NCBI GenBank assembly: GCA_017474235.1
Contig: JAFVIB010000004.1
Span: 186,001 to 250,000, forward strand
Length of the DNA stretch: 64,000 nucleotides
From: Alistipes sp.
GTDB lineage: Bacteria; Bacteroidota; Bacteroidia; Bacteroidales; Rikenellaceae
Direction of reading: 5' to 3'
The translations under genes were made by a program, and so were the position numbers. Of this stretch, positions 1-64,000 are shown one piece after another; positions within the stretch are counted from its first letter, which is position 1; every line of letters starts with the position of its first letter. A model generated the notes under the pieces. That model had not been told where the DNA came from, did no database searches, and worked only from the letters and a program-made list of their open reading frames with translations.

Positions 1-1
1 T

Positions 2-1090
2 GCCGGTTCTTATGTTTACAATGCTCGTAGTGGTAAGCGTGAGCGTATCAGCCGTATCTATCAGATGCACGCAAACAAGCAGAACCCAATGGATAGTGTA
101 ACAGCTGGTGATATCTGTGCAGCAGTAGGTTTCAAGGAGATTCACACCGGTGATACTCTCTGCGCTGAGAATGCACCAATCGTCCTCGAGCAGATGACCT
201 TCCCTGAGCCGGTTATCGGTTTGGCTGTTGAGCCAAAGACTCAGAAGGATCTCGATAAGCTCGGTATTGCACTCGCTAAGCTGGCTGAGGAGGACCCAAC
301 CTTCACTGTTCGTACAGATGAGGAGAGCGGTCAGACTATCATCAGCGGTATGGGTGAGCTTCACCTCGACATCATCGTTGACCGTCTTCGTCGTGAGTTC
401 GGTGTAGAGATTAATCAGGGTGCTCCACAGGTTAACTACAAGGAGGCTCTTACTACAACCGTTCAGCACCGTGAGGTATTTAAGAAGCAGACCGGTGGTC
501 GTGGTAAGTTTGCAGATATCATCTTTGAGATTGGTCCTGCAGATGATGATAAGCCAGGTCTTACCTTTGTTGATGAGGTTAAGGGTGGTAATGTGCCTAA
601 GGAGTTCATTCCGGCTGTACAGAAGGGCTTTGAGTCTGCTATGGCAAACGGTGCACTCGCAGGTTACACTATCGACTCTATGAAGGTTACCCTCAAGGAT
701 GGTTCATTCCACCCAGTTGACTCAGACCAGCTCTCATTTGAGATCTGCGCTCGTAACGGTTTCCGTCAGGCTGCTCCAAAGGCAGGTTCTGTAATCATGG
801 AGCCTATTATGTCAGTTGAGGTTGTAACTCCGGAGGAGAGCATGGGTGATATCATCGGTGACCTTAACAAGCGTCGCGGTCAGATCCAGGGTATGGAGTC
901 TAAGGGTACTGCACGCGTAGTAAAGGCAAAGGTGCCACTGTCAGAGATGTTCGGTTATGTAACCGTACTCCGTACAATCTCTTCAGGTCGTGCAACATCA
1001 TCAATGGAGTTCTCTCACTTCGAGGAGGTTCCTGCAAACCTTGCAAAGGAAATTATCGAGAAATCGGGTAAAAAGAAGGATTTAGAGTAA
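2..1090 (+). CDS. fusA: Elongation factor G, C-terminal part (5' end outside the window)
   Basis: EF-G is the translational GTPase that drives translocation on the ribosome. The reading frame is open from base 2, and the upstream codons ([20 protein letters not shown]) are EF-G domain II, so the gene is cut by the window edge rather than starting at the ATG at 65. The visible 362 residues cover the end of domain II through domain V, including the motif [19 protein letters not shown]. The GTP-binding domain is not in view. It lies 11 bp upstream of rpsJ, the usual fusA-rpsJ order of str/S10 junctions, and is probably co-transcribed with it. No frameshift or truncation is seen at the 3' end. 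Confidence 0.97.
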
Positions 1091-1101
1091 AAGTAAAGAA
1101 T

Positions 1102-1407
1102 ATGAGCCAGAAAATTAGAATTAAGCTGAAGTCTTTTGACCACAACTTGGTAGATAAGTCGGCTGAGAAGATTGTTAAGGCAGTACGCAGCACAGATGCA
1201 GTTGTTAGCGGTCCGGTGCCACTTCCAACACGCAAGCAGATCTTCACTGTAAACCGTTCAACCTTCGTAAACAAGAAGGCGCGCGAGCAGTTCCAGCTCT
1301 GCACATTCAAGCGCATTATCGACATCTACTCGTCAACACCAAAGACTATTGACGCACTGATGAAGCTCGAGTTGCCTTCAGGTGTCGAGGTTGATATCAA
1401 GTGCTAA
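1102..1407 (+). CDS. rpsJ: 30S ribosomal protein S10
   Basis: S10 (uS10) is a 30S head protein and, as NusE, a partner of NusB in transcription antitermination. The product is 101 residues, normal for the family. It starts [14 protein letters not shown] and carries the typical [12 protein letters not shown] segment. It is the first gene of the S10 cluster, 11 bp after fusA. It is followed by an unusually long, structured 152-nt spacer before rplC, while most other genes in this cluster are separated by fewer than 30 nt. Confidence 0.98.
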
Positions 1408-1559
1408 TAGAGGTCAAACGAGACAAAAGATAAGCCACTTCTGAGGCGCAGCGGGTAGTCCGCTATCAGCTGCGCTAAGGAGTTTACCGCGTATATAATT
1501 TATATAGGTATATAAAAACAATTCACTTATTTATTAACAAACCGTAATTAGACAGAAAA
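1408..1559 (+). promoter_or_regulatory. Structured spacer between rpsJ and rplC (candidate leader RNA)
   Basis: This 152-nt spacer holds a perfect 7-bp inverted repeat, GCGCAGC near 1447-1453 and GCTGCGC near 1470-1476. It also holds a second stem, AGCGG/CCGCT, that shares bases with the first, so the two folds cannot fully coexist. An AT-rich stretch follows up to the rplC start. I see no good TAnnTTTG promoter. In other bacteria S10-operon feedback acts through L4 on a leader upstream of rpsJ; a control element at this internal position is my inference. Confidence 0.45.
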
Positions 1560-2174
1560 ATGTCAGGACTTATTGGTAAAAAAATCGGAATGACTTCCGT
1601 GTACAGTGCCGAGGGAAAAAATATTCCATGCACTGTAATTGAGGCTGGTCCGTGTGTAGTTACGCAAATCAAGACTGTCGAGAAGGACACTTACGAGGCA
1701 GTTCAGATTGCCTATGACGACAAGAGTGAAAAGCACACCAGCAACAGTTTGTTAGGTCACTTCAAGAAAGCCGGCACAACCCCAAAGCGTAAGATGGCTG
1801 AGTTTCAGGGTATGCCAGAGGTGAACCTTGGTGATGTACTTACAGTAGATCTTTTCACAGAGGAGGATTGGGTTGATGTAACAGGCATCTCTAAGGGACG
1901 AGGCTTCCAGGGTGTTGTAAAGCGTCACGGCTTTGCCGGTGTGGGTGGTCAGACCCACGGTCAGCACAACCGTCAGCGCAAGCCGGGTTCACTCGGTGCA
2001 TCATCTTATCCATCACGCGTCTTCAAGGGTAAGCGTTTGCCTGGTCAGATGGGCGGTGTTCAGGTTAAGGTTCTTAACTTGAAAGTATTAAAGGTAATAC
2101 CTGAGAACAACCTTATTCTTGTAAAGGGTTCGATTCCGGGTGCAAAGGGTTCTTATTTAACAATTGAGAAGTAG
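1560..2174 (+). CDS. rplC: 50S ribosomal protein L3
   Basis: L3 (uL3) is an early-assembling 23S rRNA-binding protein that reaches towards the peptidyl-transferase centre. The 204 residues begin [15 protein letters not shown] and contain the loop [18 protein letters not shown], which in this family carries the glutamine that is methylated in some bacteria. Length is normal. It follows the structured spacer and abuts rplD, whose ATG begins 1 nt after the rplC stop, which favours translational coupling. Confidence 0.98.
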
Positions 2175-2175
2175 T

Positions 2176-2802
2176 ATGGAATTAGCAGTATTGAACGCAC
2201 AAGGTCAGCAGACAGGTCGTACCGTTGTTCTTTCTGACGCAGTATTCGGCGTGGAGGCTAATGACCACGCTATCTACCTTGATGTTAAGCAGTATCTTGC
2301 AGATCAGCGTCAGGGTACTCACAAGTCAAAGCAGCGCAATGAGGTTGCAGGTTCTACCCGTAAGTTGAAGAGACAGAAGGGTACCGGTGGTGCTCGTTGT
2401 GGTAGCATCAAGAGTCCTCTGTTCCCAGGAGGTGGTCGTATCTTTGGTCCAGTACCACGCGACTACAGCTTCAAGCTCAACAAGAAGCTTAAGAGACTCG
2501 CTCGTCGTAGCGCTCTTACTTATAAGGCACAGGCAGGTGCAATCACCGTTGTTGAGAACATCGCTCTCGATGCTCCAAAGACAAAGAGTGTAGTTGCATT
2601 GGCTTCAGCTCTCAAGGTAGCAGACAAGAAGGTATTGGTTGTCTTGCCGGAGACCAATGTTAACCTCCAACTCTCTTGCCGCAACCTCCCTTATGTAAAG
2701 ACTATCCTTGCATCAAACCTCAATACTTATGAGGTAATGAACGCATCGGCAGTAGTTATGGTTGAGGGTGCAGAAAATGTATTGAATGTAATGTTAGCTT
2801 AA
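2176..2802 (+). CDS. rplD: 50S ribosomal protein L4
   Basis: L4 (uL4) lines the peptide exit tunnel and in enterobacteria also represses the S10 operon. I start it at 2176 ([18 protein letters not shown]), directly after the rplC stop. The in-frame start 12 nt upstream lies inside rplC and adds only four residues that do not match the family. The product is 208 residues and carries the conserved [20 protein letters not shown] loop. Given its regulatory role elsewhere, it is the natural candidate ligand for the rpsJ-rplC spacer RNA, but that is untested. Confidence 0.97.
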
Positions 2803-2816
2803 AAATCGGAAAGAAA

Positions 2817-3107
2817 ATGGAAGTAATTATTAAGCCTATTTTAACCGAGAAGATGACGATTCAGGGCGAAAAGTTGAATCGCTACGGTTTTATCGTTGAT
2901 GTAAGGGCTAACAAGTTGCAGATTCGCAACGCCGTTGAGCAGATGTACAATGTAGTAGTTACAGATGTCAACACTATCCGTTACATGGGTAAGTTGAAGA
3001 GCCGCTACACAAAGGCAGGTCTGCTTGAGGGTCGTGCAAATAACTTCAAGAAGGCAATTGTTACCTTGAAGGATGGAGATCAGATTGATTTTTACAGTAA
3101 TATCTAA
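2817..3107 (+). CDS. rplW: 50S ribosomal protein L23
   Basis: L23 (uL23) sits at the exit of the peptide tunnel and is the docking site for trigger factor and the signal recognition particle. The 96-residue product starts [14 protein letters not shown], a family-typical N-terminus, and has normal length. It lies 14 nt after rplD and 5 nt before rplB, within the S10 cluster. Confidence 0.97.
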
Positions 3108-3112
3108 CAGAG

Positions 3113-3937
3113 ATGGCAGTAAGAAAGTTTAAGCCGGTAACTCCCGGTACAAGACATAAGATTATCGGTACCTTCGATGAGGTAACAACTTCAAAGCCGG
3201 AGAAGTCTTTGCTTGAGGCAAAGAAGAGCACCGGTGGTCGTAATAATTCCGGTAAGATGACCGTACGCTATATCGGCGGTGGTCACAAGCAGATGTATCG
3301 TTTGGTTGATTTCAAGCGAGTAAAGGACGGTGTTGCTGCAACTGTAAAGACAATCGAGTACGATCCAAATCGTACAGCTCGTATTGCACTTGTAGTCTAT
3401 GCTGATGGTCAGAAGAGCTATATCCTGGCTCCAAATGGTCTTCAGGTAGGTCAGACCGTAATTAGCGGTTCTGGCGTAGCACCAGAGGTAGGAAACACCC
3501 TGCCACTTGCAGAGATTCCACTCGGTACACTTATCCACAACATTGAACTCTACCCCGGACAGGGTGCGCAGATGGCGCGTTCTGCCGGTTCGTACGCTCA
3601 GCTGTTGGCACGCGAGGGCAAGTTTGCCATCATCAAGTTGCCTTCTGGTGAGACTCGTATGGTACTCGTAACATGCCGTGCGACTGTAGGTGTTGTATCT
3701 AATGTAGATCACAACCTCGAGTCGTCGGGTAAGGCTGGTCGTAAGCGTTGGCTCGGTCGCCGTCCTCACAACCGTGGTGTTGTAATGAACCCGGTAGATC
3801 ACCCAATGGGTGGTGGTGAAGGTCGTGCTTCAGGAGGTCACCCACGCTCACGCAAGGGTCTGTTGGCTAAGGGTAAGAAGACCCGTAATCCAAAGAAGAC
3901 TTCGGCTAAGTTTATTATTTCAAAGCGCAAAAAATAA
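3113..3937 (+). CDS. rplB: 50S ribosomal protein L2
   Basis: L2 (uL2) is a primary 23S rRNA-binding protein needed for subunit association and peptidyl transfer. The 274 residues are full length. The C-terminal third has the signature [17 protein letters not shown], which includes the conserved histidine near the peptidyl-transferase centre. The tail is strongly basic ([18 protein letters not shown]). It sits between rplW and rpsS in the standard order. Confidence 0.98.
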
Positions 3938-3953
3938 TTAAAAAGAGTACATA

Positions 3954-4223
3954 ATGAGCCGTTCATTAAAAAAAGGACCATTCATTGACCCAAAGCTTGA
4001 GGCAAAGGTTGTCGCACAGGCAGAAGGCAATAAGAAGTCTGTAATTAAGACTTGGTCACGAGCAAGTATGATTTCGCCTGACTTCGTAGGTCAGACAATC
4101 GCTGTACACAACGGAAATAAGTTTATTCCGGTTTATGTAACTGAGAACATGGTAGGTCACAAGCTCGGCGAGTTCGCTCCTACCCGTAACTTCCGTGGTC
4201 ACGCAGGTAACAAGAAAAAATAG
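3954..4223 (+). CDS. rpsS: 30S ribosomal protein S19
   Basis: S19 (uS19) binds 16S rRNA in the 30S head next to S13. The 89-residue product begins [15 protein letters not shown] and contains [16 protein letters not shown], both family hallmarks. It lies 16 nt after rplB and 7 nt before rplV in the conserved order. Confidence 0.98.
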
Positions 4224-4230
4224 GTAGACA

Positions 4231-4641
4231 ATGGGATCAAGAAAAGCAATAAGAGCCGAGAAATTAAAGGCTGAGAAGAAGCAGAAGGCTATCGCCATTA
4301 TGCGTGACTGCCCAACCTCTCCACGCAAGATGCGTCTGGTCGCAGATATCATCCGTGGTGTAGAGATAAATAAGGCACTGGGTATCCTTCGCTATTCTAA
4401 GAAGGAGGCATCTATTAGATTGGAGAAGCTGCTCAAGTCAGCAATCGCAAACTGGGAGGCAAAGAACGAGGGTGTTCGTCTTGAGGATGTAACTCTCTGC
4501 GTTAGCGAGATTACTGTAGATTGTGGTCGTATGCTTAAGCGTATTCAGGCTGCACCACAGGGTCGCGCACACCGCATCCGTAAGCGCTCCAACCATGTTA
4601 CAATCGTAGTTGATAAAATGGTAACCGTAGAAAATAAGTAG
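4231..4641 (+). CDS. rplV: 50S ribosomal protein L22
   Basis: L22 (uL22) binds 23S rRNA and its long beta-hairpin lines the exit tunnel. The product is 136 residues. It has the typical core ([17 protein letters not shown]) and hairpin region ([19 protein letters not shown]). A short basic N-terminal extension (about 20 residues, rich in Lys) precedes the core. It ends 4 nt before rpsC. Confidence 0.97.
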
Positions 4642-4645
4642 ACAA

Positions 4646-5380
4646 ATGGGACAGAAAGTTAATCCAATAGCAAACCGTCTCGGCATCATCCGTGGTTGGG
4701 ATTCCAACTGGTTCGGTGGTAAGGATTTCTCTGAGAAATTGGTCGAGGACGCAAAGATTCGTAAGTACTTGAATGTCCGTTTGGCTAAGGCAAGTATTTC
4801 GAAGATTATCATCGAGCGTACCCTTAAGCTCGTAACAGTAACAATCTCAACAGCTCGTCCGGGCTTTATTATCGGTAAGGGCGGTGCAGAGGTTGATAAG
4901 CTGAAGGAGGAGTTGAAGAAGATCTTCCGTAAGGAGATTCAGATCAACATCTTCGAGGTTAAGCGCCCAGACATCGACGCTACAATCGTAGGTCAGTCAA
5001 TCGCTCGTCAGCTCGAGGGTCGTGTATCACACCGCCGCGCAGTAAAGACTGCAATCGGTAACGCAATGCGCAATGGTGCAGAGGGTATCAAGATTCAGAT
5101 TTCAGGTCGTGTAGGTGGTGCCGAGATGGCTCGTTCAGAGACCATAAAGGACGGTCGTATTCCACTTCACACATTCCGTGCCGATGTAGATTACCACTTG
5201 GCAGAGGCAATCACCAAGGTAGGTGTTCTCGGTATCAAGACATGGATCTGCCACGGTACTGTATATGGCAAGCGTGATCTGTTTGAGATCGCAGGCGCAG
5301 CATCACAGCAGGGTGGCAACCAGCAGCAGGGTGGTCGTCGTGGTAACGGACCAAAGAAAAGAAGAAATAACAACAAGTAG
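4646..5380 (+). CDS. rpsC: 30S ribosomal protein S3
   Basis: S3 (uS3) forms part of the mRNA entry channel. The 244-residue protein starts [20 protein letters not shown]. It has a KH RNA-binding domain ([18 protein letters not shown]) near residues 70-90 and a conserved C-terminal domain ([13 protein letters not shown]). The last 25 or so residues are a Gln/Gly/Asn-rich, basic and probably disordered tail, longer than in enterobacterial S3. It is followed by rplP after 25 nt. Confidence 0.98.
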
Positions 5381-5405
5381 TACCTTTTAAAAGCAAATAA
5401 CAATT

Positions 5406-5837
5406 ATGTTACAGCCAAAAAAGACCAAGTTTAGAAGAATGCAGAAAGGTCGTATGAAGGGTGTTGCTCAGAGAGGTAACCAACTTGCATACGGTTCGTT
5501 CGGCATCAAGGCGCTGGAGTCATCATGGATTACCGGTCGCCAGATTGAGGCAGCCCGTCAGGCAATCACTCGTTATATGAAGCGTGAGGGTCAGATATGG
5601 ATTCGAATCTTCCCTGATAAGCCAATTACCAAGAAGCCAGCCGAGGTTCGTATGGGTAAGGGTAAGGGTAATCCAGAGGGATTCGTAGCACCTGTAACTC
5701 CAGGTCGTATCCTGTTCGAGGCAGAGGGTGTACCAATGGCAGTAGCTCAGGAGGCACTGCGTCTTGGCGCTCAGAAGCTTCCAATCACTACTAAGTTTAT
5801 TGTTCGCCGCGATTACGACGAGGCAACTGCATTGTAA
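5406..5837 (+). CDS. rplP: 50S ribosomal protein L16
   Basis: L16 (uL16) binds near the A-site tRNA elbow in the 50S subunit. The 143-residue protein carries [14 protein letters not shown] near the N-terminus and [19 protein letters not shown] in the centre, both characteristic. Length is normal. It is followed by rpmC, whose start has an unusually good Shine-Dalgarno sequence. Confidence 0.98.
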
Positions 5838-5839
5838 AA

Positions 5840-5852
5840 AGGAGGATTTAAG
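5840..5852 (+). promoter_or_regulatory. Strong Shine-Dalgarno site before rpmC
   Basis: AGGAGG at 5840-5845 lies 7 nt before the rpmC ATG. Most starts in this window have A-rich upstream sequence and no such motif, as expected for Bacteroidetes. A near-perfect site therefore stands out. Confidence 0.7.
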
Positions 5853-6035
5853 ATGAAAACAGCTGAAATTAAAGAGATGTCCGTACAGGACTTGCAGGAG
5901 CGTATTGCAGCTGAGAAGGCAGCACTCGCTTCTATGAAGGTACAACACGCCGTTTCTCCGGTTGAAAATCCTTCTAACATTAAGAAAACTCGCAGAGATA
6001 TAGCTCGCATGCTGACAATTCTGCATCAAAAGTAA
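5853..6035 (+). CDS. rpmC: 50S ribosomal protein L29
   Basis: L29 (uL29) is a small helical-hairpin protein at the tunnel exit, next to L23. The 60 residues ([20 protein letters not shown]) are of family length and end with the usual [14 protein letters not shown] helix. Start choice is fixed by an AGGAGG Shine-Dalgarno sequence 7 nt upstream. It lies between rplP and rpsQ in the conserved order. Confidence 0.96.
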
Positions 6036-6046
6036 GACTATTTATT

Positions 6047-6301
6047 ATGGAAAGAAATCTTAGAAAAGAGCGTATCGGCGTAGTTGTCAGCAACAAGATG
6101 GCAAAGACCATCGTGGTAGCTGTCGCTCGTAAGGTTAAGCATCCTATCTACGGTAAGTTCGTGAACAAGACCACAAAGTTCGTGGCAGAGTGCCTCGATG
6201 AGTCCGTACGCGAGGGTGATACAGTACGCATTATGGAGACACGCCCGTTGAGCAAGACGAAGCGTTGGAGATTAGTACAAATCATTGAAAGAGCGAAGTA
6301 G
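6047..6301 (+). CDS. rpsQ: 30S ribosomal protein S17
   Basis: S17 (uS17) is an OB-fold primary 16S rRNA-binding protein. The 84-residue product begins [20 protein letters not shown] and carries [14 protein letters not shown] near the end, matching the family. It ends 2 nt before the rplN start, so the two are probably translationally coupled. Confidence 0.97.
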
Positions 6302-6303
6302 TT

Positions 6304-6669
6304 ATGATACAGCAAGAAAGCAGACTCGTAGTAGCTGATAACAGCGGTGCAAAGGAGGTTCTTTGTATTCGCGTGCTTGGCGGCACAAAGCGTCGCTATG
6401 CATCTATCGGCGATAAGATCGTAGTGGCTGTTAAGAGCGCATCCCCATCAGGCGATGTAAAGAAGGGTGCAGTCTCAAAGGCAGTCGTAGTAAGAACAAA
6501 GAAGGAGATTCGTCGTGCCAACGGTTCGTACATTCGTTTCGATGACAACGCCGTAGTACTCCTCAACAACCAGGGTGAAATGCGTGGTACTCGTATCTTT
6601 GGTCCTGTAGCTCGTGAGCTCCGTGATCAGTATATGAAGATCATCTCTCTTGCCCCTGAAGTATTGTAA
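6304..6669 (+). CDS. rplN: 50S ribosomal protein L14
   Basis: L14 (uL14) binds 23S rRNA at the subunit interface and contacts L19. The 121 residues start [20 protein letters not shown] and contain [20 protein letters not shown], both diagnostic. Full length and in standard order at the start of the spc part of the cluster. Confidence 0.98.
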
Positions 6670-6689
6670 TATTAAAAAAGGTTACAGAT

Positions 6690-7013
6690 ATGTCAGTTAA
6701 ATTGCATATTAAGAAAGGGGATACAGTTTGCGTTATTGCCGGCGACAGCAAGGGTCAGCAGGGTAAAGTCCTGAAGGTCGAGGTGTCAAAGCAGCGTGCA
6801 ATTGTCGAGGGTGTAAACCTCGTCAAGAAGGCAACTAAGCCAAACGCAAAGAATCCACAGGGAGGTATCGTAGAGCAGGAGGCTCCGATTCACATCTCTA
6901 ACTTGCAGGTACTCGACCCTCAGAGTGGTAAGCCAACTCGCGTAGGTCGTCGTGTAAATGCAGAAGGTAAATTAGTTCGTTTTGCTAAAAAATCGGGAGA
7001 GGAGATTAAATAA
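6690..7013 (+). CDS. rplX: 50S ribosomal protein L24
   Basis: L24 (uL24) is an assembly-initiator protein with an N-terminal KOW motif ([17 protein letters not shown], about residues 15-31). The product is 107 residues. Its stop codon overlaps the rplE ATG by one base at 7013, indicating translational coupling with L5. Confidence 0.97.
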
Positions 7014-7573
7014 TGGCATACATTCCATCACTCAAGACACAGTATAAGGAGCAGATTGTTCCTGCCCTTATGAAGGAGTTTGGATACAGCAGCGTTATGC
7101 AGTGTCCTAAGCTCGAGAAGATCGTGATCAATCAGGGTATGGGTCAGGCAGTTGCCGATAAGAAGCTTATCGACATCGCGCAGGAGGAGCTCACCATGAT
7201 TACCGGTCAGAAGGCAGTTCAAACCAAGTCGCGTAAGGATATCTCGAACTTTAAGCTCCGTAAGGGTATGCCTATCGGTGTTCGCGTTACCCTTCGTCAG
7301 AATCGTATGTACGAGTTCTTGGAGCGTCTGATTGCAGTAGCTCTTCCTCGTATCCGCGACTTTAAGGGTATCAATGATCGTTTCGATGGTCAGGGTAACT
7401 ACACCCTCGGTATCACAGAGCAGATCATCTTCCCTGAGATCGATATCGACAAGATCACTAAGATCTTCGGTATGGAGATTACTTTTGTAACATCGGCAAA
7501 GACCGACGAGGAGGCTTATGCACTTCTCCGCGAGTTCGGTTTGCCTTTCAAAAACGCTAAAAAGAACCAATAG
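7013..7573 (+). CDS. rplE: 50S ribosomal protein L5
   Basis: L5 (uL5) binds 5S rRNA in the central protuberance. The 186-residue protein has [20 protein letters not shown] in the centre and family-typical length. It starts on the last base of the rplX stop codon. In enterobacteria S8 represses the spc operon by binding mRNA at the start of this gene; I did not find an obvious copy of that site here. Confidence 0.98.
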
Positions 7574-7576
7574 TCT

Positions 7577-7873
7577 ATGGCAAAGGAATCAATGAAGGCT
7601 CGCGAGGTAAAGCGCGAGAAACTTGCTGCACGCTATGCACATAAGCGTGAGGAGATCGCAGCCGCTCTTAAGGCAGGCGAGATCGACCACGAGGAGGCTT
7701 GGATTGCACTTTCAAAGTTGCCACGCAACTCAAATCCAATCCGTCAGCACAACCGTTGCAAGCTTACCGGTCGTCCGAAGGGCTATATGCGTCAGTTCGG
7801 TATCAGCCGTATCCAGTTCCGTGAGATGGCTTCATCCGGTCTGATCCCCGGCGTAAAGAAGGCAAGCTGGTAG
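7577..7873 (+). CDS. rpsN: 30S ribosomal protein S14 (zinc-free form)
   Basis: S14 (uS14) sits in the 30S head next to S3 and S10. At 98 residues with only one cysteine ([17 protein letters not shown]), this is the long zinc-independent C- form rather than the short CxxC zinc-binding paralogue. It ends [20 protein letters not shown], as usual. It is the last gene before an intrinsic terminator, so it closes the first transcription unit of the cluster. Confidence 0.97.
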
Positions 7874-7880
7874 TATAACT

Positions 7881-7925
7881 CCAATAAGGGAGGGGCAAAA
7901 AAGCCTCTCCCTATATTGGTTTTTA
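7881..7925 (+). terminator. Intrinsic terminator after rpsN
   Basis: A strong stem (CCAATAAGGGAGGGGC pairing with GCCTCTCCCTATATTGG around an A6 loop) is followed by a T-run at 7920-7924. It lies in the middle of what is normally one continuous ribosomal operon. Confidence 0.85.
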
Positions 7926-8003
7926 AGCGACCCGTTAAAGAGCATTTGAGTTGTATTCAATTAATTAATTTTCAAAAAATTAGGAGAATTCACAAATAAT
8001 AGT

Positions 8004-8011
8004 TATCTTTG
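8004..8011 (+). promoter_or_regulatory. Promoter -7 box for the rpsH-rplQ unit
   Basis: TATCTTTG matches the Bacteroidetes -7 consensus TAnnTTTG. No clear TTTG -33 box is seen at 19-20 nt spacing. With the terminator just upstream it would restart transcription about 145 nt before rpsH. Confidence 0.65.
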
Positions 8012-8035
8012 CGGGCTTAAAAATGTGAAAATTGC

Positions 8036-8162
8036 CAATTAAACGCACCCGAAACCTGCTCAGAAGTACCTGTAGGGCACTTTTGGAAGGGAGAGGGGTT
8101 GCGCTTTTGGTGCGAATAAACAAAACTAACAATTTAATTTTTAACTTTTAATTCTTACAATT
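8036..8162 (+). promoter_or_regulatory. Structured rpsH leader RNA (candidate)
   Basis: Between the predicted start site and rpsH, an outer stem CGCACC (about 8044-8049) and GGTGCG (about 8110-8115) closes a purine-rich internal region (8050-8109). A ribosomal-protein leader that senses S8 or another spc protein is plausible. No family assignment is possible from sequence reading alone. Confidence 0.45.
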
Positions 8163-8561
8163 ATGACTGATCCAATCGCGGATTTTCTCACGAGAATTAG
8201 AAACGCAGTGAAAGCCAACCACAAGGTGGTTGAAGCTCCTGGCTCAAAAATTAAAGAAGCCATCACTAAAATTCTCTACGAGCAGGGTTATATCCTGGCT
8301 TACAAGTTCGACAAGGATGAGAAGGGTCATCCAGTAATCAAGATTGCGCTCAAGTGGAACGCAGCAACCAAGACAAACGCTATCAAGGGTTTGAAGCGCG
8401 TATCTCGTCCAGGTTTGCGTCAGTACTCATCAGTGGCAGATATGCCACGCGTGCAGAACGGTTTGGGTATCGCAATCGTATCAACCTCTAAGGGCATCAT
8501 GACAGGCGCACAGGCTTGCCGCGAGAATGTCGGAGGTGAGGTATTATGCTATGTTTATTAA
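8163..8561 (+). CDS. rpsH: 30S ribosomal protein S8
   Basis: S8 (uS8) is a primary 16S rRNA-binding protein and the spc-operon repressor in Escherichia coli. The 132 residues begin MTDPIADFLTRIRNAVKANH and end with GGEVLCYVY, both diagnostic. It is the first gene of a second transcription unit, preceded by a terminator, a promoter box and a structured 5' leader. rplF follows after 19 nt. Confidence 0.98.
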   Translation: MTDPIADFLTRIRNAVKANHKVVEAPGSKIKEAITKILYEQGYILAYKFDKDEKGHPVIKIALKWNAATKTNAIKGLKRVSRPGLRQYSSVADMPRVQNGLGIAIVSTSKGIMTGAQACRENVGGEVLCYVY

Positions 8562-8580
8562 TCTCTAAAACCGAAACAAA

Positions 8581-9165
8581 ATGTCAAGAATTGGTAAATT
8601 ACCTGTAATCTTACCTGCCGGCGTTACCGTAGAGGTAGCAGCAGACAATACGGTAAGCGTGAAAGGTCCTCTTGGTACACTCAGCCAGAAGGTTGATTCG
8701 GATATCACAGTTACTGTAGGCACTACAACTACAAAGGAGGGTGCAGAGGTAGCAGCAGTGATAGTAACCCGCCCTACCAACCAGCCACGCCACCGTTCAA
8801 TGCACGGTTTGTACCGCGCACTTATCAACAACATGGTAGTAGGCGTATCGAAGGGCTACGAGATCAAGCAGGAGCTTGTAGGTGTAGGTTTCAAGGCTGA
8901 AGTAAAGGGTCAGGTACTCGAGATGAGCCTTGGCTATTCTCACGATACATATTTCCGCCTTCCAGCAGAGGTTACTGCAACCGCTGTAACAGAGAAGAAG
9001 GGCGCACCTATCGTAACCTTTAAGAGCTGTGACAAGCAGCTTATCGGTCAGGTAGCAGCAAAGCTCCGCTCACTGCGTAAGCCAGAGCCATATAAGGGCA
9101 AGGGTATTAAGTTTGTAGGCGAGGTAATTCGTCGTAAGGCAGGTAAGTCTGCAAATGCTAAATAG
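8581..9165 (+). CDS. rplF: 50S ribosomal protein L6
   Basis: L6 (uL6) has two similar RNA-binding domains near the factor-binding site. The 194-residue product starts MSRIGKLPVILPAGVTVEV and ends with the family motif EPYKGKGIKFVGEVIRRKAGK. Length is slightly above the enterobacterial form (about 177), owing to insertions in the N-terminal domain (TTTTKEGAEVAAVI). Confidence 0.97.
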   Translation: MSRIGKLPVILPAGVTVEVAADNTVSVKGPLGTLSQKVDSDITVTVGTTTTKEGAEVAAVIVTRPTNQPRHRSMHGLYRALINNMVVGVSKGYEIKQELVGVGFKAEVKGQVLEMSLGYSHDTYFRLPAEVTATAVTEKKGAPIVTFKSCDKQLIGQVAAKLRSLRKPEPYKGKGIKFVGEVIRRKAGKSANAK

Positions 9166-9181
9166 TAAAACAGAGTAAGTT

Positions 9182-9538
9182 ATGTCATTGAATAAGATTG
9201 AAAGAAGAGAGAGAATCAAGATGCGTATCCGCAAGATTGTAAGCGGAACATCTGAGCGTCCTCGTATGACTGTATTCCGTAGCAATAAGCAGATCTACGT
9301 ACAGTTTGTCGATGATCTTGCCGGCGTTACTTTAGCAACTGCATCTTCACTTGAGATTGCAGATCAGACTGCCGGAAAGAATAAGTGTGAGGTTGCAGCT
9401 CTTGTTGGCGCACTTGCTGCCAAGAAGGCAATTGAGAAGGGTATTGCAACCGTATCGTTCGACCGTAATGGTTACCTCTACCACGGTCGTGTAAAAATGT
9501 TGGCTGACGCTGCTCGTGAGGGTGGCCTTAAATTCTAA
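9182..9538 (+). CDS. rplR: 50S ribosomal protein L18
   Basis: L18 (uL18) binds 5S rRNA with L5. The 118-residue product has a basic N-terminus ([20 protein letters not shown]) and the typical C-terminal [20 protein letters not shown]. It ends 6 nt before rpsE. Confidence 0.97.
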
Positions 9539-9544
9539 GCGATT

Positions 9545-10063
9545 ATGGCAAATATTAATAACAAAGTACGCACAAGCGAGACCGGCGATTTGAAGGATCG
9601 TTTGGTAGCAATCAACCGCGTTACCAAGGTAACAAAGGGTGGTCGCACATTCAGCTTCTCTGCAATTGTTGTGGTTGGTAACGAGAACGGCGTAGTAGGC
9701 TACGGTCTGGGAAAAGCTGCTGAGGTTACCTCTGCCATCGCTAAGGGTGTAGAGGATGCAAAGAAGAACCTTGTAAAGGTTCCAGTAATTAACGGAACAA
9801 TTCCACACAAGCAGGAGATGCGTTTCGGTGGTTCAGAGGTGATGATTCGCCCTGCAGCAGCCGGTACCGGTATTATCGCCGGTGGTGCAATGCGTGCAGT
9901 GCTTGAGTCTGTAGGTATCAAGAATGTGTTGGCAAAGAGCAAGGGCTCATCTAACCCACACAACCTTGTAAAGGCTACAGTAGCAGCACTCTGCGAGTTG
10001 CGCGATGCATACACCGTGGCACAGACCCGTGGTATCTCACTCAAACAGGTGTTTAACGGTTAA
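9545..10063 (+). CDS. rpsE: 30S ribosomal protein S5
   Basis: S5 (uS5) contributes to decoding accuracy and mRNA entry. The 172-residue protein contains an S5 N-terminal domain ([19 protein letters not shown]), the [16 protein letters not shown] motif and the C-terminal [20 protein letters not shown]. Full length and in standard order. Confidence 0.98.
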
Positions 10064-10076
10064 TTTGTGAATAGTT

Positions 10077-10262
10077 ATGGCAACATTGAAGATTACACAG
10101 ATCAAAAGCCGCATCGGTGCTACTGCTCAGCAGTGCAAGAATCTCGACGCTCTGGGTCTGAGAAAGATGAATCAGAGTGTTAAGCACAGCGACTCTGCAA
10201 TTATTCTCGGTATGGTAGAGCGCGTAAAGCACCTTGTAAAAGTTGAAGAAGTTAACGAATAA
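10077..10262 (+). CDS. rpmD: 50S ribosomal protein L30
   Basis: L30 (uL30) is a small 50S protein. The 61 residues (MATLKITQIKSRIGATAQQC) match the family length and pattern, including LGLRKMNQSVKHSD. It lies between rpsE and rplO, as usual. Confidence 0.95.
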   Translation: MATLKITQIKSRIGATAQQCKNLDALGLRKMNQSVKHSDSAIILGMVERVKHLVKVEEVNE

Positions 10263-10263
10263 G

Positions 10264-10278
10264 AAGGAGGATTATTAA
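10264..10278 (+). promoter_or_regulatory. Strong Shine-Dalgarno site before rplO
   Basis: AAGGAGG at 10264-10270 lies 8 nt before the rplO ATG. Such motifs are rare in this genome. Confidence 0.7.
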
Positions 10279-10725
10279 ATGGAACTCAATAACCTTAAAC
10301 CCGCAAAGGGTTCAACACATCACGACAAGCGCGTTGGTCGCGGTGCAGGTTCTGGACATGGAGGTTACTCGACTCGTGGTAACAAGGGTGCGCAGTCGCG
10401 TTCTGGTTACTCTCGTAAGTTGGGCTTCGAGGGTGGTCAGATGCCGCTCCAGCGTCGCCTTCCTAAGTTCGGTTTCACTAACCTGAAGAGAGTAGAGTTT
10501 AAGCCTATTAACCTCTCTATCCTCGAGGAGCTTGCAACAAAGAGCGAGCTTACAGAGGTAAATATCGATACATTGGTAGCTGCAGGTTTTGTATCCGGCA
10601 ACGACCGTGTTAAGATTCTTGGCAACGGCACACTCACTAAGACTCTGACTGTTACTGCACACGCTTTCTCAAAGAGCGCAGAGGCAGCAATCGTTGCAGC
10701 TGGTGGTAGCGTTGTTAAATTGTAA
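10279..10725 (+). CDS. rplO: 50S ribosomal protein L15
   Basis: L15 (uL15) is a late-assembly 50S protein. The 148-residue product has the glycine-rich N-terminal extension (GRGAGSGHGGYSTRGNKGAQ) that threads into 23S rRNA and the core LPKFGFTNLKRVEFKPINLS. It is preceded by an AAGGAGG ribosome-binding site and followed 22 nt later by secY. Confidence 0.97.
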   Translation: MELNNLKPAKGSTHHDKRVGRGAGSGHGGYSTRGNKGAQSRSGYSRKLGFEGGQMPLQRRLPKFGFTNLKRVEFKPINLSILEELATKSELTEVNIDTLVAAGFVSGNDRVKILGNGTLTKTLTVTAHAFSKSAEAAIVAAGGSVVKL

Positions 10726-10747
10726 AACAGGCTAAAACCTAACGAAA

Positions 10748-12130
10748 ATGAAAAGTTATCTGATTGTTGGTGCGCTGCTTCTTATCATCGTTGCACTGCT
10801 CGCAACCAACAAGAAACTTGTAGAGACAGTTAAAAACATATTCAAGATTGAGGACCTTCGCAAGCGTCTTATCTACACTTGCCTCCTTATTCTTGTATAT
10901 CGTTTGGGCTGTTATGTAGTAATTCCGGGTATCGATCCAAACCTTCTCGGTGAGGGTTCTGCATTGGCGAACCAGATGGACAGCAATAGCCTTCTCGGCT
11001 TGCTCAACGTATTCTCTGGTGGTGCATTTGCTAATGCTGCAATCTTTGCACTCGGAGTTATGCCTTACATTACCGCATCCATTATCATTCAGCTGCTCGG
11101 CATGATGGTTCCTGCTGTGCAGAAGATGATGAAGGAGGGAGAGAGCGGTAGAAGAAAGATGAACCAGTGGACACGCCTGCTCACTATCGGTGTGCTTGCA
11201 CTTCAGGGTCCGGCTTATGTAGCCAATCTGTATCACCAGATGCCTGAGGCATTTGTCTATGGTAACTCATTCCTCTTCACCGTTTATGCTACAATTCTTC
11301 TTATCGCCGGTACTATGTTCGTAGTATGGTTGGGTGAGAAGATTACCGACAAGGGTATTGGTAACGGTGTGTCACTGATCATTATGATTGGTATCGTTGC
11401 ACGCCTTCCACACGCTCTGTTGGCAGAGTTGAGCGCACGACTCAATACATCAACAGGTTCGTTGATTATGATTATCATCGAGTTGGTGCTTCTCTTCCTG
11501 GTATTTTTGGCAACAATCGCAGTGGTGCAGGCAGTCCGCAAGGTGCCTGTACAGTACGCAAAGCGTATCGTTGGTAACAAGCAGTATGGTGGTGTTCGTC
11601 AGTACATCCCTCTCAAGATGAATGCGGCAAATGTAATGCCTATCATCTTTGCACAGGCACTGATGTTTATCCCTATGCTCTTTGCCAATGTAGCACCTAA
11701 TTTTGCCGGCGCATTCGCCGATATGACAGGTGTATGGTACAACCTTACGCTTGCGGTGTTGGTAATCCTGTTCACATTCTTCTACACAGCGATTATCATC
11801 AACCCTCAACAAATGGCTGACGATATGAAGCGTAACAACGGCTTTATCCCAGGCGTTAAACCTGGTAAGTCAACAGTTACCTATATCGACAACATTATTA
11901 CAAGAATTACCCTTCCGGGTTCAATTTTCCTTGCAATCGTTTCGATTCTTCCTGCGCTTGCAATGAAGTTCCTCGGTGTTCAGCAGGCATTTGCATACTT
12001 CTACGGAGGTACATCACTGCTCATCATGGTAGGTGTAGTTCTTGACACTCTCCAGCAGATTGAGAGCCACCTTTTGAATCGTCACTATGACGGTCTTATG
12101 AAGACCGGACGCATTCAGGGTCGCCGATAA
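10748..12130 (+). CDS. secY: Protein translocase subunit SecY with an extra N-terminal hydrophobic segment
   Basis: SecY is the channel subunit of the SecYEG translocon in the inner membrane. The core begins around residue 23 (KLVETVKNIFKIEDLRKRLI), which resembles the usual SecY N-terminus, and carries ten membrane segments, the plug region and the C-terminal tail. Ahead of it lie about 22 additional residues, including a hydrophobic run ([16 protein letters not shown], residues 4-19) that could form an eleventh membrane helix. No ATG, GTG or TTG codon in frame offers a start at the conserved position, so the extension appears genuine. The total of 460 residues is slightly long. It lies between rplO and map. 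Confidence 0.95.
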   Translation: MKSYLIVGALLLIIVALLATNKKLVETVKNIFKIEDLRKRLIYTCLLILVYRLGCYVVIPGIDPNLLGEGSALANQMDSNSLLGLLNVFSGGAFANAAIFALGVMPYITASIIIQLLGMMVPAVQKMMKEGESGRRKMNQWTRLLTIGVLALQGPAYVANLYHQMPEAFVYGNSFLFTVYATILLIAGTMFVVWLGEKITDKGIGNGVSLIIMIGIVARLPHALLAELSARLNTSTGSLIMIIIELVLLFLVFLATIAVVQAVRKVPVQYAKRIVGNKQYGGVRQYIPLKMNAANVMPIIFAQALMFIPMLFANVAPNFAGAFADMTGVWYNLTLAVLVILFTFFYTAIIINPQQMADDMKRNNGFIPGVKPGKSTVTYIDNIITRITLPGSIFLAIVSILPALAMKFLGVQQAFAYFYGGTSLLIMVGVVLDTLQQIESHLLNRHYDGLMKTGRIQGRR

Positions 12131-12151
12131 TAGTTTAGCACAGAGTCTAAG

Positions 12152-12922
12152 ATGATATATCTGAAGACAGATGAAGAGATAGAGTTGCTCCGTGAGAACA
12201 ACATCTTGGTAAGCAAGACACTTGCTGAGGTTGGGAGACACATCAAACCCGGAGTAACGGCGAAGCAGTTGGATAAAATTGCAGATGAATTTATCCGTTC
12301 GCACGGTGCGACTCCAGCTTTTCTTGGATATCAAGGCTATCCGGCATCCATTACCGTTTCGGTAAATGAGCAGGTTGTTCACGGTATCCCGTCAGACAAA
12401 GTCGTAATTAAAGAGGGCGATGTAGTATCGGTCGATATCGGTACATTTATGAAGGGGTTTGTTGGTGATTCGGCATATACGTTTGCCGTAGGTGAGATAG
12501 CCGACGATGTTCGTCAGCTTCTTGATGTCACCAAAGAGGCTCTTTATAGAGGTACAGCGCAGGCAAAGGCAGGAAATCGCGTAGGCGACATCTCTGCAGC
12601 CGTGCAAGACTACGCCGAGAGTTTCGGTTACGGTGTAGTGCGCGAACTGGAGGGACACGGACTGGGTAGAAAAATGCACGAATCCCCAGGTGTTCCAAAT
12701 TACGGTTTGCGAGGCAGAGGTCCGGTCCTCAAGGAGGGCATGGTTATCTGCATAGAACCGATGATTACGATGGGAAGCAGAGCGATAGTATTTGAGCGAG
12801 ATGGTTGGACCGTCCGCACAAGAGATCGCAAGCCGGCAGCACACTACGAGTTTGCTGTTGCAATCCGCAAGGATGGTCCCGATGTGCTGACCGACTTCAG
12901 CATCATTGAACAGTCACTTTAA
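12152..12922 (+). CDS. map: Methionine aminopeptidase, type I
   Basis: This enzyme removes the initiator methionine from nascent proteins using a dinuclear metal centre. The 256-residue product has all expected ligands, by my count Asp95, Asp106, His169, Glu202 and Glu233, and also His77 in VVHGIPS. There is no N-terminal zinc-finger extension, so it is the short bacterial form. It sits in the spc/alpha junction, after secY and 16 nt before infA, as in many Bacteroidetes. Confidence 0.97.
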
Positions 12923-12938
12923 TAAAGCGCAAAACTCT

Positions 12939-13157
12939 ATGGCAAAACAGACTGCTATTGAAAGAGACGGTACAATTATCGAGGCATTGTCAAACGCGAT
13001 GTTCCGCGTAGAGCTTGACAATGGTCATGTAATTACCGCCCACATCTCCGGAAAGATGCGTATGCATTATATCAAGATTCTTCCTGGAGATAAAGTAAAG
13101 GTGGAGATGACCCCTTATGATTTGAGTAAGGGTCGTATATCATTCCGCTACAAATAA
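12939..13157 (+). CDS. infA: Translation initiation factor IF-1
   Basis: IF-1 binds the 30S A site during initiation. I start it at 12939 ([20 protein letters not shown]), giving 72 residues, the family length. An in-frame ATG 33 nt upstream lies inside map and adds residues unlike IF-1. The protein is a single OB fold ending with [11 protein letters not shown]. It sits between map and rpmJ, the classical position. Confidence 0.97.
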
Positions 13158-13186
13158 ATTTACCAAACACAAAAGATTGCTTAATT

Positions 13187-13303
13187 ATGAAAGTAAAAGC
13201 ATCAATCAAAAAGAGAAGCGAGGATTGCAAGATTGTTCGTCGCAAGGGTAAGCTCTATGTGATTTGCAAGAAGAATCCTAAGTTCAAAATGCGCCAAGGG
13301 TAA
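13187..13303 (+). CDS. rpmJ: 50S ribosomal protein L36
   Basis: A 38-residue reading frame ([20 protein letters not shown]) lies between infA and rpsM, the conserved place for L36 (bL36). It has only two cysteines (positions 14 and 27) and lacks the full zinc-binding Cys4 or Cys3-His set of the C+ form (the usual CxxC pair and His are replaced). It is therefore the zinc-independent type, consistent with the zinc-free S14 in the same cluster. The ATG at 13187 is preceded by an A/T-rich region without Shine-Dalgarno. Confidence 0.95.
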
Positions 13304-13339
13304 ATAATAAACGATTAAAAATTAAGAAAGAGAAAATTT

Positions 13340-13720
13340 ATGGCACGTATAGTCGGTGTAGATTTACCAAAAAACAAGCGAGGCGAGATCGGTTTGACCT
13401 ATATCTACGGTATTGGTCGTAGCACCGCTCAGAAAATCCTCGATAAGTGTGGCATTAGCTACGATATTAAGGTTGAGAACTGGACAGACGAGCAGGTAGG
13501 TGCAATTCGTTCTGCAATTGCCGAGATGGATATCAAGGTAGAGGGCGAGTGCCGTTCGCTGGTACAGTTGAATATTAAGCGATTGATGGATATCGGTTGC
13601 TACCGTGGTATCCGCCATCGTATCGGTCTTCCTGTTCGCGGTCAGAGCACCAAGAATAACGCTCGTACTCGTAAGGGTAAGAAGAAGACTGTAGCAAACA
13701 AGAAAAAGGCAACTAAGTAA
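13340..13720 (+). CDS. rpsM: 30S ribosomal protein S13
   Basis: S13 (uS13) sits at the top of the 30S head and contacts the 50S and P-site tRNA. The 126 residues start [20 protein letters not shown] and contain [20 protein letters not shown] and a basic tail, as expected. It lies 12 nt before rpsK. Confidence 0.98.
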
Positions 13721-13732
13721 TATTGGAGAGTT

Positions 13733-14122
13733 ATGGCAAAGAAAACAGGAACAGTTAAGAAGAAGGTTGTTAAGGTTGGTCAGACCGGTATGGCATTCGT
13801 ACACTCAACTTTCAATAATGTTATCGTAACCATCACCAATGAGGTCGGCGAGGTAATCAGTTGGTCATCAGCAGGTAAGATGGGCTTCCGCGGTTCTAAG
13901 AAGAACACTCCATATGCAGCACAGACTGCAGCAGCAGACTGCGCAAAGGTTGCTTTCGATATGGGTCTTCGTAAGGTAAAGGTTTATGTGAAGGGTCCGG
14001 GTCAGGGTCGTGAGAGTGCAGTTCGTACTATCCACGGCGCAGGTATTGAGGTTACAGAGATTATCGATGTAACTCCACTGCCACACAACGGTTGCCGCGC
14101 TCCTAACCGCCGTCGCGTATAA
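13733..14122 (+). CDS. rpsK: 30S ribosomal protein S11
   Basis: S11 (uS11) is a platform protein near the Shine-Dalgarno helix. The 129-residue product has [20 protein letters not shown] and ends [18 protein letters not shown], diagnostic of the family. It is followed by a 53-nt spacer containing a small palindrome (GTAAAC-A-GTTTAC) before rpsD. Confidence 0.98.
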
Positions 14123-14175
14123 TCGTCGGAGAGTAAACAGTTTACATTACAAAAATCTAAAAGTTAAAAACAATT

Positions 14176-14784
14176 ATGGCAAGATATATAGGACCAAAGA
14201 CCAAAATCGCAAGAAGATTTGGCGAGGCTATTTACGGCGCAGACAAGAGTCTTGACAAGCGTAATGTTCCACCGGGACAGCACGGTCTTGCACGCAAGCG
14301 CAAGAAGGTTACAGAGTACGGTGTCCAGCTCTCAGAGAAGCAGAAGGCAAAGTACACCTATGGTATTTTGGAGAAGCAGTTCTCACGCACCTATGAGCAG
14401 GCAGCTCGTATGGGCGGTATTACAGGTGAGAACCTGCTCAAGTTGCTCGAGTGCCGTCTGGACAATGTTGTTTACCGTCTTGGTATTGCTCCAACCCGTG
14501 CAGCAGCTCGTCAGCTCGTATCTCACCGTCACATCTGCGTGAACGGCAATGTTGTCAATATTCCTTCATACTCACTTCGCGAGGGTGATGTAGTATCAGT
14601 TCGCGAGAAGTCAAAGTCGCTTGAGGTAATCACCTCTTCGCTTATGGGTACTAACCACAGCCGCTACGCTTGGCTTGAGTGGGATGGTGCAACCCTTAGC
14701 GGAAAGTTCCTCCAGCGTCCAGAGCGTGAGGAGATTCCTGAGAACATCAAGGAGCAGTTCATCGTCGAGCTCTACTCTAAGTAG
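14176..14784 (+). CDS. rpsD: 30S ribosomal protein S4
   Basis: S4 (uS4) initiates 30S assembly and in some bacteria represses the alpha operon. The 202 residues begin [20 protein letters not shown]. The S4 RNA-binding domain ([20 protein letters not shown]) starts around residue 94. Length is normal. It lies between rpsK and rpoA. Confidence 0.98.
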
Positions 14785-14815
14785 TAATTAACAACCAATA
14801 ACTGTAGTAATAAAT

Positions 14816-15808
14816 ATGGCAATATTAGCGTTTCAAAGACCTGATGAAGTTTGCATTCTCGAGTCAACGGCGACCTACGGCAAGTTCGAGTTCCGCCCAC
14901 TTGAGCCGGGTTATGCAATGACCATCGGTAATGCTTTGCGTCGCGTGCTGCTTTCGTCGTTGGAGGGTTATGCCATCACAACGGTCAAGGTCGCAGGTGC
15001 AGACCACGAGTTAGCCGCTGTTCCGGGCGTGATGGAGGATATGCTCAATATTATCCTGAACCTGAAGAAGGTTCGCTTCATCCGTACTGTAGAGAATCAG
15101 GAGGCCGAGAAGGCATCCATCAACGTTGCAGGTGTTACAGAACTTACTGCAGGGTATATCTCGAACTTCCTTACATCGTTTAAGGTTCTTAATCCGGATT
15201 TGGTAATCTGCCGCCTGGCACCAGGTACTAAGATGCAGATGACTATTACCATCGGTAAAGGTCGTGGCTATGTTCCGGCAGAGGAGAATACTCCGGAGAA
15301 CTGCGAGTTTGGTGTGCTTCCAATCGACTCTATCTTCACTCCAATTGTGAATGTAAAGAGTACCCGCGAGGACTATCGCGTTGAGCAGCGTACCGACTAT
15401 GAGAAGCTCTGCCTGGAGATTACCACTGACGGTTCAATTAAGCCAAACGATGCGTTGAATGAGGCTGCAAAGATTCTTATCCAGCACTTTATGCTCTTCT
15501 CGGATGATAAGATGAACTTCATCCTTGAGGATACCAGCTCGGAGAACGATCTGAACGAGCCAGAGCTCCACATGCGCCAATTGCTCAAGACTAAGCTTGT
15601 CGATAAGGACCTGAGTGTTCGCGCACTCAACTGCCTTAAGGCTGCTGATGTTGAGACTATCGGTGACCTTGTGAAACTCAACCGCAACGAGCTCCTTAAG
15701 TTCCGTAACTTCGGTAAGAAGTCGCTCACAGAGCTCGACGCTCTGCTTGCATCACTCGACCTTAAGTTCGGAATGGATGTATCTATGTACAAACTTGATA
15801 AAGATTAA
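14816..15808 (+). CDS. rpoA: RNA polymerase alpha subunit
   Basis: The alpha subunit dimerises to nucleate RNA polymerase assembly. At 330 residues the protein has an N-terminal domain with [20 protein letters not shown] (about 37-56). It also has a C-terminal DNA- and activator-binding domain ([20 protein letters not shown], about 275-294) with the conserved FGKKSLTEL helix. It is followed by rplQ after 5 nt in the usual order. Confidence 0.98.
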
Positions 15809-15813
15809 ATCAA

Positions 15814-16371
15814 ATGAGACACAATAAGAATTTTAACCACCTTGGCAGACAGGCGGGCCACCGTAAGGCAATGTTGTCTAATATGGCATCGTCCCTGATT
15901 CTCCACAAGCGTATCGAGACTACTGTTGCGAAGGCAAAGGCTGTTCGTCAGTTTGTTGAGCCACTCGTAACTCGCTCGAAGGAGGATACTACTCACTCTC
16001 GTCGTGTAGTTTTCTCATACCTCAAGCAGAAGGAGGCAGTTACCGAGCTGTTCCGTACAATCGCTCCAAAGATTGCAGAGCGTCCGGGCGGCTATACCCG
16101 TATTCTTAAGACCGGTTTCCGTCTTGGTGACGGTGCAGATATGTGTATCATCGAGTTCGTTGATTTCAACGAGGCATACACTACCGGCGTAGCTCCAACA
16201 GCAGCTGCAGCTCCTGCAGAGGCTAAGCCTAAGACTCGTCGCTCTCGCAAGAAGAGCACCGAGGAGGGTGAGGAGAAGAAGGTAGCTAAGACTGCAGCTC
16301 CAAAGAATACCGCAGCAAAGGCTTCAGCAGCTAAGGGTGCTAAGCGTACTAATGTTGGTAAAAAAATGTAA
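15814..16371 (+). CDS. rplQ: 50S ribosomal protein L17 with a long Ala/Lys-rich tail
   Basis: L17 (bL17) lies near the tunnel exit. The conserved core ([20 protein letters not shown] to about residue 125) is followed by about 60 residues of low-complexity Ala, Lys, Thr and Glu. This gives 185 residues against about 120-130 in enterobacteria; similar tails are common in Bacteroidetes L17. It is the last gene of the alpha unit. Its UAA is followed directly by the conserved 3'-UTR motif and then an intrinsic terminator. Confidence 0.96.
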
Positions 16372-16400
16372 TTTTATCGTGATAGCGCGGCATTAGCCGC
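16372..16400 (+). promoter_or_regulatory. 3'-UTR RNA motif, copy 1 (after rplQ)
   Basis: Directly after the rplQ UAA comes TTTTATCGTGATA, then two bases, then a hairpin GCGGC-ATTA-GCCGC (16387-16400). The same core (TCGTGATA plus an immediate short hairpin with different but paired stem bases) follows the stop codons of pgk (16559-16589, minus) and of the oxidoreductase gene (38384-38413). Function unknown. Confidence 0.65.
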
Positions 16401-16414
16401 ACATCCCTAAAAGT

Positions 16415-16465
16415 AAACCCCTTTGGGCTGTAGGTTTTACTACTATCCCAAAGGGGTTTCTTTTG
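16415..16465 (+). terminator. Intrinsic terminator after rplQ
   Basis: AAACCCCTTTGGG (16415-16427) pairs perfectly with CCCAAAGGGGTTT (16447-16459), followed by CTTTTG. It ends the ribosomal superoperon. Confidence 0.85.
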
Positions 16466-16525
16466 TGATGCACGCCTACTACCGCACTCTAACGATAAAA
16501 TGGGTAGCAAGTTGGCAGAATATAA

Positions 16526-16555
16526 AAAGGGTGTTTTCAGTCGAAAACACCCTTT
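16526..16555 (-). terminator. Intrinsic terminator of pgk (possibly bidirectional)
   Basis: A perfect 13-bp stem, AAAGGGTGTTTTC / GAAAACACCCTTT with a 4-nt loop, lies downstream of pgk on the minus strand and ends in a T-rich tract in that direction. The symmetric A/T flanks may also stop readthrough from rplQ. Confidence 0.85.
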
Positions 16556-16558
16556 GTT

Positions 16559-16589
16559 TGTGCCGTAGAGGGCACACTATCACGACAAA
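16559..16589 (-). promoter_or_regulatory. 3'-UTR RNA motif, copy 2 (after pgk)
   Basis: On the minus strand the pgk UAA (16592-16590) is followed at once by TTTGTCGTGATA, one base, and the hairpin TGTGCC-CTCTAC-GGCACA, then the pgk terminator. Sequence and placement match copy 1 after rplQ, but with different stem bases. Confidence 0.65.
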
Positions 16590-17852
16590 TTACTTACGGA
16601 TAGCAGCCACACCCGGAAGCTCCTTACCCTCCATATACTCGAGAAGAGCACCACCACCGGTAGATACATAAGATACCTTATCTGCAAGACCGAACTTGTT
16701 GATACAAGCTACAGAGTCGCCACCACCGATCAGTGAGTAAGCACCAGCAGCAGTTGCCTCTGCGATAGCCTCAGCAACAGCGCGTGAACCGGTTGAGAAC
16801 TTATTAATCTCGAATACGCCTACAGGACCGTTCCAGAGGATAGTCTTGCTCTCAAGAACCTCCTTACGGAAGAGCTCCTTACCGCCCTCAGCGATATCGA
16901 CACCCTCCCACTCTGCAGGAATCTCGCCTACAGGAGCAGACTTAGTATTTGCATTCTCAGAGAAGTCGTCTGCAATAAGTGCATCTGGAGACATAACAAT
17001 CTTGATACCCTTAGCCTTAGCCTTCTCAAGAATCTCGAGAGCTACAGGGAACATATCAGGCTCGCAGATACTCTTACCTACATTGCCACCAAGTGCGCCG
17101 GCGAAAGTATAGGTCATACCGCCACCGATGATAATCTTATCAACCTTCTCCATCAGCTTCTCGATAATGGTAATCTTTGTAGATACCTTTGAACCACCTA
17201 CGATAGCTGTAAATGGACGCTGTGGGTTCTGCATAACGCCGTCGATAGCCTTGAGCTCGTTCTCCATAACATAGCCGAACATCTTATCCTGTGGGAAGTA
17301 GTCAGCGATAAGAGCAGTAGAAGAGTGAGCACGGTGTGCAGTACCGAATGCGTCGTTAATGTAGCAGTCAGCATAAGAAGCGAGCTTCTTTACGAACTCC
17401 TTCTGAGGACCCTCCTTAAGAGCCTTCTTTGCTGCCTTCTTCTCCTCGTCTGTTGCATCCTCAGCAAGACCGCGTGGCTTACCCTCCTCCTCAGCGTAGA
17501 AACGGAGGTTCTCAAGGAGCATTACCTCGCCAGCCTTAAGATTTGCAGCCATATCTGCTGCCTTCTGACCCATGCAGTCGCCTGCGAACTGAATCTTCAC
17601 GCCAAGACGAGCCTCGATAGCAGGGATAATCTGCTCAAGAGAGAACTTTGGATCCGGATTCTTCTTTGGACGACCGAGGTGTGACATAAGAATCACTGCA
17701 CCACCCTTCTCAAGTACCTTCTTGATAGTAGGGATAGCTGCACGGATACGAGTGTCGTCAGTAACCTGACCCTCGCCATTAAGAGGCACATTGAAATCTA
17801 CGCGGATAATTGCGCGCTTGCCTGTAAAATCGTAGTTGTCGATTGCAAACAT
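16590..17852 (-). CDS. pgk: Phosphoglycerate kinase
   Basis: This glycolytic enzyme converts 1,3-bisphosphoglycerate and ADP to 3-phosphoglycerate and ATP. I start at 17852 ([20 protein letters not shown]), because the longer in-frame extension upstream overlaps the promoter and does not resemble the family. The 420-residue protein has the N-terminal signature RVDFNVPLN, the loop [10 protein letters not shown], the nucleotide-binding region and the C-terminal [13 protein letters not shown]. An insertion rich in Lys/Glu (about residues 125-150) is typical of Bacteroidetes enzymes. It is monocistronic: its own promoter at 17903-17910, the conserved 3' motif and a terminator. Confidence 0.97.
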
Positions 17853-17902
17853 AGTTGAGATGTTTTTAATGTTATACTTGATTATATTTACACTTTCTGC
17901 CA

Positions 17903-17910
17903 CAAAATTA
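17903..17910 (-). promoter_or_regulatory. pgk promoter -7 box
   Basis: On the minus strand TAATTTTG (plus CAAAATTA) matches TAnnTTTG and lies 50 nt upstream of the pgk ATG. Confidence 0.65.
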
Positions 17911-17936
17911 CAAAAATTATTCGGATTATAGTAAAA

Positions 17937-17966
17937 AAGAACAGCCATTTTTGGTGGCTGTTCTTA
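17937..17966 (-). terminator. Intrinsic terminator of the YtrA/ABC operon
   Basis: A perfect 11-bp stem AAGAACAGCCA / TGGCTGTTCTT with a 7-nt loop is followed on the minus strand by a T6 tract. It lies 6 nt after the last gene of the operon. Confidence 0.85.
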
Positions 17967-17971
17967 AAAAA

Positions 17972-18376
17972 CTACTCTTTGGCGACATAGACGGCATAGC
18001 CATTATCTTTTCTGAAGAACGGGTTCTCTACCGTAGTGTCGGAGAGCAGGAGCAACTTGGCAGATGGTATGCAGATGCGGGTGACCTTATTGCTGATGAT
18101 AAGTGTATCGCCTACGACCTTTACCATCTCCTCCTTATCCTTGATATTGCTATCTATCCGAATTAGTCCCTTGTTGGTATGTGCTTTATCGTCGCGGGCG
18201 AGGATAAGGTTTGCATCTCTGGCATCTACTATGCGAATACTACCGATGTTGATGTTGTTTATTGTCTGCACGGTTTTCCTTGTGTTCGCTACGACCAGCG
18301 TGAGGATTACTATAGATGGCAGTATGGCAAGCAGTATTACCGCTGTCAATATTTTATTACTTGTTTTCATAGTCAT
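17972..18376 (-). CDS. Small membrane-anchored protein of unknown function in the YtrA/ABC operon
   Basis: I do not recognise the family. The 134 residues (or 132 from the second Met) begin with a short basic stretch and one hydrophobic helix (about residues 9-30). A polar domain follows that is rich in short beta-like segments (IGSIRIVDARDANLIL, VVGDTLIISNKVTRICI). Its start overlaps the end of the GntR gene by 20 nt, so it is translationally coupled and part of the same four-gene unit. The alternating polar/hydrophobic pattern resembles beta-helical adhesin-like domains, but this is only an impression. It may sense or modulate the ABC exporter. Confidence 0.75.
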   Translation of the reverse strand: MTMKTSNKILTAVILLAILPSIVILTLVVANTRKTVQTINNINIGSIRIVDARDANLILARDDKAHTNKGLIRIDSNIKDKEEMVKVVGDTLIISNKVTRICIPSAKLLLLSDTTVENPFFRKDNGYAVYVAKE

Positions 18377-18719
18377 TGTATAATGTTAAAATCTCCTCGG
18401 CTGTTATGCCGATACTTTTCATTTTTGCAAAGAGAGACGGCAGTTGCTCTGTGATAAATCGCTCGCGGGCGATGGCGGCAGCCTCAGCTTGCGCACCCTC
18501 GGCTACAAAGTAACCTATGCCTCGGCGGTTGAAGATAAGCCCCTCGTCAGTCAGTCGCTCGTATGTGCGCATAACGGTATTAGGATTTACAACAAGCGTG
18601 GCACCCAACTCGCGCACCGAGGGTATTCGCTCCCCCTCTGCCCACTCTGACGATGCTATACGGCTCAGGATTAGCTCGTATATCTGCATCCATATTGGTT
18701 GTGAGTTGTCAAAATTCAT
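18357..18719 (-). CDS. GntR-family regulator, YtrA subfamily
   Basis: This is a short (120-residue) GntR-type repressor. The winged helix-turn-helix occupies residues 8-75, with the characteristic EGERIPSVRELGATLVVNPN and VMRTYERLTDEGLIFNRRG segments. A short C-terminal dimerisation part of about 40 residues defines the YtrA subfamily, whose members usually regulate linked ABC transporter genes. It overlaps the permease gene by 4 nt and the downstream small gene by 20 nt. The near-palindrome at 20311-20332, over the operon start site, is its likely operator. Confidence 0.93.
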   Translation of the reverse strand: MNFDNSQPIWMQIYELILSRIASSEWAEGERIPSVRELGATLVVNPNTVMRTYERLTDEGLIFNRRGIGYFVAEGAQAEAAAIARERFITEQLPSLFAKMKSIGITAEEILTLYNDYENK

Positions 18720-19441
18720 AGCTCTCGTTCACGCAGTTTAAGGTATGAGACAATGTAAAGACCTACGACTATCGCGCCATTGAAGGCAAGGTGTAACCAC
18801 CCCGAAATCTCTGTAAACTGCTCCCATGTATAGACAATACCCTCAGTTTCATAGATATTTGACATATAGACTGCATTGTTGTTTGGCAGCAGTGAGAAGT
18901 AGTTGCCATATCCGTAGCTAATGAAGATGTCTATCTGCTCAAAGAGTGAGGTTATACCGATGACCGCAATGAAAAATGCGATTACAGCGTAGGAGTAACC
19001 CCTCTTTGCTCCCCAGCAGGCAACAACCATCAGCGCGGCGTGCAGAAGTGTCATTGTGCAGAGGGTAGGGAGAAACTGCTGCGCGGGAATATCAAGTACA
19101 AATGTTGGTACTACCACGCCTAAAACAAAGGAGTTGAGCATTATAAATGTAAATCGCTCAAGGGTATTTATCGGCAGCGTGAGGTCAATGATGTCATTTT
19201 TGCAGTTAAGGCTGCCCATAGAAGAGGCGGTGACATTAGAGAGTATGCCCATCAGGGCTGCAATGTTTACAACCTGCTTGGTGTTGAGTATATCGTCGCC
19301 TATCATACCTGAATGATCCATAATCGCAAATATAGTCCATATGCCGAGCAAAACGAGCATCGATATTTTGTAGTTTCGCCCATACTCTGCATAGTGCTTT
19401 GCGGCGAAGGTCTTGAAACGGTTAAAACTAAAACATTTCAT
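18716..19441 (-). CDS. ABC transporter membrane protein
   Basis: The 241-residue protein has about six hydrophobic segments (for example ISMLVLLGIWTIFAIMD, FIMLNSFVLGVVVPTFVLDI and IAFFIAVIGITSLF) and no ATPase motifs. It lies 2 nt downstream of an ABC ATPase gene and overlaps the YtrA-type regulator gene by 4 nt, so it is most likely the membrane half of that transporter. The mention of bacitracin or antibiotic export in related YtrA operons is family knowledge; nothing here shows the substrate. Confidence 0.85.
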   Translation of the reverse strand: MKCFSFNRFKTFAAKHYAEYGRNYKISMLVLLGIWTIFAIMDHSGMIGDDILNTKQVVNIAALMGILSNVTASSMGSLNCKNDIIDLTLPINTLERFTFIMLNSFVLGVVVPTFVLDIPAQQFLPTLCTMTLLHAALMVVACWGAKRGYSYAVIAFFIAVIGITSLFEQIDIFISYGYGNYFSLLPNNNAVYMSNIYETEGIVYTWEQFTEISGWLHLAFNGAIVVGLYIVSYLKLREREL

Positions 19442-19443
19442 AT

Positions 19444-20274
19444 TTAACCCAATTTTTGTGCAATTACAGAGCAGACCTCACCCGTCGCCTTAATTGCTGC
19501 GTTAAACATCAGTTCGAGGTCAAATCGACCCTCTTCATCACTATCGGCTCTCCAAATGCCAACCTGACCAGCTACGCTCTGCTGGCTGTAGATTGCCTCG
19601 CGTCCTACTACAATACCAAAGCCGAAGCAGCTCTGAAGCTCCGCTACGCTCTGGTTGATAAGAACATTGCCACCCTCAAGAATTACCACTCTATCGACAA
19701 GGTTCTCGATGTCGTGCGCCTGATGTGTGGAGATAATGATTGTCTTGCTCTCATCGGCATAAGCGGCAAGAATGGAGCGCAGAGCAGCCTTGGCGGTGAT
19801 GTCAAGACCGTTTGTCGGCTCATCAAGCAGCAACAGCTCTACATTGCAGGCGAGTGCAAAGGCGAGATATGCCTTCTTGCGCTGACCCATAGAGAGGTCG
19901 CTGAACTTCGCCGAGCAATCGACCTCCAAAACATTGCAGTAGTGGTCAAACTGCTCCTGATGAAAAGCAGGGTAGAGCGGTGCAGTGTGCTGCACAAAGC
20001 TCTTGACCGTAACTTTCGGGAGTGTAAACTCCTCCGGAACAACCATAAGGCGGCTGTATAACTCTGCTCCGCGAGTTATAGCCTTGCCCTGAAAACAGAT
20101 TACCCCCTGCTGTGGAGTCAGTAACGATGAGAGTAGCTTGATAAGCGTACTCTTGCCCACACCGTTACGACCCAGCAGACCGATAATCTCTCCCGCCGGT
20201 AATCTGAGCGACAAGTTGTCGAACAGATTACTCTTCTGCGGGTAGGAAAAAGTTAGCTCATTAACCTGAATCAT
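19444..20274 (-). CDS. ABC transporter ATP-binding protein
   Basis: The 276-residue ATPase has a Walker A motif (GLLGRNGVGKST, about residues 33-44), an ABC signature variant LSMGQRKKAYLA, a Walker B LLLLDEPTNGLD and the switch histidine in IIISTHQAHDIE. The C-terminal third (from about residue 210) is a non-ATPase extension of unknown role. It is the first gene of the four-gene unit ATPase-permease-regulator-small protein, transcribed from a good promoter at 20335-20365 that overlaps the putative operator. Confidence 0.93.
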   Translation of the reverse strand: MIQVNELTFSYPQKSNLFDNLSLRLPAGEIIGLLGRNGVGKSTLIKLLSSLLTPQQGVICFQGKAITRGAELYSRLMVVPEEFTLPKVTVKSFVQHTAPLYPAFHQEQFDHYCNVLEVDCSAKFSDLSMGQRKKAYLAFALACNVELLLLDEPTNGLDITAKAALRSILAAYADESKTIIISTHQAHDIENLVDRVVILEGGNVLINQSVAELQSCFGFGIVVGREAIYSQQSVAGQVGIWRADSDEEGRFDLELMFNAAIKATGEVCSVIAQKLG

Positions 20275-20310
20275 AGTTCTAAGGATTTGGTTGAAAATTT
20301 TTATTGTTTA

Positions 20311-20332
20311 GTGTATTAGTGCATTAATACAC
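20311..20332. promoter_or_regulatory. Putative YtrA-type operator
   Basis: Arms GTGTATTA (20311-20318) and TAATACAC (20325-20332) are perfect inverted repeats around a 6-bp centre containing TGCA. Of the 11 symmetric pairs only one is mismatched. It lies right at the predicted start site of the ABC operon, the expected place for autorepression by the operon's own GntR/YtrA protein. Confidence 0.7.
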
Positions 20333-20334
20333 TG

Positions 20335-20365
20335 CAAAGGTAACGACAAATTTTATAAAACCAAA
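20335..20365 (-). promoter_or_regulatory. Promoter of the YtrA/ABC operon
   Basis: On the minus strand the -33 box TTTG (plus CAAA 20362-20365) and the -7 box TACCTTTG (plus 20335-20342) are separated by 19 bp, a textbook Bacteroidetes promoter. Confidence 0.8.
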
Positions 20366-20385
20366 TATTTTCACAAAAAAATTTG

Positions 20386-20393
20386 TATATTTG
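20386..20393 (+). promoter_or_regulatory. Promoter -7 box of the GH3 gene
   Basis: TATATTTG matches TAnnTTTG and lies 17 nt upstream of the ATG at 20411. The -33 region is T-rich but has no exact TTTG. Confidence 0.6.
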
Positions 20394-20410
20394 TACAAAA
20401 TACCAAAACT

Positions 20411-22750
20411 ATGAGAAGATTACCTATATTTATTACAGCATTTGCACTCTTTTGTGGTGCAGCGACAGCAGAGGAGTTGAAGCTCCGAGAGGATAATATC
20501 GATCAGATTGTCAAGGCTATGACCCTTGAGGAGAAGGCACACCTTGTTGTGGGTGCCGATATTAAGGAGATTAGTGGCACGGGCGAGGTCGGCGATACCG
20601 AGCAGATTGTTCCTGGTGCAGCGGGTATTACATATCCTATACCGCGTCTGGGTATTCCGTCTATCGTTATGGCAGATGGTCCTGCGGGTTTGCGCATTAA
20701 GCCTATACGCGAGGGCGATCCGAATACATACTACTGTACAGGTTTCCCTGTGGGTACGCACCTTGCTGCAACTTGGAACGACGAGATTATTTATCGTGTA
20801 GGTAAGGCTATGGGCGAGGAGGTCAAGGAGTATGGCGTAGATATTCTCCTTGCTCCTGGTGTTAATATTATGCGTAATCCACTTTGTGGTCGTAACTTTG
20901 AGTACTACTCTGAGGACCCGCTTTTGGCTGGTAAAACTGCGGCAGCGATTATCAATGGCGTTGAGAGTAATGATGTAGGTACATCTCTGAAGCACTTCTG
21001 CGCCAATAATCAGGAGATTAACCGTCTTGCAAACGATTCGCGCATATCACAGCGCGCTCTGCGTGAGATATACTTGCGCAACTTTGAGATTGCCGTGCGT
21101 GAGGCACAGCCGTGGACCATTATGACATCTTACAACTACCTTAATGGTCGTTATACATCAGAGGATAAGGGTCTGCTGGAGGATGTGCTTCGTGGCGAGT
21201 TTGGCTTTGAGGGTGCTATTGTTACCGATTGGGGTGGTGGTCTTGATGCTGCGGCACAGGTGGCTGCCGGTAATGATATGATTCAGCCGGGAGAGCCTCA
21301 CCACTTCGACACTATTGTAAATGCAGTGAAGAACGGCACTCTAAAGGAGGAGGATTTGGATAAGTGTATCACCCGTATTCTGAAGTTAATCGTTAAGACT
21401 CCGCGCTTCAAGGGTTATAAGTTTAGCAATAAGCCTGACCTTAAGGCTCACGCAGCTATTACCCGAGAGGTGGCAAGTGAGGGTTTTGTGCTTCTGAAGA
21501 ATGATAATAAGGCTCTGCCTATGGTTGGTGGAGAGACTGTTGCTCTGTTTGGTGTCGGTAGCTATGACTTTATCGCAGGTGGTCGTGGTTCAGGCGATGT
21601 AAACAAGGCTTATGTAGTAGATATGCACGAGGGTATGACATCTAACGGTATCGCTTTGGATAAGGAGTTGGATGACTACTATATGAACTATATGGAGCGT
21701 GAGCGTAAGCGTATTGCTCCACTTGATGAGCATCGTCGTTGGACTCACTATACTCTTCGTCCTAATGAGATTAGAGACCCGCGCCAGCTTGTTGAGGGTA
21801 GTGCAGATAGAGCCGATATAGCAGTTATTACCTTCTCACGCAACTCTGCTGAGGGCTTTGAGCGTCATGTAAATCGCGATTTCAATCTGCGTATTGATGA
21901 GACTGCTCTGCTCAATGAGGTTAGCCGCGAGTTCCGCGCTGCGGGCAAGAAGGTCGTTGTTGTGCTCAATGTCTGCGGACCGGTTGAGGTTGCATCGTGG
22001 AGAGATAAGGTAGATGCAATTCTTGTCTGCTGGATGCCGGGTCAGGAGGGTGGAAACTCTGTTGCCGATGTACTTTTGGGTAAAGTTTCTCCATCCGGTC
22101 ACCTCCCTATGAGTTTCCCTGTTCGTTATGCCGATGTTCCTTCGCAGAACTTCCCTGTTGATGTTCCGGAGACAGGTCTGAACCAATCTTTCGAGAACTA
22201 CAGCACAAAGCATAAGTACTATGACCAGCCAAATGTGGACTATACAAACTATACTGAGGATATCTTTATCGGCTATCGTCACTTTGCTACACGCGATGTT
22301 GAGGTGGCATATCCGTTCGGTCACGGTCTGACATATACAGACTTTGAGCTCTCTGATATGAAGCTCAAGCGTAATAAGGAGAATATCACTGTCTCTTGTA
22401 AGGTTACAAACACAGGCTCTCGCGCGGCAAAGCAGGTTGTACAACTCTACTCTTCAGCCCTCTTCCCTGACCACGAGCGTCCGTTAGTTGAGCTTCGTGG
22501 CTATAGCAAGACTCCGACCCTCGCAGCGGGCGAGAGCTGCACGGTAGAGATTGCTATAACTACTGACGACTTGGCTATCTTTGTTGAGGATGAGTCTGCT
22601 TGGAAGGTTGCTGCGGGCGATTATCGCCTCTGGTTGGGCTTCAGCAGTGCCGATTTGAAGGAGTATAAGGAGTTCTTTGTACCTCAGACTACAGTCCGCA
22701 AGGTGACCGATATACTCAAGCCTACAGACGGTAAACTATTTATCGAGTAA
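20411..22750 (+). CDS. bglX: Secreted glycoside hydrolase family 3 (beta-glucosidase-like)
   Basis: A 779-residue exported enzyme. The N-terminus (MRRLPIFITAFALFCGAATA) is a signal peptide. The GH3 N-terminal barrel contains MADGPAGLRI, GRNFEYYSEDPLLAG and SLKHFCANNQEINR. The catalytic nucleophile is Asp273 in GAIVTDWGG. The C-terminal alpha/beta sandwich follows (GGRGSGDVN, WMPGQEGGNSVADVLLG), and a fibronectin-III-like domain ends the protein (YPFGHGLTYTDFE onward). This is the BglX-like domain order, but substrate cannot be deduced. It is followed after 6 nt by a second secreted protein gene, suggesting a two-gene glycan-processing unit. Confidence 0.93.
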   Translation: MRRLPIFITAFALFCGAATAEELKLREDNIDQIVKAMTLEEKAHLVVGADIKEISGTGEVGDTEQIVPGAAGITYPIPRLGIPSIVMADGPAGLRIKPIREGDPNTYYCTGFPVGTHLAATWNDEIIYRVGKAMGEEVKEYGVDILLAPGVNIMRNPLCGRNFEYYSEDPLLAGKTAAAIINGVESNDVGTSLKHFCANNQEINRLANDSRISQRALREIYLRNFEIAVREAQPWTIMTSYNYLNGRYTSEDKGLLEDVLRGEFGFEGAIVTDWGGGLDAAAQVAAGNDMIQPGEPHHFDTIVNAVKNGTLKEEDLDKCITRILKLIVKTPRFKGYKFSNKPDLKAHAAITREVASEGFVLLKNDNKALPMVGGETVALFGVGSYDFIAGGRGSGDVNKAYVVDMHEGMTSNGIALDKELDDYYMNYMERERKRIAPLDEHRRWTHYTLRPNEIRDPRQLVEGSADRADIAVITFSRNSAEGFERHVNRDFNLRIDETALLNEVSREFRAAGKKVVVVLNVCGPVEVASWRDKVDAILVCWMPGQEGGNSVADVLLGKVSPSGHLPMSFPVRYADVPSQNFPVDVPETGLNQSFENYSTKHKYYDQPNVDYTNYTEDIFIGYRHFATRDVEVAYPFGHGLTYTDFELSDMKLKRNKENITVSCKVTNTGSRAAKQVVQLYSSALFPDHERPLVELRGYSKTPTLAAGESCTVEIAITTDDLAIFVEDESAWKVAAGDYRLWLGFSSADLKEYKEFFVPQTTVRKVTDILKPTDGKLFIE

Positions 22751-22756
22751 GATAAT

Positions 22757-24772
22757 ATGAGAAAACTTTTAACAGCTATTTTAGCGGTTGTAGCTCTATC
22801 TGCAACCGCTAAAGTACATATAGAGGTGGATAACAATCTGCTCTGCCTTAAACTTGATGACAAGCCTGTTGTGACAGCTCCGCAGGAGGGGCTTTGGTCT
22901 GTGGCAACGGGGTGGAGTGATGATTGGATGTGCGATTGGCACCACGCCTCTCCGCAGAGTGCAGAGCATAGTGGAGAGTGGACAATTGTTCACGGTAGTA
23001 TGGCTATTGATGGAGGGCAGTTATCTCTCCGCGATAGTTACAGAGAGGTCTCGGAGGGTCTTGTGCAGTGTGTGCGTCGCTATGAGTGGCACGCAGAGAA
23101 GCCTTTGGAGAGGGTTACGCTCTCTGTTAAGTTTGATGTTGCGGGGCAGTCGCTTATGCCGTGTCTGCCCGGAATACTCTACTATGGCAATAAGAATGGA
23201 GCAAAGGTTAATCCAAATATAATTCCCGTTTATGATGGCAGAGCGGGGGAGTTCGCGATTTTTGAGGAGCACCGCTATCCAATGCCATTCGCTATGCTTG
23301 AGTCGGCTGCTGGGGGTTATGCGGCTGCACTGCATACAGTGCCAAGTCCTGTTCGTGGAGCTGTGTTGAGTGATCAATGGTGGTCTATGGGTGTTGAGGC
23401 TTATGATGATTATAGCCGTATGGTGTTATATTCGGGTCCGATAGGCTACAATGGTCAGCATAGTGTTGCCAAGGCTCTGCAAAAGAGACCGATGAGATAT
23501 ACAGACACATATATCACTCTCGAGCCGGGGCAGATTGTCGAAAAGAGTTTCTATATTGAGCTATATCCTATCGAGCGCGAAGGCACGGGCTTTCAGCGAC
23601 CTATATATACTGCTCTGGACCTCTATAAACCATACGATGCCGAGCGTTTTCCAACCTTTGAGCAGATTGTCAAGGGTAAGTATGAGTTTGCAAAGCGTCG
23701 CTGGATAGAGTTTGACTCGGAGGCTGTCGGTTTTAATATGTACGACAACGCTCTTCGCAAGGATATTGTGATGGGCTGGTGTGGTCAGGCGGACTCCCCG
23801 GGCTACTCGTTGCAGGTGCTCTCAAAGATGTTGGGCGATGAGGCTGTTGAGCCTATGGTGCAGAGGTCACTTGACTACCTATCGACATTTGCCATAGATG
23901 ATAATAGTGGAATATTTGTTGTTGGCTATAATGGCGAGAAGTACCACGGTGGCGACCCCGTTTCGTGTGGTCAGGCAATGTATAACTTTGCCAAGGCTAT
24001 ACAGACTGCGCGGAAGAACAGAAGGTACAACACCGATAAGTGGGAGGATTTTCTCTTCCGTGCATCCGAGTCTGTAAGTAACCGCATTTTGAGCGATGAT
24101 TGGAATCCGCTCTCTACTGCCGAGGGCTTCTATATTGCACCATTGGCTATCAGCTCAAAACTATTCCGTGAGAAGCGATTTCTTGAGGCGGCACGCAAGG
24201 CTGCAAACCTCTTTGCCGAGCGACACTTGACGATGAATGGTTGTTATTGGGGTGGTACGCTCGATGCTACTTGTGAGGATAAGGAGGGTTCATGGGCAGC
24301 CTTTCAGGGCTTTTTAGAGCTATATGAGCGCACAAAAGAGCCACACTACCTTGAGTGGGCAAAGCACGCAATGGATGTCTGTCTGAGCTATGTTGTTGTG
24401 TGGGATATTCCTCTGCCGGCGGGTCGCCTTGCCGATTTTAACTTTAAGAGTACCGGTTGGACGGTCGTCTCGGCACAAAATCAACATATTGATATATACG
24501 GAGTACTTTTTGCTCCGGAGGTCTATAAGATGGGTAAGTATCTGAAGGATGAACGCCTATGTCGCCTTGCCGATGTTATGTATCGCAGCTGCTATCAGCT
24601 TACCGATGCCTATGGCTCACAGGGCGAGCAGATTCAACAGACCAACTTTGCACAGCGTGGCGATATGAGCAATGTGCATAAGTTAAGAGGTGGCTATGCT
24701 GAGCGTTGGACTGTCTTCTGGATTACGGCGCACTTCCTTAATGCAGCAGCGAGATTTAACGAATATAAATAA
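22757..24772 (+). CDS. Secreted protein, possible six-hairpin glycosidase-like enzyme
   Basis: The 671-residue protein starts with a signal peptide (MRKLLTAILAVVALSATA). I do not recognise a precise family. An N-terminal beta-rich part (to about residue 290) is followed by a helical part with regularly spaced aromatic and acidic motifs (WCGQADSPGYSLQVLSKML, GGDPVSCGQAMYNFAKAIQ, WAAFQGFLELYERTKEPHYL and QGEQIQQTNFAQRGDMSNVH). This pattern resembles (alpha/alpha)6-barrel glycosidases or lyases. It lies 6 nt after the GH3 gene and ends at a terminator, so it probably acts on the same glycan. Function inferred only from context and fold impression. Confidence 0.8.
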   Translation: MRKLLTAILAVVALSATAKVHIEVDNNLLCLKLDDKPVVTAPQEGLWSVATGWSDDWMCDWHHASPQSAEHSGEWTIVHGSMAIDGGQLSLRDSYREVSEGLVQCVRRYEWHAEKPLERVTLSVKFDVAGQSLMPCLPGILYYGNKNGAKVNPNIIPVYDGRAGEFAIFEEHRYPMPFAMLESAAGGYAAALHTVPSPVRGAVLSDQWWSMGVEAYDDYSRMVLYSGPIGYNGQHSVAKALQKRPMRYTDTYITLEPGQIVEKSFYIELYPIEREGTGFQRPIYTALDLYKPYDAERFPTFEQIVKGKYEFAKRRWIEFDSEAVGFNMYDNALRKDIVMGWCGQADSPGYSLQVLSKMLGDEAVEPMVQRSLDYLSTFAIDDNSGIFVVGYNGEKYHGGDPVSCGQAMYNFAKAIQTARKNRRYNTDKWEDFLFRASESVSNRILSDDWNPLSTAEGFYIAPLAISSKLFREKRFLEAARKAANLFAERHLTMNGCYWGGTLDATCEDKEGSWAAFQGFLELYERTKEPHYLEWAKHAMDVCLSYVVVWDIPLPAGRLADFNFKSTGWTVVSAQNQHIDIYGVLFAPEVYKMGKYLKDERLCRLADVMYRSCYQLTDAYGSQGEQIQQTNFAQRGDMSNVHKLRGGYAERWTVFWITAHFLNAAARFNEYK

Positions 24773-24773
24773 A

Positions 24774-24800
24774 AAAATAGAGCCGAGAGGCTCTATTTTA
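24774..24800. terminator. Bidirectional intrinsic terminator between the GH unit and waaA
   Basis: AAAATAGAGCC and GGCTCTATTTT form a perfect 11-bp stem with a GAGA loop, with A-rich and T-rich flanks, between convergent genes. Confidence 0.85.
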
Positions 24801-24805
24801 GTTTG

Positions 24806-26038
24806 TTACTCTTGTTTGGAAAATACCGTCTTGAAGAATATATCCGTCGCGCCTTGATGTTTGGCGGTGTACTCCTTTGATATCTGACTGACAGCCGTTA
24901 GGTGTTGCGGGTCACTTAGCAGTGGCGAGAACCACGCCTTCAGCTCCTCATAATTTGTAATGCTTGTTGCAGCACCGAGGGAGATCATATCGCGCGCCTC
25001 CTTAAACTTCTGATAGTTCGGACCAAAGGCTATCGGAAGACCGAAGGTTGCCGCCTCAAGGGTGTTGTGAATACCGACACCAAAACCGCCGCCGATGTAT
25101 GAAAACTCTGCATAGCCATACACCGATGAGAGCATACCCATAGTGTCGAGTATAAGTATCTGCTTGTCAAGCGAACTATTTGCAACTTCGGTATACCTTA
25201 CAGCCCCGCCGACTGCCGTCTGCTCAATCTTTGCCATACGACTCTCGTCCATCTCGTGAGGGGCTATAATAAACTTTACAGAGGGGTTGTCATTTGCAAG
25301 TTGAACTATCAGCTCCTCATCCGGACCCCAAGTAGAGCCGGCAACAAATAGTCTATTCTCACCCTTAAACTGCTCAACCAAATCAATCTTTTTTGCCGCT
25401 GCGGCAATCTGTGCCACGCGGTCAAAGCGAGTGTCGCCCGCAACGATAACATTATCACAGCCGAGCTTTGAGAGTAGCTGTTTTGAGTTCTCGTCTTGCA
25501 CAAAGAGTATCTCGAAGGTGTCCAACGCCTCTCTCCACATCTCTCCAAAAGGGCGGAAGAAGATAGAGTTGCTGCGGAAGATAGCTGAGACAATATATGT
25601 GCGGATATTTCGAGTCTTAAGCTCCGAGAGGAAATTTATCCAATACTCATACTTGACGAAAATAGCAATCTCAGGCTTTACAATGTCGAGGAAACGGCGT
25701 GCATTTGCAACTGTATCGAGTGGAAGATAGAAGATATAGTCAGCACCCTGATAGTTCTTGCGAATCTCATAGCCTGAAGGGGAGTAGAATGTAAGTACTA
25801 TTTTGTACTCAGGTCGCTCTGCCTTAATCTTCTCAATTATCGGGCGACCCTGCTCAAACTCGCCCAACGATGCCACATGTATCCAAACAATAGGAGAGTC
25901 TGTGTCGATGCTCTTCTCCATGCGTTCAAAGAGCCCTTTACGACCATTACGCCACAGTCGAGCCTTCTCATACCACGGCGAGACGGCTGCTACTGCGGTG
26001 TTATAACACCCCATTGCGATATTGTAAAGCACTTTCAT
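24806..26038 (-). CDS. waaA: 3-deoxy-D-manno-octulosonic acid (Kdo) transferase
   Basis: WaaA/KdtA adds Kdo to lipid A precursors at the cytoplasmic face of the inner membrane. The 410-residue protein (start MKVLYNIAMGCYNTAVAAVS at 26038) has the typical N-terminal region GLFERMEKSIDTDSPIVWIH, ASLGEFEQGRP, and a C-terminal GT-B domain with GGGFGVGIHNTLEAATFGLP. A longer in-frame extension covers the promoter and the end of the preceding gene and is rejected. A perfect promoter ends only about 5 nt before the ATG, so the message may be leaderless. Confidence 0.95.
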   Translation of the reverse strand: MKVLYNIAMGCYNTAVAAVSPWYEKARLWRNGRKGLFERMEKSIDTDSPIVWIHVASLGEFEQGRPIIEKIKAERPEYKIVLTFYSPSGYEIRKNYQGADYIFYLPLDTVANARRFLDIVKPEIAIFVKYEYWINFLSELKTRNIRTYIVSAIFRSNSIFFRPFGEMWREALDTFEILFVQDENSKQLLSKLGCDNVIVAGDTRFDRVAQIAAAAKKIDLVEQFKGENRLFVAGSTWGPDEELIVQLANDNPSVKFIIAPHEMDESRMAKIEQTAVGGAVRYTEVANSSLDKQILILDTMGMLSSVYGYAEFSYIGGGFGVGIHNTLEAATFGLPIAFGPNYQKFKEARDMISLGAATSITNYEELKAWFSPLLSDPQHLTAVSQISKEYTAKHQGATDIFFKTVFSKQE

Positions 26039-26043
26039 TGGCA

Positions 26044-26075
26044 CAAAAGTAGAAAAATTAATGCTAAATAGCAAA
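26044..26075 (-). promoter_or_regulatory. waaA promoter with almost no 5' leader
   Basis: On the minus strand TTTG (plus CAAA 26072-26075), a 20-bp spacer and TACTTTTG (plus 26044-26051) are followed by TGCCA and the waaA ATG. The predicted start site falls within 0-3 nt of the ATG. Confidence 0.7.
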
Positions 26076-26082
26076 TTTGTTG

Positions 26083-26439
26083 CTAACCCATAACATTCTC
26101 GTTGTAGTGCATTATAAATGAGCCGTCCATACACGCCTCTACTGCGGCAAGATCGACCTGTATATCGCTTGCCCAGCGAGTACGACGCGTATAGGCTCTC
26201 ATAGCCTTAATCAGTGCGGTGCGCTTTGTCGTGTTTATCGCCTCGAAAGCACTCTCTATTGAGCCTAAAGCACGAGTCTTAACCTCTACAAAGTGCATAA
26301 CGCCGCGACGGGTGGCTATAATATCCACCTCGTAGTGGTCGTAACGCCAATTGCGCTCTACGATTAAAAAACCGTTAGAGCGCAACCAATCTACCGTAAA
26401 GGCTTCACCGGCAGCACCGCGTTCCTGTCTGTCTATCAT
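26083..26439 (-). CDS. YraN family (UPF0102) endonuclease-like protein
   Basis: A 118-residue protein with the YraN pattern: GAAGEAFTVDWLRSNGFLIV, then WRYDHYEVDIIATRRGVMHF and VEVKTR. The E-x-D...VEVKTR residues form the PD-(D/E)XK nuclease-like core of this family. Its biochemical role is not settled. It lies 3 nt after pepE on the same strand, probably in one transcript. Confidence 0.93.
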   Translation of the reverse strand: MIDRQERGAAGEAFTVDWLRSNGFLIVERNWRYDHYEVDIIATRRGVMHFVEVKTRALGSIESAFEAINTTKRTALIKAMRAYTRRTRWASDIQVDLAAVEACMDGSFIMHYNENVMG

Positions 26440-26442
26440 CTG

Positions 26443-27153
26443 TTAGAGGAGGAAACTCAAATCATCGCCACTTACAACCTCGTATGGAGCCTGTCCGCGC
26501 TTGAAAATACGCATTGGGCGAGAGCCGATAAGCTCTAACTTGCCACCCTGAAGGCGAAGCATACAGCCCTCACGCAGACCAACTACATAACGGCGAGGAT
26601 TTGCTTCGATATACTCCTCAATACGCTGCTCGCGTGTCTCGCCGGCGTGACCCTCCGGATTTGCATCGAGATAGTGAGGATTTATCTGGAACTTGACAGC
26701 ACCGATAGCCTTGAACGACTCAGGCTCTACTATCGGCATATCGTTTGTTGTACAGATTGTAGGGCAGCAGACATTGCTACCTGCGCTCCAACCAACATAA
26801 GGAGTACCGCTCTTTAACTTGCGAAGTATTGCAGACATAAGACCCTGCTGCTGCATCTTCTTCGTTAGTGCAAAAGTGTTGCCACCGCCCACGCATATAG
26901 CTTGAGCCTCGCGGATAGCTTTGAGAGGATTCTTCTCTCTGTGGATAGAGCGAACCTTTACACCTATTTCGTTAAAACGGTTCTGCACTTTGCGCTCATA
27001 CTCTGCATAAGAGAAGGTAACAGCTGCATAAGGGACAAAAATTACCTCAGAAACACCCTTCAGATGCTCTGCAATGTTGGCAATTGGATACTTAAGATAC
27101 TCCTCTCCGGCGTTTGTTGAGTTGGAGATAAGCAAAAGGTTCATCTTTTCCAT
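26443..27153 (-). CDS. pepE: Dipeptidase E (peptidase family S51)
   Basis: PepE hydrolyses dipeptides with an N-terminal aspartate. The 236-residue protein has the nucleophile motif GWSAGSN (Ser in the centre), ICVGGGNTFALTKKM upstream, and INPHYLDANPEGHAGETREQ with a catalytic histidine. A second start 9 nt downstream (MNLLLISNS) is equally possible. It is divergent from acpP and its promoter forms half of a symmetric divergent module. Confidence 0.93.
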   Translation of the reverse strand: MEKMNLLLISNSTNAGEEYLKYPIANIAEHLKGVSEVIFVPYAAVTFSYAEYERKVQNRFNEIGVKVRSIHREKNPLKAIREAQAICVGGGNTFALTKKMQQQGLMSAILRKLKSGTPYVGWSAGSNVCCPTICTTNDMPIVEPESFKAIGAVKFQINPHYLDANPEGHAGETREQRIEEYIEANPRRYVVGLREGCMLRLQGGKLELIGSRPMRIFKRGQAPYEVVSGDDLSFLL

Positions 27154-27227
27154 ATAAATAATTGATTATTAGTTTGTTTTAATGTTCGTTTTGTGACTAT
27201 GATATTAAAAAAGTTCCTATTTTATGC

Positions 27228-27255
27228 CAAAGATACGAAAAAAGTGTTATCTTTG
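27228..27255. promoter_or_regulatory. Symmetric divergent promoter pair, pepE / acpP
   Basis: CAAAGATA (27228-27235, the minus -7 box TATCTTTG for pepE) and TATCTTTG (27248-27255, the plus -7 box for acpP) are separated by exactly 12 bp. The same 8-12-8 layout occurs at 35633-35660 and 50480-50507. Confidence 0.75.
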
Positions 27256-27372
27256 CAGCGATTTGCTTAATAAACTGCAATTCATTGCTACGATTTTCTT
27301 TCGGGAGAGTGGTAGAAATGAGAAGGTTAATAAGTAATGGTATAATAATTGTTTAACTAAAAAAAGAGAATT

Positions 27373-27618
27373 ATGTCAAACATTCAGGAGAGAGTCGTTA
27401 AGACTATCGTAAACAAGTTGGGAGTTAAGGAGTCAGAGGTTGTTCCAGAGGCTTCATTCACTGGTCATCTTGGTGCAGATTCACTCGACAGCGTTGAGTT
27501 GATGATGGATTTCGAGAAGGAGTTTGGTGTTGAGATTCCACAGGAGGTTGCTGAGAATATCCAGACTGTAGGTGATGTTCTCAACTATCTTGAGGAGCAC
27601 AAGGACGAGCTTAAGTAA
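27373..27618 (+). CDS. acpP: Acyl carrier protein
   Basis: ACP carries growing fatty-acyl chains on a phosphopantetheine arm. The 81-residue acidic protein has the attachment serine at position 37 in [12 protein letters not shown]. It is the first gene of acpP-fabF-rnc, a widespread order for fatty-acid synthesis followed by RNase III. The 117-nt leader from the divergent promoter has no obvious fold. Confidence 0.97.
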
Positions 27619-27659
27619 TTCGTCTTTATTGAATTTGAATTTTAGGTAGTAGTAGGTTT

Positions 27660-27671
27660 AGGAGGGAGAGA
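27660..27671 (+). promoter_or_regulatory. Strong Shine-Dalgarno site before fabF
   Basis: AGGAGG at 27660-27665 lies 6 nt before the fabF ATG, one of only three such sites I noticed in the window. Confidence 0.65.
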
Positions 27672-28925
27672 ATGGAAAAAAGGCGTGTTGTTGTCACAGG
27701 TATTGGTACAATAAACCCGATTGGAAACAATATTGAGGAGTATTTCCATAGCTTAGAGATAGGTACTAGTGGAGCCGATACGATAACAGCCTTCAACGCC
27801 GAGAAGTTCTCCTCTCGAATAGCCTGCCAAGTCAAGAACTTTGACCCGTCGCTCATATTTGAGCGCAAAGAGCTTCGTAAGTACGACCGTTATTCTCAGT
27901 TTGCATTGGTAGCAGCTACCGAGGCGGTTGAGGATGCAGCGTTGGAGCTTGATAAGTTAAATCTTGAGCGCATTGGTGTCGTTTGGGCATCAGGCATTGG
28001 CGGTGTGCAGACCTTCTACGATGAAGTTATGGGCTGGGCTGAGGGTAATGGTACCCCTCGCTTCAGCCCATTCTTTGTGCCTAAGATGATTTCGGACCTT
28101 GCAGCAGGTCACATCTCGCTCAAGTATGGCTTTATGGGTCCTAACTATAGCGTTGTCTCTGCCTGCGCATCATCTAACCACGCAATGATAGACGCTATCA
28201 ATCTTATCAGATTGGGTAAGGCGGATATGATTGTTACAGGAGGTTCGGAGGCTCCTATTGTAGTACCTGCGGTGGGTGGTTTCTCTTCGATGAGAGCTCT
28301 CTCTACCCGCAATGACGACCCTAAGAGTGCTTCACGCCCATTCGATAAGAATCGTGATGGTTTTGTGATTGCTGAGGGTGCAGGTGCACTTATTTTTGAG
28401 GATTATGAGCACGCTGTGGCGCGTGGCGCAAAGATATATTGCGAGGTTGCCGGCAGCGGAATGTCTGCAGATGCCTACCATATGACTGCACCACATCCGG
28501 AAGGAAAGGGTGCTATAATGTCTATGCGTTTGGCTCTTGAGGATGCAGGTTTGAAGGTAACAGATGTTGATTATCTCAACGCTCACGGAACAAGCACGCC
28601 ACTTGGTGACTTGGCTGAGATTGCTGCTGTGCAAGGTTTGTTCGGTGAGCACGCCTATAAGATGAATATCTCTTCAACAAAGTCTATGACCGGTCATCTG
28701 CTCGGTGCTACGGCGGCTGTTGAGGCGTTGGCGTGTGTGTTTGCCATTACAAAGGGTATTGTCCCTCCGACAATTAATGTCGAGGAGGTTGATCCGCAGA
28801 TAGATTCAAAGCTCAATCTTACTATCGGAACTGCTCAGAGACGCGATGTTCGTGTGGCTATGAGTAACACATTTGGTTTCGGTGGTCATAACTCAACTAT
28901 CATCTTCCGAAAGTTAGAGGAGTAA
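27672..28925 (+). CDS. fabF: Beta-ketoacyl-ACP synthase II
   Basis: FabF condenses malonyl-ACP with acyl-ACP during fatty-acid elongation. The 417-residue thiolase-fold enzyme has the complete Cys-His-His triad: Cys165 (SACASSNHAM), His305 (NAHGTSTPLGD) and His342 (MTGHLLGATA). The C-terminal NTFGFGGHNSTIIF is standard. It lies 53 nt after acpP with a clear Shine-Dalgarno sequence, and 14 nt before rnc. Confidence 0.97.
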   Translation: MEKRRVVVTGIGTINPIGNNIEEYFHSLEIGTSGADTITAFNAEKFSSRIACQVKNFDPSLIFERKELRKYDRYSQFALVAATEAVEDAALELDKLNLERIGVVWASGIGGVQTFYDEVMGWAEGNGTPRFSPFFVPKMISDLAAGHISLKYGFMGPNYSVVSACASSNHAMIDAINLIRLGKADMIVTGGSEAPIVVPAVGGFSSMRALSTRNDDPKSASRPFDKNRDGFVIAEGAGALIFEDYEHAVARGAKIYCEVAGSGMSADAYHMTAPHPEGKGAIMSMRLALEDAGLKVTDVDYLNAHGTSTPLGDLAEIAAVQGLFGEHAYKMNISSTKSMTGHLLGATAAVEALACVFAITKGIVPPTINVEEVDPQIDSKLNLTIGTAQRRDVRVAMSNTFGFGGHNSTIIFRKLEE

Positions 28926-28939
28926 AAGATTATATTATT

Positions 28940-29728
28940 GTGATAGATTTTATACTACGCCCGATAAAGCGAAATTTCGGACAAGATAGGGATTACTACC
29001 GAATGGTTGATGATATATTCGGCTTTATTCCGAATAATATCGAATTATATAAATTGGCGCTGATTCATAAATCAGCGTCTATTGTTGTTGATGGTCAGAC
29101 TATAAACAATGAGCGTCTGGAGTTTTTGGGCGATGCTGTTATCGAGAGCGTTACCTCCGACTACCTCTTTATCGAGTATCCGGAGTATGACGAGGGTCGT
29201 TTGACACAGCTCCGCTCAAAGATTGTATCGCGTCAGTCGCTCAACGGTATAGCGAAGAAGATAGGTCTTGATAGATGCGTTATCTGCAATCGCTCGGTAT
29301 CTACATCGCAGAAGCATATCTTCGGAGATGCTTTTGAGGCTATGATGGGTGCTATATATCTCGATCAGGGATACGATTTTGTAAATCGTCTGCTCATCAA
29401 TACCATTTATGCAACCTCGCTCTCGTTGGAGCGGGTCGATGAGGAGGAGACCGATTTTAAGAGCCGCCTTATCGAGTGGGGACAGAAACACCACCATACA
29501 ATCCTCTTTAAGACTAAAGGCGTTGGTAAATCTACCGCCGCAGGAGCGCACTCGTTCCGCAGCGTTGTGCTTATTGACAGCCTTGAGGTCGGACACGGCA
29601 CGGGAGAGTCGAAGAAGGAGGCGGAGCAGTCTGCTGCGCAGTCAGTGGCGACCGAGATGAATGATGAGATTTGCGCTCGGTTGTTGGATAAGTTAGACCG
29701 TTTTGAGGCAACAACAAATAAAGAGTAG
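28940..29728 (+). CDS. rnc: Ribonuclease III
   Basis: RNase III cleaves double-stranded RNA, including rRNA precursors. The 262-residue protein has the catalytic signature ERLEFLGDAVIESVTSDYLF, the second acidic motif FGDAFEAMMGAIYLDQG, and a C-terminal double-stranded-RNA-binding domain (DFKSRLIEWGQKHHH to about residue 245). Translation starts at GTG (28940). About 25 extra residues precede the RNase domain. The stop codon lies inside the stem of a long terminator hairpin. Confidence 0.96.
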   Translation: MIDFILRPIKRNFGQDRDYYRMVDDIFGFIPNNIELYKLALIHKSASIVVDGQTINNERLEFLGDAVIESVTSDYLFIEYPEYDEGRLTQLRSKIVSRQSLNGIAKKIGLDRCVICNRSVSTSQKHIFGDAFEAMMGAIYLDQGYDFVNRLLINTIYATSLSLERVDEEETDFKSRLIEWGQKHHHTILFKTKGVGKSTAAGAHSFRSVVLIDSLEVGHGTGESKKEAEQSAAQSVATEMNDEICARLLDKLDRFEATTNKE

Positions 29729-29751
29729 CAAGTGCTACTCTTTATTTGTTG
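29712..29751 (+). terminator. Long perfect hairpin overlapping the rnc stop
   Basis: An 18-bp perfect stem (arms 29712-29729 and 29734-29751, loop AAGT) includes AAAGAGTAGC / GCTACTCTTT. The same 10-bp stem core recurs in the terminator at 51591-51628. Its placement over the stop codon of RNase III, an enzyme that cuts such duplexes, is notable. Confidence 0.75.
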
Positions 29752-29760
29752 CCCCCCCCC
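29752..29760. repeat. C9 homopolymer (G9 on the minus strand)
   Basis: Nine consecutive C residues lie between the rnc hairpin and the stop codon of the minus-strand DUF3127 gene. It is outside both coding frames, so slippage would not change either protein. Confidence 0.9.
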
Positions 29761-30147
29761 TTAGAATGGCAGGTCATCAACCTCCTGCGCGCCTTGAGCA
29801 TATATAGGCTCTTCGGTCTGCATCGGAGCATTGTATGCCGGAGGATTAACGCCACCGGCAGGTGTTGGCGGAGCCTGAACTGTCGGAACAATTCTCCACG
29901 CACGGACATCTGTGTACCACTTGCCGTTATACTCACGCGACTCTACATCGATAGATACTGTATATTCTGCACCGACGGTGAGGCGAGCAACCTCCTCGGG
30001 CTTGTTGAAGAATGTAACACAGACCTTACGAGGATATTGTGACTGACTCTTCATATCAAAGATAACCTCCTGACGCTGCCAAGCTCCACGAGCCGACTGA
30101 CCACTTGTCGGAGGCATAATTCTAAAAACAGTTCCTTCAAATTCCAT
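29761..30147 (-). CDS. DUF3127 protein with an SSB-like acidic C-terminal tip
   Basis: This matches the DUF3127 family found in Bacteroidetes. The core (residues 1-85; MEFEGTVFRIMPPTSGQSAR, QEVIFDMKSQSQYPRKVCVT, YTVSIDVESREYNGKWYTDV) looks like an OB fold. A Pro/Gly-rich linker follows and the protein ends EVDDLPF. That acidic-hydrophobic tip closely resembles the DDxPF tail by which single-stranded DNA-binding protein recruits partners. A role in DNA or RNA binding is therefore likely but unproven. It has its own promoter about 30 nt upstream and no operon partners. Confidence 0.9.
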   Translation of the reverse strand: MEFEGTVFRIMPPTSGQSARGAWQRQEVIFDMKSQSQYPRKVCVTFFNKPEEVARLTVGAEYTVSIDVESREYNGKWYTDVRAWRIVPTVQAPPTPAGGVNPPAYNAPMQTEEPIYAQGAQEVDDLPF

Positions 30148-30174
30148 ATTCTATATAGTATTAATTTCTAAAAG

Positions 30175-30182
30175 CAAAGTTA
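30175..30182 (-). promoter_or_regulatory. Promoter -7 box of the DUF3127 gene
   Basis: On the minus strand TAACTTTG (plus CAAAGTTA) lies 27 nt before the ATG at 30147. Confidence 0.7.
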
Positions 30183-30240
30183 GTGAATTTTGTATAAAAA
30201 ACAAAGAGAAAGAAAATTACTTTTCCTTCTCTCTACTCAG

Positions 30241-30324
30241 TGCCCAGGACGAGACTCGAACTCACACGGACTAATGTCCACTACCCCCTCAAAGTAGCGT
30301 GTCTACCAATTCCACCACCTGGGC
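30241..30324 (-). tRNA. tRNA-Leu (anticodon GAG)
   Basis: An 84-nt class II tRNA on the minus strand. The acceptor stem is GCCCAGG/CCTGGGC with discriminator A. The anticodon stem CTACT/GGTAG encloses the loop TTGAGGG, giving GAG (reads CTC and CTT). A long variable arm and a normal T-arm (GAGTTCGAGTCTC) are present. The 3' CCA is not encoded. Confidence 0.95.
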
Positions 30325-30331
30325 AATACAG

Positions 30332-30363
30332 CCGCTATCTTTCTCAATAGCGGTGCAAAGATA
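30332..30363 (-). promoter_or_regulatory. tRNA-Leu promoter and leader hairpin
   Basis: On the minus strand TATCTTTG (plus CAAAGATA 30356-30363) is followed by a hairpin CCGCTAT-N8-ATAGCGG (30333-30354) just before the tRNA 5' end. The hairpin may mark the precursor for processing. Confidence 0.6.
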
Positions 30364-30404
30364 TGGCAAAAAAATTACTCCTGCAAACTTTTTTGCCAAA
30401 AAAA

Positions 30405-32282
30405 TCAAATTTTCTCAATAATCGCCCTTAAAATGCCCTCCGCATCGTATCCGCAGAGCGAATATAGCTCCGCAGGAGTGCCCTGTTCGATAAATGTATC
30501 GGCTATTCCGAGGTTTTTAATGCTCTTGTGGATGTTGTTGTCCGATAGTAGTTTGATTATCGCCTCGCCAACTCCCCCGCGCAATACACCATCTTCAACG
30601 GTGATAATTCGGTCAAACTGTTTACCCACCTCGATTATCAGTTCGCTATCCAAAGGCTTGGCGTAGCGTAAATCATATACAGCAACACTTACACCCTCTT
30701 GCTCTGCTGCTACAGCTGCTTCGAGAGCAGATGCGCAAGGCTTTCCAAGAGCCAATATAGCCACATCGTTACCCTCTCTGAGTACTCGACCCTTGCCTAT
30801 TGGCAGATTTTCAAACTCTTTGTCTCGCCACTCTACACCCATACCACTACCGCGAGGATAGCGAATAGCAAATGGTGTTGCACTATGTAGGGCTGTATAT
30901 AGCAGATTGCGCAACTCAAGTTCATCGCTCGGAGCTGCCACAACCATATTCGGGATACAACAGAGATATGCTAAATCGAACACTCCGTGGTGGGTTGCTC
31001 CATCCTCACCAACGATACCTCCGCGGTCTAAACAGAGTACCACCGGAAGATTTTGCAGTGCTACATCGTGTATAATATTGTCGTATGCACGCTGCATAAA
31101 TGTCGAATAGATATTACAGAATGGCACTTGACCTGCCGAGGCGAGACCAGCCGAGAAGGTCACGGCGTGAGCCTCTGCAATGCCGACATCGAAGCATCGC
31201 TCAGGCATTGCTGCCATCATAATATTCATCGAACAGCCGGTAGGCATTGCCGGAGTGACTCCTACAACGCGATTATCGCTCTTTGCAAGTTCAAGCAGCG
31301 TATGACCAAAGACATCCTGATAACGGTCGCGGTCGGTTGCCTGCTTAATTCTCTCGCCCGTGTCGGGATTAAACTTACCCGGGGCGTGCCATACAGGCAG
31401 ATTCTGCTCTGCCGGACGGTAGCCGTGCCCCTTTGTTGTAATTACATGGAGCAACTTCGGAGAGCGAATATCTTTCAGTGCAGTGAGCGTGCGGACAAGG
31501 TGCTTCACATCGTGTCCATCTACGCGACCGAAGTATCTGAAACCGAAACTCTCAAAGAGGTTGCTATTCTGCATCAACCCGTGCTTGATGGCATTGCCCA
31601 TCTTTCGACAGAGTCGCAGTACCGGTGGTGTGTATGAGAGTAGCGACCATAACCCCTGCTTGAAGCGGTTGTATGAGCGCGAGGTGGACATACGGAGCAG
31701 ATAGTTATTTAGCGCACCTGTAGCACGGTCTATCGCCATATTGTTGTCATTGAGAATTACAAGCAGGTCGTTATTCTTATCTGCACCTGCATTGTTAAGT
31801 CCCTCAAAAGCCAAACCTCCGGTCATAGAGCCGTCTCCGATAACGGCTATCGACTTGAAACTCTCGCCACGCAGTCTTGCCGCCTGCACCATACCGAGGG
31901 CTGCCGAGATAGATACCGAGGCGTGACCCGCTCCAAAGGCGTCATACTCACTCTCTGCCATACGCGGGAAACCACTAATGCCGTTCAACTTACGATTATT
32001 ACAGAAGGCGTCGCGGCGAGCGGTGATAATTTTGTGTGCATAGGCTTGATGACCCACATCCCACACAAGTTTGTCGGTAGGGGTGTCATATACATAATGG
32101 ACAGCCACGGCAATCTCTACCGCTCCCAAAGAGGAGGCGAGATGTCCGGGGTTTTTTGCACACTGCTCGATAATATACCTACGCACCTCCTCGCAGTAGT
32201 GTGGCAGCTGGTCAATCGACAGCTTGCGTAAATCGGCTGGGGAGTTTACCTGATAGAGATATTTGTACTCAATTTGTGTCAT
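30405..32282 (-). CDS. dxs: 1-deoxy-D-xylulose-5-phosphate synthase
   Basis: DXS condenses pyruvate and glyceraldehyde-3-phosphate, the first step of the MEP isoprenoid pathway, using thiamine diphosphate. The 625-residue protein contains DVGHQAYAHKI (active-site His), the TPP motif GDGSMTGGLAFEGLNNAG, LNDNNMAI, and the transketolase-like middle and C-terminal domains (RGGIVGEDGATHHGVFDLAY). Full length. It lies 13 nt after tamL in a dapF-tamL-dxs transcript. Confidence 0.97.
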   Translation of the reverse strand: MTQIEYKYLYQVNSPADLRKLSIDQLPHYCEEVRRYIIEQCAKNPGHLASSLGAVEIAVAVHYVYDTPTDKLVWDVGHQAYAHKIITARRDAFCNNRKLNGISGFPRMAESEYDAFGAGHASVSISAALGMVQAARLRGESFKSIAVIGDGSMTGGLAFEGLNNAGADKNNDLLVILNDNNMAIDRATGALNNYLLRMSTSRSYNRFKQGLWSLLSYTPPVLRLCRKMGNAIKHGLMQNSNLFESFGFRYFGRVDGHDVKHLVRTLTALKDIRSPKLLHVITTKGHGYRPAEQNLPVWHAPGKFNPDTGERIKQATDRDRYQDVFGHTLLELAKSDNRVVGVTPAMPTGCSMNIMMAAMPERCFDVGIAEAHAVTFSAGLASAGQVPFCNIYSTFMQRAYDNIIHDVALQNLPVVLCLDRGGIVGEDGATHHGVFDLAYLCCIPNMVVAAPSDELELRNLLYTALHSATPFAIRYPRGSGMGVEWRDKEFENLPIGKGRVLREGNDVAILALGKPCASALEAAVAAEQEGVSVAVYDLRYAKPLDSELIIEVGKQFDRIITVEDGVLRGGVGEAIIKLLSDNNIHKSIKNLGIADTFIEQGTPAELYSLCGYDAEGILRAIIEKI

Positions 32283-32295
32283 CGCAGTTCATTTT

Positions 32296-34668
32296 TTAGA
32301 ATGGGTAGCCTACGCCGAAGTTCAGAGAGGTATTCTTCCACTTGAAGTTGTGAATCCACCTCTCGCCAACGGGTTTGTTAGGGTTGTGTAGCTGAATACC
32401 CCAATCGAGGCGTAAGATTGCAAATTTTATATCTAATCGGATACCGACACCGGTATTGAAACCCAACTGCTTGTAGAAGTCCTTGAAGTGGAATACAGAG
32501 CTGTCCGGATACTCGACCCCATTATGACCCATATACCAAATGTTACCCAAGTCGAGGAATGTTGCGCCGTGGAACATACCCCATATAGGGAAGCGGAACT
32601 CGAGGTTTGCCTCCAACTTCATATCTCCCAACTGCGTAGGATAGACAACATTCTCAGGCAGAGGACTTGAGCCCGGTCCGAGTGTACGCGGAGCCCAACC
32701 TCTCATACTATTACTACCGCCGGCATAGAACATACGGTCAAACGGTATAGCCTGCGAGTTGCCGTAAGCCACACCGAAACCTGCATACAATCGACCCGCT
32801 ATGGCGCACTTCTCGCCGAGCATAATGCGCTGTGAGGCATTTATATCTGCGCGGAAGTACTGAGAGTAGCGGATACCGAGCAGATTGTAGTAACTCTCGC
32901 CGGCAACAGGCTTTGCAAAGAGGTGAGCCAAGGCATCGACAGTATTTCCGGCAAGTTCGGCATTGATGCGGATAAGCGTCTGGTTGAGTGAACTCTCTGC
33001 ACGCGGATTGTTGTATGTGTATGAGCCGGATAGTCCGACAATGAGCTGTGATTCATAACTACGCTTGAGATACTCGTTTTGCAGCGAGTTGAAGTAATCC
33101 TCATTGATATATCCGACATTTACCCAGTTGATACTTATCGGTCGGACTACAAACGATGAGTTTGAGAAGTTGCGCCAAGAGTATGACCATACAATACTCG
33201 ACAAATCGCGGCGATAGTATGGGCGATTTTGGTAGTTGTACGAAATCTCAAATCGGGTTTTAGGTGTATTGATACGATTCAAGCCCGATGTACGCAGAAG
33301 TAGGAAGCGAGGGAACGACAATCCTGCCGACACTCCTAACTCAAGGGCGTCACGACGCAGTGCATCGGGAGCCTTCATATACTCGTAACCGACCGTTCCG
33401 GTAATCTCAAGCAACTCTGCACCACGGAAGATATTTCTGTTCTGATAACCCAAAATAGCCTTTAGCCCATAGAAACTCGATGTCGTTGAGCCCTCAAGCT
33501 CTGCCTTTATGCTCTGTTTGAGCGATGGAGTGCAGAATATATTGCAGTCGAGGTATCTCTCGCGGGTGTAGTTGAGCAGAATGGAGTCAGAGCCACCAAC
33601 ATAGGTGAGGTAGTTCTTCGCCGAGAGTGAATCGGGAACCTCTGTAAAGGTCACTCGGGCACTCTTAAAGCCCATTTGCAACAGATTGTTGTATGCTCGC
33701 TGCACTAACGAGTGGTTATATATAGCACCCGAGTAGAGTGGTATTGCCGGGCGTAACACCTTTGGGCGGATATATGGCTGTTTGCCGTCAAATAGCACCT
33801 CTAAGCCTTTATAGCTTACTGAATCTATAGCAAATGGCTGGCTATTATTCATTCGGTTGCCGATAGCATTGTAGCCCGGGGTGATGCCTATATTTCGCAG
33901 ACGATAAACGGCGTTATTGTCATATATTGCCTCTCCGCGGGATGTATAACCCGATAGTTTCTGCTTGATAATCATAGTCAGAGCCACGCGATTCTTCTGC
34001 TGAAGAGTATCGGCAATATAGCTGATGTTGTTTATCGAGAAGCTGTAATAACCCCTCTCCTTGAGCATCGCCGCAATACGCTCTCGCTCGGCATCAAGAG
34101 TGGCTATATTAAATACATCGCCCTTGTGAATCAGACAATTGACCGTGTCGGGTAACAAAATAGGCTCTAAGAATCGGTCGCGGAAGTTGTATCTGATAGT
34201 GTCAATAATGTATGGCTGATTCTGCTTTACGGCGTATGTAACTTTAGCCCTCTTCTTGCGATAGGTGGTATCGACCTTGTAGCCTACCGTTGAGGCAAAG
34301 TAACCGCGCGAGTCGAGATATATCTTCAGATTGTCGGCAGACTTGTCGGTCTCGTTGTTGTCAAGCAGAACAGGCTCCTCGCCAATTTTACGCTTGAGGT
34401 TGTTCCACCAATTGTCCTTCTCGGGGTTGGCAAGGTTGTACATCTGCACATAGAAATTTGTACCCAAGAAGTGCTTGTTAGGTGTCTGACGGATATATTT
34501 GTAGAGGTCCTCGTAGGTAATGCGCTCCGAGCGGGCAACACTCTTGTCGGTCTCTATATTGACCTTTTGTAGCAGATACGACCCCTCCGGCAGGTTGCGC
34601 GTAACGCTACACGACGATAGCACTACCGCCGCCACAACTGCTATAAGTATGGTCGTAAATCTTTTCAT
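32296..34668 (-). CDS. tamL: Omp85-family outer-membrane lipoprotein (TamL-type)
   Basis: The 790-residue protein starts with a lipoprotein signal (VLSSC, Cys20). POTRA-like domains follow (to about residue 380; for example RIAAMLKERGYYSFSINNI). A 16-strand-type Omp85 beta-barrel follows, including the FYAGGSNSMRGWAPRTLG segment with the conserved RGW lid-lock motif. In Bacteroidetes, lipidated TamA-like proteins called TamL work with TamB in outer-membrane assembly; that partner is not in this window. The protein ends in Phe (FGVGYPF), as usual for barrel proteins. Confidence 0.9.
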   Translation of the reverse strand: MKRFTTILIAVVAAVVLSSCSVTRNLPEGSYLLQKVNIETDKSVARSERITYEDLYKYIRQTPNKHFLGTNFYVQMYNLANPEKDNWWNNLKRKIGEEPVLLDNNETDKSADNLKIYLDSRGYFASTVGYKVDTTYRKKRAKVTYAVKQNQPYIIDTIRYNFRDRFLEPILLPDTVNCLIHKGDVFNIATLDAERERIAAMLKERGYYSFSINNISYIADTLQQKNRVALTMIIKQKLSGYTSRGEAIYDNNAVYRLRNIGITPGYNAIGNRMNNSQPFAIDSVSYKGLEVLFDGKQPYIRPKVLRPAIPLYSGAIYNHSLVQRAYNNLLQMGFKSARVTFTEVPDSLSAKNYLTYVGGSDSILLNYTRERYLDCNIFCTPSLKQSIKAELEGSTTSSFYGLKAILGYQNRNIFRGAELLEITGTVGYEYMKAPDALRRDALELGVSAGLSFPRFLLLRTSGLNRINTPKTRFEISYNYQNRPYYRRDLSSIVWSYSWRNFSNSSFVVRPISINWVNVGYINEDYFNSLQNEYLKRSYESQLIVGLSGSYTYNNPRAESSLNQTLIRINAELAGNTVDALAHLFAKPVAGESYYNLLGIRYSQYFRADINASQRIMLGEKCAIAGRLYAGFGVAYGNSQAIPFDRMFYAGGSNSMRGWAPRTLGPGSSPLPENVVYPTQLGDMKLEANLEFRFPIWGMFHGATFLDLGNIWYMGHNGVEYPDSSVFHFKDFYKQLGFNTGVGIRLDIKFAILRLDWGIQLHNPNKPVGERWIHNFKWKNTSLNFGVGYPF

Positions 34669-35604
34669 CTATCTGCTCTCCAAAAATCCTTGCCAAGCCT
34701 CTATCTCGGCTGTGATAACCTCCGCAGTCTCAAATGCAAAACCTTTGCCGATAACTTCGACCGTTCCACGCTCTGTAAATGAGGCGTTACCGATAAGGGT
34801 TGTCTTTAGACCCTCCTTGCGGCTGCATATACAGCGCACTGCACCACCTCTGTTCTCGACAGCAATCTCGCTATCGTAGCTGCACAACCCCAAAAGGGCA
34901 GCTGTCGTTGCAGAGCTTGTCATAGCTGTTCCGCACGAAGGGGTTATGCCTGCTCCGCGCTCAAAGGTAGTGACAAAGATGTGATTTGTACCACGATGCT
35001 CCACAAGGCTGATATTTACGCCATTTGGGAATATGTTTTTGAGAGTTTTTACCCTCTTGCCAAGCTGCTCAAGCAGTTGAATGTCTATCTTTTCGACCAC
35101 CGAGATAATATGTGGATTGCCGACCGATATCGCGGTCCAGCGAAGAGTTGGATGCAGCGGCTCGATTACACTATCAATAAAACAGCCATCGGCAGAAGGT
35201 GTCATTAGAAAGTCGTCACTCCAAAGTCGAACCCCTATTTGTACTCCGTAAGTAGGAATTGAACCGTATATCGGAGCATATCGCGCCGTAGGATAGACCT
35301 TTCCGCCTGAAGTGAGGTCAAAATGGTCACAGCCTATGTAACTCTCTGCCAAGCGAGCCACGCAACGAATACCATTGCCGCACATCTCCGCCTCCGAGCC
35401 GTCGGGGTTAAACATCCGCATACCATACAGACTGTTGCTATCTCTTACAAGCAGCAGTATGCCGTCTGCCCCGATACCGTTATTGCGGTCACACACAGCT
35501 ATAGAGAGCGAATCTAACGCTATCCCCTCCATATTTTGAGCTACAGCATCAAACATTACAAACTCATTTCCTGAGCCGTGACACTTTATATAGTCTAACT
35601 TCAT
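34669..35604 (-). CDS. dapF: Diaminopimelate epimerase
   Basis: DapF interconverts LL- and meso-diaminopimelate for lysine and peptidoglycan synthesis. Both catalytic cysteines are present: Cys75 in EMCGNGIRC and Cys224 in GITPSCGTAM. The 311 residues are longer than typical (about 275), with extra length between the two halves and at the C-terminus. Its stop directly abuts the tamL start, so the two are co-transcribed from half of the symmetric divergent promoter at 35633-35660. Confidence 0.93.
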   Translation of the reverse strand: MKLDYIKCHGSGNEFVMFDAVAQNMEGIALDSLSIAVCDRNNGIGADGILLLVRDSNSLYGMRMFNPDGSEAEMCGNGIRCVARLAESYIGCDHFDLTSGGKVYPTARYAPIYGSIPTYGVQIGVRLWSDDFLMTPSADGCFIDSVIEPLHPTLRWTAISVGNPHIISVVEKIDIQLLEQLGKRVKTLKNIFPNGVNISLVEHRGTNHIFVTTFERGAGITPSCGTAMTSSATTAALLGLCSYDSEIAVENRGGAVRCICSRKEGLKTTLIGNASFTERGTVEVIGKGFAFETAEVITAEIEAWQGFLESR

Positions 35605-35632
35605 CCTTGTATAAAAGTGTATATAAATCGTT

Positions 35633-35660
35633 CAAAGTTACACATTTTTTCGTAACTTTG
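35633..35660. promoter_or_regulatory. Symmetric divergent promoter pair, dapF / hydrolase
   Basis: CAAAGTTA (35633-35640, minus -7 box for dapF) and TAACTTTG (35653-35660, plus -7 box) are separated by exactly 12 bp and are perfect reverse complements of each other. Confidence 0.75.
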
Positions 35661-35688
35661 GCTCTTGAAAAGGATAAATAAGAGCATT

Positions 35689-36489
35689 ATGGTAGAAAAA
35701 TTTATAATGGCGGGCGATACAGCTCTCCATATTTGCGACTCTGAGAAGGGGGATAAAACGGTCGTTCTTCTGCACGGCTATTTAGAAAATATGCTTGTGT
35801 GGGATGAGTTTATCCCTCACATTTATAAGCAGATGCGCGTAGTTGCTCTCGATTTGCCCGGACACGGAATATCGGAGGTAAAGGGTGCTGTACATACTAT
35901 GGATTATCTCGCCGATGTGGTTGCTGCGGCTTTAGAGAGTTTGGGTATCGAAAAGGCATATATTGTTGGTCACTCGATGGGTGGATATGTAGCTCTTGCA
36001 CTTTGTGAACGCCATCCGGAGTGTGTTGCCGGCGTGGTGCTGTTGCACTCCACACCAAATGCCGACAGCGAGGAGAAGAGACACAATCGTGAGCGCGAAA
36101 TAGCCCTCGTAAAGTCCGGAAAGAAGGAGATGCTTGCCCGAGTGGCTCCCGAGGCGGGCTTTGCTGCTGATAATCGTCGCCGTTGCCAATCATATATCGA
36201 GGACTTGACAGAGATGGTGCATCTTACTGAGGATGAGGGTATTGTGGCTCTGCTGGGCGGTATGATAGAGCGTAAAGATCAGAACGATATGCTCCGCCAG
36301 CTTGCCGCGCCGCAACTGTTTATTCTCGGCAAGAAAGACGAGTATATCACCCTGCCAATAGCCGAGGCTATGGTGGCGGCACATCCGCAGGCAGAGGTGG
36401 TGTGGATGGAGAACTCGGGTCATATGAGCTTTATCGAAGAGCCGGAGGCGTGCGCCAAATGTTTGGTCGATTTTGTTTTAAATAAATAA
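35689..36489 (+). CDS. Alpha/beta-fold hydrolase
   Basis: A 266-residue cytoplasmic alpha/beta hydrolase. The start at 35689 ([20 protein letters not shown]) is chosen because a TTG 24 nt upstream would begin before or at the predicted transcription start. [13 protein letters not shown] forms the oxyanion region, Ser96 in GHSMGGY is the nucleophile, and His in [13 protein letters not shown] is the catalytic histidine. Substrate unknown. It resembles 3-oxoadipate enol-lactonase/BioH-like members in length only. No operon partner; it is divergent from dapF. Confidence 0.88.
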
Positions 36490-36494
36490 ATATG

Positions 36495-36502
36495 TATCTT
36501 TG
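36495..36502 (+). promoter_or_regulatory. Promoter -7 box of the FAD oxidoreductase gene
   Basis: TATCTTTG matches TAnnTTTG, 30 nt before the ATG at 36533. Confidence 0.7.
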
Positions 36503-36532
36503 CAGCAAACTTAACCACTAAAAACAATAATA

Positions 36533-38383
36533 ATGAAATCTATCGCAAAAATTGTAGCGGCTTTGCTTGTTATCCTTATGCCGCTTACAGCCTCAGCTCA
36601 GATGAAAACTGAGGCAAACTCTACTGTTAAAAAGCATGTAGAGCTCTCAGCAGATGTTGTTGTCTGCGGAGGTGGTCTTGCCGGTGTTTGTGCGGCTGTA
36701 TCTGCTGCTCGTCACGGTTCAAAGGTTGTCCTTGTTCAGGACCGCCCTGTACTTGGAGGTAATGCATCAAGTGAGATGCGTATGGGTATTGTAGGTACAA
36801 AGATTGACGATACTCAGGAGACAGGTATCCTCGAGGAGATGCAGCTTAGAAACTTCTACTACAACCCTCTTCAGCGTTACACAATGTGGGATGACGCAAT
36901 TTATACAACTGTTATTTCAGAGCCAAATATCAAACTGTTGCTTAATACTTCAGTTAATGATGTTGTTATGAATGGCGAGCGCATTGCTGCTGTAAAAGCT
37001 TGGAATATTAACGCTTATACAGACTATACTATCAATGGCACTATCTTCATAGATTGTACAGGTGATGGTATCCTCCGCCTCTCAGGTGCGCAGTATCGTC
37101 ATGGTCGAGAGCTCCCTTCAGAGTTTGGTGAGAGCTGTCAGGCAGAGGGCGGCGATGCTAAGACTATGGGTAACTCTCTCCTTATCCAGCTTCGCAGAAC
37201 AGATGAGGAGGTTCCATTTGAGGCTCCTGAGTGGGCTTACCACTTTACAGATGCAGACTTTGACTACTCCGTTCCTGAATCTACTATCCCGGGTATGAAG
37301 TTCAACTATAAGCGCATCTACTATGCAGAGGATAATAACTTCTGGTGGTGCGAGTTCGGTGGCAACTTCGATACTATCGCCGATGCAAACGATATCCAGT
37401 TTGAGCTTAAGAAGATTGTCTATGGTATTTGGGAGTATATGAAAAACCATCCTGACGGTCGTGCAAAGGGCTTTGAGCTTGATTGGATTGGCTCACTTCC
37501 GGGCAAGCGCGAGAGTACTCGTTTCGTAGGTCCGCACATCCTTACTCAGAACGACATTCTCAGCGGTGGTCACTTCCCAGATGTTGTGGCTTATGGTGGT
37601 TGGACTCTCGATGATCACCATCCGGATGCATTCCACAAGAAGGGTGCAATCTCTGTTGAATATACTGTTCCACAGGGCTTCGGTATCCCATTCGGTGTTC
37701 TCTACTCTGTAAATGTTCCAAACCTTATGTTCGCAGGTCGTGATATCTCTGCAACTCATATGGGTCTCTCTGCTACCCGCGTTATGGCAACTTGCGCACT
37801 GCTCGGTCAGGCAGCAGGTACAGGTGCAGCAAAGGCTATTGAGAAGGGTGTTGATCCTGCAGAGGTACATAAGACATATATCGGCGAGGTTCAGGCTACC
37901 CTTGAGGATGACGATGTAATGCTTCCATACCGCTGGCGTACCGTTTCAGAGCTCACATCTACAGCTAAGGTTGCTAAACATCTTGAGGTTATCCGCAACG
38001 GTATTGACCGTAATTGGCAGGGTACAGATAATGGCGTTTGGGTAGTTCCAAATAAGAATACCATCACTTATAAGTGGGATGAGCCTGTAACTGTTAGTGC
38101 TGCTCGTATGATCTTTGACTCAGAGCTTAAGGTGCGCAGCAAGCGTATGCGTAAGTTGGAGGCAACTACCGAGCGCGTAGAGATTCCAAAGGTAATGGCT
38201 AAGGGCTTTAAGATTCAGGCTCTCGTTGATAAGGAGTGGAAGACCGTATATGAGGAGGATAACAACTACCTCCGCCTCCGTAAGGTATCTTTCGAGCCTG
38301 TTGAGACTAAGCAGCTCCGTCTTGTCGTAACCGAGACTTGGGGCGCAGAGAAGGCTCATATATTTGCGTTCGACGCACTTTAA
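36533..38383 (+). CDS. Secreted FAD-dependent oxidoreductase
   Basis: The 616-residue protein has a signal peptide (MKSIAKIVAALLVILMPLTASAQ without the last few residues). A Rossmann FAD-binding motif follows (VVVCGGGLAGVCAAVSAARH, about residues 43-62), then LVQDRPVLGGNASSEMRMG, typical of the FAD_oxidored family found in Bacteroidetes carbohydrate-use regions. A second FAD contact (MFAGRDISATHMGLSATRVM) lies near residue 405. The last 130 residues form a beta-sandwich-like domain. Codon use is like the ribosomal genes, suggesting high expression. Its stop is followed by copy 3 of the 3'-UTR motif and a terminator. Substrate unknown. Confidence 0.9.
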   Translation: MKSIAKIVAALLVILMPLTASAQMKTEANSTVKKHVELSADVVVCGGGLAGVCAAVSAARHGSKVVLVQDRPVLGGNASSEMRMGIVGTKIDDTQETGILEEMQLRNFYYNPLQRYTMWDDAIYTTVISEPNIKLLLNTSVNDVVMNGERIAAVKAWNINAYTDYTINGTIFIDCTGDGILRLSGAQYRHGRELPSEFGESCQAEGGDAKTMGNSLLIQLRRTDEEVPFEAPEWAYHFTDADFDYSVPESTIPGMKFNYKRIYYAEDNNFWWCEFGGNFDTIADANDIQFELKKIVYGIWEYMKNHPDGRAKGFELDWIGSLPGKRESTRFVGPHILTQNDILSGGHFPDVVAYGGWTLDDHHPDAFHKKGAISVEYTVPQGFGIPFGVLYSVNVPNLMFAGRDISATHMGLSATRVMATCALLGQAAGTGAAKAIEKGVDPAEVHKTYIGEVQATLEDDDVMLPYRWRTVSELTSTAKVAKHLEVIRNGIDRNWQGTDNGVWVVPNKNTITYKWDEPVTVSAARMIFDSELKVRSKRMRKLEATTERVEIPKVMAKGFKIQALVDKEWKTVYEEDNNYLRLRKVSFEPVETKQLRLVVTETWGAEKAHIFAFDAL

Positions 38384-38413
38384 TTTTGTCGTGATAATGC
38401 GGCATTTGCGCAT
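38384..38413 (+). promoter_or_regulatory. 3'-UTR RNA motif, copy 3 (after the oxidoreductase gene)
   Basis: Directly after the UAA: TTTTGTCGTGATA (38384-38396), then a hairpin ATGCG-N7-CGCAT (38397-38413). The core and position match copies 1 and 2, with different stem bases. Confidence 0.65.
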
Positions 38414-38444
38414 ATAAGAGCGCACCTGCTTCCGCTAACAAAAA

Positions 38445-38494
38445 GTACCCGCAAAGGGAAATACGCATAGTATGTCCCTTCGCGGGTATTTTTG
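38445..38494 (+). terminator. Intrinsic terminator after the oxidoreductase gene
   Basis: TACCCGCAAAGGGA and TCCCTTCGCGGGTA form a stem with one mismatch, followed by TTTTT at 38489-38493. Confidence 0.85.
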
Positions 38495-38813
38495 CCGAGC
38501 GTGGCATCTGCACTCTTCTAAGCACAAATGAGTGCAAGACAGAGACGGAGTACAATCTCTGACAACAAAATGGGTGCAAACTATAGGCGTAGTTTATAGG
38601 TAATTAGTGGTAGATAGCGAAAATATTGACAGCAACATAGCTGCTAATTTGCACCTCGGAGCATAGGAGGTCAGATTTCTCTGCCCGCCTATGCGACAAA
38701 GCCTCCCTTTTTCAAAGGGAGGTTTGGAGGGAATGTAAATATTTTATATTTTATACTATTGGCGAATTATCTCTCTTTTCGGATTTTGGAAAGCCATCGG
38801 AGATGGTACAAGA
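38495..38813. other. Non-coding gap with a CCTCCC palindrome
   Basis: I see no gene in this stretch. It contains an inverted pair GCACTC/GAGTGC (38510-38535), the short direct similarity AAACTATAGG/AGTTTATAGG near 38580-38600, and a palindromic block CCTCCCTTT-TTC-AAAGGGAGG (38702-38722) followed by TTTGGAGGGA. Blocks like the last one look like dispersed palindromic repeats, but copy number cannot be judged here. Confidence 0.6.
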
Positions 38814-38814
38814 A

Positions 38815-38870
38815 AAAGATAGTCCTCTGAGGTCAAGTTTACTTGAAACCGAAAGATGGACTATCTTTTA
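38815..38870 (+). other. Nested hairpin with terminator-like 3' end (possible small RNA)
   Basis: A perfect 11-bp stem AAAGATAGTCC / GGACTATCTTT encloses an inner hairpin TCAAG-TTTA-CTTGA and ends with a short T-run. It is far from any stop codon: the preceding gene already has its own terminator 320 bp upstream. Confidence 0.5.
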
Positions 38871-38875
38871 TTGTA

Positions 38876-38989
38876 ATAGCTGAAGCTATCCTAAATCCGC
38901 AACGCAGAGAAGAGAAACGCAGTTTCTCCGAAAGCTTTTTGCACGCCCTGCTTTTTCTCGAAAAAGCGGGCAGTACTGCGTTAGCTATG
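38876..38989. repeat. Nested multi-stem inverted repeat upstream of rplS
   Basis: An outer pair ATAGCT/AGCTAT plus AACGCAG (38901-38907) / CTGCGTT (38976-38982) encloses two further perfect hairpins: GAGAAAC-GCA-GTTTCTC (38912-38928) and GCTTTTTC-TC-GAAAAAGC (38950-38967). The cruciform layout suggests a non-autonomous repeat or a folded RNA. A 90-codon frame across it is most likely not a gene. Confidence 0.6.
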
Positions 38990-39006
38990 TCGAAAAAGGA
39001 AAAAAT

Positions 39007-39038
39007 TTTGGTGGTTGTGAAAATTTTTTCTACCTTTG
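39007..39038 (+). promoter_or_regulatory. rplS promoter
   Basis: TTTG (39007-39010), a 20-bp spacer and TACCTTTG (39031-39038) make a full Bacteroidetes promoter. Confidence 0.8.
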
Positions 39039-39044
39039 CGCCTG

Positions 39045-39179
39045 CGTATCAACCTCTTATAATTGGGTGTGGGTCAAGGGTGCGAGTAAAATCGTGCAGG
39101 ATTATAGGGCAGTGACCTTGTATGGTATGGCTGGCACAGCGATAATGTTGAGCGGAAACTATTAAATTTTGTTGCAACA
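39045..39179 (+). promoter_or_regulatory. rplS leader RNA (candidate autoregulatory element)
   Basis: The 135-nt leader has two mutually exclusive pairings that share bases: GGTCA (39072-39076) with TGACC (39113-39117), or CAAGG (39075-39079) with CCTTG (39116-39120). It also has TATAAT/ATTATA and the hairpin GCTG-GCA-CAGC. L19 leaders are known in other phyla; whether this is one needs a covariance search. Confidence 0.5.
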
Positions 39180-39557
39180 ATGAACAAGGATTCGTTGATT
39201 AAGCTCGTAAACGAGCAGATGTGGACCAAGACTGATGCAGATGTTCCACAGTTTAATGCCGGTGATACTATCACCGTAACTTACCGTATTATTGAGGGTA
39301 GCAAGGAGCGTCTTCAGAGCTTCCGTGGTGTAGTTATCCAGATTAAGGGTACAGGCAAGACCAAGATGTTCACAATCCGTAAGGTATCTAACGGTGTGGG
39401 CGTTGAGCGTATCTTCCCACTCTACTCACCACACCTTGATAAGATCGAGGTAAACAAGCGTGGTGTTGTTCGCCGTGCTCGTATCTACTACTTCCGTGAT
39501 CTTACCGGTAAGAAGGCTCGTATTAAGGAGCGTCGTATGGTAAAGACTGAGGCATAG
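39180..39557 (+). CDS. rplS: 50S ribosomal protein L19
   Basis: L19 (bL19) forms intersubunit bridge B8 with 16S rRNA, next to L14. The 125 residues include [34 protein letters not shown] and [20 protein letters not shown], all typical. It is monocistronic, with its own promoter, a long structured leader and a terminator, which fits stand-alone feedback control. Confidence 0.98.
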
Positions 39558-39576
39558 TCCGTAGTCGTTACAAGGG

Positions 39577-39608
39577 AAGGGGGCTGCTGAGAAGCAACCC
39601 CCTTTTTG
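39577..39608. terminator. Terminator between rplS and the NodT-type gene
   Basis: GGGGG-C-TGCT-GAGA-AGCA-A-CCCCC followed by T5 (39603-39607). It serves rplS, and its A/T flanks may also serve the convergent gene. Confidence 0.8.
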
Positions 39609-39611
39609 TTG

Positions 39612-41084
39612 TTATTTAGCACCGCCTCCGAGGACTTTGTACAACTCGATATAGTTGATATAGTATCGGGTAAATGCTTCGGCAAGGTTGAATTGAGTCT
39701 GAAGCATCGGGCGTTGTGCTGCCAGCAAATCCATATAGCTTGCCTGACTGTTCTCGTAGAGGTACTTGCTGTATGTATAAGCCTTGTTGAGTGCTTGGTT
39801 TTGCTTGAGCAACTTATTTACCTTTGTTCTGTTTATCTGATAAAATACAAGTGTGTTGCTCACCTCTGTACACGCTTTGAGGAGAGTTTGGCGGTAGGTG
39901 TCAAGGCGTTGCTGAGCCTCTATCTCTCGCACTCGTTTATTGTGCTTTAGTGTTCCGTGCTGAAATATCGGCTGTGTAAGACCCGTAAAGATATTATATA
40001 CAAGTGAGCGTGGGAAATCTATGATGTTGGCATTGAACGAGCCCATAATACCCACGCCTCCGCGAATTGTCAGAGCCGGATAGAGAGCCGCTTTGGCAGC
40101 ATCTTGAAGATGAAACGCCTCTTGCACGGCAAACTCGGCTGCCATAACATCAGGGCGATACTGCAATAGATGAGCCGGCACTCCTATATCGACACTGTCG
40201 TTAATCTGCTCAGCTGTGATAATATCCTCTAACTTTGAACGCTTGATAGGTGCATTATGGCGTGAGAGCAGCAGGTTAAGGGCATTTTCGGTGACAAAAA
40301 TCTCAGCCTCGATGTCCGGTTTTATTGCTTGAGCCTTGTATAGCTCGGCTTTGGTCTGCTCTATGGCGACATCAGAGAGTGTTATCTGTGGCGAAATGAT
40401 GTTAGGGAGAATAAGTTTGTCCTTTTCGTAGATAGGGATAACCTGCTTGGCTTTGAGCTGGTTTTCATCCTCCTTAAACTCTATTTGGCGAGCCAATATC
40501 TGCTCATTGCTCTTGATGATACTGTTTACCGCCTCTAACTTGGCATCCAAACAGATAAGACGGTAGTAGTTTGTCGCAATATCGGCAATCAACCTCACTT
40601 TTACAGCTTGTGCGCTTGACTCTTTAGCAAGCAGGTCGGCAACACTTGCCTTTTTGGTACTGCGCAGTTTGCCCCAAAGGTCTATCTCCCAGCTTGTTAG
40701 CGTGAGGTTTATTCCATGCTCGTTGTATGGATTTTCACGGATGGAGCGTTTCTGCTCGTGCTGACTTAACCCGATGCTGAATGCAGGGGCAAAACTCTTG
40801 CGACTCTTTACGAAATAACTTTCAGCCTTATCTATCTGTAATATAGCCGAGTGAAGAGTGTAGTTGCTTCTGATCCCCTCGTCAATGAGAACTCTCAGGT
40901 TCTCATCTTTGTAGTAGTTCTGCCACAATATAGAGGCTACTGAGAGCGAGTCGTTGCTTACGCTAAGACTATCAGGAATACGGTAGTTGGGGATTGTTAT
41001 CTCTGTTAATTTCGATGAGTAACTGCCTGCAGAACAGCTGATAATCAGCAGAGAAGATAGTATTATTACTAAATGTTTATACAT
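39612..41084 (-). CDS. TolC/NodT-family outer-membrane efflux lipoprotein
   Basis: A 490-residue outer-membrane factor of tripartite efflux pumps. It begins with a lipobox (IISC, Cys17). Two repeats of the outer-membrane-efflux fold follow, with long helical stretches and the family motifs YYKDENLRVLIDEGIRSNY, LTSWEIDLWGKLRSTKKASV and GVGIMGSFN. NodT/OprM-type proteins usually sit beside an RND pump and adaptor. None is present here, so this is an orphan that must pair with pumps encoded elsewhere. It has its own promoter at 41106-41113. Confidence 0.9.
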   Translation of the reverse strand: MYKHLVIILSSLLIISCSAGSYSSKLTEITIPNYRIPDSLSVSNDSLSVASILWQNYYKDENLRVLIDEGIRSNYTLHSAILQIDKAESYFVKSRKSFAPAFSIGLSQHEQKRSIRENPYNEHGINLTLTSWEIDLWGKLRSTKKASVADLLAKESSAQAVKVRLIADIATNYYRLICLDAKLEAVNSIIKSNEQILARQIEFKEDENQLKAKQVIPIYEKDKLILPNIISPQITLSDVAIEQTKAELYKAQAIKPDIEAEIFVTENALNLLLSRHNAPIKRSKLEDIITAEQINDSVDIGVPAHLLQYRPDVMAAEFAVQEAFHLQDAAKAALYPALTIRGGVGIMGSFNANIIDFPRSLVYNIFTGLTQPIFQHGTLKHNKRVREIEAQQRLDTYRQTLLKACTEVSNTLVFYQINRTKVNKLLKQNQALNKAYTYSKYLYENSQASYMDLLAAQRPMLQTQFNLAEAFTRYYINYIELYKVLGGGAK

Positions 41085-41105
41085 TTGTTTGCTCTATTTT
41101 TGGGG

Positions 41106-41113
41106 CAAATTTA
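41106..41113 (-). promoter_or_regulatory. Promoter -7 box of the NodT-type gene
   Basis: On the minus strand TAAATTTG (plus CAAATTTA) lies 21 nt before the ATG at 41084. Confidence 0.65.
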
Positions 41114-41191
41114 GTAAAAATAGCTGATTTGGTTGCATTTGCTGCATAAATAGTTACTTTGTTCGTAGGAGTGAGCCCTATATAGCAAAAA

Positions 41192-41214
41192 AAATGCTAC
41201 CATTTTTGGTAGCA
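41192..41214 (-). terminator. Hairpin next to the partial tRNA copy
   Basis: TGCTACCATTTTTGGTAGCA makes an inverted repeat with flanking A7. It lies just past the second copy of the tRNA-Cys end and may terminate minus-strand transcripts. Confidence 0.5.
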
Positions 41215-41237
41215 GTGAGGTCTGAAGCGGATTCGAA
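41215..41237 (-). repeat. Exact 23-bp copy of the tRNA-Cys 3' end
   Basis: These 23 bases are identical to 41401-41423, which covers the last T-arm and acceptor bases of tRNA-Cys plus 3 bases beyond its end. The copy is in the same orientation, 186 bp downstream of the gene end. The rest of the tRNA is not duplicated. Confidence 0.9.
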
Positions 41238-41400
41238 TATCGAGCCTTTAGGCTCGTTATCATCGACGGAGTGCCGCTGTCGCTTTTTAGCGGAGCGGAT
41301 ATACACGGAGGAGATAACCAAGGTGAGAATCGACTGACCACCTATACTCCGTCATAGATAGCAAAAAAATAGCGTTAGAGTGATTTTTAACGCTGTTTTG
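41238..41400. other. Structured 163-bp segment between the two tRNA-Cys ends
   Basis: No gene is seen. It contains a perfect hairpin CGAGCC-TTTA-GGCTCG (41241-41256). It also has an 8-bp inverted pair GACGGAGT (41265-41272) / ACTCCGTC (41346-41353) enclosing further stems such as CCGCT/AGCGG. A terminator-like AGCGTTA / TAACGCT hairpin (41371-41394) lies directly beside the tRNA 3' end. Confidence 0.6.
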
Positions 41401-41403
41401 GTG

Positions 41404-41474
41404 AGGTCTGAAGCGGATTCGAACCGCTGTACGAGGTTTTGCAGACCTCTGCCTAGCCACTCGGCCATCAGACC
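41404..41474 (-). tRNA. tRNA-Cys (anticodon GCA)
   Basis: A 71-nt tRNA on the minus strand. The acceptor GGTCTGA/TCAGACC has discriminator U, the normal tRNA-Cys identity base. The anticodon stem GAGGT/ACCTC has loop CTGCAAA, giving GCA. The T-loop is TTCGAAT. CCA is not encoded. A promoter -7 box (minus TATATTTG, plus 41507-41514) and a leader hairpin AACGG/CCGTT (41483-41498) lie upstream. Confidence 0.95.
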
Positions 41475-41482
41475 ATAATTTG

Positions 41483-41514
41483 AACGGTTTTATCCGTTTG
41501 GGTGTGCAAATATA
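41483..41514 (-). promoter_or_regulatory. tRNA-Cys promoter and leader hairpin
   Basis: On the minus strand TATATTTG (plus CAAATATA 41507-41514) precedes a hairpin AACGG-N6-CCGTT at 41483-41498, the same arrangement as at tRNA-Leu. Confidence 0.55.
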
Positions 41515-41546
41515 GTGCGTTTTTATTTCAAATCCAAAAAAAATAG

Positions 41547-41554
41547 TATCTTTA
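41547..41554 (+). promoter_or_regulatory. Weak promoter box upstream of the dprA-like gene
   Basis: TATCTTTA differs from TAnnTTTG only in the last base and lies 43 nt before the ATG. Confidence 0.4.
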
Positions 41555-41597
41555 CGGTGAAAATTTTAATATTTTACACTTTTTATCTCTCTAATTT

Positions 41598-42473
41598 ATG
41601 AAAATTGAGGATGTTGCACTCTCCTTTGTGCCAAATATAACTCCAAGGGTTATAGCCCATCTGTTGGAGATTTTTGGCTCGGCTGAGGCTATATACTCGG
41701 CATCGGAGAGAGACCTTCTGCATAGGGCTGAATTGAGAGAGGATATTGTGCGGAGCATTATCAAAAAAGATAGTTTTACGAGAGCCGAGAGGGAGATAAG
41801 AAGTTGCGAAAAGAGTGGTATTGCCTTGCTCGCATCGACAGATAGCCACTATCCGGAGCAGTTGCGATTTACGGCAGATTATCCTCATATTATATATATG
41901 GTAGGGGATAGGTCGCTTATAAATAACACTATGCTTTGCGCACTTACGGGGGAGCGTGAGAGCATCAGCTCCTATGGCGAGAAGATGGTCTTCAGGCTCT
42001 TGGAGCAGATTGCCGAGATTGTGCCCGAGACGGTTATTGTAGGTGCTTTGGAGGGTGGCGTGGATGCCGTGGCACTGAGGGCTGCACAACACTTTGGGCT
42101 CAGATGTATCGGGGTCAGCGGCTCTATGTTGTCGCATATAGAGCCGTCATATTGCACCCGCGTAGCCGAGGAGATTTTAGATAGCGGAGGGCTGCTGATA
42201 AGCGAGATAGGGTCGGAGTGTAAGAACTTTGATACGGTGGGCACGGCTCATCATAGAGTTATTGCGGGTCTATGCAGTGGTGTTGTCGTTGTAGAGGGTA
42301 GTAAAGTGCCGGATATTGCGCGTTATGCAGACAGCTACTCCCGACAGCTCTTTGCTCTACCCGGCAGGGTCACAGACTCTATGTCGTGGGGTGCAAATGC
42401 GATGATAGCCTCGTCAATGGCACAGATGGTCTGCTCGGGAAGGGATATTGTTGAACAGTTAGGATGGGAATAG
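41598..42473 (+). CDS. dprA: Divergent DprA-family protein
   Basis: DprA loads RecA on incoming single-stranded DNA during natural transformation. The 291-residue protein keeps the overall plan: a helical N-terminal region, then a Rossmann-like domain ending IAGLCSGVVVVEGS and LFALPGRVTDSMSWGANAMI. Several signature positions differ from the usual DprA: the GSR motif is TGER, the GID-AH motif is GGVDAVALRAAQ, and the FPxRNR motif is VGTAHHRV. The C-terminal winged-helix domain is absent. It is the first gene of dprA-tatD-ansA, with starts 1 and 15 nt after the preceding stops. Confidence 0.85.
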   Translation: MKIEDVALSFVPNITPRVIAHLLEIFGSAEAIYSASERDLLHRAELREDIVRSIIKKDSFTRAEREIRSCEKSGIALLASTDSHYPEQLRFTADYPHIIYMVGDRSLINNTMLCALTGERESISSYGEKMVFRLLEQIAEIVPETVIVGALEGGVDAVALRAAQHFGLRCIGVSGSMLSHIEPSYCTRVAEEILDSGGLLISEIGSECKNFDTVGTAHHRVIAGLCSGVVVVEGSKVPDIARYADSYSRQLFALPGRVTDSMSWGANAMIASSMAQMVCSGRDIVEQLGWE

Positions 42474-42474
42474 T

Positions 42475-43263
42475 ATGTTGATAGATACACATTCGCACAT
42501 ATACGAGCCGGAGTTTGATAGCGATCGCGCGGAGGCATTGCAGAGGTGTCTTGATGTCGATGTGAGGCTGCTGATGTTGCCGGCGATAGATAGTCAGAGT
42601 TATGAACGGATGTTTGACCTTGTCAGAGAGTATCCGGATATGGTGCGCCCGATGATGGGCTTGCATCCGACATCGGTGAATGAAAATCCCGATTGGAGGT
42701 CGGACTTGCAACGGGTAAGAGAGTACTTGCAGCACCCTCCGCAGGGGATTGACCGCTTCTATGGCGTTGGCGAGATAGGTCTTGATTTCTATTGGAGCAA
42801 CGACTATCGGGATGAGCAGATTGAGGCTTTTAAGGCTCAGATAGAGATGGCGATAGAGTATAATCTGCCGATAGTTGTCCATACTCGTAGTGCTTGGAGA
42901 GAGATGTGCGAGGTTATGGAGGCGTTTGCCGGTCGCGGGGTGAGAGGTATATTTCACGCCTTCTCGGATGATGTAGAGAGTTACTACAGACTTAAGAGGT
43001 GCGGCGATTTTCTGTTCGGTATAGGTGGTGTTGTGACCTTTAAGAAGAGTAAACTCGCCGAGGTGGTGCAGCAGATGGATTTGGGAGATATTGTTTTGGA
43101 GACCGACTGTCCATATTTGACCCCTGTGCCGCATCGTGGCGAGCGTAATGAGTCGAGCTATGTGAGGTTTGTATGCCAAAAGGTGGCTGAGTTGAAGGGT
43201 GTCGATTACAATGCTGTGGCAGAGCAGACGACAGCCAATGTAAAGCGTTTGTTTAATGTATAA
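42475..43263 (+). CDS. tatD: TatD-family metal-dependent hydrolase
   Basis: TatD-type nucleases are TIM-barrel enzymes that degrade DNA or process RNA and D-aminoacyl-tRNA. The 262-residue protein has the metal ligands His6 and His8 (IDTHSH), the glutamate in GVGEIGLDFYW, two histidines in VVHTRSA and IFHAFSDD, and the Asp in LETDCPYLTPVPHRG. It begins 1 nt after the dprA-like stop, so it is translationally coupled. Confidence 0.95.
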   Translation: MLIDTHSHIYEPEFDSDRAEALQRCLDVDVRLLMLPAIDSQSYERMFDLVREYPDMVRPMMGLHPTSVNENPDWRSDLQRVREYLQHPPQGIDRFYGVGEIGLDFYWSNDYRDEQIEAFKAQIEMAIEYNLPIVVHTRSAWREMCEVMEAFAGRGVRGIFHAFSDDVESYYRLKRCGDFLFGIGGVVTFKKSKLAEVVQQMDLGDIVLETDCPYLTPVPHRGERNESSYVRFVCQKVAELKGVDYNAVAEQTTANVKRLFNV

Positions 43264-43278
43264 GTAGTATATAGTAGG

Positions 43279-44322
43279 ATGAAAAGACCGTCAATTTTAA
43301 TTATCTATACCGGTGGTACTATCGGTATGCAGAGGGATGAGAATGGTACCCTTGTGCCGTTTGATTTTAACTCGATAGAGAAGGAGTTCCCGGCTGTGCG
43401 CCACCTCAATGTAGATATAGATGTGCATAAAATGCAGCCTATAGACTCTTCAAATGTCACTCCGCGACTTTGGACAGAGCTGGCGCGTACGGTGCAGAGT
43501 AACTATGAGAAGTATGATGGTTTTGTTGTGCTGCACGGCACAGATACTATGTCTTATACGGCATCGGCACTGAGTTTTATGTTTGAGAATCTTCAGAAAC
43601 CGGTCGTCTTTACGGGTAGTCAGATTCCGATGGGTATTATGCGCACAGATGGTCGCGAGAATCTTATTACAGCCATTGAGATAGCGGCTGCGCGTAAAAA
43701 TGGCTATCCAATGGTGCCTGAGGTATGCCTCTACTTTCAAAATAGGCTCTTCAGGGCAAATCGCACCTCAAAACTCTCGGCAGAGGCTCTCAATGCCTTC
43801 GACTCGAGAAATTATCCACCACTTGCCGATGTAGGCGTAAATATTACATATAACACAGCCTTTATCCACCATGAGAAGGGGTGGTTTGAGGGCGAGTTCA
43901 CGGCAGAACCACTGCGCGTATTGGATGGTTTTGATACCAATGTTGTCATTCTTAAGATTTTTCCGGGTATATCGGAGACCACGCTCAAAGCAGTGCTCTC
44001 TGTTGAGGGTCTGCGCGGCGTTGTGTTAGAGACCTTCGGAACGGGTAATGCCCCTACGGCTGATTGGTTTATCAATCTGCTTGAGCAGACTATTGCAAGA
44101 GGTGTTACTATTGTCAATGTTACACAGTGCGTCGGTGGCGGTGTGGCAATGGAGTTATATGAGACAGGAAAAAGGCTTCAGCAGGCGGGTGTTCTGAGTG
44201 GTCACGATATGACAACAGAGGCGGCTGTGACAAAATTGATGCTTCAACTTGGTAATTGCCCGCAAAAAGAGAGTGTTGTTCGAGGAATGTTAGAGTCAAA
44301 AAGTGGAGAATTTGGCAGTTAG
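43279..44322 (+). CDS. ansA: Type I (cytoplasmic) L-asparaginase
   Basis: The enzyme hydrolyses L-asparagine to aspartate and ammonia. The 347-residue protein has both catalytic threonine motifs: IIYTGGTIGMQRDENGTL at the N-terminus and VVLHGTDTMSYTASALSFM near residue 87. No signal peptide is present, which fits the cytoplasmic AnsA type rather than the periplasmic type II. It lies 15 nt downstream of tatD. No terminator is obvious after it; the exbB promoter starts at its last codons. Confidence 0.95.
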   Translation: MKRPSILIIYTGGTIGMQRDENGTLVPFDFNSIEKEFPAVRHLNVDIDVHKMQPIDSSNVTPRLWTELARTVQSNYEKYDGFVVLHGTDTMSYTASALSFMFENLQKPVVFTGSQIPMGIMRTDGRENLITAIEIAAARKNGYPMVPEVCLYFQNRLFRANRTSKLSAEALNAFDSRNYPPLADVGVNITYNTAFIHHEKGWFEGEFTAEPLRVLDGFDTNVVILKIFPGISETTLKAVLSVEGLRGVVLETFGTGNAPTADWFINLLEQTIARGVTIVNVTQCVGGGVAMELYETGKRLQQAGVLSGHDMTTEAAVTKLMLQLGNCPQKESVVRGMLESKSGEFGS

Positions 44323-44324
44323 AC

Positions 44325-44355
44325 TTTGCACAAACAAAAAAAATTTGTATATTTC
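44325..44355 (+). promoter_or_regulatory. Promoter of the exbB cluster
   Basis: TTTG (44325-44328), a 19-bp spacer and TATATTTC (44348-44355; last base differs from consensus) precede exbB by 206 nt. Confidence 0.65.
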
Positions 44356-44361
44356 GGACTG

Positions 44362-44561
44362 ATAAGAGTTGTTAACAAACACCTTTAAGACTGTTTTGTG
44401 GCTGCAACGCGCTGATATATAGGCGGTTGTGTGTCAAAATAGTGCGTTTCTCATAGCGTGCGCTAACAACCCTGATAGGATAGAAAAACAACTAAAAATA
44501 CTAATAGAGAGAAAATTTTAAAAAAAACTATTCAAATTTTTTTAACTTATTAAAAACAACT
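44362..44561 (+). promoter_or_regulatory. Long 5' leader of exbB
   Basis: A 200-nt untranslated leader. It contains a palindrome around TTGTTAACAA near 44370, a complementary TAACAAC near 44467 that could pair with the upstream GTTGTTA, and a hairpin TAGCG-TG-CGCTA near 44455. No known riboswitch is recognised. Confidence 0.4.
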
Positions 44562-45365
44562 ATGAAAAAATTATTTTTGGTTTTGGCAGTTGCTGCTCTG
44601 TCGTTCAGCACTGCAATCGCACAGGATGCTGCAGCTCCTGCTGCAGAGGAGGCAACCGTAGAGAACGCTGAGGCTGTTGTTGCAGAGGAGGCTGTTGTTG
44701 AGGAGGCTATTGACCCTGAGGTTCAGATCGCTGGTGAGTCACTTCACCATGTTCTGATGCAGAAGTTCCTCGAGGGTGGTTGGGGATGGATGCTCCCAAT
44801 CCTTATCGTACTCGTTCTCGGTCTTGCTATTGCAATCGAGCGTATCCTCTTCCTTGGTCTTTCTACTATCAACACAAAGAAGTTCATTGCTGAGGTAGAG
44901 AAGGCTCTCAACGAGGGTGGTATCGAGGCTGCTAAGGCTGTTTGCCGTGACACTAAGGGTCCGATTGCTTCTATCTACTGGCAGGGTCTTGACCGTTATG
45001 AGCAGGGTCTTGACGCAGTTGAGAAGGCAGTTGTTTCTTACGGTTCAGTTCAGACAGGTCAGCTCGAGTCTGGTCTTGGTTGGTTGTCACTCTTCATTGC
45101 ACTTTCTCCATCACTCGGATTTATGGGTACTGTAGTAGGTCTTGTACAGTCATTCGACTCTATCCAGGCTGCAGGTGACATCTCTCCAGCACTCGTTGCA
45201 GGTGGTATGAAGGTGGCGCTGCTTACTACATTGTTGGGTCTGATTGCTGCAATGGTTCTTCAGGTGTTCTACAACTACGTAATCGTAAAGATTGACGGTA
45301 TTGTAAATGAGATGGAGGATGCTTCTATCACCCTGATGGATATCCTTACAGTTTACAAGAAATAA
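44562..45365 (+). CDS. exbB: ExbB/TolQ-type proton channel protein with a cleavable-looking N-terminus
   Basis: ExbB forms the pentameric inner-membrane motor that energises TonB. The 267-residue protein begins with a signal-peptide-like segment (MKKLFLVLAVAALSFSTAIA). About 40 residues rich in Ala, Glu and Val follow. Then comes the three-helix MotA/TolQ/ExbB domain (WGWMLPILIVLVLGLAIAIE; SPSLGFMGTVVGLVQSFDS; KVALLTTLLGLIAAMVL). The acidic N-terminal stretch would lie in the periplasm. It heads a four-gene unit with a small membrane protein and two exbD genes; tonB itself is not here. Confidence 0.93.
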   Translation: MKKLFLVLAVAALSFSTAIAQDAAAPAAEEATVENAEAVVAEEAVVEEAIDPEVQIAGESLHHVLMQKFLEGGWGWMLPILIVLVLGLAIAIERILFLGLSTINTKKFIAEVEKALNEGGIEAAKAVCRDTKGPIASIYWQGLDRYEQGLDAVEKAVVSYGSVQTGQLESGLGWLSLFIALSPSLGFMGTVVGLVQSFDSIQAAGDISPALVAGGMKVALLTTLLGLIAAMVLQVFYNYVIVKIDGIVNEMEDASITLMDILTVYKK

Positions 45366-45398
45366 TTAGACCAAAACAATAATCGTACACAGAAAATT

Positions 45399-45821
45399 AT
45401 GAAAAAGATGTTAAATATACTGTTGGGACTTCTGTTCGCTATCACAGCCGTTATGGTAGGATGGGCTGTTGTATCAGGCGGATCTGAGGTTGCCATCAGT
45501 TGGAACCTGGTTTGGGGCTATGCCCTGCTCGTAGGTGCAGTGCTGAGCGTCTTGCTCTCTGCTATCAAGGGTACGATTACTAATCCTGCAGGTTTGAAGA
45601 AGACAATGTTTGCTATTGTGCTTGTAGTAGTTGTAGTAGGTGCTGCGCTATTCATTGCACTTGGTCACGATGGTCTTACAATTCCTAACTCTGCCGGTGG
45701 TGTATTCGATGATCCATTCGAGTTGGTTATCTCAGAGGTTGGTATCCTTGTTACCTATGTAGTAGCTGCTGCTTCTATCGTTGTAACACTTTATACCGAG
45801 GTTCGTAACCTGTTCAAATAG
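45399..45821 (+). CDS. Small four-helix membrane protein in the exbB-exbD cluster
   Basis: A 140-residue protein without a recognised family. Four hydrophobic segments are predicted (about 5-25, 33-54, 68-88 and 109-131). The loops are short, apart from one between helices 3 and 4 (GHDGLTIPNSAGGVFDDPFE). Its position between exbB and exbD is typical for Bacteroidetes, so it probably belongs to the energising complex, but its role is unknown. Confidence 0.85.
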   Translation: MKKMLNILLGLLFAITAVMVGWAVVSGGSEVAISWNLVWGYALLVGAVLSVLLSAIKGTITNPAGLKKTMFAIVLVVVVVGAALFIALGHDGLTIPNSAGGVFDDPFELVISEVGILVTYVVAAASIVVTLYTEVRNLFK

Positions 45822-45832
45822 TAAGGTAATTT

Positions 45833-46423
45833 ATGGCAAAAAGTAAGAAAATACCTGAAATCAACGCGTCGTCACAAGCGGATATCGCGTTTACCGTGCT
45901 CATCTTCTTCCTTGTGGTTTCTACAATGGATGTTGATACCGGTATCGTGCGCGTACTCCCGCCAATGCCAGATCCAAATGTAAAGCAGGAGGATATCAAG
46001 GTTAAAGAGCGTAACCTTCTCCTCGTTTTCGTATCGGGTAGCGGTCAGCTTATGGCAGGCGGTCAGGTGATGGATCTTCATTATCTGAAGGACAAAGCTA
46101 AGGAGTTTATCCTTAACCCTTACGATGATGAGTCCCTCCCTGAGAAGAAGGAGCAGACCTTCGATATGCCGGATGGCTCGAAGTGGACCTTCCCTGTAAG
46201 TGAGGGCGTAATTTCGCTTCAGAACACTCGAGACACCGATTATCAGGTCTATATCCGCGTACAGAACGAGCTTACTCGTGCATTTAACGAGGTTCGTGAT
46301 GATGTCTCAATGACCAAGTTCGGCAAGAAGTTCGCCGATCTTGGTGAGGATGAGCGTAAAGTAATAACCAAGGCTGTACCTTTGAAGATTTCAGAGGCTG
46401 AGCCGCGTAAAATGAGTAAGTAA
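45833..46423 (+). CDS. exbD: ExbD/TolR-family protein (first copy)
   Basis: ExbD sits inside the ExbB pentamer and couples proton flow to TonB. The 196-residue protein has one N-terminal membrane helix containing the essential acidic residue (Asp17 in SSQADIAFTVLIFFLVVST). A periplasmic domain of about 160 residues follows, longer than in enterobacterial ExbD (141 total). It lies 11 nt after the small membrane protein and 1 nt before the second exbD. Confidence 0.92.
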   Translation: MAKSKKIPEINASSQADIAFTVLIFFLVVSTMDVDTGIVRVLPPMPDPNVKQEDIKVKERNLLLVFVSGSGQLMAGGQVMDLHYLKDKAKEFILNPYDDESLPEKKEQTFDMPDGSKWTFPVSEGVISLQNTRDTDYQVYIRVQNELTRAFNEVRDDVSMTKFGKKFADLGEDERKVITKAVPLKISEAEPRKMSK

Positions 46424-46424
46424 T

Positions 46425-46895
46425 ATGGCAGTAATGAAGAAAAAGGGCAGTCGTGAGGTTCCTGCAATGTCAACAACCTCATTGCCCGATGTAGTGTATA
46501 TCATCCTGTTCTTCTTTATGCTCTCTACTTCAATGCGCGATCAGGAGCTGATGGTTAAGTATAAGCTCCCTGAGGCAACTGAGGTTCAGAAGCTCGAGAA
46601 GAAGAATTTGGTGAGCTATATTCACATTGGTGTACCAGTTCTGCACATGCAGGCAAAGTATGGTACAGCACCGTTGATTCAGCTCAACGATTCGTATAAG
46701 ACAACTAAGGACATCCTCGACTTTGCAGCTGCAGAGCGTGATAAGCTGTCAGAGGTTGACCGTGCTTCAATGACTATCTGTCTTAAGGCAGATGGTACTA
46801 CGAAGATGGGTATCATTGCCGATGTTAAGCAGGAGCTTCGTCGTGCAAACGCACTCAAAATCTCTTATGCATCATCAAAGGTGTTGGGCTACTAA
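46425..46895 (+). CDS. exbD: ExbD/TolR-family protein (second copy)
   Basis: A 156-residue paralogue of the preceding gene. It has an N-terminal membrane helix with the conserved Asp22 (STTSLPDVVYIILFFFMLST) and a C-terminal periplasmic domain ending IIADVKQELRRANALKISYA. The two ExbD paralogues are quite different from each other (about 156 and 196 residues), suggesting a mixed ExbD dimer. It starts 1 nt after the first exbD stop, so the two are coupled. A terminator follows at 46918-46945. Confidence 0.92.
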   Translation: MAVMKKKGSREVPAMSTTSLPDVVYIILFFFMLSTSMRDQELMVKYKLPEATEVQKLEKKNLVSYIHIGVPVLHMQAKYGTAPLIQLNDSYKTTKDILDFAAAERDKLSEVDRASMTICLKADGTTKMGIIADVKQELRRANALKISYASSKVLGY

Positions 46896-46917
46896 TCAAC
46901 GCCTGATGATATAAAGT

Positions 46918-46950
46918 AGAGTCCCGTGGTTTTCCGCGGGACTCTCTTAT
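46918..46950 (+). terminator. Intrinsic terminator after the exbD genes
   Basis: AGAGTCCCG and CGGGACTCT form a 9-bp stem, followed by a T-rich tract. Confidence 0.8.
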
Positions 46951-46974
46951 TTTGGTAATATATTGCAAACAAAA

Positions 46975-47000
46975 TAGGTTGCTCCGAGGAACAACCTATC
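46975..47000 (-). terminator. Intrinsic terminator of slyD
   Basis: On the minus strand ATAGGTTGTTCC and GGAGCAACCTAT form a stem with one mismatch, followed by TTTTGTTT. Confidence 0.8.
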
Positions 47001-47022
47001 TATAAGTACGGTAACGATTATA

Positions 47023-47562
47023 TTAGTGGCAGCTACCGCAGTCGCAGCCCTCGCCGCACTCGTGACCGTCGCAGCTCTCGCCACAACCGCAACCACACTG
47101 ACCCTGAAGATCCTCAGGAGTTACATCGCGTACAGATACCACCTCAACATCGAAGTTAAGGGCCTTACCTGCCATAGGGTGGTTGAAGTCCATAGTTACA
47201 GTCTCCTCCTTAACCTCGCGTATAATACCGTTCATACGGTGACCCTCTGCGTCAGACATAGGGACAATATTGCCAACAAAGAGAATATCCTCAGCAATCT
47301 TGCCGTCAATCATAAAGATATTCTTTGGCAACTCTACCACAGCCTCAGCGATAACCTCGCCGTAGCCATCTGCCGGCTCAAGGGTGAAAGATACCTTATC
47401 GCCCGGCTCTTTGCCCATCAGCGCACCCTCGAACTTAGGAAGGAGCATGCCTGCGCCACATACGAACTCCAGTGGCTTGCCCTCCGGATTTTTATCTGCA
47501 ACTTGTCCGTCCACGGTAAGTGTATAGTTTACCGCAACCATCTTGCTATTTTCTACTTTCAT
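47023..47562 (-). CDS. slyD: FKBP-type peptidyl-prolyl isomerase, SlyD-like
   Basis: SlyD combines an FKBP prolyl-isomerase domain, an inserted chaperone (IF) domain and a metal-binding tail. The 179-residue protein has the FKBP pieces MVAVNYTLTVDG and EGALMGKEPGDKVSFTLEP flanking the insert (YGEVIAEAVVELPKNIF to VTMDFNHPMAG). The last 25 residues contain 8 Cys and 2 His, a nickel/zinc-binding tail as in E. coli SlyD. Promoter at 47605-47612, terminator at 46975-47000; monocistronic. Confidence 0.95.
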   Translation of the reverse strand: MKVENSKMVAVNYTLTVDGQVADKNPEGKPLEFVCGAGMLLPKFEGALMGKEPGDKVSFTLEPADGYGEVIAEAVVELPKNIFMIDGKIAEDILFVGNIVPMSDAEGHRMNGIIREVKEETVTMDFNHPMAGKALNFDVEVVSVRDVTPEDLQGQCGCGCGESCDGHECGEGCDCGSCH

Positions 47563-47604
47563 AATTTAATAAATATTAATGTTGTTATAATTATCTTGCG
47601 TGTG

Positions 47605-47612
47605 CAAAGATA
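47605..47612 (-). promoter_or_regulatory. slyD promoter -7 box
   Basis: On the minus strand TATCTTTG (plus CAAAGATA) lies 42 nt before the slyD ATG, inside the gap after gcvP. Confidence 0.7.
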
Positions 47613-47625
47613 CACTTATTTTTGT

Positions 47626-50448
47626 TTACAACTCATTTTTAGCCACTAAATTTCTATCTCCGTAGCCGTTGTCAATCTTCGATACATACGGGAAGAACTT
47701 TGACACGCCTACCCACTCGAGAGGGAATACAGCCTGCTGACGGGAGTATGGATGGTTCCACTCACCCGCAAGCTCGGCTGCAGTATGAGGTGCATTGACA
47801 ACAACATTATCAGCCTCGCCCGCGATAGCCTCACACTCGCGCTTGATTGCCACAAGAGCCTCGATAAAGCGGTCCATCTCCTCCTTTGGCTCACTCTCGG
47901 TAGGCTCTACCATCAGTGTCTCGTGGATAGGGAAGGAGAGTGTTGGAGCGTGGAAACCATAGTCCATCAATCGGTGTGCAATATCGCCGCAATCTACGCC
48001 ATACTCGCGCTTGAAGAGTGTCAAATCGAGAATCATCTCGTGAGCTACACGACCTGTCTCGCCGGAGTAGTATGTTCTGAACTCATCCTTAATTGCCGAT
48101 GCCATATAGTTTGCATTCACGATAGCCATCTCGGTAGCTGTTCTCAGACCCTCCTCACCGAGCATCTTGATATAACCGTATGTTATTGGCAGCAACATTG
48201 CCGAGCCCCAAGGAGCAGAAGATACTGCGGTAATACCCTGCTCACCACCTGTTGAGACAACAGAGTGCGATGGAAGGAATGGAGCGAGGTGCTTTGCACA
48301 GCAGATAGGACCAACACCCGGACCACCGCCGCCGTGTGGCATTGCAAAGGTCTTATGGAGATTGAGGTGACATACATCAGCACCGATAAAGCCCGGATTT
48401 GTCAGACCAACCTGTGCATTCATATTTGCACCGTCCATATATACCTCGCCACCGGCATCGTGTACAGCATCTACAATCTCGCGGATGCGGCTCTCGAATA
48501 CGCCGTGAGTTGATGGGTATGTAACCATCAGCGCACAAAGCTCTGCCGAGTGCTGCTCAGCCTTTGCCTTCAAGTCTTCAACATCGATATTACCGTTAGC
48601 ATCGCAAGCGACAGTTACAATCTTCATACCTGCCATAGCTGCTGATGCAGGGTTTGTTCCGTGTGCCGATGCAGGGATAAGCACGACATTACGGAAGCCC
48701 TGTCCGCGACTTTGGTGGTATGCACGGATAACCATCAGACCGGCATACTCGCCAGCTGCACCTGAATTTGGCTGGAGAGAGCAGGCATCAAAGCCTGTAA
48801 TTGTAGCCAAGTCATGCTCAAGCTCCTCGATAAGTTGTCTGTAACCCTCACACTGATCAGCCGGAGCAAATGGGTGTACATTCTGGAAACCTGCAAGAGA
48901 GAGCGGCTGCATAATAGCGGCAGCATTGAGCTTCATTGTACAGCTACCGAGCGAAATCATAGAGTTGGCAAGAGAGATGTCGCGCAACTCAAGACGCTTG
49001 ATATATCTCATCAAATCGCTCTCTGAACGATAGCGGTTGAAGATAGGCTCTGCAAGCAGAGGGAGTGTACGGCGAAGAGCCGAAGGGATAGTCTGTGCCG
49101 ATGCAATCATCAGCTCGCCAACCTCACAACCCGCAGCGGTAGCAAAGATACCTACGACGGTTACAATCTCCTCGATTGTTGTAACCTCGTCAAAGGCTAT
49201 GCGGACAACATCCTCTGACGGATAGTAGAAGTTAATGCCATTCTCAAGAGCAATAGACTCTACCACAGCGGCATCTGCCACAACCTCGATAGTGTCAAAG
49301 AAGTTCTCAGAGACAATCTCATAGCCCATATCTGCCAAATTCTTAGCAACAGATACGGCTGCTGTATGGGCTGTCATCGCTGCTCGGGTAAGACCCTCAG
49401 CACCATTATATACACAGTGCAGACCGACAATAGATGCCATAAGAGCCGATGCAGTACAGATGTTTGATGTAGCACGCTCGCGCTTGATGTGCTGCTCACG
49501 CATCTGGAGTGACATTCTCAGCGCGCGGTTTCCTAATCTATCAACAGAGACACCGATAATTCGACCCGGCATATTTCTCTTATAAGCGTCACGAGTAGCC
49601 ATATAACCTGCTGAAGGACCACCAAAGCCCATAGGGCAACCAAGACGCTGTGTTGTTCCGACAGCAATATCAGCACCCCACTCTGCCGGAGGTGCAAGCA
49701 GTGCCAGCGAGAGCAAATCGGCATCGGCTGCAACCAATGCTCCTGCCTCGTGTGCAGCGGCTACAAAGGCTGCGTAATCTCTTACCTCTCCATTTGCTGC
49801 AGGATACTGAACAATAGCACCAAACTCCTTGCCTGTGAATGTATATTCAGCATAGTTATCTACAATAAGCTCGATACCAAACGGCTCACTACGGGTAAGC
49901 AGCACATCGAGCGTATGTGGGAAGATATTTTCATCTACAAAGAGCTGATTTCTGCCAGCCTTTACAGCCTCGCGTGAGCGGAGAGAGAACATCATCAGCA
50001 TTGCCTCGGCAACGGCAGTACCCTCGTCAAGCAGCGAGCAGTTTGCAATCTCCATACCTGTCAGCGAGCAGATAGCTGTCTGGAAGTTGAGCAGAGCCTC
50101 AAGTCTGCCCTGCGAAATCTCTGCCTGATAAGGTGTATAAGAGGTGTACCACGCAGGATTCTCAAAGACATTGCGCATAATGGCTGCACTGACAGCGTTA
50201 GGATAGTAACCCATACCGATAAATGAGCGATAAGGCTCATTCAGGTCGGCAAGCTCTGTGATGTGTTGTGCAAACTCATACTCGCTCATACCCTCTGTAA
50301 GCTCGAGAGGTTGCTCGAGACGGATATTCTGCGGTATAACCTGACCGATTAACTCCTCGACGCTGCTTACGCCGATAACCTTCAGCATATCTGCGAGCTG
50401 CTGCTCGTCCGTTGTGCCGATATGTCTTGAAACAAACTTATCAAACAT
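47626..50448 (-). CDS. gcvP: Glycine dehydrogenase (P-protein), single-chain form
   Basis: The P-protein decarboxylates glycine using pyridoxal phosphate and passes the aminomethyl group to the H-protein. The 940-residue protein is the fused (homodimeric) form rather than split gcvPA/gcvPB. It begins with RHIGTTDEQQLADMLKVIGV. The PLP-binding lysine lies in VCHLNLHKTFAMPHGGGGPG in the second half. No gcvT or gcvH is nearby and no glycine riboswitch fits the 30-nt leader. It is divergent from the GDPD gene. Confidence 0.96.
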   Translation of the reverse strand: MFDKFVSRHIGTTDEQQLADMLKVIGVSSVEELIGQVIPQNIRLEQPLELTEGMSEYEFAQHITELADLNEPYRSFIGMGYYPNAVSAAIMRNVFENPAWYTSYTPYQAEISQGRLEALLNFQTAICSLTGMEIANCSLLDEGTAVAEAMLMMFSLRSREAVKAGRNQLFVDENIFPHTLDVLLTRSEPFGIELIVDNYAEYTFTGKEFGAIVQYPAANGEVRDYAAFVAAAHEAGALVAADADLLSLALLAPPAEWGADIAVGTTQRLGCPMGFGGPSAGYMATRDAYKRNMPGRIIGVSVDRLGNRALRMSLQMREQHIKRERATSNICTASALMASIVGLHCVYNGAEGLTRAAMTAHTAAVSVAKNLADMGYEIVSENFFDTIEVVADAAVVESIALENGINFYYPSEDVVRIAFDEVTTIEEIVTVVGIFATAAGCEVGELMIASAQTIPSALRRTLPLLAEPIFNRYRSESDLMRYIKRLELRDISLANSMISLGSCTMKLNAAAIMQPLSLAGFQNVHPFAPADQCEGYRQLIEELEHDLATITGFDACSLQPNSGAAGEYAGLMVIRAYHQSRGQGFRNVVLIPASAHGTNPASAAMAGMKIVTVACDANGNIDVEDLKAKAEQHSAELCALMVTYPSTHGVFESRIREIVDAVHDAGGEVYMDGANMNAQVGLTNPGFIGADVCHLNLHKTFAMPHGGGGPGVGPICCAKHLAPFLPSHSVVSTGGEQGITAVSSAPWGSAMLLPITYGYIKMLGEEGLRTATEMAIVNANYMASAIKDEFRTYYSGETGRVAHEMILDLTLFKREYGVDCGDIAHRLMDYGFHAPTLSFPIHETLMVEPTESEPKEEMDRFIEALVAIKRECEAIAGEADNVVVNAPHTAAELAGEWNHPYSRQQAVFPLEWVGVSKFFPYVSKIDNGYGDRNLVAKNEL

Positions 50449-50479
50449 AGTTTTTTTGTGTTTTAGATTTTTATAGTTA

Positions 50480-50507
50480 CAAAGATAATAAAAAATATGT
50501 AACTTTG
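50480..50507. promoter_or_regulatory. Symmetric divergent promoter pair, gcvP / GDPD gene
   Basis: CAAAGATA (50480-50487, minus -7 box) and TAACTTTG (50500-50507, plus -7 box) are separated by exactly 12 bp, the third example of this layout in the window. Confidence 0.75.
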
Positions 50508-50534
50508 TTAAAAGATTACAAAACCCTGAAAATT

Positions 50535-51593
50535 ATGAAGAGATTTTTGACGATTTTAGTTACTGCCGCAATGGCTGTTGCGTGTTGTAAAGAGGAGATT
50601 GTAGCTCCGACAATGTTTGCGCATCGTGGATGCTGGAGCAAGGCTGAGAGTGGAGAGTTTATCACTCCGGAGAATAGTGTTGCCGCTGTGGCTATGGCGG
50701 CGCGTATGGGTTATGCGGGCATTGAGTGCGATGTTCATCTGACAAAGGACGGGAAGATGGTCATTCTGCACGACAAGACGATAAATCGTACACTTCGCCG
50801 TGCATCAGACTATTCAAAAATTGAGGAGCCCGTCTATCTTGCAGATCTTACATTCGAGCAGGTTAGAAATGAGTATGTTATGGAGAGTGTCAATCCGCAG
50901 TTCAGAGTGCCAATTCCGACGCTTGAGGAGCTGCTTGCAGAGTGTAAGCGCGTCGGTATTATTCCGATGTTGCACAGCTCTGTCCCTCAGTCATATCGCG
51001 TAGCTCAGGAGATGTTTGGCGATGAGTGGATATGCTTTACCTCTGACTATGAGCTTCTGCCACCGGTGCGAGAGTTTTCAAACTGCTTGATACTATACTC
51101 AATAGATAGCGGTACAGCAGAGGAGGTTATCCCTTATCTTGAGAGATTGGGCGGTAAGTGTGGCGTATCGACGATGAAATACAAGCTCTATACCCCTGAG
51201 TTCTGTGCAGCTCTCACAGATGCCGGTTATCAGGTGCAGGCGTCTATCTTCAAGAGTCCTCGCGAGGTTGTCGCGCAGCGTAACGGCATAACCTATCAAC
51301 TTACCGATTTCAGTATAATGCCGTCACATAAGCCTTATGACAAGTGGTCGTCAAAGGGCGAGGGTAGCTATGAGTGGAGTGAGGCTGTGCAGTGCGGTGC
51401 AACGGTTGTAGAGATTGACTATTGTGGAACTGTCGAGGTTGTAATAAATGGTAATAGAACATACACCCTCACGCGTGAAACTGCGGGGCATGATATTATC
51501 GGAAACCGCCTCTTTGATATTGCTCCGAAGGTTGATGTCCGCCAAGTAGATGGCTCTATTAAGCGGGTAGTTGCAAAGGTCTATAAGTACTAA
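50535..51593 (+). CDS. Glycerophosphodiester phosphodiesterase-family lipoprotein
   Basis: A 352-residue protein. I start it at 50535 (MKRFLTILVTAAMAVACC), because the longer frame begins within the promoter. A lipobox (AVAC, Cys17) precedes a GDPD domain. Its motifs include FAHRGCW, ENSVAAVAMAARMGYAGIEC, DVHLTKDGKMVILHD and the later PTLEELLAECKRVGIIPML, which supply the metal and substrate ligands. The C-terminal 70 residues are an extra domain (WSEAVQCGATVVEIDYCGTV). A terminator containing the stop codon follows at 51591-51628. Confidence 0.9.
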   Translation: MKRFLTILVTAAMAVACCKEEIVAPTMFAHRGCWSKAESGEFITPENSVAAVAMAARMGYAGIECDVHLTKDGKMVILHDKTINRTLRRASDYSKIEEPVYLADLTFEQVRNEYVMESVNPQFRVPIPTLEELLAECKRVGIIPMLHSSVPQSYRVAQEMFGDEWICFTSDYELLPPVREFSNCLILYSIDSGTAEEVIPYLERLGGKCGVSTMKYKLYTPEFCAALTDAGYQVQASIFKSPREVVAQRNGITYQLTDFSIMPSHKPYDKWSSKGEGSYEWSEAVQCGATVVEIDYCGTVEVVINGNRTYTLTRETAGHDIIGNRLFDIAPKVDVRQVDGSIKRVVAKVYKY

Positions 51594-51635
51594 CAAGAAA
51601 GAGTAGCGATTGCTACTCTTTCTTGTTAATTGTTA
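51591..51635. terminator. Terminator between the GDPD gene and nupG-like gene
   Basis: A perfect 17-bp stem (51591-51607 / 51612-51628, loop GATT) includes the GDPD stop codon. Its core AAAGAGTAGC / GCTACTCTTT is identical to that of the rnc hairpin at 29712-29751. Confidence 0.85.
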
Positions 51636-52892
51636 CTCCTTTTCAGGTTCGTGCTTATACTTGAACACAATAGCGAAGAGAATTGCTACGACAAGGGCGT
51701 ATGCTGCAAATACCAACCAAGCTGATGACCAGCCCTCCATACGGGCAACGCCTGTGCTGTCGCCTACAAGGTGGTTGATAACCTGCTGTGCGCCCAAAGT
51801 ACCGATTGTAGCACCGATACCGTTTGTCATCATAATAAACAGTCCCTGTGCCGAAGAGCGGATATTGCTGTCGGTCTCCTTATCTACAAACAGAGAGCCT
51901 GAAACATTAAAGAAGTCGAATGCTACACCATATACAATCATCGAGAGGAGGAACATCCATACACCTGCGCCCGGATTTCCAAGACCGAAAAGACCAAATC
52001 GAAGCACCCACGCGACCATAGCCATAAGCATAACCTTCTTGATACCAAAACGCTTAAGGCAGAATGGAATAAGCAGAATACAGAGTGTCTCCGATACCTG
52101 CGAGAGTGAGATGAGAATATTTGCGTGCTTTACACCGAAAGTATCAGCATATTGGGCTACCTGACCAAAGTCAGAGATAAATGGATTTGCAAAGCCGTTA
52201 GTAATCTGCAATGATACTCCCAAAAGGATAGAGAAGATGAAGAACAGAGCCATCTTCTTCTGCTTAAAGAGCGCGAAAGCGTTAAGACCCAGAGCCTCAG
52301 CAAGAGACTTCTTCTCTGCGCTCTTATTTGTTGGACACTGAGGCATTGTAAAGGCATACAGACCCAATACTACACCCACAATTGCACTCTGGATAAACTG
52401 CCAAGCTGTTGCCTGAAAACCTGAGAGGTCACAGCACCACATTGCGCAGATAAAGCCGACAGTACCCCACACACGGATAGGAGGGAAGTGCTTCACCGTG
52501 TCAAGACCTGCCTGACCAAGACCGGAGTATGCCACAGAATTACTCAGACCGAGTGTAGGCATATAGAATGCAACACTGAGCGAGTAGAGGGTAAAGAGAG
52601 GTGCAAAGCTAACCTCTGCGGCTGAAAGAGCATAGTAACCCGTTGCCACCATAAATGTTGCTGCAAGCAGATGGCAGATGCCGAGCAACTTCTGCGCTTG
52701 AATCCAGCGGTCGGCAACAATACCGATTAGAGCCGGCATAAAGAGCGATACGATGCCCTGCATTGCGTAGAAGATACCGATATTCTCGGCAAGACCGATA
52801 CCAAAGAGGTATGTGCCCATAGATGTAAGGTATGAACCCCATACGGCGAACTGTAGGAAGTTCATCACCGTCAAACGAAGTTTGATATTCAT
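51633..52892 (-). CDS. nupG: Nucleoside:proton symporter, NupG family
   Basis: A 419-residue major-facilitator transporter with about 12 membrane segments. The N-terminus (MNIKLRLTVMNFLQFAVWGS, YLTSMGTYLFGIGLAENIGI) and FPPIRVWGTVGFICAMWCCD are characteristic of NupG/XapB-type nucleoside permeases. It has no linked nucleosidase here. Promoter on the minus strand (TATTTTTG, plus 52935-52942). Confidence 0.92.
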   Translation of the reverse strand: MNIKLRLTVMNFLQFAVWGSYLTSMGTYLFGIGLAENIGIFYAMQGIVSLFMPALIGIVADRWIQAQKLLGICHLLAATFMVATGYYALSAAEVSFAPLFTLYSLSVAFYMPTLGLSNSVAYSGLGQAGLDTVKHFPPIRVWGTVGFICAMWCCDLSGFQATAWQFIQSAIVGVVLGLYAFTMPQCPTNKSAEKKSLAEALGLNAFALFKQKKMALFFIFSILLGVSLQITNGFANPFISDFGQVAQYADTFGVKHANILISLSQVSETLCILLIPFCLKRFGIKKVMLMAMVAWVLRFGLFGLGNPGAGVWMFLLSMIVYGVAFDFFNVSGSLFVDKETDSNIRSSAQGLFIMMTNGIGATIGTLGAQQVINHLVGDSTGVARMEGWSSAWLVFAAYALVVAILFAIVFKYKHEPEKE

Positions 52893-52934
52893 AGCATTTA
52901 GTTGTTAAGTTTGTCGTTTTCAAAAAAATCTTAA

Positions 52935-52942
52935 CAAAAATA
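52935..52942 (-). promoter_or_regulatory. nupG-like gene promoter -7 box
   Basis: On the minus strand TATTTTTG (plus CAAAAATA) matches TAnnTTTG, 42 nt before the ATG. Confidence 0.6.
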
Positions 52943-52985
52943 GCACTTTTTTATGAAAAAACTTTGAAAAAGAAAAAAAATGTGC

Positions 52986-52993
52986 TACTTTTG
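52986..52993 (+). promoter_or_regulatory. tRNA-Gln promoter -7 box
   Basis: TACTTTTG matches TAnnTTTG, 10 nt before the mature tRNA 5' end. Confidence 0.7.
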
Positions 52994-53003
52994 CACTCGC
53001 AAT

Positions 53004-53074
53004 TGGGCTATGGTGTAATGGTAACACTACAGATTCTGGTCCTGTCATTCTAGGTTCGAATCCTGGTAGCCCAA
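53004..53074 (+). tRNA. tRNA-Gln (anticodon CTG)
   Basis: A 71-nt tRNA with acceptor TGGGCTA/TAGCCCA (a U1-A72 pair, typical of tRNA-Gln) and discriminator A. The anticodon stem ACAGA/CCTGT has one A-C mismatch at its base next to the loop TTCTGGT, giving CTG. T-arm TAGGTTCGAATCCTG is normal. CCA is not encoded. Confidence 0.92.
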
Positions 53075-53076
53075 CT

Positions 53077-53207
53077 CAGAATAATTTAGCAACCTCTGCT
53101 GTAAGGCAGGGTTTTTTTTATGTAGTACCCCTCGTAGAACTTGTTCTAAGCGAGGGGTACTGCATAAAAAGGCGCAGGCGCGTAGCGCAATATGCTAAAT
53201 TGTTCTG
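53077..53207. repeat. 131-bp inverted-repeat element abutting tRNA-Gln
   Basis: Terminal arms CAGAATAATTTAGCA (53077-53091) and TGCTAAATTGTTCTG (53193-53207) match at 14 of 15 pairs. Inside lies a second inverted pair, ATGTAGTACCCCTCG (53120-53134) / CGAGGGGTACTGCAT (53151-53165), also 14 of 15, with TAGAAC-TT-GTTCTA in its loop. No open frame of note. Looks like a MITE or a large stem-loop. Confidence 0.7.
53093..53120 (+). terminator. tRNA-Gln terminator (inside the inverted-repeat element)
   Basis: CTCTGC-N6-GCAGGG stem followed by T9 (53112-53119). Confidence 0.75.
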
Positions 53208-53212
53208 CAAAT

Positions 53213-53252
53213 GTCAGCGGCGCCCCAGGATGGCGGCTTGCAGAGCTGCAAT
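53213..53252 (+). repeat. 40-bp direct repeat, copy 1
   Basis: Begins GTCAGCGGCGCCCCAGGA and ends AGAGCTGCAAT. Copy 2 at 53296-53335 differs at three positions, all C/T. Copy 1 includes a perfect TTGCAG-AG-CTGCAA palindrome. Confidence 0.85.
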
Positions 53253-53266
53253 CCTGGTAGCTCAAC
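53250..53266 (+). repeat. Partial copy of the tRNA-Gln 3' end
   Basis: AATCCTGGTAGCTCAAC matches the tRNA-Gln end AATCCTGGTAGCCCAAC (53059-53075) at 16 of 17 positions, fused to the end of direct-repeat copy 1. Confidence 0.75.
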
Positions 53267-53295
53267 CGGATTTGTAAGGTGTAGGGGAGGGCTTA

Positions 53296-53335
53296 GTCAG
53301 CGGTGCCCCAGGATGGCGGCTCGTAGAGCTGCAAT
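53296..53335 (+). repeat. 40-bp direct repeat, copy 2
   Basis: Matches copy 1 at 37 of 40 positions. It is not followed by the tRNA-like end. The region 53336-53390 beyond it shows nothing I can name. Confidence 0.85.
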
Positions 53336-53392
53336 TTTGATGTGATGTAGGATGTTAGGGGTTTTTTAGTGAGTCCCATCTAAAAACAGAAA

Positions 53393-53420
53393 GCGGTCTG
53401 CAAATTTGCAGACCGCCTTT
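53393..53420. terminator. Bidirectional terminator of the OmpA/TPR lipoprotein gene
   Basis: GCGGTCTGCAAA and TTTGCAGACCGC form a perfect 24-bp palindrome (53393-53416), with T-rich sequence on both sides. Confidence 0.85.
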
Positions 53421-53439
53421 ATATTAAAGGTATCCCGAA

Positions 53440-55164
53440 TTAGCGGAGTGATGCAAGGTTGATATCCTTAGCAGCCTTCTTTGCAAGAGCAGGATCCTTA
53501 GCAACTGCGCTCTGGAGAGCTGCCTTTGCAGCAGTGTTGTTACCCTCCTTAGCAGCGATAACTGCACGCAGGTAGTCAGCCTTTGCGCTCTCGTCGCCAG
53601 CCAAGCTGTTCTGAGCAGCTACGAGGTTACCCTCCTGAACCTGTACGATAGCAGCGTTGTAACCCTCGAGGTTCTTGCTTGCAGTAGCATAGTCACCCTG
53701 TGCAGCAGCAGCGAGTGCCTGTACCTCTGCGTTTGCGCCCTGAGCATAAACTGCAGCCTTGTTAGTCTCACCCATTGCGAGGTAAACAAGAGCGTAGTTG
53801 TTGTTAAGCTCCTCAGACTTGCTACCAGCCTTAGCTGCGTTGTCAAGAGCCTTGAGTGCGCCGTCATAGTTACCCTGGTTTGCAAGAACGATTGCAAGGT
53901 TGTTGTATGCGCGAGCGTCGTTGTAAGTAGTAGCTGCAGCAGTAAGGGCAACCTCAGCAACCTCAGCATTTACCTCAGCGATGTGGAGGAGCTCCTCTAC
54001 TGAAAGCTCAGAAGCACGACCTGCGTTGATAAGAGCAACCATCTCAGCGTCAGTCTTACCGGTAACATCGATAGTATTTACAATCTGTGCGCGACGGAGC
54101 TGTGGAAGAACATCAGTCTTAAGGTCGCTGAATACAGATGCGAGGTTCTTAATCTCCTTCTCACGCTCTGCAGAAGATGAGTACATGCTCAATACCTGGA
54201 GAATGAGATCCTTATCCTTGATGTCAGATGCAGCAACTGCAGCCTTGAAGCCTTCCCAGTCCTCACCGTAAGCAGCAGCGTCGATGTTAAGACCTGTGTC
54301 AGCAAGAAGCTTCTGAACAGCCTTAAGACCGCTCTGGCTACGCTTGTCAGAGAGCTTGTCGTTGAACTTCTCAGGACCATCTGGAGATGCATAACCCTTA
54401 ACATATACGCTCTGTGCAGCGCGGTCGTTGTTAAGATAGCTCTCTACAGAAGCCTTGAGTGCATTAACCTCCTCAGTGTTTGCAGCCTTCTTTGAAAGAA
54501 CAGAAGAGTTGATCTTGTAAACCAGGTCAGCAGTAACAACAGTAGTGTTTACATTCTTGTAGTTGTTTACCTCTGGAGCCATAGCTACTGCATAGTCGAT
54601 ATCCTTCTGGAGAACATTAAGACCTACAGCAATCTGACGACCACACTCGCTCTTAAGAGCATAAGCTGCCTCATCGTTGTTAGCAACAACTGCGAGCTGC
54701 TCCTCTGTAAGAACTGCACCTGTGTTTGCATTAACAAGAGTAAACTCCTTGCACTTACCGCTCTTGCACTTAACCTCAACCAAAAGCTTGAGCTCGCAAG
54801 CGTCCATAGCTGGCTGATAGTCAAACTCGATGTGGCGGCTGATGTTCATAGTCTCGTTTGCAGAAACTACCATACCGTTAGAAGCAACCTTCTCACCCTG
54901 AAGAAGGAGAGTCTCGCCTGCAACAGCACCACCCTCGAAGAAGAGAACAGGAGTAACCTTAATAGCAGCCTTCTTGTTAAAGTAAGCAGCAGGGATAGTT
55001 GCAGTTACATCAGCAGCAATCTTGCCATTGTTAAGAACCAGAACCTCTGGAGTACAAACAACCTGAACTGCCTCCGGATTCTTTGCCATCTTCTTGAAGC
55101 AGTCGCAGCTAGACAGTGTGAGAGCAACGGCTACCACAGCTGTCATCATAAAAAATTTCTTCAT
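53440..55164 (-). CDS. OmpA-like / TPR lipoprotein
   Basis: A 574-residue lipoprotein. I start it at 55164 (MKKFFMMTAVVAVALTLSSC, lipid Cys20), since the longer frame covers the promoter. The first 200 residues are beta-rich. An OmpA-type peptidoglycan-binding domain follows (VYVKGYASPDGPEKFNDKLS, KRSQSGLKAVQKLLAD). The last 180 residues are alanine-rich TPR-like repeats (YNDARAYNNLAIVLANQGNY, LNNNYALVYLAMGETNKAAV). Likely links the outer membrane to peptidoglycan. Monocistronic, with its own promoter and terminator; codon use suggests high expression. Confidence 0.9.
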   Translation of the reverse strand: MKKFFMMTAVVAVALTLSSCDCFKKMAKNPEAVQVVCTPEVLVLNNGKIAADVTATIPAAYFNKKAAIKVTPVLFFEGGAVAGETLLLQGEKVASNGMVVSANETMNISRHIEFDYQPAMDACELKLLVEVKCKSGKCKEFTLVNANTGAVLTEEQLAVVANNDEAAYALKSECGRQIAVGLNVLQKDIDYAVAMAPEVNNYKNVNTTVVTADLVYKINSSVLSKKAANTEEVNALKASVESYLNNDRAAQSVYVKGYASPDGPEKFNDKLSDKRSQSGLKAVQKLLADTGLNIDAAAYGEDWEGFKAAVAASDIKDKDLILQVLSMYSSSAEREKEIKNLASVFSDLKTDVLPQLRRAQIVNTIDVTGKTDAEMVALINAGRASELSVEELLHIAEVNAEVAEVALTAAATTYNDARAYNNLAIVLANQGNYDGALKALDNAAKAGSKSEELNNNYALVYLAMGETNKAAVYAQGANAEVQALAAAAQGDYATASKNLEGYNAAIVQVQEGNLVAAQNSLAGDESAKADYLRAVIAAKEGNNTAAKAALQSAVAKDPALAKKAAKDINLASLR

Positions 55165-55204
55165 AATATTACTATGTTTTACAATTAAATGTTTTTTCTG
55201 TTCA

Positions 55205-55212
55205 CAAAAGTA
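55205..55212 (-). promoter_or_regulatory. Promoter -7 box of the OmpA/TPR lipoprotein gene
   Basis: On the minus strand TACTTTTG (plus CAAAAGTA) lies 40 nt before the ATG at 55164. Confidence 0.7.
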
Positions 55213-55314
55213 ACACATATTTTTGAATTTAACACAAAAAAAGAGAAAATATTACATATTTTAAGTGTAATTTTCCTCTTGTAAACATTTTTAGTTTTTT
55301 ATTGATACAAAAAT

Positions 55315-55330
55315 GAGTTCTAAAGAACTC
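55315..55330 (-). terminator. Intrinsic terminator overlapping the amidohydrolase stop
   Basis: GAGTTC-TTTA-GAACTC on the minus strand contains the stop codon and is followed by ATTTTT. It closes the long minus-strand cluster. Confidence 0.75.
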
Positions 55331-56444
55331 TTTTTACGGTCGTATCCTCGGTAATTCTCATTGTCGAGAGGTCTGCGCCACTTATGTTTATAAGACCCTT
55401 AGGTTCGATGCCGAGTGCCGCAGCACCGTTTGCCGTTGCCCAGCGCAATAACTCCTCAAGCGGTATATCCTTGAAGCACTTAAGCTCCTCAATAATCGAG
55501 AGAGAGGTGTTTGACGCCAACGAGTCTGTGCCGATGCAGATGTTGAGATTATTTCTTCGCAACAGATGCACTGCATCTGTAATAGAACCTGAAATATACC
55601 TGTTTGAACGAGGACACAAGACCCAATATACGGGTGCTGTGAAGTGGTTCATTATCAGCTCTATATCCTGTTGAGTCACAAAACTGTTATGGACAAGCAT
55701 CACGCTTCTTGATGCAGGGATACTCTTTACAATGCGTTGAGCAGCAGAGTTATAGTGCAGAAAATCGCACTCAAATCCTACCTGCGAGTACCACTCTGCC
55801 AAAGCTCCGTAACCACTGAATAGTTGCTCTTCGCCCTCGGACTCCTTGAAGTGGATTGACAGAGGGGCGTTGCCACTGCTGCACACAGCACGAAAATCGG
55901 CATCCTGTACAGAATAGACAGAGTGAGGCGTCAGTGTCGTATTAGGATTGTCTGTCAGAGACTTACATAACTCTATATTACTCTTTTTAAGACCAAAAAC
56001 CTCCGCAAAAGAGTGGTAGTGGATTTTACTGCTGCTCTTTACGCTGAAAGAGCTGTTGTCGTTGACAATATCGGCAACGGCATCAATTCCCTCTTGCCAC
56101 ATCGCTTTATCGGCATTTTGTAGAGCCGCAGCTCGCTCTTCAGTAGTAAAGTTATTGCGCACGGCAGCCATTGAGGCTGCAAAAGCCGAATAACCGCCAC
56201 CCTGAGGTATAGCTCCCTGTAGATATGATAACTCGCTATGACAGTGTGCATTAACAAAGCCGCGACAGAGTATTCCCGAGTGAAACTCTACACTCTCGGT
56301 GCGGTCTATATTCTCATCGTACTGTTGTAGGCTGACTATCTCGCCCGAGGCTCTGTCGAGTGTTACGAGTGGGTTACTGTAAAACCCTTGTGGAGTCAGC
56401 AGATAGTGTGAGGCTATCTTTAGCAGGGAAGAAGACATCGTCAA
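55320..56444 (-). CDS. Amidohydrolase-family deaminase-like protein
   Basis: A 374-residue TIM-barrel amidohydrolase. It has GFVNAHCHSELSYLQ (the HxH metal pair), IHFKESEGEEQLF (third metal His with catalytic Glu), LVHNSFVT and IGTDSLASN (metal Asp). This order is shared by cytosine/adenosine-type deaminases, such as those of the aminofutalosine branch of menaquinone synthesis, but substrate is undetermined. The start (56444, or 56438) lies 65-71 nt inside the DUF4296 gene, an unusually large overlap, and no later start fits the domain. Last gene of the cluster. Confidence 0.88.
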   Translation of the reverse strand: MTMSSSLLKIASHYLLTPQGFYSNPLVTLDRASGEIVSLQQYDENIDRTESVEFHSGILCRGFVNAHCHSELSYLQGAIPQGGGYSAFAASMAAVRNNFTTEERAAALQNADKAMWQEGIDAVADIVNDNSSFSVKSSSKIHYHSFAEVFGLKKSNIELCKSLTDNPNTTLTPHSVYSVQDADFRAVCSSGNAPLSIHFKESEGEEQLFSGYGALAEWYSQVGFECDFLHYNSAAQRIVKSIPASRSVMLVHNSFVTQQDIELIMNHFTAPVYWVLCPRSNRYISGSITDAVHLLRRNNLNICIGTDSLASNTSLSIIEELKCFKDIPLEELLRWATANGAAALGIEPKGLINISGADLSTMRITEDTTVKRVL

Positions 56445-57240
56445 AAATCTTTATGTCAATATATCTCTTAAACAGTGAGTCTATTGCCAAATTCTCCTCC
56501 GGAGTGTATTCGATAACAAGGTCTGTGACTGTTACATTCGGCTTTTTCATCTTCTTACTCTGGTCGGCAGTCTTGGCAAAGGTTATTACAAGTCGCTTTG
56601 AGGCTGTGTCGGTGGTGATTGTACGGCGGATATTCTCCTCGTCACGAAGGTTGTACGAGTAGTTATTTTTATGTATGCCGTTGTTGGTCTCTATATTGAT
56701 AGCTCCGCGTAGAGATAGGTCTTTGCTCTTGCCCTTCTCTTTGAACTTCTCCCTCTCGCAGGTATATCTGTATCGAATGGAGTACATTCCGGGTTGCAGT
56801 GGCTCGACAACAAGTTTTAACTTTGATGTATCAGCAAGTTTCTTGACCGAGATAAGAGAGTCTTTGCACACTACGCGCTGCATACCTCTTACAGCAACAT
56901 TTTTGATAGTGTCGAGGATAACAACCTCTTTCTCGTATATGTCGGCAAAGACTTTAATCTGCTCTTCGGCATCTTTGAGCACTCTTCCAAGCTGCGCACT
57001 CTTACGGCGGGAGAAGTTACCGATTGTGTATCGCAAATCCTCCGGAGTATAACCATAACGCTCAAGTATAGGCTCATAGATTTGCACAGAGTCTATGTTG
57101 AAATAATTTATTCCCAAATAGGCATTAGATATATATGCCTCGCTGAAGATTTTAGCCAAAGTTTGGTCGTCAATCTCCTTTTTGCGAGCGCAACTTACTA
57201 TGCAGAGCAGTGTCAGTGTGATGATTAAAACTCTCTTCAT
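56374..57240 (-). CDS. DUF4296-type lipoprotein
   Basis: A 288-residue lipoprotein starting at 57240 (MKRVLIITLTLLCIVSCARK, Cys17). The first 100 residues (IDDQTLAKIFSEAYISNAYL, YEPILERYGYTPEDLRYTIG) match the DUF4296 pattern of Bacteroidetes. The rest is lysine-rich beta structure without a name. Function unknown. Its ATG overlaps the stop of the LolE-like gene (ATGA), and its own 3' end is overlapped by the amidohydrolase gene. Confidence 0.85.
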   Translation of the reverse strand: MKRVLIITLTLLCIVSCARKKEIDDQTLAKIFSEAYISNAYLGINYFNIDSVQIYEPILERYGYTPEDLRYTIGNFSRRKSAQLGRVLKDAEEQIKVFADIYEKEVVILDTIKNVAVRGMQRVVCKDSLISVKKLADTSKLKLVVEPLQPGMYSIRYRYTCEREKFKEKGKSKDLSLRGAINIETNNGIHKNNYSYNLRDEENIRRTITTDTASKRLVITFAKTADQSKKMKKPNVTVTDLVIEYTPEENLAIDSLFKRYIDIKIFDDVFFPAKDSLTLSADSTRVLQ

Positions 57241-58409
57241 CGTCTCTTTATCATTGTATTTGCCGCAATCTGTGATACCGCCCACGAGATAGCGACAAAA
57301 GTTATAAATACAGCTATAATATCTCCCGCTTGCAACTCTACGGGATAACTCTCAACCAAAAATCCTGCTGCGGGCAGCTTGATAATGCCGAAAACCTGCT
57401 GGATAACCACAATAGCAATACCCACAATAAGACCCACGCCACCGCCAATACCGGAGATTAGCAGACCCTCGCGGACAAATATCCCGCGGATAAAACTACT
57501 GTCGGCACCCATTGACAGCAGAGTCTGCTGCTGGTCGCGCTTCTCTACAATCAGCATAATCACAGTGCCGATAATCGAGAGCGATGCAATAATGAGCACA
57601 AGCAGTGCAACAAAAAATACCGCCCACTTCTCATATCTCATAATCTGATAGAAGGCTGCATTCTTCTGCTCTCGTGTTCTGACCTCAAACTTATCGCCTA
57701 AAACATTTTGCAGAGCCGCTTTTACGCCCTCGATATTGCCTGAACACTCTATATAAGCCTTTGTTTTATCGGTGTTGAAGAGTTTTGCAGCTGTGCGATA
57801 GGGGATAATTGCCGTGTTTCTCAACTGATGAGATTGGCGAATTATGCCACCCATACCTACCTTGCAACTCTTGAAGCCTCTCAACGGCAATATTGAGCCT
57901 ATATCTCCACCTGAAAGGGTGTGTAGCGACATCTCTGAGCCGGCAATAGTATATATAGCCAACATCTGCGCCACATCTTGGGTTGTAATTGCCAAATCCC
58001 TATCTCCACTTATAAGTTGCTCTTTGCCTTGCAGAGTACTCTGAACAAGTGGCAGTACATCGAAGTAGCAGCTATCTACACCGCGCAGGGCAACAGCTGT
58101 TTGACGACCATTTGCGCGTGCTAAAGCCTGACCTTCAATAACAAAGCTCACGGCATCAACACCCTCGGTAGCAAGCAGTTTATCTCTCATCTCTGCTGAC
58201 GGCTCGCCGATATTGAGCAGCTCAAGGTCTGCATCTGTAGTAGCATACATATCCTTGATAAAGCCCTCAAAACCGTTGAATACCGATAGCAGAATAATCA
58301 TCGCAGCAACAGGTATCGCCACAGATACAAGACTCACACCCGCGATGATGTTTATCACCGAGTGAGAGGAGCGTGAGATGAGGTATCTACGGGCGAAAAA
58401 CCACTGCAT
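57237..58409 (-). CDS. FtsX-type permease, LolE/LolC-like
   Basis: A 390-residue inner-membrane protein with one N-terminal helix, a large periplasmic domain and three C-terminal helices, the MacB/LolCE topology. The N-terminus (FARRYLISRSSHSVINIIAG, ILLSVFNGFEGFIKDMYATT) is typical of LolC/LolE, which extract lipoproteins from the inner membrane. The LolD-like ATPase is not nearby. Several neighbours encode lipoproteins, which suits that role. Confidence 0.9.
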   Translation of the reverse strand: MQWFFARRYLISRSSHSVINIIAGVSLVSVAIPVAAMIILLSVFNGFEGFIKDMYATTDADLELLNIGEPSAEMRDKLLATEGVDAVSFVIEGQALARANGRQTAVALRGVDSCYFDVLPLVQSTLQGKEQLISGDRDLAITTQDVAQMLAIYTIAGSEMSLHTLSGGDIGSILPLRGFKSCKVGMGGIIRQSHQLRNTAIIPYRTAAKLFNTDKTKAYIECSGNIEGVKAALQNVLGDKFEVRTREQKNAAFYQIMRYEKWAVFFVALLVLIIASLSIIGTVIMLIVEKRDQQQTLLSMGADSSFIRGIFVREGLLISGIGGGVGLIVGIAIVVIQQVFGIIKLPAAGFLVESYPVELQAGDIIAVFITFVAISWAVSQIAANTMIKRR

Positions 58410-58412
58410 AGA

Positions 58413-58757
58413 CTACTTGTTGAGCAGATTGTCAATATTCTCGATATACTCCAACGAGTCATCAATAAAGAATTGCAACTCAGGAATTGATTTAACCTGA
58501 TTGCGCATACGGTTGCCCAATGCTCCGCGGATAGCTCTATTCTGCTCTGTCAGAAAGTCGAGGGTAGCCTGTGCCTTGTCAAACGGAAAGACGCTGACAT
58601 AAATCTTCGCATAGGCAAGATCGACCGATACGCGGACAGTGGTTACTGTTACAAGTATGCCTCGGAGTGCAGCAGAGTACTCTCGCTGAATAATCTCGGC
58701 GATATCTCGCTGAATCTGCTTGGCAATCTTCTGTTGTCTTGTGTTTGTATTCTCCAT
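58413..58757 (-). CDS. rbfA: Ribosome-binding factor A
   Basis: RbfA helps mature the 16S rRNA 5' end in 30S precursors. The 114-residue protein has a KH-like fold with RQQKIAKQIQRDIAEIIQRE and the C-terminal MRNQVKSIPELQFFIDDSLE, diagnostic of the family. Its start overlaps the stop of the outer-membrane protein gene by one base, and it ends 3 nt before the LolE-like gene. Confidence 0.95.
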   Translation of the reverse strand: MENTNTRQQKIAKQIQRDIAEIIQREYSAALRGILVTVTTVRVSVDLAYAKIYVSVFPFDKAQATLDFLTEQNRAIRGALGNRMRNQVKSIPELQFFIDDSLEYIENIDNLLNK

Positions 58758-59590
58758 TATAGTGCAAATTTAATTACCTGTTTATTTCTCTTTGGCGGCT
58801 TGTAGAACCACTCGTCAAAGCCCGCCTTGTTAAATCTAAAACCTACTCGAATACTGAAAGTGAGGTTGTCGAGAGGTGAACGCAGTGGCGTGTACCAAAA
58901 TGGGTTTTCTGCCGGATAGTTCTGCTGGTCGAGGTTATTGTCGTAGTATTTGTTGCGGTTCTTCAGAATATCGGAGTATCCGAAGTCGTAACGAACTCTG
59001 ACACCAAACTCGAACTGTTTTACAAGAATATCTATACCGCCACCTCCGGCAAGACCGTATCCAAAGCGGTTATCTCTCTCTGAGCGCATATTGTACTTGC
59101 CCGAGATAACTGTCTCGCCACTATTTATCTGTGAACCGAAGGTATAAGGCTCGCCATTCTCAAATGACGAGGCGAAGTTATAGCTGAATGTCACAGCAGC
59201 CTCAAGATAGACTCTGAGATGGTTCTTGAATAGATAGAAGTGCGGCTGCCACACTATCGGCATCATCAGCGTATTGACATTGCGGCGATAGTACTTATAC
59301 TCCTTCTTATCCTCATATATCGAGGCATAAGGGGCATACGAAAAACCGCGCTGCATCCAATCCAAGTCTATACCAAATCCACCAACAAAGCGTGGCAGAG
59401 AGTAGTAACGCCACGACACACCCGCCTGCCAAGCTCCCCATATCGGGCGAGTCTCCTGCGCAGGGTAGAGGCGTGAGGTTGCCATACCTGTTCCTGTTGT
59501 TACTGCAACTACATGCTGTGCCTCTGCTGTAGCAATATTGCACAGCAAGGCAGAGAGTGCAAAGGATGTTATTATAAAAAATCTCTTCAT
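58757..59590 (-). CDS. Outer-membrane beta-barrel protein (PorT-like)
   Basis: A 277-residue protein starting at 59590 (MKRFFIITSFALSALLCNIA, signal peptide to about residue 24). Alternating hydrophobic/aromatic strands (WQPHFYLFKNHLRVYLEAAV, FEFGVRVRYDFGYSDIL and LDNLTFSIRVGFRFNKAGFD) indicate an eight-stranded barrel of the PorT/outer-membrane family. Length fits PorT, which in some Bacteroidetes takes part in type IX secretion, but close identity cannot be claimed. It lies 21 nt after the Ig-like lipoprotein gene. Confidence 0.85.
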   Translation of the reverse strand: MKRFFIITSFALSALLCNIATAEAQHVVAVTTGTGMATSRLYPAQETRPIWGAWQAGVSWRYYSLPRFVGGFGIDLDWMQRGFSYAPYASIYEDKKEYKYYRRNVNTLMMPIVWQPHFYLFKNHLRVYLEAAVTFSYNFASSFENGEPYTFGSQINSGETVISGKYNMRSERDNRFGYGLAGGGGIDILVKQFEFGVRVRYDFGYSDILKNRNKYYDNNLDQQNYPAENPFWYTPLRSPLDNLTFSIRVGFRFNKAGFDEWFYKPPKRNKQVIKFAL

Positions 59591-59611
59591 ACCAAATTTG
59601 TAGTACACATA

Positions 59612-61690
59612 TTAGAATAGTCGCCCTGAGCTGCCGCTGCTGCTACCGCTACCGGTCAAGCCGCCCAGACCTCCCATCATTCCGCCAAGACCGCCCATGC
59701 CGCCCATCATTCCTCCTGAGTTTGTGGCATTTTGGTTCTTGTTCATCTCGCTCTGTCTCTTCTCCCACTCCTCGTAGAGCTTCTTGAGGCGGGAACTCTC
59801 CTTATCTTCGAGCATCTTGATAACATTCTCCATAGTCATCGGCTTGAAGACATCGCTCATATCTATCGTTATCTCGATATCCCAATTAGCCTTTGTGGCA
59901 AAGAGGTCCTCGCCCTTCTCGTTGATAAACATCTCTGAACGCTCCGGCTGTAGGCGATTGACAACATCTCCGGCATCCCAAACGCCATTTCTGTTATTAT
60001 CCTCAATGATGCGGATGCGAATCTCGCCCGGGGAGACAAAGTTGATTGTATATTTACCACTCACAACACCCTTCAGCTCCTGCTGCATCTTGCCCGAGTT
60101 GTCTGTCTGCTGGATGATATACTCTTTGCCCTCCTCACCATTGACGGTAAGCACTATCTTTGAGTACTTCTCAGGGTCATAAGTTGTAAATGCCTTTGAG
60201 ATGGAGTCGTTCTGATACTCCATAATGTCGGTCATCGTACCCTTTGGAATGTAGAAACGGTACTTTGTATTGTTCTCCCACTTTGCTCGCACCGCATAGC
60301 GACCGATGTGCATCGTATCACGCACAAAGTGTCTCTCTATCTCTGTCTCTGTCTGCTTCTCATCAGAGCTTACCTTGTAGAGCTTTACGGCTGCCGAGTC
60401 GAAGGCAATCAGCGGATACTCGACAGTAAAGTCAAAGCCGCGCTCCGGATTTACGGCATCAGCAAGAGAACTGTTATACTTGAACGGATTAGGCTTCTGC
60501 TTCGGGGTGTATTCACGACCCTCCTGCTCCGCCTTTGCGCGCTCCTTCTCCTCCTTCTCTCGCTCTTTCTGCTCCTCCTTACTCTCAATCTTTTTCCAAG
60601 CAACCTTTATCGGCTCTGTTGTCTTTATATATTGACGGATAGAGTCGTGCTTGTAGTAGGTAATCTCTCCCTTAATAGTGTCAGGAAGGCTCTCGGCAGG
60701 GACATTGAGCCATACATTAAGCGTATCTTTGCCCTTTGTTCGAGGGTCGAAAATCATCTTCTCTGACGGTATCGAGTCTAAACGCAGAGAGTCGATATTC
60801 GGCAGTGCGGTGTTGAAGTAGAGGGTAATCTGCTTGCAGTCGGGGCGAGTAGCCTCCACAAGTCGTTGAGCCTTGAAAGCCTTGTCTGTAAACATTCGGA
60901 AGTATAGCTGCGGGTCTGCCGACGGGTAGTGACGCAGAGAGTCAAACCATATTGCAAACGGCTGCATCTGTGCAGGGTTGTATGCCGAGTCGAGAATACC
61001 GACAAGGTCTGTACCAGGCTCATAGAGCTGGTTGTCGTTCTTGTCGCCAAAGGCGTAGATGCGATACTTTACAGGCTTGAGATTTTGCGCAATAAATATT
61101 CCGTTGTTCTGCGCACGAGCAATCACATCGGGCTTGCGATTGAAGATTGTCGAGTCGTAGTCGGGGGTATTTGGCAGCGAGTCGGCAATGAAAAACCAGA
61201 TAAATGTACGGCTCACAGAGTCTGCCTTGTATGAATCTGCCGTATATCCCGAGCATATTAGTGAGTCGATAGTCTCTCCTGTCGAGAATACATAGCGCAT
61301 AGCGTTGAGTGGGTTGCCCTCGTTATTGTCGCGGATTGCGCTACCCAAGTCGATGGCGTATGTGGTGTTCTCCTTGAGTGTGTCGCGAATAGTGATTACA
61401 ATACCCTTGCCGCGAGTTGTCAGCAGTGGCATCTTCTTCATCGCAGGAGAGGTAAACATCTCCTTGTTCTGATCCTTTATCTGTACATACTCGTCAAACT
61501 CGATGTATATCTTCTTGTCTTTGTCGGTAAAGTTGGTCTTGAAGTTACCCGGAGTGATATTTGTAATTACCGGCGGCAGTGTATCTTTAGGACCACCTTC
61601 GGGCGACATAATACTTGCACAGCGGGTGAGAAACGCCCCTAAAAAGAGAAGCGTTACGGCAAGTTTCAGTATCAGCGTGCTATTTTTCAT
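59612..61690 (-). CDS. Ig-like lipoprotein with a Gly/Met-rich tail
   Basis: A 692-residue surface or periplasmic lipoprotein (Cys24 in LTRC). The motif SPEGGPKDTLPPVITNITPG begins an Ig-like (SbsA-type) domain to about residue 130. Several beta-rich repeats and a Lys/Glu-rich charged linker (about 375-400) follow. The last 35 residues are low-complexity repeats of GGMMGGMGGLGG and Ser-Gly. Proteins of this architecture are common near holB and rbfA in Bacteroidetes and have no assigned role. It overlaps the neighbouring lipoprotein gene by 4 nt. Confidence 0.87.
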   Translation of the reverse strand: MKNSTLILKLAVTLLFLGAFLTRCASIMSPEGGPKDTLPPVITNITPGNFKTNFTDKDKKIYIEFDEYVQIKDQNKEMFTSPAMKKMPLLTTRGKGIVITIRDTLKENTTYAIDLGSAIRDNNEGNPLNAMRYVFSTGETIDSLICSGYTADSYKADSVSRTFIWFFIADSLPNTPDYDSTIFNRKPDVIARAQNNGIFIAQNLKPVKYRIYAFGDKNDNQLYEPGTDLVGILDSAYNPAQMQPFAIWFDSLRHYPSADPQLYFRMFTDKAFKAQRLVEATRPDCKQITLYFNTALPNIDSLRLDSIPSEKMIFDPRTKGKDTLNVWLNVPAESLPDTIKGEITYYKHDSIRQYIKTTEPIKVAWKKIESKEEQKEREKEEKERAKAEQEGREYTPKQKPNPFKYNSSLADAVNPERGFDFTVEYPLIAFDSAAVKLYKVSSDEKQTETEIERHFVRDTMHIGRYAVRAKWENNTKYRFYIPKGTMTDIMEYQNDSISKAFTTYDPEKYSKIVLTVNGEEGKEYIIQQTDNSGKMQQELKGVVSGKYTINFVSPGEIRIRIIEDNNRNGVWDAGDVVNRLQPERSEMFINEKGEDLFATKANWDIEITIDMSDVFKPMTMENVIKMLEDKESSRLKKLYEEWEKRQSEMNKNQNATNSGGMMGGMGGLGGMMGGLGGLTGSGSSSGSSGRLF

Positions 61691-62223
61691 TCTTCAGTAG
61701 TATTATCCTCTTCAGGTGCAGAGGGGATGATGTTCCATACGCCACCCTTTGTTGCATTACCTTCGGTGTAAGGGGTATCTTTCCAAGTATGCAGAAGGAG
61801 TGTCATATATGTCTGGGGCAAATTCTCAACATTGAGATATTTGAACAGTGTAGCATACATCTTTGCTTGTGGATAGACAAGAACTACAAAGGCTGGCGAC
61901 TGATTGAGTGGCAGCGAGATGTACGGCGTGCTATCTCCCTCACGGCTGAACGGCACACCCTCAACATCAGGCACTGTTATCTTCTCAACGCCCAAAGAGT
62001 CTGTAACAACTCTGTTGAGTGCATCCTGATAGTTTGCCACCATCCACTTGTCGGTCTCTGTGTAGCAGGCGTATGCAAATACATCTGCCGTAGCGACATT
62101 CTCGCCGCCCGACTTCTCCTGTATCAGCGTTTTGATAATCAGGTCAGTATCTGTCGTAACCTTCTTAAAGCAGCTTGTGCATAGCACTGCAACCACTGCT
62201 ACTATTGCTAATCTATATCTCAT
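61687..62223 (-). CDS. Lipoprotein of unknown function
   Basis: A 178-residue lipoprotein (lipobox CTSC, Cys18; MRYRLAIVAVVAVLCTSCFK). The mature part is acidic, with short conserved-looking motifs (YACYTETDKWMVANYQDALN, VVLVYPQAKMYATLFKYLNV) and a Glu/Asp/Thr-rich end (APEEDNTTEE). I do not recognise a family. Its start overlaps folK by 11 nt and its stop overlaps the Ig-like gene by 4 nt, so it is embedded in the operon. Confidence 0.85.
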   Translation of the reverse strand: MRYRLAIVAVVAVLCTSCFKKVTTDTDLIIKTLIQEKSGGENVATADVFAYACYTETDKWMVANYQDALNRVVTDSLGVEKITVPDVEGVPFSREGDSTPYISLPLNQSPAFVVLVYPQAKMYATLFKYLNVENLPQTYMTLLLHTWKDTPYTEGNATKGGVWNIIPSAPEEDNTTEE

Positions 62224-62707
62224 TGTCTAAGTTATGTTCTATAATCTTCATCACTCTCTCTCTGCCTTGTTCTACCGTCACACCCAAAGCCTGACACATC
62301 GGCACCATCGCAAAGTCGCGCTCAAGCAGCTTCGGGTGCGGTACTTGTAGGTGTGGTGTTACCGTTACCGTATCTCCGTAGAGCAGTATATCGAGGTCTA
62401 TCACTCTTGAGGCGTAGTTCTGCCCGCCTGTAACCTTTGCAAGATACTCCGCTTTGCGATCTCTGCCTAATTCGACCTCAATCTGCAACAGGCTCTCAAG
62501 CACATCTGTTGCTGGCAGAGCGGTCTCTACAACCCAAGCAATATTTGTAAAACTCTCACTGCACTCAAAGCCCCACGGCTCTGTTTTGTGCCACTCGGAG
62601 CGGGCTGTAACAACTCCTATACGCTCCGCAATAAGCTCCTCGGCACACTCTAGCCTTAACTGTGCATCGCCAATATTCCCACCACCAAGAATTACGCACT
62701 GCATCAC
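62213..62707 (-). CDS. folK: HPPK: 2-amino-4-hydroxy-6-hydroxymethyldihydropteridine pyrophosphokinase
   Basis: FolK pyrophosphorylates the pterin precursor of folate. The 164-residue protein has GGGNIGDAQLRLECAEELIA at the N-terminus (the usual GSN is GGN here), EPWGFECSESFTNIAWVVET, and the signature VELGRDRKAEYLAKVTGGQN-YASRVIDLDILLYG. Start may be at either of two adjacent ATGs (62707 or 62704); the second overlaps the holB stop. It is coupled with holB. Confidence 0.93.
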   Translation of the reverse strand: MMQCVILGGGNIGDAQLRLECAEELIAERIGVVTARSEWHKTEPWGFECSESFTNIAWVVETALPATDVLESLLQIEVELGRDRKAEYLAKVTGGQNYASRVIDLDILLYGDTVTVTPHLQVPHPKLLERDFAMVPMCQALGVTVEQGRERVMKIIEHNLDNEI

Positions 62708-63855
62708 TTAAGTCGCTTTATATGTTTACTTACGGCAAGAGCAAAGTGTGTAAATACTATTCGCGGATTGCCGTTTTGGTTAATCTGTCGCATAGCACTC
62801 TCAATCTGCTCCAATATAGGCTCGATATTCTGACTGCCGATAAATGGAGCAAACTTCTTGCAAAATGCAGCCTCCTCGCCCCATAGATAACTCACCTTCT
62901 CGACCCCCGCGTGGAGCATATACGCCTCGCGCAACAGTCGGCTGAAGTCGGTAAGCATACCGCGCTGACGCTCACGGGAGAGTTGTGCTACATCATCTGC
63001 CCAATTCATCAGCTCCAAGTGCTTATCGTTGTAGCTCAGACGCATAACCGAGCAGAATGCCTCGAAGTTCTCCTTTGTGACCTCATCCTCACTCTGACCG
63101 AGCAGCCTTTTAAGCTCCAAAATATCTCCGGCAGCAAGGCGGGCAATATTTTGCGCCTTAACACTGTCCGGCTCACTCTGAAGAGCTATCGGCAACAAAT
63201 CCTCAGTGGTAAGGCGGGGAACGACAACCTCCTGTGTACGAGAGATGATGGTCTTAAGCAGACGGTCTGGTCGCTCGGAGATAAGGATGAAGATAGTCTT
63301 GTCCCACGGCTCCTCGAGAATCTTGAGAATACGGTTTGCAGCCTCCTCGTTCATCGTCTCCGGCAGCCAAATGAGCATCGTCTTATACTCGCTCTCAAAG
63401 CTCTTGAAGCCCAAGCGGCGAATAATCTCCTCCGACTCCTTTGCCGAGATAACTCCCTTAAGGGTCTTGCCGAGGTTGAGTGTGTCAAACCACTGACGAG
63501 GCGAGAAGTATCCACCTGTCTTTGCGAAAATATCACGCCACAACTCGACAAACTCGCGGGCTGTGCTGATAACCACCTCGCCACTCTTCTTGCCCTGCTT
63601 GTTTACAGGAAAGACAAAGTGTAGGTCAGGGTGTGCCAACTGCTCAATCTGACGGCACGATGGGCAGACTCCGCAACTATCGCCATTTTGGCGATTACGG
63701 CAGTGGATATACTGAGCATAGGCAACGGCAAGGGGAAGAGTGCCTGCTCCGGCAGCACCCGAGAAGAGTTGCGCGTGGCTTATTCGCCCGCTATCTACGC
63801 TGCGTACAAGGTGCTCCTTGAGCTGCTGCTGTCCTACAATATCAGAGAATTTCAT
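62704..63855 (-). CDS. holB: DNA polymerase III subunit delta-prime
   Basis: This is the clamp-loader stator subunit. The 383-residue protein has the AAA+ fold start FSDIVGQQQLKEHLVRSVDS, a Cys cluster CRNRQNGDSCGVCPSC (zinc site), and MNEEAANRILKILEEPWDKT with LISERPDRLLKTIISRTQ. The P-loop is degenerate (GAAGAGTLPL, no Lys), as expected for delta-prime, which does not hydrolyse ATP. Its ATG overlaps the stop of an upstream membrane-protein gene. Confidence 0.94.
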   Translation of the reverse strand: MKFSDIVGQQQLKEHLVRSVDSGRISHAQLFSGAAGAGTLPLAVAYAQYIHCRNRQNGDSCGVCPSCRQIEQLAHPDLHFVFPVNKQGKKSGEVVISTAREFVELWRDIFAKTGGYFSPRQWFDTLNLGKTLKGVISAKESEEIIRRLGFKSFESEYKTMLIWLPETMNEEAANRILKILEEPWDKTIFILISERPDRLLKTIISRTQEVVVPRLTTEDLLPIALQSEPDSVKAQNIARLAAGDILELKRLLGQSEDEVTKENFEAFCSVMRLSYNDKHLELMNWADDVAQLSRERQRGMLTDFSRLLREAYMLHAGVEKVSYLWGEEAAFCKKFAPFIGSQNIEPILEQIESAMRQINQNGNPRIVFTHFALAVSKHIKRLK

Positions 63856-64000
63856 CGTCTTACAATTGCCTTTACAAGTCCTACAACATCTATCTTCTCG
63901 CGTCTAACGGCATAGAGCAGATAGAGTACAAATAAAATGGTGCTAACTATATAGTTTGCCACTGCGCCCTCTGTCGGGATATACTCCGCAACAAAGAATA
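63852..64000 (-). CDS. C-terminal end of a membrane protein (5' end outside the window)
   Basis: The minus-strand frame ends with TGA at 63854-63852, overlapping the holB ATG by 4 nt (ATGA). The visible 48 residues include one hydrophobic helix (ANYIVSTILFVLYLLYAVRR) and a basic end (DVVGLVKAIVRR). The context and composition would suit a polytopic transporter or flippase, but there is too little sequence to name it. Confidence 0.75.
   Translation of the reverse strand, partial: FFVAEYIPTEGAVANYIVSTILFVLYLLYAVRREKIDVVGLVKAIVRR

Follow-up and report, generated by a model that had tools for sequence, protein, structure and literature searches.

A dispersed palindromic element of about 128 bp lies behind stop codons in Alistipes and folds better on the strand opposite the gene

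Introduction

In a stretch of 64,000 nucleotides of Alistipes DNA (hereafter, the window), a first-pass annotation had noticed that three genes end alike: the stop codon is followed by the octamer TCGTGATA and, close behind it, by a short hairpin whose stem bases change and stay paired. Octamer and hairpin were taken for one structured motif of the mRNA, which raises the question of what the recurring unit at these gene ends is, on which strand it folds, and how it comes to lie at a stop codon. The three stretches are indeed present after rplQ, pgk, and the FAD oxidoreductase gene, and Pfam bears out the identity of all three genes (Table 1). What recurs there is a dispersed, covarying palindrome with two paired ends, a marked polarity towards stop codons, and a preference for folding on one strand.

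The octamer belongs to the left end of a palindromic element

Within the window, TCGTGATA occurs at the three reported sites and once inside a coding frame (37738), and these 4 occurrences compare with 2.0 expected, a count of 4 being reached in 13 of 100 shuffles; across the genome it was found 96 times, and its reversed control 105 times. The octamer is therefore ruled out as the unit, since it is enriched neither in the window nor in the genome. When copies from the same genome were lined up, ATTTTATCGTGATAG emerged as the left end of a near-palindrome of about 128 bp with the right end CTCTGACGATAAAAT, the same alignment showing that the unit is opened by TTTTATCGTGATAG and closed by CTCTGACGATAAAAT. 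The right-end word CTGACGATAAAAT, with up to 1 mismatch, has 68 matches in the genome as compared with 6 for the reversed control. The length of the unit is nearly constant (about 124–130 bases in the complete copies collected) and its interior is highly variable; no reading frame of its own could be assigned to it. Searching the window for hairpins de novo lacked specificity.

The three reported mini-hairpins consequently cannot be treated as one structure, as each arises from local folding of a left arm and the three share no homology. They differ because the three genes carry a complete element, a fragment, and a junction, respectively. At rplQ, the mini-hairpin folds within the left arm of a complete element, which begins on the final A of the rplQ TAA. 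At pgk, it is part of a left-end fragment, for which neither a right end nor, at E up to 1, a match to the covariance model (R1, built from 26 sequences, with matches elsewhere accepted at E up to 0.001) was found, and at the FAD oxidoreductase gene it straddles the junction between an interrupted left end and a second, complete element. The near-invariant core that had drawn attention to these sites is explained by the element being a dispersed repeat.

Table 1. Genes and element-related features at the three sites of the window
Feature	Position	Strand	Basis and remarks
rplQ (ribosomal protein L17)	15814..16371	+	Pfam PF01196, E 3.5e-37; its TAA adjoins the first element
Complete palindromic element after rplQ	16371..16501	+	Model R1, 81.8 bits, E 2.4e-18 for 16372-16501
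Left terminus ATTTTATCGTGATAG of the rplQ element	16371..16385	+	Includes the reported TCGTGATA; read in the sequence
Right terminus CTCTAACGATAAAAT of the rplQ element	16487..16501	+	Pairs with the left terminus
Terminator-like ordinary hairpin 3' of the pgk fragment	16526..16555	-	Sequence and fold
Left-end fragment directly 3' of the pgk stop	16559..16589	-	Sequence reading
pgk (phosphoglycerate kinase)	16590..17948	-	Pfam PF00162, E 8.3e-149
FAD-dependent oxidoreductase gene	36533..38383	+	Pfam PF12831, E 1.8e-84
Left end of outer element, directly at the FAD-gene TAA	38383..38403	+	Interrupted by the next element; TCGTGATA at 38389-38396
Second, complete element, variant termini ATTTGCGCATATAAGAG / CTCTTCTAAGCACAAAT	38404..38529	+	Model R1, 92.6 bits, E 3.8e-21 for 38405-38529
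Right-hand repeat unit GAGTGCAAG...CTCTGACAACAAAAT	38530..38571	+	Occurs tandemly behind many elements

The two termini are inverted copies of each other and vary in step, ATTTTGAAGTGATAG occurring with CTCTGACTTCAAAAT, AATTTATTGTGATAG with ACTCTGACAATAAATT, and ATTTGCGCATATAAGAG with CTCTTCTAAGCACAAAT. Among 91 copies, the nine terminal positions (k=-8 to 0) pair in 82–90, and the four of them that vary pair in 82–87, as compared with 39–63 after shuffling. Pairing extends one base beyond the model (79 copies vs. 59.6 shuffled) and then ends sharply, with 20 vs. 14.5 at the next base out.

Several copies and neighboring repeats depart from this plan. A 45-bp miniature (L016, 1496-1545, minus strand) has both termini but almost no interior and lies near a stop codon, and three copies (L264, L246, L265) are chimeric, combining left and right termini of different flavors as if ends had been swapped between copies. 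At one locus of another genome (L293, G003), the palindrome extends about 11 bases past the element into the coding end, with AAGGCACCTTT on both sides. A 41-bp unit, GGTGCAAG-N5-G-N-CGGAGTGCAAAT-CTGACGATAAAAT, lies directly to the right of many elements (L228, L230, L231, and others), sometimes in tandem. Furthermore, the window contains a further long palindrome (38770-38910), a module of which (TTTTCGGATTT..GGTACAAGAAAA..) recurs behind elements at L014, L047, and L050, as well as two intergenic 40-bp direct repeats (53213-53335) that are 93% identical and 83 bp apart.

The better-supported fold is on the complementary strand

In the common plan of the fold, the terminal stem of 10 bp is separated by a 3x3 loop (CAG/AUC) from a 9-bp stem, which a 2x2 loop in turn separates from a long central stem; the apical loop of 4–6 bases lies behind GUAC. 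Covariation, which had been claimed for the mini-hairpins, is strong in the arms of the full element: in 36 non-redundant copies, changes on both sides of a pair were counted in 296 cells, as compared with 92.5 in shuffled and at most 84 in slid alignments, although related sequences inflate such counts. A box C/D-type kink-turn, suggested by GTGATA/CTGA, was dropped on inspection, as the flanking bases pair.

The fold had been assigned to the mRNA strand; the strand complementary to the mRNA is the better-supported one. It folds lower in 48 of 50 copies from the window's genome and in all 42 from others, and in 38 of 39 once redundant copies had been filtered out. In the final set of 36 non-redundant copies, RNA energies favor it in 35 and DNA energies in all 36, the values for the rplQ element being -57.4 for the gene strand and -71.5 for the complementary strand (RNA energy). 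Mismatches tell the same story. On pairs derived from Watson-Crick matches only, a choice that favors neither strand, the complementary orientation gives 81 G.T and 30 A.C cells, and when the structure is drawn from the gene strand, A.C (156) still exceeds G.T (105). Three column pairs are G.T in 30, 24, and 27 of the 36 copies.

Such wobble pairs resemble those of RNA, and the complementary strand might thus be transcribed, the element being an antisense structured RNA with a regulatory role or as part of a ribonucleoprotein. One column pair is C-G in 15, U-G in 14, and U-A in 6 copies, another is G-C in 18, U-G in 9, A-U in 4, and C-G in 4, and the internal loops are uniform, all of which would suit an RNA. 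We nevertheless regard an antisense RNA as quite improbable: DNA energies prefer the same strand, so that RNA is not implied, and by eye there is no constant promoter-like sequence near the right end, only a G-rich, GGGTG-like start.

No Rfam family attains its gathering score with the element, the best match below threshold being a plant-type miRNA precursor family with 27.4 of 90 bits. The literature searched, which included few subscription journals and no supplements, held no description of it; the first-pass annotation, too, knew of no element of this form.

The left end is anchored at stop codons

The position of the element was determined for 80 loci from five genomes (40 from the window's own genome, 20 from G003, 10 from G064, 7 from G075, and 3 from G028). 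The 40 own loci comprise 35 of 36 places listed by the model, one at a contig end being omitted, and 5 known otherwise; the most upstream model match was used at each own locus, and same-strand frames of at least 80 codons were counted. In 31 of the 80 copies, the first base of the left end either coincides with the final base of a stop codon on the same strand or immediately follows it, with TAA, TAG, and TGA all occurring in this role. It follows 1–6 bases past the stop in 12 copies and 9–21 bases past it in 8, in some of which a further left end lies between the stop and the element. In another 13, the gene frame enters the element and stops inside, using a TGA (9) or TTTTAG (4) of the element. 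Two left ends lie at +40 and +59, and 14 loci have no such stop within -16..+60. Altogether, the left end is found within -11..+21 of a stop in 64 of 80 copies, whereas the mirrored right end adjoins a stop in none of the 80 and comes within -12..+21 in 3. A structured element recurring directly behind stop codons, as originally proposed, is thus confirmed. The genome-wide check suggested as a possible refutation had a split outcome, since the octamer shows no enrichment but the full element is anchored at stops and its arms covary.

The anchoring does not seem to reflect a DNA target of the type TRR, which was discarded because copies away from stops, examined by eye, have no such triplet before the left end. 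At one locus (L085, G006), inspection by eye suggests that the element, some 16 bases past the stop, lies within the left arm of a terminator hairpin.

The asymmetry of the two ends also bears on a neutral account, in which the repeat has no selected function, templated repair of imperfect palindromes keeps the arms complementary, and the gene-side flank has eroded up to the stop codon. That the arms match even one base outside the model, and that the match at L293 continues about 11 nt into the coding end, would follow from such repair. However, repair would also erase mismatches and G.T pairs that are conserved at set positions, and erosion should have reached stops at the right end as well, towards convergent genes, where none of the 80 copies adjoins one. 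We consider this account highly improbable.

The element was detected in part of Alistipes and, weakly, in one other genome of the order

With the covariance model, the element was detected in 40 of 61 Alistipes genomes. At least 40 scored matches were obtained in 19 of the 61 and none in 21, the per-genome counts being lower bounds, as at most 57 candidates were scored per genome. Among 197 other genomes of the order, with 17 candidates scored per genome under strict filters, a single one had matches, three weak ones. All three are on contigs C40 and C41 of G202, a genome from a different family of that order, and two of them are neighbors at the start of a contig.

The genus was assigned from the named contigs with the rplQ genes closest to that of the window, the closest of these contigs belonging to MAGs of ruminant guts. 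Downstream of rplQ, other flavors of long hairpin occur: 15 of 51 readable named loci form a hairpin that spans 95 bases or more, with 30 pairs or more, and 14 of these 15 start within 7 bases of the stop. The complementary strand again folds lower, in 12 of the 15, and the termini of these hairpins include AAATCGATTTTAAG, AAATCTGTTTTTAG, ATTTCTTGTGATA, and GTTTTGCCCTCATAAGG. Many other named rplQ loci carry plain terminators instead, and hence the flavor of the rplQ site differs between species.

Copies appear to have spread within genomes and one is old

Spread within genomes is suggested by near-identical copies at different loci of the window's genome (L228-L232), by head-to-tail tandem copies spaced by 1–5 nt, and by nesting of copies. 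Among 110 rplQ loci, 10 gap pairs were found, 7 of which were inspected; 3 of these (L162/L182, L219/L207, L222/L130) are element-sized differences at the rplQ stop, where an older element-like stretch is separated from the stop, in one of two relatives, by an element. These three differences could be due to insertion or loss. No target-site duplication was found in 91 copies, as matching flanks of 2–9 bases showed no excess over shuffles beyond single cases (none at k=2 to 5, one case at k=6). At one gene, DNA identity between the window's genome and G003, G006, and G029 is 75–77%, which makes intergenic alignment in search of empty sites hopeless.

One copy has been retained between two species. 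At the rubrerythrin site (gene assigned by Pfam), G000 and G003 share an element with 112 of 129 positions identical, the gene being identical at 263 of 300, and over the next 120 bases 62 of 134 columns agree, a value equal to that for shuffled sequence; the central stem shows the paired change ATGGG/CCCAT to AAGGG/CCCTT. Judged from this alignment, the rubrerythrin copy is old, not fresh. At the SecDF site, by comparison, the termini differ between the same two species.

Retention of this kind is expected if the elements are functional gene 3' ends, i.e., hairpins for termination or stability that selection maintains, that recombination between copies makes alike, and that are not themselves mobile. 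The single orientation at stop codons, the compensatory change in the rubrerythrin stem, and the pgk gene of G075 (L305; PGK by Pfam), which has the element exactly at its stop in another species, all fit. So does the T-run of at least 4 to the right of the center of the palindrome in 68 of 92 copies; a corresponding A-run lies to the left in 64 of 92, and neither is universal, a terminator being judged here by a GC-rich stem plus a T-run. Against this stand the 21 Alistipes genomes that do without the element and the plain terminators after rplQ in many relatives, as well as the selected fold, which is on the strand opposite the mRNA. Furthermore, a terminating central stem would leave the right arm untranscribed, and yet the right arm covaries. 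On this evidence, immobile functional 3' ends are an unlikely explanation.

No partner enzyme was found among those searched for. REP/RAYT-type mobility was rejected, as no Y1 tyrosine transposase was found in the 61 genomes (a control search was positive in 5 of 14). An IS110 transposase, found in 1 of 61 genomes, is present in none of the 19 element-rich ones and not in the window's genome, which speaks against an IS110 or bridge-RNA element. Retro-mobility was rejected because RVT_1, present in 20 of 61 genomes and in 6 of the 19 element-rich ones, is missing from the window's genome and from 13 of those 19. No integron integrase (TIGR02249) exceeds the cut-off in any of the 61 genomes, and an integron was rejected for this reason; other tyrosine recombinases, below that cut-off, occur in all 61. 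DDE_Tnp_1 was found in 7 of the 61 genomes of the genus but not in the window's, and no autonomous parent with the same termini was seen among the families searched. The window's genome is 98.9% complete. Since MAGs can miss mobile genes, absence of an enzyme is not proof.

Comparison with known systems

REP sequences and REPINs are imperfect palindromes outside genes, with mismatches at fixed places, and come with RAYT transposases. The Alistipes element shares the imperfect palindrome, the location outside genes, and the fixed mismatches, but it is much longer and lacks a Y1 enzyme in the genomes searched. Integron attC sites, with the core RYYYAAC/GTTRRRY, are likewise imperfect palindromes directly behind a gene, with one strand folding better and a structure that is kept as the sequence varies. 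The Alistipes palindrome resembles them in its place behind the gene, in having one better-folding strand, and in keeping structure over sequence; unlike them, it shows no such core and is dispersed behind chromosomal genes, not in arrays.

The ERIC (IRU, RU-1) sequences of enterobacteria are dispersed palindromes of 127 bp, and in Yersinia their insertion at gene 3' ends changes the stability of the mRNA in an orientation-dependent manner (PMC2229807, PMC10969869). The Alistipes element is ERIC-like in being of near-equal length, dispersed, palindromic, and at gene 3' ends. ERIC termini are described as 7 bp long, with TA ends and a target-site duplication (PMC2229807), whereas in Alistipes the paired part of the termini is about 10 bp long, the termini differ between copies of one genome, and no duplication was found, a distinction made by description and not by sequence. 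Bacterial MITEs such as BrickBuilt of Porphyromonas, QMITE2 of Coxiella, Correia, and RUP are equally short and dispersed with inverted termini, and QMITE2 lies mainly in 3' untranslated regions (PMC10969869); the Alistipes element differs in having no target-site duplication, no autonomous relative among those searched for, and an exact anchoring at stop codons. In its modular, clustered, and nested arrangement, it is reminiscent of the BOX/RUP/SPRITE clusters of pneumococcus, in which SPRITE is terminator-like (PMC10969869), though host and sequence are different and the accessible part of that source does not mention stop-codon anchoring for them. Finally, HMP2_4205, a palindromic candidate RNA of 132 bp from human microbiomes and mostly from Bacteroidetes (PMC8040213), is similar in length and palindromic, a likeness by description only, and the palindromic candidate RNAs of that study may include a relative of the Alistipes element.

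Taken together, the element shares parts of its anatomy with MITEs, ERIC, and attC, and departs in a defining property from each of those tested.

Implications

We consider it rather probable that this is a dispersed palindromic element of about 128 bp, mobile or formerly mobile and spread by an activity encoded elsewhere, which is held in a fixed orientation at gene 3' ends and whose selected fold is one long hairpin of the complementary strand. Its active form would be the folded single strand complementary to the gene, which a protein may recognize as DNA or RNA; copies would move within genomes, and the central stem could double as a transcription terminator.

Descriptions of bacterial dispersed palindromes usually place them between genes. 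In the five genomes examined, the Alistipes element joins the gene at its stop codon and in a single orientation, with the conserved fold on the opposite strand, and this anchoring is the surprising part of the finding. A bolder, improbable version of the mobile reading is that a hairpin, selfish or domesticated, becomes attached exactly where translation stops, at any of the three stop codons, via the single-stranded complementary strand. If true, the joining rule would be unreadable from the DNA sequence alone, and insertion would be coupled either to the termination of translation or to the 3' ends of mRNAs. The case also serves as a warning that short 3'-UTR motifs may be the ends of larger repeats, and it raises a defined question that can be put to the test: what attaches a hairpin to the 3' end of a frame, whatever the sequence of that frame?
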